Below are positions 1-10,211 of a stretch of 10,211 nucleotides of DNA, piece after piece (the first letter of the stretch is position 1; the number at the start of each line of letters is the position of its first letter). The stretch comes from Planctomycetota bacterium (GTDB taxonomy: Bacteria; Planctomycetota; Phycisphaerae; WQYP01), in the NCBI GenBank assembly GCA_021809365.1, contig JAKBAC010000124.1:1-10211 (forward strand), read 5' to 3'. The notes below the pieces were generated by a model. That model ran no database searches and was not told the origin of the DNA. It was given only the letters and a program-made list of their open reading frames with translations. Both the position numbers and the translations under genes were made by a program.

Positions 1-51
1 CCCAGGAATGCAAGCTGTAGAAATGATAGCAAGCGCACGACCCTTTTTCAT
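1..51 (-). CDS. Possible start of a minus-strand gene leaving the window (partial)
   Basis: Reading leftward from an ATG at 51-49 gives 17 open codons to the window edge: MKKGRALAIISTACIPG. A basic start (Lys-Lys, Arg) followed by a small hydrophobic stretch resembles the beginning of an exported protein, but only 17 residues are visible. The only purine-rich sequence upstream (GCAGG) touches the ATG, so no well-placed ribosome binding site supports it. A second short frame (ATG ATG at 77-72, ending in TGA overlapping this ATG) sits just upstream and could be a leader or chance. If real, the gene is divergent from the one at 359 and shares its upstream region. Function cannot be assigned. Confidence 0.3.
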   Translation of the reverse strand, partial: MKKGRALAIISTACIPG

Positions 52-358
52 CCTGCGCGGGTGAGGCTTGGCATCATGGGAGACTAACTTCTAACTCCTA
101 AAGACTAAAACTTAAAATAACCTGGCCATCTTGGCCACCTTAAACCAAACCCGCTAAAATCAACCACCTCCTCCACATGCCCAACCTGGCCACCTTGCAC
201 CCCTAACTTGGACATCTTGGCCACCTTGATCACCAACAATTTTGGCTGCGTACCGGTAACAGTCTCCCGCCGCAACAATTTGCATCGCGGGTCGGATGTG
301 CCTACCATAATGGCGCGATCATTGTCGGCCCGGCTACGTCATCGCGGAGGTATCCTCA
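52..358. other. Gene-poor divergent intergenic region
   Basis: About 300 bases with no convincing gene. The part from about 81 to 260 is richer in A and T than the flanking coding DNA. It holds CTAA-rich sequence with AGACTAA at 81-87 and 102-108, the TTGGCCACCTT-type repeats listed separately, and two copies of CAACAATTT (234-242 and 273-281). A -10-like hexamer CATAAT lies at 306-311, but the nearest -35-like TTGCAT (280-285) is 20 bases away, so no promoter is called. The ribosome binding site GGAGG for the next gene is at 346-350, and GAGG/CCTC at 347-357 could pair across it as a four-base stem. Confidence 0.6.
119..232. repeat. Imperfect short repeats built on TGGCCACCTT
   Basis: Three related copies are visible. 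A 19-base unit at 123-141 recurs at 209-227 with one mismatch, sharing the exact 15-mer CATCTTGGCCACCTT. The middle copy at 183-197 combines AACCTGGCCA (also at 119-128) with TGGCCACCTT. The core TGGCCA is palindromic. Spacing between copies is irregular (about 64 and 22 bases), so this is not a CRISPR array. It may be a degraded tandem repeat or a set of protein-binding sites; nothing in the sequence decides between these. Confidence 0.55.
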
Positions 359-1609
359 ATGAAATTTTTTATCAAGATGGGTGCCTCGGTTTTATTGGCG
401 GCGGCGACCCTGCCCGGTGCCATGGCGGCCGCCGGGCCAGCCACGCTGGTCGTGCATGAATGGGGCACTTTTACATCTTGCGAAGAGGCCAATGGGCACG
501 CCCTTGGCGGCATCAACACGGATGATGAGCCGGTGCCTCCCTTTGTACATGACCTCGTGCCGGGGTTGATCAATGCACTGGGCAAGGGAATTCCTGCCGG
601 GAAGCCCAGCGTGACCATGCGCCTGGAAACGCCCGTGTTGTATTTTTACCCGTCGCCCGGCGCTCCCAAACAACTGGTCAACGTGTTGGTGCGGTTTCGC
701 GGGGGCTGGCTGTCGCAGTATTATCCAGATGCCGTCGCTGTCGCGCCGGGCGTTTCGGTTGGCAAGAATGGGGTAGTGCACATCGGGCCGTTGACCGCAT
801 CCACCGTCGGCTCCCTGCGATGGACAGGCGTTCGCGTCGGTGTTGCACCTGGCGGGCCGAAAACCCTTGACAATGTGTGGACTGCACCGCGGAAGGTTAA
901 AGCCGCCTACGTAGAAGCCGGGGATGGCGAGGTTGAACGGTTTCTGTTTTATCGCGGTGTGGGGCACGTCCGGGCACCGCTGCGTGTGGTGCGCCATGGC
1001 AGCGAACTGGCGATTCACATGCAACGTCTGGCTCCGGGCGAGCCGGCGGTCACCACCGTCGACCAGATATGGCTCACCGAATTCCGTTCGGATGGACGTT
1101 GCGCATTTACCACGCTTGAGAATGTGCATGCCTCCGCACGAACCGGCGTTTTCGCCATCATGCGGGATAATTTTTCAAAAGCCGACTTTTCTCGAGCTAA
1201 ATTAGCAGCGCTTAAACGCAGCATGCATCACCGGCTGGTGTCCGAGGGATTATTTTCCGATGAAGCCACAGCCATGCTAAATACATGGCAGCAGTCTTAC
1301 TTTAAAAGCGGCGGGGAGCGGCTGTTTTTTATCGTGCCGCCGGCATGGACGAATTATTACCTGCCGCTGCGGATTTCATCACACCCGGCCGTAACGCGGG
1401 TAATGATGGGTCGCATTGAGCTTGTTACCCCTCGCCAGAGCGCCGCATTAAAGAACCTTTTTTCAACGAGATGGAATCAGCTCCACATGAAAAAGGCGAT
1501 AGGAGACTACCGGTCGCTGGGCAGATTTGCCTACGCGCTGATAGCCTGGGAACAACGGCGCGTGCATCACGGTATCATGGTTGACGCTCCCGCCCCGTCG
1601 GCAAAATAA
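359..1609 (+). CDS. Exported protein of unknown function, HEWGTF-motif family
   Basis: Encodes 416 residues. The ATG at 359 is supported by GGAGG at 346-350, eight bases upstream. Residues 1-23 form a clear Sec signal peptide: Lys-rich start, hydrophobic core (ASVLLAAATLPG) and an Ala-Met-Ala cleavage site. The mature protein is therefore probably periplasmic or beyond. Soon after comes VVHEWGTFTS (about residues 31-40), followed by a Pro-Pro-Phe-Val-His segment. Near residues 320-356 are 'RLFFIVPPAW' and 'MMGRIEL'. I associate these landmarks at the two ends with a family of uncharacterised secreted proteins common in planctomycetes and acidobacteria; this is from memory, not from a search. 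Between them lie beta-rich stretches. I see no catalytic motif or membrane anchor beyond the signal peptide. The gene stands alone on the plus strand and converges on the minus-strand operon that follows. Confidence 0.9.
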   Translation: MKFFIKMGASVLLAAATLPGAMAAAGPATLVVHEWGTFTSCEEANGHALGGINTDDEPVPPFVHDLVPGLINALGKGIPAGKPSVTMRLETPVLYFYPSPGAPKQLVNVLVRFRGGWLSQYYPDAVAVAPGVSVGKNGVVHIGPLTASTVGSLRWTGVRVGVAPGGPKTLDNVWTAPRKVKAAYVEAGDGEVERFLFYRGVGHVRAPLRVVRHGSELAIHMQRLAPGEPAVTTVDQIWLTEFRSDGRCAFTTLENVHASARTGVFAIMRDNFSKADFSRAKLAALKRSMHHRLVSEGLFSDEATAMLNTWQQSYFKSGGERLFFIVPPAWTNYYLPLRISSHPAVTRVMMGRIELVTPRQSAALKNLFSTRWNQLHMKKAIGDYRSLGRFAYALIAWEQRRVHHGIMVDAPAPSAK

Positions 1610-1685
1610 ATTAAAGGAAAACGGCGACGCGGCTAGTTTTTCTATTTTACTCACAGATCATTGATCCTGCTGCCTGGAAGGCACA
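1610..1685. other. Convergent intergenic gap with two small inverted repeats
   Basis: This short stretch lies between the plus-strand gene ending at 1609 and the minus-strand genes coming from the right. It contains GATCA-T-TGATC at 1656-1666 and TGCCT-GGA-AGGCA at 1671-1683, each with five-base arms. A T-rich run lies at about 1636-1648, after a GC-rich but unpaired stretch. Neither hairpin is followed by a clean run of T on the appropriate strand, so I do not call a rho-independent terminator, although transcripts from both sides probably end near here. Confidence 0.4.
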
Positions 1686-1817
1686 TCATGGGAGCAACAG
1701 GTCACGCCGGCGCATCGCGGCGATTACTCGGACAGGCTCCTGGATAATTCCCAACCGAGGTGCCGCGAAATCGTCTTCCACGGCCTGTTTCGGCAACTTC
1801 CGCACCAGGTTTGACAT
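1686..1817 (-). CDS. Possible 43-residue protein coupled to the ATPase gene
   Basis: The ATPase stop codon overlaps an ATG as TAATG (1819-1815), and the new frame runs 43 sense codons to a TGA at 1688-1686. One-base overlaps of this kind are typical of translationally coupled genes in an operon. The peptide starts MSNLVRKLPKQAVEDDF and ends in an arginine-rich, leucine-rich tail (MRRRDLLLP). Roughly two thirds of its third codon positions are G or C, in line with the surrounding genes. No signal peptide, clear membrane segment or known motif is visible, and it resembles no family I recognise. It may be a small accessory protein of the type VII-like cluster or a chance frame. It is the last gene before the convergent gap. 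Confidence 0.4.
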   Translation of the reverse strand: MSNLVRKLPKQAVEDDFAAPRLGIIQEPVRVIAAMRRRDLLLP

Positions 1818-4800
1818 TATTTTTCCCGTTGATGGCTTTGAATCCATACCGCCCCGGGCAGGGCATAAGGACGGAATTTTTCCATGACGCCCTGTTCCTC
1901 ACTGCAGGATAACGCCCGGTAGAAGCCGAGATTATTGGCGGCGGGCGAATCGATTAAACTGCTGGAATCGGCGGCACTCATTTGAAAGAGTACGCGGTTA
2001 TCAAATTCCCGCTGCGCCGATCGTTCAAACGTGCGTTCCAGGGACGCTAACGTATCAACCCAAGTTAATATATGGATTCCAACCGCCGGGCCGTCACGCA
2101 GAATTTCGCCGAATTCCTTGCCGGGGTTGGGGGCTTTGGCCTCATCGCCTGACGACATGGAGAAGCTGAAGTCGTCTTCGCTTTTCCGCAACATGCGATA
2201 CCGCTGCAAAGCGTAGATACAAATAAATATCTCCGGGGCATTGGGTGACTCTTCAGCCAGCCGACGGTGAACTTCCTGATTGACCGCGTGGATGGTATCT
2301 CCAATGCTTCGCCATTCGACTATTTGCACGTCCGGCCCCAGTGCGGGCTGGAGTCGTTCAAATGTTCCGGCCAGGCGGGAATCTGCCGCCAGCCCATCCA
2401 TGATATAAAATTTTGCCCCACCAGAGGGGTACTGTGCCGTCAGAGAAATTAACGACCAGACCATCAGCGACAGGGCTTGTTCCTCCTGCTGCCCGACCAG
2501 CAGAACATTGGAGCCGCTTTGCCGCCGCAGGGTCAAAAGCGTAGGCTCTTTAATGGCGACAGGCTCGCCAATCCAGGCCCGGGCCGAGGTTGGAATATCG
2601 GTGGGTCTGCCGCCGGCCAGCAGAGCAGTCAGTTGCTTATTCATCTGCGCATCCGCTGGAGCGTTGCCTTCAAAAATGACCGGTGGCTCGTGGTTGATGG
2701 CAGCGGCCTTAGCCCGAACACCGATTCGATCCAGATAAATTTCCCGCTTTTCATCGGGCAGCCATGCCACCTGAAAGGGGCTGTTGGCCTCCACCAGGCC
2801 GCCGGCATCGTTATAAATGGCGGCGCCCGGGCGGGAAAGCAGACGCGCCGCCGAGTTATTATCTCCAAGGATAATCTGCGAATCGGCTTCACTGACCTGC
2901 AAGGCAATACGCACTGCCATTTGGCCAATGGTGCTGCGGGCCAATCCGGAAGTACCGCCAATTGTCTGTGATCCCAGCAGCAGATGAATGCCAAAGGCTC
3001 GGCCTTGCCGCACCAGGCGATCCATCAATAAGCCGGCCTGTTGCGCCAGTTTGTCATCTTCGGAAAAAAATTCCTGGAATTCATCAATCACCAGCAGCGT
3101 CCGGGGCAGGTTTTGTGCTCCGGAACTGCGGCGATAAGAAGGCAGGTCCTGCACGCCGGCTTTGCGGAATAATTCGCCCCGGCGGCCCAATTCCACGTCC
3201 AGGCGTTCCAGAACGCTTAACCCAAACTCGCGATCACTTTCCACGGCAATCGCCCGCGCATGAGGCAGGTAATGCGTGGCATAGGTTTTAAATTCCACGC
3301 CCTTTTTGAAGTCAATCAGATAAAGCTCAATTTGGTCCGGTGAATACCACATGGCCAGATTTGTCACAATCGCATGCAGCAGGGTGGATTTGCCGGAACC
3401 AGTCTTTCCGGCCAGCAGCCCATGCTGCGCCATGGCCCGGCCCAGGCGCAACATCTGCAGCCGCGTGGCACCCATGCGGCCGATCGGGACAGCCAGGCCG
3501 TCGGCACTGTCGAGCGTCCAGAATTCCTCATCAGCCGGCGCGATGGTATCAAAGGAGACTTCTACATTCTGACTGGCTTTGGCAGCCAAACCGATTTTAT
3601 CCAATAAGGGTGTAAGCACATCCTCGCCGGGCGGCTGATCCAGTGACAAGGGAAACTGGCCCAGCACCTCATCCTTCCAACCGAAGGCTTCCCCCTTCTG
3701 CATAACATTGACGCAATGCGCGGCAATATCCTCCAGCTGCGCTGCGGAGGTTGCGGGAAGTTGCATATCACCGGCTGCCAGCAGATATACACCGCAACGC
3801 GCGCCGGTCGCGGCAATACTGGCCAGCCGGCGCAGGGTATCCCGCTCAAAACCAGTTGGAAAATCAGCAATCACGACAAACCGGTATGGCTCGGCCAGTT
3901 CACCGGCCTGCGCGTTGTAATCATCAATGGTGGCAAATTCGTTCCGCAGGTATTTTTGAATGACCGTTTCCATGTGTTCCGTGAGATCTGACAGTCGCTG
4001 TTCAATTTGCTCCGGCCGCGTCCAGATGCGTCCGCCCACCAGCGCCTCATCATGATCCGCCAGGCGCATGAACCCCGCAAAATTCTGCCCCAGTCCCACA
4101 GGATCAATGATAGTAAATCTGGCCCGGCCCGGCGGCAATTGCGTAAGAATGCTGATCATCACGGATTGCAGCATCCGCAGCGCTGCGGGCCGCCCGGTAC
4201 GATCGTAGCGCACCAGCATGGAGGCGCCAAAGGGAAATTCCAGCATCGCCGGCGCGGTAAACGCTTGCGGGAATTCCAGCTTTACCGCATCACCTTTAAC
4301 ACCGGCAGCCACGGCCTTTTTGAGGTCCACCACAAACTCACCGAAGCGGATGACTTTCGGAAACAGGTTGGACGGCGTCCAGTTTTCCCAGGACTGCGGG
4401 GCGGGCGGGTTACCATTCTCTACCTTAGACGCATGTCCATTTGTGTGTTCATCAGGCGAGGCCGTCTGCGTGTGCGCCAACCCGCTTTTCAACCGGTTTT
4501 TCAAATCCACCATGGACTGATCATAGCGCCGCCGATTTTCCGCCAGAGAGTCATCGTATCGACGTTGAGCCGCGAGAACATCGGCATCATGCTGCTGCTG
4601 CAGGGCCTGATTTTGAGAATCGCTCTGCTCTTGGGCGGCCCCGACAGCGGCGGCGCGGTGCGCTTCACTATCAGCTTTGCTCTTATCGAACTGCTGTTGT
4701 GATTCCTGATGCTGCCCGGCGCGGCGGCCCTCAATGGTTTGTGCAGCTCCGACGGCCTTTTGTTTCAGGTCCTGCAACTCGCGTAACGCTCTGTTGCGCG

Positions 4801-5773
4801 TGTCGGCAAAGTAGGCCTCATGCCGCTGGGCTACCAGTTCCGCGTGTTCCTTGGCCGCCTGTCTCGCTGCAGCAATGGCGGCATTCAGCGGTTGATTGAT
4901 CGCCAGCAAGTTGGCTTTAGCCCACGAGCGCAGCACGAGTCCCAGAATAACCGCACCCACCAAGGCCCCCCCCACCGCCATGGCAATCACGTTGACCTGC
5001 ACCGGGGCCGAACCGGACAGGCCGTAAGCCACTCCCGCAGATGCTGCACACAGCAATACCAGAAAGATCCATGGCGTAACGCCGTAAACCAGCCGTGGCA
5101 GCAACAATCCGCGCAGGGCGGCCAATTCTCTCCGGGCTGATTCCAATTGCGTGACCATCGCGGCCCGCAGGTCCTGACCGGCAAGTGCCGCAGCGCCCGG
5201 CGTTTCCGCTGGCGGCGGCGGGCGACGGAAACAGCGGGCCATCAAAGCCGCTGCGGATTGCGCTACTTCTGACAGAGCCTGTTCATGCTCCTGGAACACT
5301 TTGCTTAGCTCTTCATCTTCCGCACGGATCTGATTGCGTGCTGTTTCAACTTCTCCTTCGGCCAGCCATTTAGCTTCTTCGATCTGATTGCGGACTTTTC
5401 GCTGGGCCTCGGTATGTTCCCATTTCATGCCCGCTTGCGCCTGATTATATTCTTCCGCACACTGGACCAGACGCTCCTGATAATCGGCGGCAATTTTCTC
5501 CAGGGTGCGTTCACGTTGCGCAGCGAGTTTTTCAACCTCTGTTGAATATTGGCTCTCGATTTGCGTCAGTGTGTTGTTGAGATCTTTTTTGGCCTGATCA
5601 TTGGCGCCGCGAAATTGCCGCAAAAATTGCCCTTCCTGCGTGGCACACTGGACAGCCAGAGCCAGCAGATCGCGCAAAATGGTTCTCTGCGTGTCCCGCT
5701 GAGGACATGGGGCACCATGCTTTTGCGGCAAGGAGGAAACGGGTGGATCAGACTGCGGATGTAACTGGGTCAT
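1817..5773 (-). CDS. FtsK/SpoIIIE-type ATPase, EssC/EccC-like, with coiled coils and membrane pair
   Basis: Encodes 1318 residues. Order of parts: a long Gln/Glu/Ala-rich coiled coil (about 25-175); two membrane segments (about 230-252 and 260-281); a second coiled coil (about 285-430); then three ATPase-like domains. The first (about 490-690) has RecA-like strands such as FTIIDPVGLG and YRFVVIADF but no Walker A. The second carries the Walker A GKTGSGKST at 789-797 (Lys795), the Walker B LLVIDEF with Asp897-Glu898, and a later LLLGSQT strand. The third (from about 1060) has VGQQEEQAL at about 1093-1101, where the Lys-Ser/Thr of Walker A is lost. In type VII secretion the EssC/EccC ATPase is a membrane-bound protein with tandem FtsK domains that powers export of WXG100 proteins. 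The adjacent WXG-like genes favour that role over DNA translocation. The ATG at 5773 follows GTGAGG about 11 bases upstream. The direction of transport and the substrate are unknown. Confidence 0.9.
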   Translation of the reverse strand: MTQLHPQSDPPVSSLPQKHGAPCPQRDTQRTILRDLLALAVQCATQEGQFLRQFRGANDQAKKDLNNTLTQIESQYSTEVEKLAAQRERTLEKIAADYQERLVQCAEEYNQAQAGMKWEHTEAQRKVRNQIEEAKWLAEGEVETARNQIRAEDEELSKVFQEHEQALSEVAQSAAALMARCFRRPPPPAETPGAAALAGQDLRAAMVTQLESARRELAALRGLLLPRLVYGVTPWIFLVLLCAASAGVAYGLSGSAPVQVNVIAMAVGGALVGAVILGLVLRSWAKANLLAINQPLNAAIAAARQAAKEHAELVAQRHEAYFADTRNRALRELQDLKQKAVGAAQTIEGRRAGQHQESQQQFDKSKADSEAHRAAAVGAAQEQSDSQNQALQQQHDADVLAAQRRYDDSLAENRRRYDQSMVDLKNRLKSGLAHTQTASPDEHTNGHASKVENGNPPAPQSWENWTPSNLFPKVIRFGEFVVDLKKAVAAGVKGDAVKLEFPQAFTAPAMLEFPFGASMLVRYDRTGRPAALRMLQSVMISILTQLPPGRARFTIIDPVGLGQNFAGFMRLADHDEALVGGRIWTRPEQIEQRLSDLTEHMETVIQKYLRNEFATIDDYNAQAGELAEPYRFVVIADFPTGFERDTLRRLASIAATGARCGVYLLAAGDMQLPATSAAQLEDIAAHCVNVMQKGEAFGWKDEVLGQFPLSLDQPPGEDVLTPLLDKIGLAAKASQNVEVSFDTIAPADEEFWTLDSADGLAVPIGRMGATRLQMLRLGRAMAQHGLLAGKTGSGKSTLLHAIVTNLAMWYSPDQIELYLIDFKKGVEFKTYATHYLPHARAIAVESDREFGLSVLERLDVELGRRGELFRKAGVQDLPSYRRSSGAQNLPRTLLVIDEFQEFFSEDDKLAQQAGLLMDRLVRQGRAFGIHLLLGSQTIGGTSGLARSTIGQMAVRIALQVSEADSQIILGDNNSAARLLSRPGAAIYNDAGGLVEANSPFQVAWLPDEKREIYLDRIGVRAKAAAINHEPPVIFEGNAPADAQMNKQLTALLAGGRPTDIPTSARAWIGEPVAIKEPTLLTLRRQSGSNVLLVGQQEEQALSLMVWSLISLTAQYPSGGAKFYIMDGLAADSRLAGTFERLQPALGPDVQIVEWRSIGDTIHAVNQEVHRRLAEESPNAPEIFICIYALQRYRMLRKSEDDFSFSMSSGDEAKAPNPGKEFGEILRDGPAVGIHILTWVDTLASLERTFERSAQREFDNRVLFQMSAADSSSLIDSPAANNLGFYRALSCSEEQGVMEKFRPYALPGAVWIQSHQREK

Positions 5774-5797
5774 GGGTATTAAAGCCTCACCACGAAT

Positions 5798-6010
5798 TTA
5801 CTGACAATCGCGACGCACCTGTGTAAGCACCATGGCGATATGCTCCATGGCGTTAGCGGCCGCGTGGAGGTCGGTAGCCAGCGGTTCAAGAAATTTCTTT
5901 TCAAAACGGGCGCTGGCCTCATCATTCCAGCCGAATTTCACTTCCTCCCAGCTTAGCTGCAGGTGATTCAGTGCCTTGCCCAGTTGCCCGCGTCCTTCAT
6001 AAACGCCCAT
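5798..6010 (-). CDS. 70-residue WXG-like protein
   Basis: This small helical protein starts MGVYEGRGQLGKALNHL and carries two tryptophans. The second begins Trp28-Asn29-Asp30, followed by Phe36 and Phe40. That matches the turn region of a WXG100 helical hairpin, except that Asp replaces Gly. The length is shorter than the usual 90-100 residues of WXG100 proteins. The frame stays open upstream of the ATG at 6010, but no in-frame start codon lies closer to the preceding gene, and the GRG-rich start fits what I remember of planctomycete relatives. It ends 24 bases before the ATPase start, so co-translation is likely. No C-terminal YxxxD/E export signal is present. It could be a partner or substrate of the ATPase, or a heterodimer partner of the other WXG-like protein. 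Confidence 0.8.
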   Translation of the reverse strand: MGVYEGRGQLGKALNHLQLSWEEVKFGWNDEASARFEKKFLEPLATDLHAAANAMEHIAMVLTQVRRDCQ

Positions 6011-6069
6011 AAAATAGCCCGCCTTGTACTTGCACCATTTTTCAACTTCGCAGCGACAGGCTGGTACGT

Positions 6070-7098
6070 TTACTTTCGCTGCGTGCCGACATCCCGCCCC
6101 TGGGGGTCTTTAATCTCTGCGGTTCCCTGAGCATTCAATATAACCGAAAAGCCCACCGGGAGTTTCAGAATTTTAAGCCACTCCGGAGTTACTTGTTCAA
6201 TCTCGGCCAGTGTAATCGACCGCCATGGGCCGGGGGCTTTATCCAGCGGAGCAAGGCTCCAGCCCGTGTCATCAGGTGATAGCGGCTGGCTGTGCACCAG
6301 CATCAGCATGCGCGATTCGTTATTCGTTGATGGCGCGAAAGTTACTTTCGCCTCCCCATTTAACGTTCCGCCATCATGGATAAGCGCGTCAAGGGCGTTC
6401 CGCTGCGGATCAGTTAATTTCGGTGTGGAAAAGGGCCAATCTTTTTGCGGCAATGCCGTGCGACGCTCGTCGGGGCTGGGAAGTACCGGTTCATTTTCAG
6501 CGCGCTTAGCGGCCTGATCTTCCGGCCCTTGCGCTCCGCGGGACATCACCGCGCCATCCGTTGCAGGGACAGCCGTAAACTGCCCGGCGTTTTCAGAACT
6601 CACACTGCCGGGGCTTGCAATTGCGGCGTATGCCTGCAATTCGGCGACCAGCCGTTCCAGATGGGCTACGCCCGCGGGCACCAGCGATTCCACGCTGGTG
6701 GCAAGGCGCTGCAGAGAACCTTTATAGAGTTCCACTTCCTTTTGTAACGCCCGCGTCCAGCGCCGCACATTGGCCAACTTCTGTTCGGCCTCGGTCAATC
6801 GGATCACGGCGCGTTGTAATTCTTTTTGCTCCTCAATGGCGGATAGCGGCCTTCCGGAATGATCCTTAAAAAGTTTCTTCATACGAACCGCCTCTTTGGC
6901 CCGTTCAACGGCGGTTTGGCGTTTGCGTGTTTGATCTTTCCAGAAGCTTTCCTGTTCAATTTCCAGCCAGAGCATGGTGCGGCGAAGCTCGGAATCCGCA
7001 TCTTCCAGGGCGGCATTGGCCGTGGCCTGAAACTTCCACAGCACCGCCTGAAAGCCGGTCAGCAAATCCACAGATTCAACGCGAGCGCTCTCGGCCAT
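6070..7098 (-). CDS. Coiled-coil protein of the type VII-like cluster, unknown function
   Basis: Encodes 342 residues. Residues 10-160 are strongly helical and charged, with heptad-like Leu/Ala spacing and conserved-looking Trp residues (Trp44, Trp53, Trp114). Residues 161-220 form a low-complexity Pro/Ser/Glu linker. Residues 225-340 look like a separate mixed globular domain (for example KVTFAPS, MLMLVHS, FSVILNAQG). There is no signal peptide or membrane segment, so it is probably cytoplasmic. The start is well supported: AGGA at 7108-7105 lies six bases before the ATG and overlaps the stop codon of the preceding WXG-like gene. Its place between two WXG-like genes and upstream of the ATPase suggests a structural or chaperone role in the same machine. 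I recall similar coiled-coil proteins next to WXG100 and FtsK genes in planctomycetes, but not a named family. Confidence 0.85.
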   Translation of the reverse strand: MAESARVESVDLLTGFQAVLWKFQATANAALEDADSELRRTMLWLEIEQESFWKDQTRKRQTAVERAKEAVRMKKLFKDHSGRPLSAIEEQKELQRAVIRLTEAEQKLANVRRWTRALQKEVELYKGSLQRLATSVESLVPAGVAHLERLVAELQAYAAIASPGSVSSENAGQFTAVPATDGAVMSRGAQGPEDQAAKRAENEPVLPSPDERRTALPQKDWPFSTPKLTDPQRNALDALIHDGGTLNGEAKVTFAPSTNNESRMLMLVHSQPLSPDDTGWSLAPLDKAPGPWRSITLAEIEQVTPEWLKILKLPVGFSVILNAQGTAEIKDPQGRDVGTQRK

Positions 7099-7106
7099 AT
7101 TCTGTC

Positions 7107-7379
7107 CTATCGCTCGTTAAGATATTTTTCTATATGCTGAGCTTTTTTCATCAGAACCTTGGCATGTTCGGTGGAGGACTCCATGAAGCGTCCAAGAAAC
7201 TGGGCCGCCTGATCAAAGGTTTCAGCAAATTTCTGCTGCTCCTGATCGCGCCAGCTTGATTCCAGAGACCGCAGGCGGGAATTTAATCCCGACATCAGCC
7301 CTTCCAGATCATTATTAAACTGCATCAGCCCCTGCGCAAACCGCCGCAACTCCGCCGGATCAACACTCGCTTTGGCCAT
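7107..7379 (-). CDS. WXG100-like protein, first gene of the type VII-like cluster
   Basis: Encodes 90 residues from the ATG at 7379. An ATG at 7388 is in frame, but the ribosome binding site GGAG (7392-7389) abuts it and lies nine bases before the 7379 start, which also gives the natural beginning MAKASVDPAELRRF. The protein is all-helical. The centre reads SSWRDQEQQKF (Trp43-Arg44-Asp45, then Phe51 and Phe55), which fits the helix-turn-helix of WXG100 proteins with Asp in place of the motif Gly. The C-terminus ends IEKYLNER, close to but not matching the YxxxD/E export signal. WXG100 proteins are small secreted or partner proteins of type VII systems, usually dimers. The next gene begins eight bases after its stop, so the two are probably co-translated. 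Confidence 0.87.
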   Translation of the reverse strand: MAKASVDPAELRRFAQGLMQFNNDLEGLMSGLNSRLRSLESSWRDQEQQKFAETFDQAAQFLGRFMESSTEHAKVLMKKAQHIEKYLNER

Positions 7380-7388
7380 AGGATTCAT

Positions 7389-7392
7389 CTCC
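7389..7392 (-). promoter_or_regulatory. Ribosome binding site that decides the WXG100-like start
   Basis: GGAG touches the upstream ATG at 7388 with no spacer but sits nine bases before the in-frame ATG at 7379. This argues for the shorter, 90-residue product. No convincing promoter lies between here and 7470: the best match, TTGGTG then TAAGCT at 17-base spacing, has three of six matches in each box. Confidence 0.65.
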
Positions 7393-7426
7393 GTCTATGC
7401 CCACCCGTCCAATTCCAGCCCATAGC

Positions 7427-7761
7427 TTACCATTGAAGCCAGCCGACACCAAGGAGTTTATTCGCTAATTGCCATTTGGCCCGTGCGGTCCATCCCTGAT
7501 GGGTTTTATGTCGGTGACGGTCACGGAACAACTCACGGAAACCTGCCAATACCCCGCAATTAGCGGCGTAAACGTCAGTGTCGCACTCGACGATGTTGAC
7601 GGCTGCGTCGGGCTTATGGAACCAGTATAACTGCCCGATGGCGCGGAGCCAAAGGTGTCGGCCTGTAGGGCCTTGTACTGCACATTGGCAACTGGCCAAT
7701 CATATTGCGCGGAAAGGTCGCCCTCCGACACGCCCGCGTGTGGAAAATACTCGTGCCGTCG
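7427..7761 (-). pseudogene. Frameshifted 3' fragment duplicated from the large secreted protein gene
   Basis: The stretch translates to QYKALQADTFGSAPSGSYTG and onward through TPLIAGYW and SVSCSVTVTD, almost matching the protein encoded at the right end of the window (there QYKALQADSFG, TPLIAGYW, SVSCSVTVTD). At about 7505-7510 one base is missing relative to the longer gene, shifting the frame. In the unshifted frame translation stops at 7465. In the shifted frame the likeness continues as KTHQGWTARA against KTNQYWGGRA and then fades before a stop at 7427. Upstream the frame is open to the TGA of the neighbouring exported-protein gene at 7762, in the same reading frame. The best start would be a GTG at 7731 without a clear ribosome binding site. 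It is most likely a decayed partial paralogue. A short expressed protein cannot be excluded. Confidence 0.7.
7511..7682 (-). repeat. Left copy of a 172-base duplicated segment
   Basis: This segment aligns without gaps to 10040-10211. By hand I count about 19 mismatches in 172 bases, or about 89 percent identity. Most differences fall at third codon positions or between similar codons, so the two copies probably evolved under protein-level constraint for a time. Weaker likeness extends left to about 7478 with one gap. The right limit of the match is hidden because the other copy runs off the window. Confidence 0.9.
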
Positions 7762-8925
7762 TCAGCGCGATAGAACGGTTATTTTTCTCCATGGTGACCA
7801 CGTATGCGTATTCGCCAATTCCACCCGGACGCGGTAAACCCCCGGAAGGCTCATGTCGTATTGGCAACTCAAGTTGATTGGCTCGGCGTACTTGTACGCC
7901 ATATCAGGTCTAAGCGCGTATTCGCGCTGTTTGAGGTGCCCCGGCGGATGCTTCGTAATCCACCGCCCGTAGGCGGTTCTGCGCGGGGCCGCTACCTGCG
8001 TGACAACCTCGTGTGGCTTGGGTGTTCCGACCCGCGCCACGCGGTCTAGGGAAGTAGGCCCCTGGACCTGGATTGCCCGGAAATCGAGAAAAGGATTGCC
8101 AGTGAGCCGCTCTATCGCCGGGTTGCGGCCTTTGTGAACAAACAGTGCGCGGACAACGATTGGCCCCGGCCCCTTGACAGTCGGCCCCACTAATTCGACA
8201 TGCAGCCCGGGCGTCATTACGGGAGCAAATTTCGCCACTGAGCCATGTGTCAGCATTAAGGCCGCGGACCGTAGCCTGTGGTATGGGGCGTCCACTGCCA
8301 CTGAAATGAAGTTGCTCATAATCGGCTTCCACCTGCGCGCCCTCGGGGCGAGCGTACGCGCTTCCCATGGTGCCGGGAGGTAAAAGTGCTGTCCGATCGA
8401 AACGGCGTGGCCGTTTTGCCAAACCTTCTTTCGGACCAAATAGAGCCCCTGCCGCGTAGCAATCGCCAGTCGATACTTTCCGGGCCTTGTCATGTCGTAA
8501 TAGCTTGCGGGCGAATAGCCCCGAAGCCAAGCCACGCTGTTACCGGCCGGGACGACCGGGGTTGACTCCAACGTCTTGCTGCCCGGCAATAGCGACACAA
8601 CATTGTGTCGGCCGTTGGCGTTGTGGAGAACACGCCCACCGGGTCCTCCTGAGGCATCAGATAACCGTACATAAAATCGGGCAAGCGCAACGTGTCCGAA
8701 GCCAAGCGCGTCCAATTGCAGCGGCAAGGGTGAGCGGTTGATAAGCTGCAGCCGGGTCCATAGCACCGAACCGGAAACGCAACTCCGGGCGCACGCCAAG
8801 TGCATGCGCACCACAGGTCTCTTCGGCTGGCCTGCGTGTGCCCGGGCCAGACAGAGCCATGCCGGCAAGATCGCTAATAAAATCGCCATCACCCGCCACC
8901 GAAAAACGGAACTTAAACACATCAT
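7762..8925 (-). CDS. Exported protein of unknown function with two 'YDM..PG.Y' domains
   Basis: Encodes 387 residues from the ATG at 8925. A longer frame from a TTG at 8946 would contain the ribosome binding site AAGGAG (8936-8931), so it is rejected. A second ATG follows at 8922. Residues 1-31 are a Sec signal peptide (basic start, core VMAILLAILPAWL, Ala-His-Ala cleavage site). The mature part seems to be two related beta-rich domains, each ending in a similar motif: SYYDMTRPGKYRLAI at about 141-155 and CQYDMSLPGVYRVRV at about 354-368. Such motifs occur in Ig-like domains resembling the BsuPI fold, which is an analogy and not a demonstrated match. No catalytic residues are recognisable. 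It begins 42 bases after the stop of the larger secreted protein gene, suggesting one operon. Cys45 and Cys49 lie close together near the mature N-terminus and may form a disulfide. Confidence 0.85.
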   Translation of the reverse strand: MMCLSSVFRWRVMAILLAILPAWLCLARAHAGQPKRPVVRMHLACARSCVSGSVLWTRLQLINRSPLPLQLDALGFGHVALARFYVRLSDASGGPGGRVLHNANGRHNVVSLLPGSKTLESTPVVPAGNSVAWLRGYSPASYYDMTRPGKYRLAIATRQGLYLVRKKVWQNGHAVSIGQHFYLPAPWEARTLAPRARRWKPIMSNFISVAVDAPYHRLRSAALMLTHGSVAKFAPVMTPGLHVELVGPTVKGPGPIVVRALFVHKGRNPAIERLTGNPFLDFRAIQVQGPTSLDRVARVGTPKPHEVVTQVAAPRRTAYGRWITKHPPGHLKQREYALRPDMAYKYAEPINLSCQYDMSLPGVYRVRVELANTHTWSPWRKITVLSR

Positions 8926-8930
8926 TCTTA

Positions 8931-8936
8931 CTCCTT
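8931..8936 (-). promoter_or_regulatory. Ribosome binding site of the 387-residue exported protein
   Basis: AAGGAG lies five bases before the ATG at 8925 and eight before the ATG at 8922. It fixes the start near the signal peptide and excludes the upstream TTG at 8946. Confidence 0.75.
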
Positions 8937-8967
8937 GAGTCTTCAAAAATAAGGCCTATGGAATTGC

Positions 8968-10211
8968 CTATTTTGGTGGCAAGCCTTCGCTGCCGTTCGT
9001 GTAAACTGTTGTCCACACCGGATACACGTCTATCGGGCTGGCGGGGGCGTTGCCGGCTGTCGCAGGGGTTGCTCCCGCAAACGACCAGGATTGTTCGGCC
9101 GCGCTGTAGGTTGCGGTACCGCCCCAACTCCAAGGGGAATTGGCCAAAGGCACGTCGATGGAACCGGAAGCAGCCGGGCGGTACATGACCCACATCGTGG
9201 GATTGTCGTTGACCGTGACCGGCGAGTAATTGACGCTACCCGCGAGGCCGTCCGTCGGAACTTGGGGGCCATCCACGGTGCTGTCGACGCCAGCGGATTG
9301 GTTGTTGCCGCTATAGGGGTCGCCGTTGTCTAAGGCCGTTTCCGCAAATGACCAGTCCTGAACCCCATTCAGGCCCGTGTATGCGTGATCGAACTGGTAG
9401 ACCTGTACAAAATAGGTGTGTCCCTTGAAGGTGGTGCTGTTGACGGCCGGGTGCTTGAATAAAATTCCCGCTTGGGAATCGGACGTGAAGCTTGGCTGCG
9501 ACACTGCGCCGGTCTGCTGTAGGTATAACACTCCGTCAGGGCCGCCGGAAATGGGATCTGTCATTACGCGCGTCGGGTACTGATAATCCGCCGTGAGCGT
9601 GGTGGTCGGCCCCGCAACATTGAAGGTCGTATGCACCGGCGGGACACTAAAACCGTTTTTCGTCGTCACGCCCGCTTCGAGGCTATCGGTTTTCGTGTAA
9701 TAATAGGGGCCGAACGCATTTCCGGGATCGTTATCCGCATTTAGCGTCGCAACGGAGGCGCTGGTTGCGGTCGCGGTATACCCCGAAATTGCCGCGGCAC
9801 CATTTCCCCCCGCCCCGGAGATGGTCCAAGCGAACATGCTGGCAAGGTCGGAGGGTTCCCAAATTACGCCAAGATTAATCGGCCAGCCAGCGTGAACATC
9901 TTGGAATTCGTTAGTCACCACCGTGCCGTTGTCGGAGCCGCCGACCAACGGCCCAGTGTAGGTGATGTCCAGTGTATAGCTGGTCAAATCTTCCGGCCCG
10001 GCGTTGGCCCTGCCGCCCCAATACTGGTTGGTTTTGGTATCGGTGACGGTCACGGAACAACTCACTGAAACTGCCCAGTACCCTGCGATCAGCGGGGTAA
10101 ACGTCAGCGTCGCGTTCGACGATGTCGAAGGCTGCGTCGGGCTTATGGAATCAGTATAACTGCCCGACGGCGCGGAGCCAAAGGAGTCGGCCTGCAGGGC
10201 CTTGTATTGCA
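8968..10211 (-). CDS. Large secreted beta-rich protein, C-terminal part (5' end outside window)
   Basis: The frame is open from the right edge to a TAG at 8970-8968, giving 413 visible residues; the true start lies beyond the window. An internal GTG at 10065 is not the start, because coding likeness to the duplicated fragment continues upstream to the edge. Composition is rich in Thr, Ser, Gly, Asn and aromatic residues with very few Lys, Cys or charged runs, typical of extracellular beta-sandwich proteins. Visible landmarks include TLTFTPLIAGYW and SVSCSVTVTD (an Ig-like strand pattern), DVHAGWPINLGVIW, FKGHTYFVQVYQF, and near the end MWVMYRPAASGSIDVPL followed by SPWSWGGTA. I recall the latter motif from uncharacterised planctomycete secreted proteins. 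There is no C-terminal membrane anchor or sorting motif. Likely roles are cell-surface or extracellular structure, but no function can be claimed. Confidence 0.85.
   Translation of the reverse strand, partial: QYKALQADSFGSAPSGSYTDSISPTQPSTSSNATLTFTPLIAGYWAVSVSCSVTVTDTKTNQYWGGRANAGPEDLTSYTLDITYTGPLVGGSDNGTVVTNEFQDVHAGWPINLGVIWEPSDLASMFAWTISGAGGNGAAAISGYTATATSASVATLNADNDPGNAFGPYYYTKTDSLEAGVTTKNGFSVPPVHTTFNVAGPTTTLTADYQYPTRVMTDPISGGPDGVLYLQQTGAVSQPSFTSDSQAGILFKHPAVNSTTFKGHTYFVQVYQFDHAYTGLNGVQDWSFAETALDNGDPYSGNNQSAGVDSTVDGPQVPTDGLAGSVNYSPVTVNDNPTMWVMYRPAASGSIDVPLANSPWSWGGTATYSAAEQSWSFAGATPATAGNAPASPIDVYPVWTTVYTNGSEGLPPK
10040..10211 (-). repeat. Right copy of a 172-base duplicated segment
   Basis: This is the counterpart of 7511-7682, lying inside the intact frame of the large secreted protein. 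The match reaches the very end of the window, so the duplication is probably longer than what can be seen here. Confidence 0.9.

Follow-up and report, generated by a model that had tools for sequence, protein, structure and literature searches.

A Conserved Four-gene Cassette of PVC Bacteria as a Candidate Minimal Type VII Secretion-like System

Results

Organization of the Cassette

The DNA analyzed here (10,211 nucleotides, referred to below as the window) is the minus strand of positions 1137-11347 of a contig of 11,385 bases (G000:C194:1137-11347). The minus strand of the window carries four consecutive genes in the order WXG protein, coiled-coil protein, second small protein, and ATPase, with gaps of 8, 59, and 24 bases between them. 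The first gene (wxg, 7107..7379) encodes a WXG100-family protein of 90 amino acids when read from its conserved start, the open reading frame itself opening at position 7388. It is followed by a gene for a coiled-coil protein of 342 amino acids (cc, 6070..7098), assigned from an AlphaFold model, a sub-threshold match to PF24719, and a position that is kept in relatives, and by a gene for a WXG100-like hairpin protein of 70 amino acids (sm, 5798..6010), assigned from an invariant W-x-D motif and a profile match to EsxA. The last gene (1817..5773) encodes an EssC/EccC-like ATPase of 1318 amino acids, as judged by Pfam, NCBIfam, and structure-profile searches and by alignment. The GC content of the cassette is 56.6%, and that of its flanks is 56.4 and 58.6%.

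This arrangement bears out the initial annotation of the locus, which had described four packed genes of one strand that include WXG-like, coiled-coil, and FtsK/EssC-like ATPase products. The same annotation had suggested a coupled protein of 43 residues and two stop-start couplings, and neither suggestion held. A single coupling was found, namely that of the 43-residue open reading frame (1686..1817, minus strand), which overlaps the stop codon of the ATPase gene (TAATG). This frame was considered as a fifth gene and dropped because its start, length, and end differ in all three close relatives that were compared (L005, L010, and L014); the TAATG start is present in the window only, and the longer frame that begins inside the ATPase gene has 53 residues in the window versus 13, 16, and 44 in these relatives, with unrelated ends.

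Elsewhere in the window, the segment at 7465-7731, which lies upstream of the cassette, copies part of the gene at 8968-10209 (87% over 188 bases of the window) and perhaps represents a duplicated or broken surface-protein gene. Two long open reading frames, at 359-1609 on the plus strand and at 7762-8946 on the minus strand, have signal-peptide-like starts as judged by eye and lack a Pfam match; in the survey of 80 loci described below, they did not lie beside the cassette in loci outside the window's own genome.

The ATPase Is a Distant Relative of EccC/EssC with a P-loop in Its Middle Domain Only

The ATPase matched PF01580 with 109 bits and the EccCa model with 127 bits, the cut-off of the latter being 509 (Pfam and NCBIfam). 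Because its EccCa-type scores fall far under the NCBIfam equivalog cut-offs, the protein should be regarded as a distant relative of EccC/EssC. It consists of an N-terminal coiled coil, a hydrophobic hairpin of two segments at about residues 228-282, a second coiled coil, and three FtsK/HerA domains, the coiled coils being judged from composition only and the membrane position being predicted from hydrophobicity. Two hydrophobic segments were also present in 82 of the 90 usable alignment rows of PVC ATPases. The middle domain (D2) alone has a Walker A motif (GKTGSGKST) and the IDEFQ motif. In the family alignment, GK[ST] was found in neither the first domain (D1, 0/102) nor the third (D3, 0/102), and the Walker A motif of D2 was present in 99 of the 102 rows, the other 3 being gaps.

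When the ATPase was used in a profile search against solved structures, EccC of T. curvata scored 151 bits, EccC5 122 bits, and YukB 117 bits, versus 51 bits for FtsK, and a Foldseek search placed EccC at the top (E 2e-33). Taken alone, the middle domain is FtsK-like at least as much as EssC-like. The same genome contains a separate FtsK gene on contig C180, whose product matches the FtsK model with 428 bits; for the ATPase of the window, neither the FtsK model nor the gamma domain was among the matches at E <= 1, and distant members of its family showed weak matches to the FtsK model (37 and 29 bits). Thus, on the earlier question of whether this protein sides with chromosomal FtsK, the three-domain ATPase matches EccC/EssC, and FtsK is encoded elsewhere.

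The Two Small Proteins Resemble WXG100 Hairpins

The product of wxg matched PF06013 with 40 bits, above the cut-off of 27.3 (Pfam). Alignment placed the conserved start of the family at the ATG at position 7379, 9 bases inside the open reading frame. Residues Trp-46, Asp-48, Tyr-89, and Leu-90 were found in 61/61 rows, so that W-x-D replaces W-x-G and the C-terminal Y-L is invariant. A C-terminal YxxxD/E is the export signal motif of type VII substrates, and it was absent from the last 25 residues in all rows of the wxg family (0/61). Among solved structures, the wxg profile had as its nearest match HP0062 of H. pylori (54 bits), followed by EsxB of B. anthracis and EsxA of S. aureus, these identities being the names of the database matches.

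The product of sm, searched alone, had no Pfam match at E <= 1, and its score with TIGR03930 was 16.2 bits, below the cut-off of 44.85. Its family nevertheless retains Trp-28 and Asp-30 (W-x-D) in all 69 rows, including the query, and its profile matched S. aureus EsxA (E 0.0025). Only 4 of 52 members touched PF06013 at E 0.1, and a profile-profile comparison with the wxg family gave an E value of 1.5e-4 at a probability of only 51%. On this combination of evidence, sm is at best a divergent member of the WXG100 family. At the sequence level, both small proteins thus resemble WXG100 hairpins, with a weak resemblance in the case of sm. A cysteine at position 69, close to the C terminus, was present in 61/69 rows of the sm family.

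The Coiled-coil Protein Carries a Variable C-terminal Region

The AlphaFold model of the cc product (mean pLDDT 86.9) comprises a two-helix hairpin at residues 11-161, with helices of 66 and 74 residues, a low-confidence linker, and a C-terminal domain at about residues 209-342. Within this last domain, residues 245-328 matched PF24719 (Imm33-like) with 24 bits, below the cut-off of 27. The region beyond the hairpin was shorter than 60 residues in 47/69 rows, 60-149 residues long in 5, and at least 150 residues long in 17, and PF24719, at E 0.1, matched 53/71 rows of an alignment biased toward the relatives of the window. In this lineage, cc either ends in an Imm33-like domain or has almost no tail, and no nuclease was recognised in it.

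Gene Order Is Kept in Most Relatives

The relatives of the ATPase that we compared are the best 80 of 371 from one scan of genome contigs; these loci are labelled Planctomycetota and Verrucomicrobiota, with one from Lentisphaerae, one from Alphaproteobacteria, and two that carry no phylum label, and they were mapped with our own profiles built for each of the four genes. More than 2.5 kb of sequence was available upstream of the ATPase frame in 55 of these best 80 loci, and wxg, cc, and sm were all found there in 48 of the 55, none of the three being found in the other 7. The gene order, proposed earlier as a check on the reading of the locus, is therefore kept in relatives. Neighbour families recurred in at most 5 of the 80 loci. 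The one exception was an open reading frame present in 19, which in 19/19 cases overlaps the WXG gene on the opposite strand, i.e. it is antisense to the cassette.

Five loci (L055, L067, L070, L074, and L080) have the ATPase adjoining a topA-like gene, named from its sequence, and lack the trio at that place; a helicase-like gene lies beside the ATPase in L055, L070, and L074 and also in L058. The cassette of L075, the locus labelled Alphaproteobacteria, resembles those of PVC records, and the label is possibly a binning error.

The ATPase and WXG100 Genes Co-occur Even When Unlinked

Among 149 Planctomycetota genomes, 19 contained the ATPase at 540 bits or more, and scores elsewhere reached at most 58 bits. 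WXG100 matches were obtained in 20 of the 149, namely in all 19 carriers of the long ATPase and in 1 of the 130 others (G028), whose match was weak (21.5 bits, below the cut-off, within a frame of 624 amino acids); in 15 of the 19 carriers, the match was above the cut-off. The carriers are spread over eight families, and within families genomes have both genes or neither, both being present in 4/6 genomes of f30, 4/8 of f15, and 1/2 of f59. This co-occurrence has a Fisher P value of 4e-23, uncorrected for kinship. Together with a gene order kept in 48 of 55 loci, it indicates, as far as sequence comparison goes, that the conservation of the cassette exceeds chance.

A similar picture was obtained with 145 genomes of Verrucomicrobiota, the phylum of L061, a locus labelled Verrucomicrobiales. 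The long ATPase (at least 656 bits) was found in 4 of them, and WXG100 matches above the cut-off were found in the identical 4. The remaining genomes of this set gave at most 78 bits with the ATPase, except for G221. Contig C12 of G221 (14579-17792) encodes an ATPase relative of 138 bits, with a WXG match of 21 bits, under the threshold, some 2 kb away, and this locus is possibly another subtype. One genome (G304) had a 22-bit WXG match without the long ATPase.

Each of 23 carrier genomes examined had exactly one WXG100 match, including 7 that lack the trio beside the ATPase; a second, sub-threshold WXG100 match was seen in G137, which is outside those 23. We looked for cc and sm in 20 genomes picked for broken linkage or distant membership, and each was found in 19/20, G107 matching neither profile. 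Some of the cc matches run across stop codons in the six-frame reading, which neighbouring frames or broken genes may explain. In the 7 genomes without the trio beside the ATPase, both cc and sm were present, with the trio on another contig; its members were adjacent in 6 of the 7, and in G168 they were split over two contigs, with a partial sm match. Dispersal was also observed in two genomes that consist of a single contig. In G105 (contig C1), the ATPase (matched as two pieces), wxg, sm, and cc lie at approximately 234,308, 710,899, 1,936,065, and 2,663,544, respectively, and all four are kept; in G024 (contig C1), cc and sm are adjacent and wxg and the ATPase gene lie far off, all of them being present. 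Because these genes are retained together although unlinked, the data favor a function common to them and, for this family, speak against a mobile element.

Comparison with Known Systems

No match to the EccB, EssB, EsaA, EssA, or EccD/E families was obtained with the nine open reading frames of the window scanned against Pfam and NCBIfam, in agreement with the earlier remark that further type VII membrane proteins are not visible there. Across the 23 carrier genomes, EssB/YukC (PF10140) and LXG toxins (PF04740) gave 0/23 with positive B. subtilis and LXG controls, respectively, and EsaB/YukD (PF08817), likewise with a positive control, was found in 3/23, not including the window's genome. For EccB (PF05108), 0/23 was obtained in a search in which no positive control gave a match. 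The cassette shares with T7SSb (Ess/Yuk) and T7SSa (ESX) an EssC/EccC-type ATPase and a WXG100 protein, and it differs from T7SSb in that EssB was not found in the 23 carriers and YukD was not found in the window's genome. In addition, D1 of the T7SSb EssC has Walker motifs according to the domain description in PMC11090510, whereas D1 of the cassette ATPase has none.

Closer counterparts have been described. Footnote 6 to Table 1 of PMC3482391, published in 2012, records solo WXG domains together with a YueA-like ATPase, active in its middle domain only, from planctomycetes and verrucomicrobia, and calls these systems "mobile versions of T7SS." They agree with the cassette in the phyla named and in the middle-active three-domain ATPase, but the footnote names neither a coiled-coil nor a second small protein. 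PMC11090510, which also cites Anantharaman 2012, describes operons next to Type III-A CoCoNuT or TerY-P systems that encode a three-domain EssC-like ATPase with an N-terminal coiled coil and only D2 predicted to be active, two WXG100-type proteins, and one coiled-coil protein, all as in the cassette. In that account, however, the coiled-coil protein includes a fused D-ExK nuclease and its partner ATPase has no transmembrane helices, whereas the cassette has the hydrophobic hairpin, no recognised nuclease, and W-x-D in both small proteins. As to H. pylori (HP0062/HP0066), PMC4978471 calls its WXG and FtsK genes a minimal type VII set, and HP0062, the nearest solved structure to the wxg family, likewise has a W-x-D (WRD) and lies in a cluster with an FtsK/SpoIIIE-domain protein, as stated in PMC3397514. 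T7SSa-j are described in Gram-positive phyla in PMC11217815, whose text does not contain the word Planctomycet.

Distant cassettes were found in four plasmid records, in which the WXG scores are those against our own wxg profile. That of Helicobacter sp. NHP19-012 comprises a WXG protein (59.5 bits), a coiled coil with a WHH nuclease (PF14414), a SUKH protein, a protein of 77 amino acids, and the ATPase. The Caballeronia record reads VWA, WXG (81.5 bits), proteins of 436, 113, and 76 amino acids, ATPase, CARF, VWA, PP2C, and kinase; the Rhodococcus record, ATPase, proteins of 314 and 73 amino acids, and WXG (43.9 bits); and the Deinococcus record, ATPase, WXG (34.7 bits), and proteins of 94, 326, and 144 amino acids. 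The Walker A motif is confined to the middle domain in the aligned Helicobacter, Caballeronia, and Rhodococcus ATPases, and the middle domain of the Deinococcus ATPase has a slightly altered P-loop (AMTGAGKS). The sm profile did not match the 76- and 77-amino acid proteins and did match the 144-amino acid protein of Deinococcus (23.5 bits) and the WXG protein of Caballeronia (25.5 bits). Within a set of 21 proteins, the cc profile failed to match the Helicobacter and Caballeronia coiled-coil proteins and matched those of Rhodococcus and Deinococcus weakly (21.8 and 16.6 bits). Because the profiles mostly fail to match, the equivalence of these small and coiled-coil genes to sm and cc is judged by where they lie, their size, and their coiled-coil character.

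The Helicobacter plasmid cassette differs from that of the window in its shorter ATPase (823 amino acids) and in its nuclease and SUKH protein, neither of which was recognised in the window. The nuclease toxin occupies the position that cc has in the window, which suggests by analogy that the ancestor of cc may well have been an export substrate that carried a toxin, although the sequences do not match. In the Deinococcus plasmid (L151), a 142-amino acid protein with a C-terminal hydrophobic tail (6363-6791) lies ahead of an ATPase whose N-terminal part has no strongly hydrophobic segment; this smaller protein is perhaps a split-off anchor.

Discussion

Most work on type VII secretion concerns Gram-positive bacteria and mycobacteria, in which the machines have more membrane subunits than the set described here. 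A broad definition of type VII systems names an EccC/EssC ATPase and a WXG100 protein, and the cassette contains both, i.e. an ATPase predicted to be membrane-bound and a WXG100 hairpin protein. A type VII-like kinship of the set is thus very probable. The reading we favor is that the cassette provides PVC bacteria with a minimal type VII secretion-like machine whose function is protein export, and the sequence comparisons make this reading somewhat probable. In such a machine, the ATPase would form a ring in the inner membrane, anchored by the hydrophobic hairpin; wxg, sm, and cc would join in one complex; the small proteins would bind to the flanking ATPase domains that lack a P-loop; and the middle domain, by hydrolyzing ATP, would drive the complex, or a partner that it carries, through the inner membrane. 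A more far-reaching version holds that the four genes are a complete export machine in double-membrane bacteria, without separate channel or accessory membrane subunits, which arose from a toxin-delivery cassette turned resident function, the toxin and immunity gene having been lost, with one WXG100 per genome and all four genes kept though scattered. We regard this version as tentative and rather doubtful.

The kind of system is already known, because PMC3482391, PMC11090510, PMC4978471, and PMC3397514 describe like sets, including solo WXG proteins with a middle-active ATPase in planctomycetes (PMC3482391) and the minimal WXG/FtsK set (PMC4978471). To the extent of the literature searched, what is new is the stand-alone four-gene unit of PVC bacteria, with its hydrophobic hairpin, no recognised toxin or immunity gene, and co-retention. 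The phrase "reduced or distinct type VII-like machine" of the initial annotation thus fits the cassette, although its fifth gene and its couplings fail and the kind of machine had been described before. Co-retention of the four genes in PVC bacteria would indicate the smallest workable type VII gene complement, and the cassette would make the handling of an envelope of Gram-negative type testable outside pathogens. It also ties a supposed mobile weapon to an apparent resident function.

An alternative, which we consider unlikely, is that the cassette is an intracellular conflict or defence module. Its ATPase would then work on DNA or serve as a signalling platform, regulated by the WXG and coiled-coil proteins, a situation that may hold for the operons beside CoCoNuT and TerY-P. 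No recurring CoCoNuT or TerY-P neighbours were seen in the survey of 80 loci, and the general lack of a shared neighbourhood among these PVC loci speaks against such a module, as does the hairpin of most PVC ATPases; moreover, the authors of PMC11090510, in discussing those very operons, consider that the WXG100 proteins link such ATPases to the secretion of proteins.

Less probable still is a mobile, self-serving version of type VII secretion. The 2012 footnote suggests such a version, the distribution within families f30, f15, and f59 is patchy, and distant relatives reside on plasmids, all of which would suit such an element. On the other side, two peptide patterns yielded no relative on a viral contig, no plasmid record covered 80% of the ATPase, and the GC content of the cassette is close to that of its flanks. 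The four separate places of the genes in G105 and the same topA-like gene beside the ATPase in five loci fit retention and vertical descent, and the mobile reading is already weakened. The reading of the ATPase as a conventional chromosomal FtsK DNA translocase whose small neighbours have no relation to it, as the FtsK/SpoIIIE names of several close relatives' database entries might suggest, is refuted as far as sequence goes by the genome's own FtsK, the lack of an FtsK-model match at the threshold given above, and the co-occurrence of the ATPase with WXG100.
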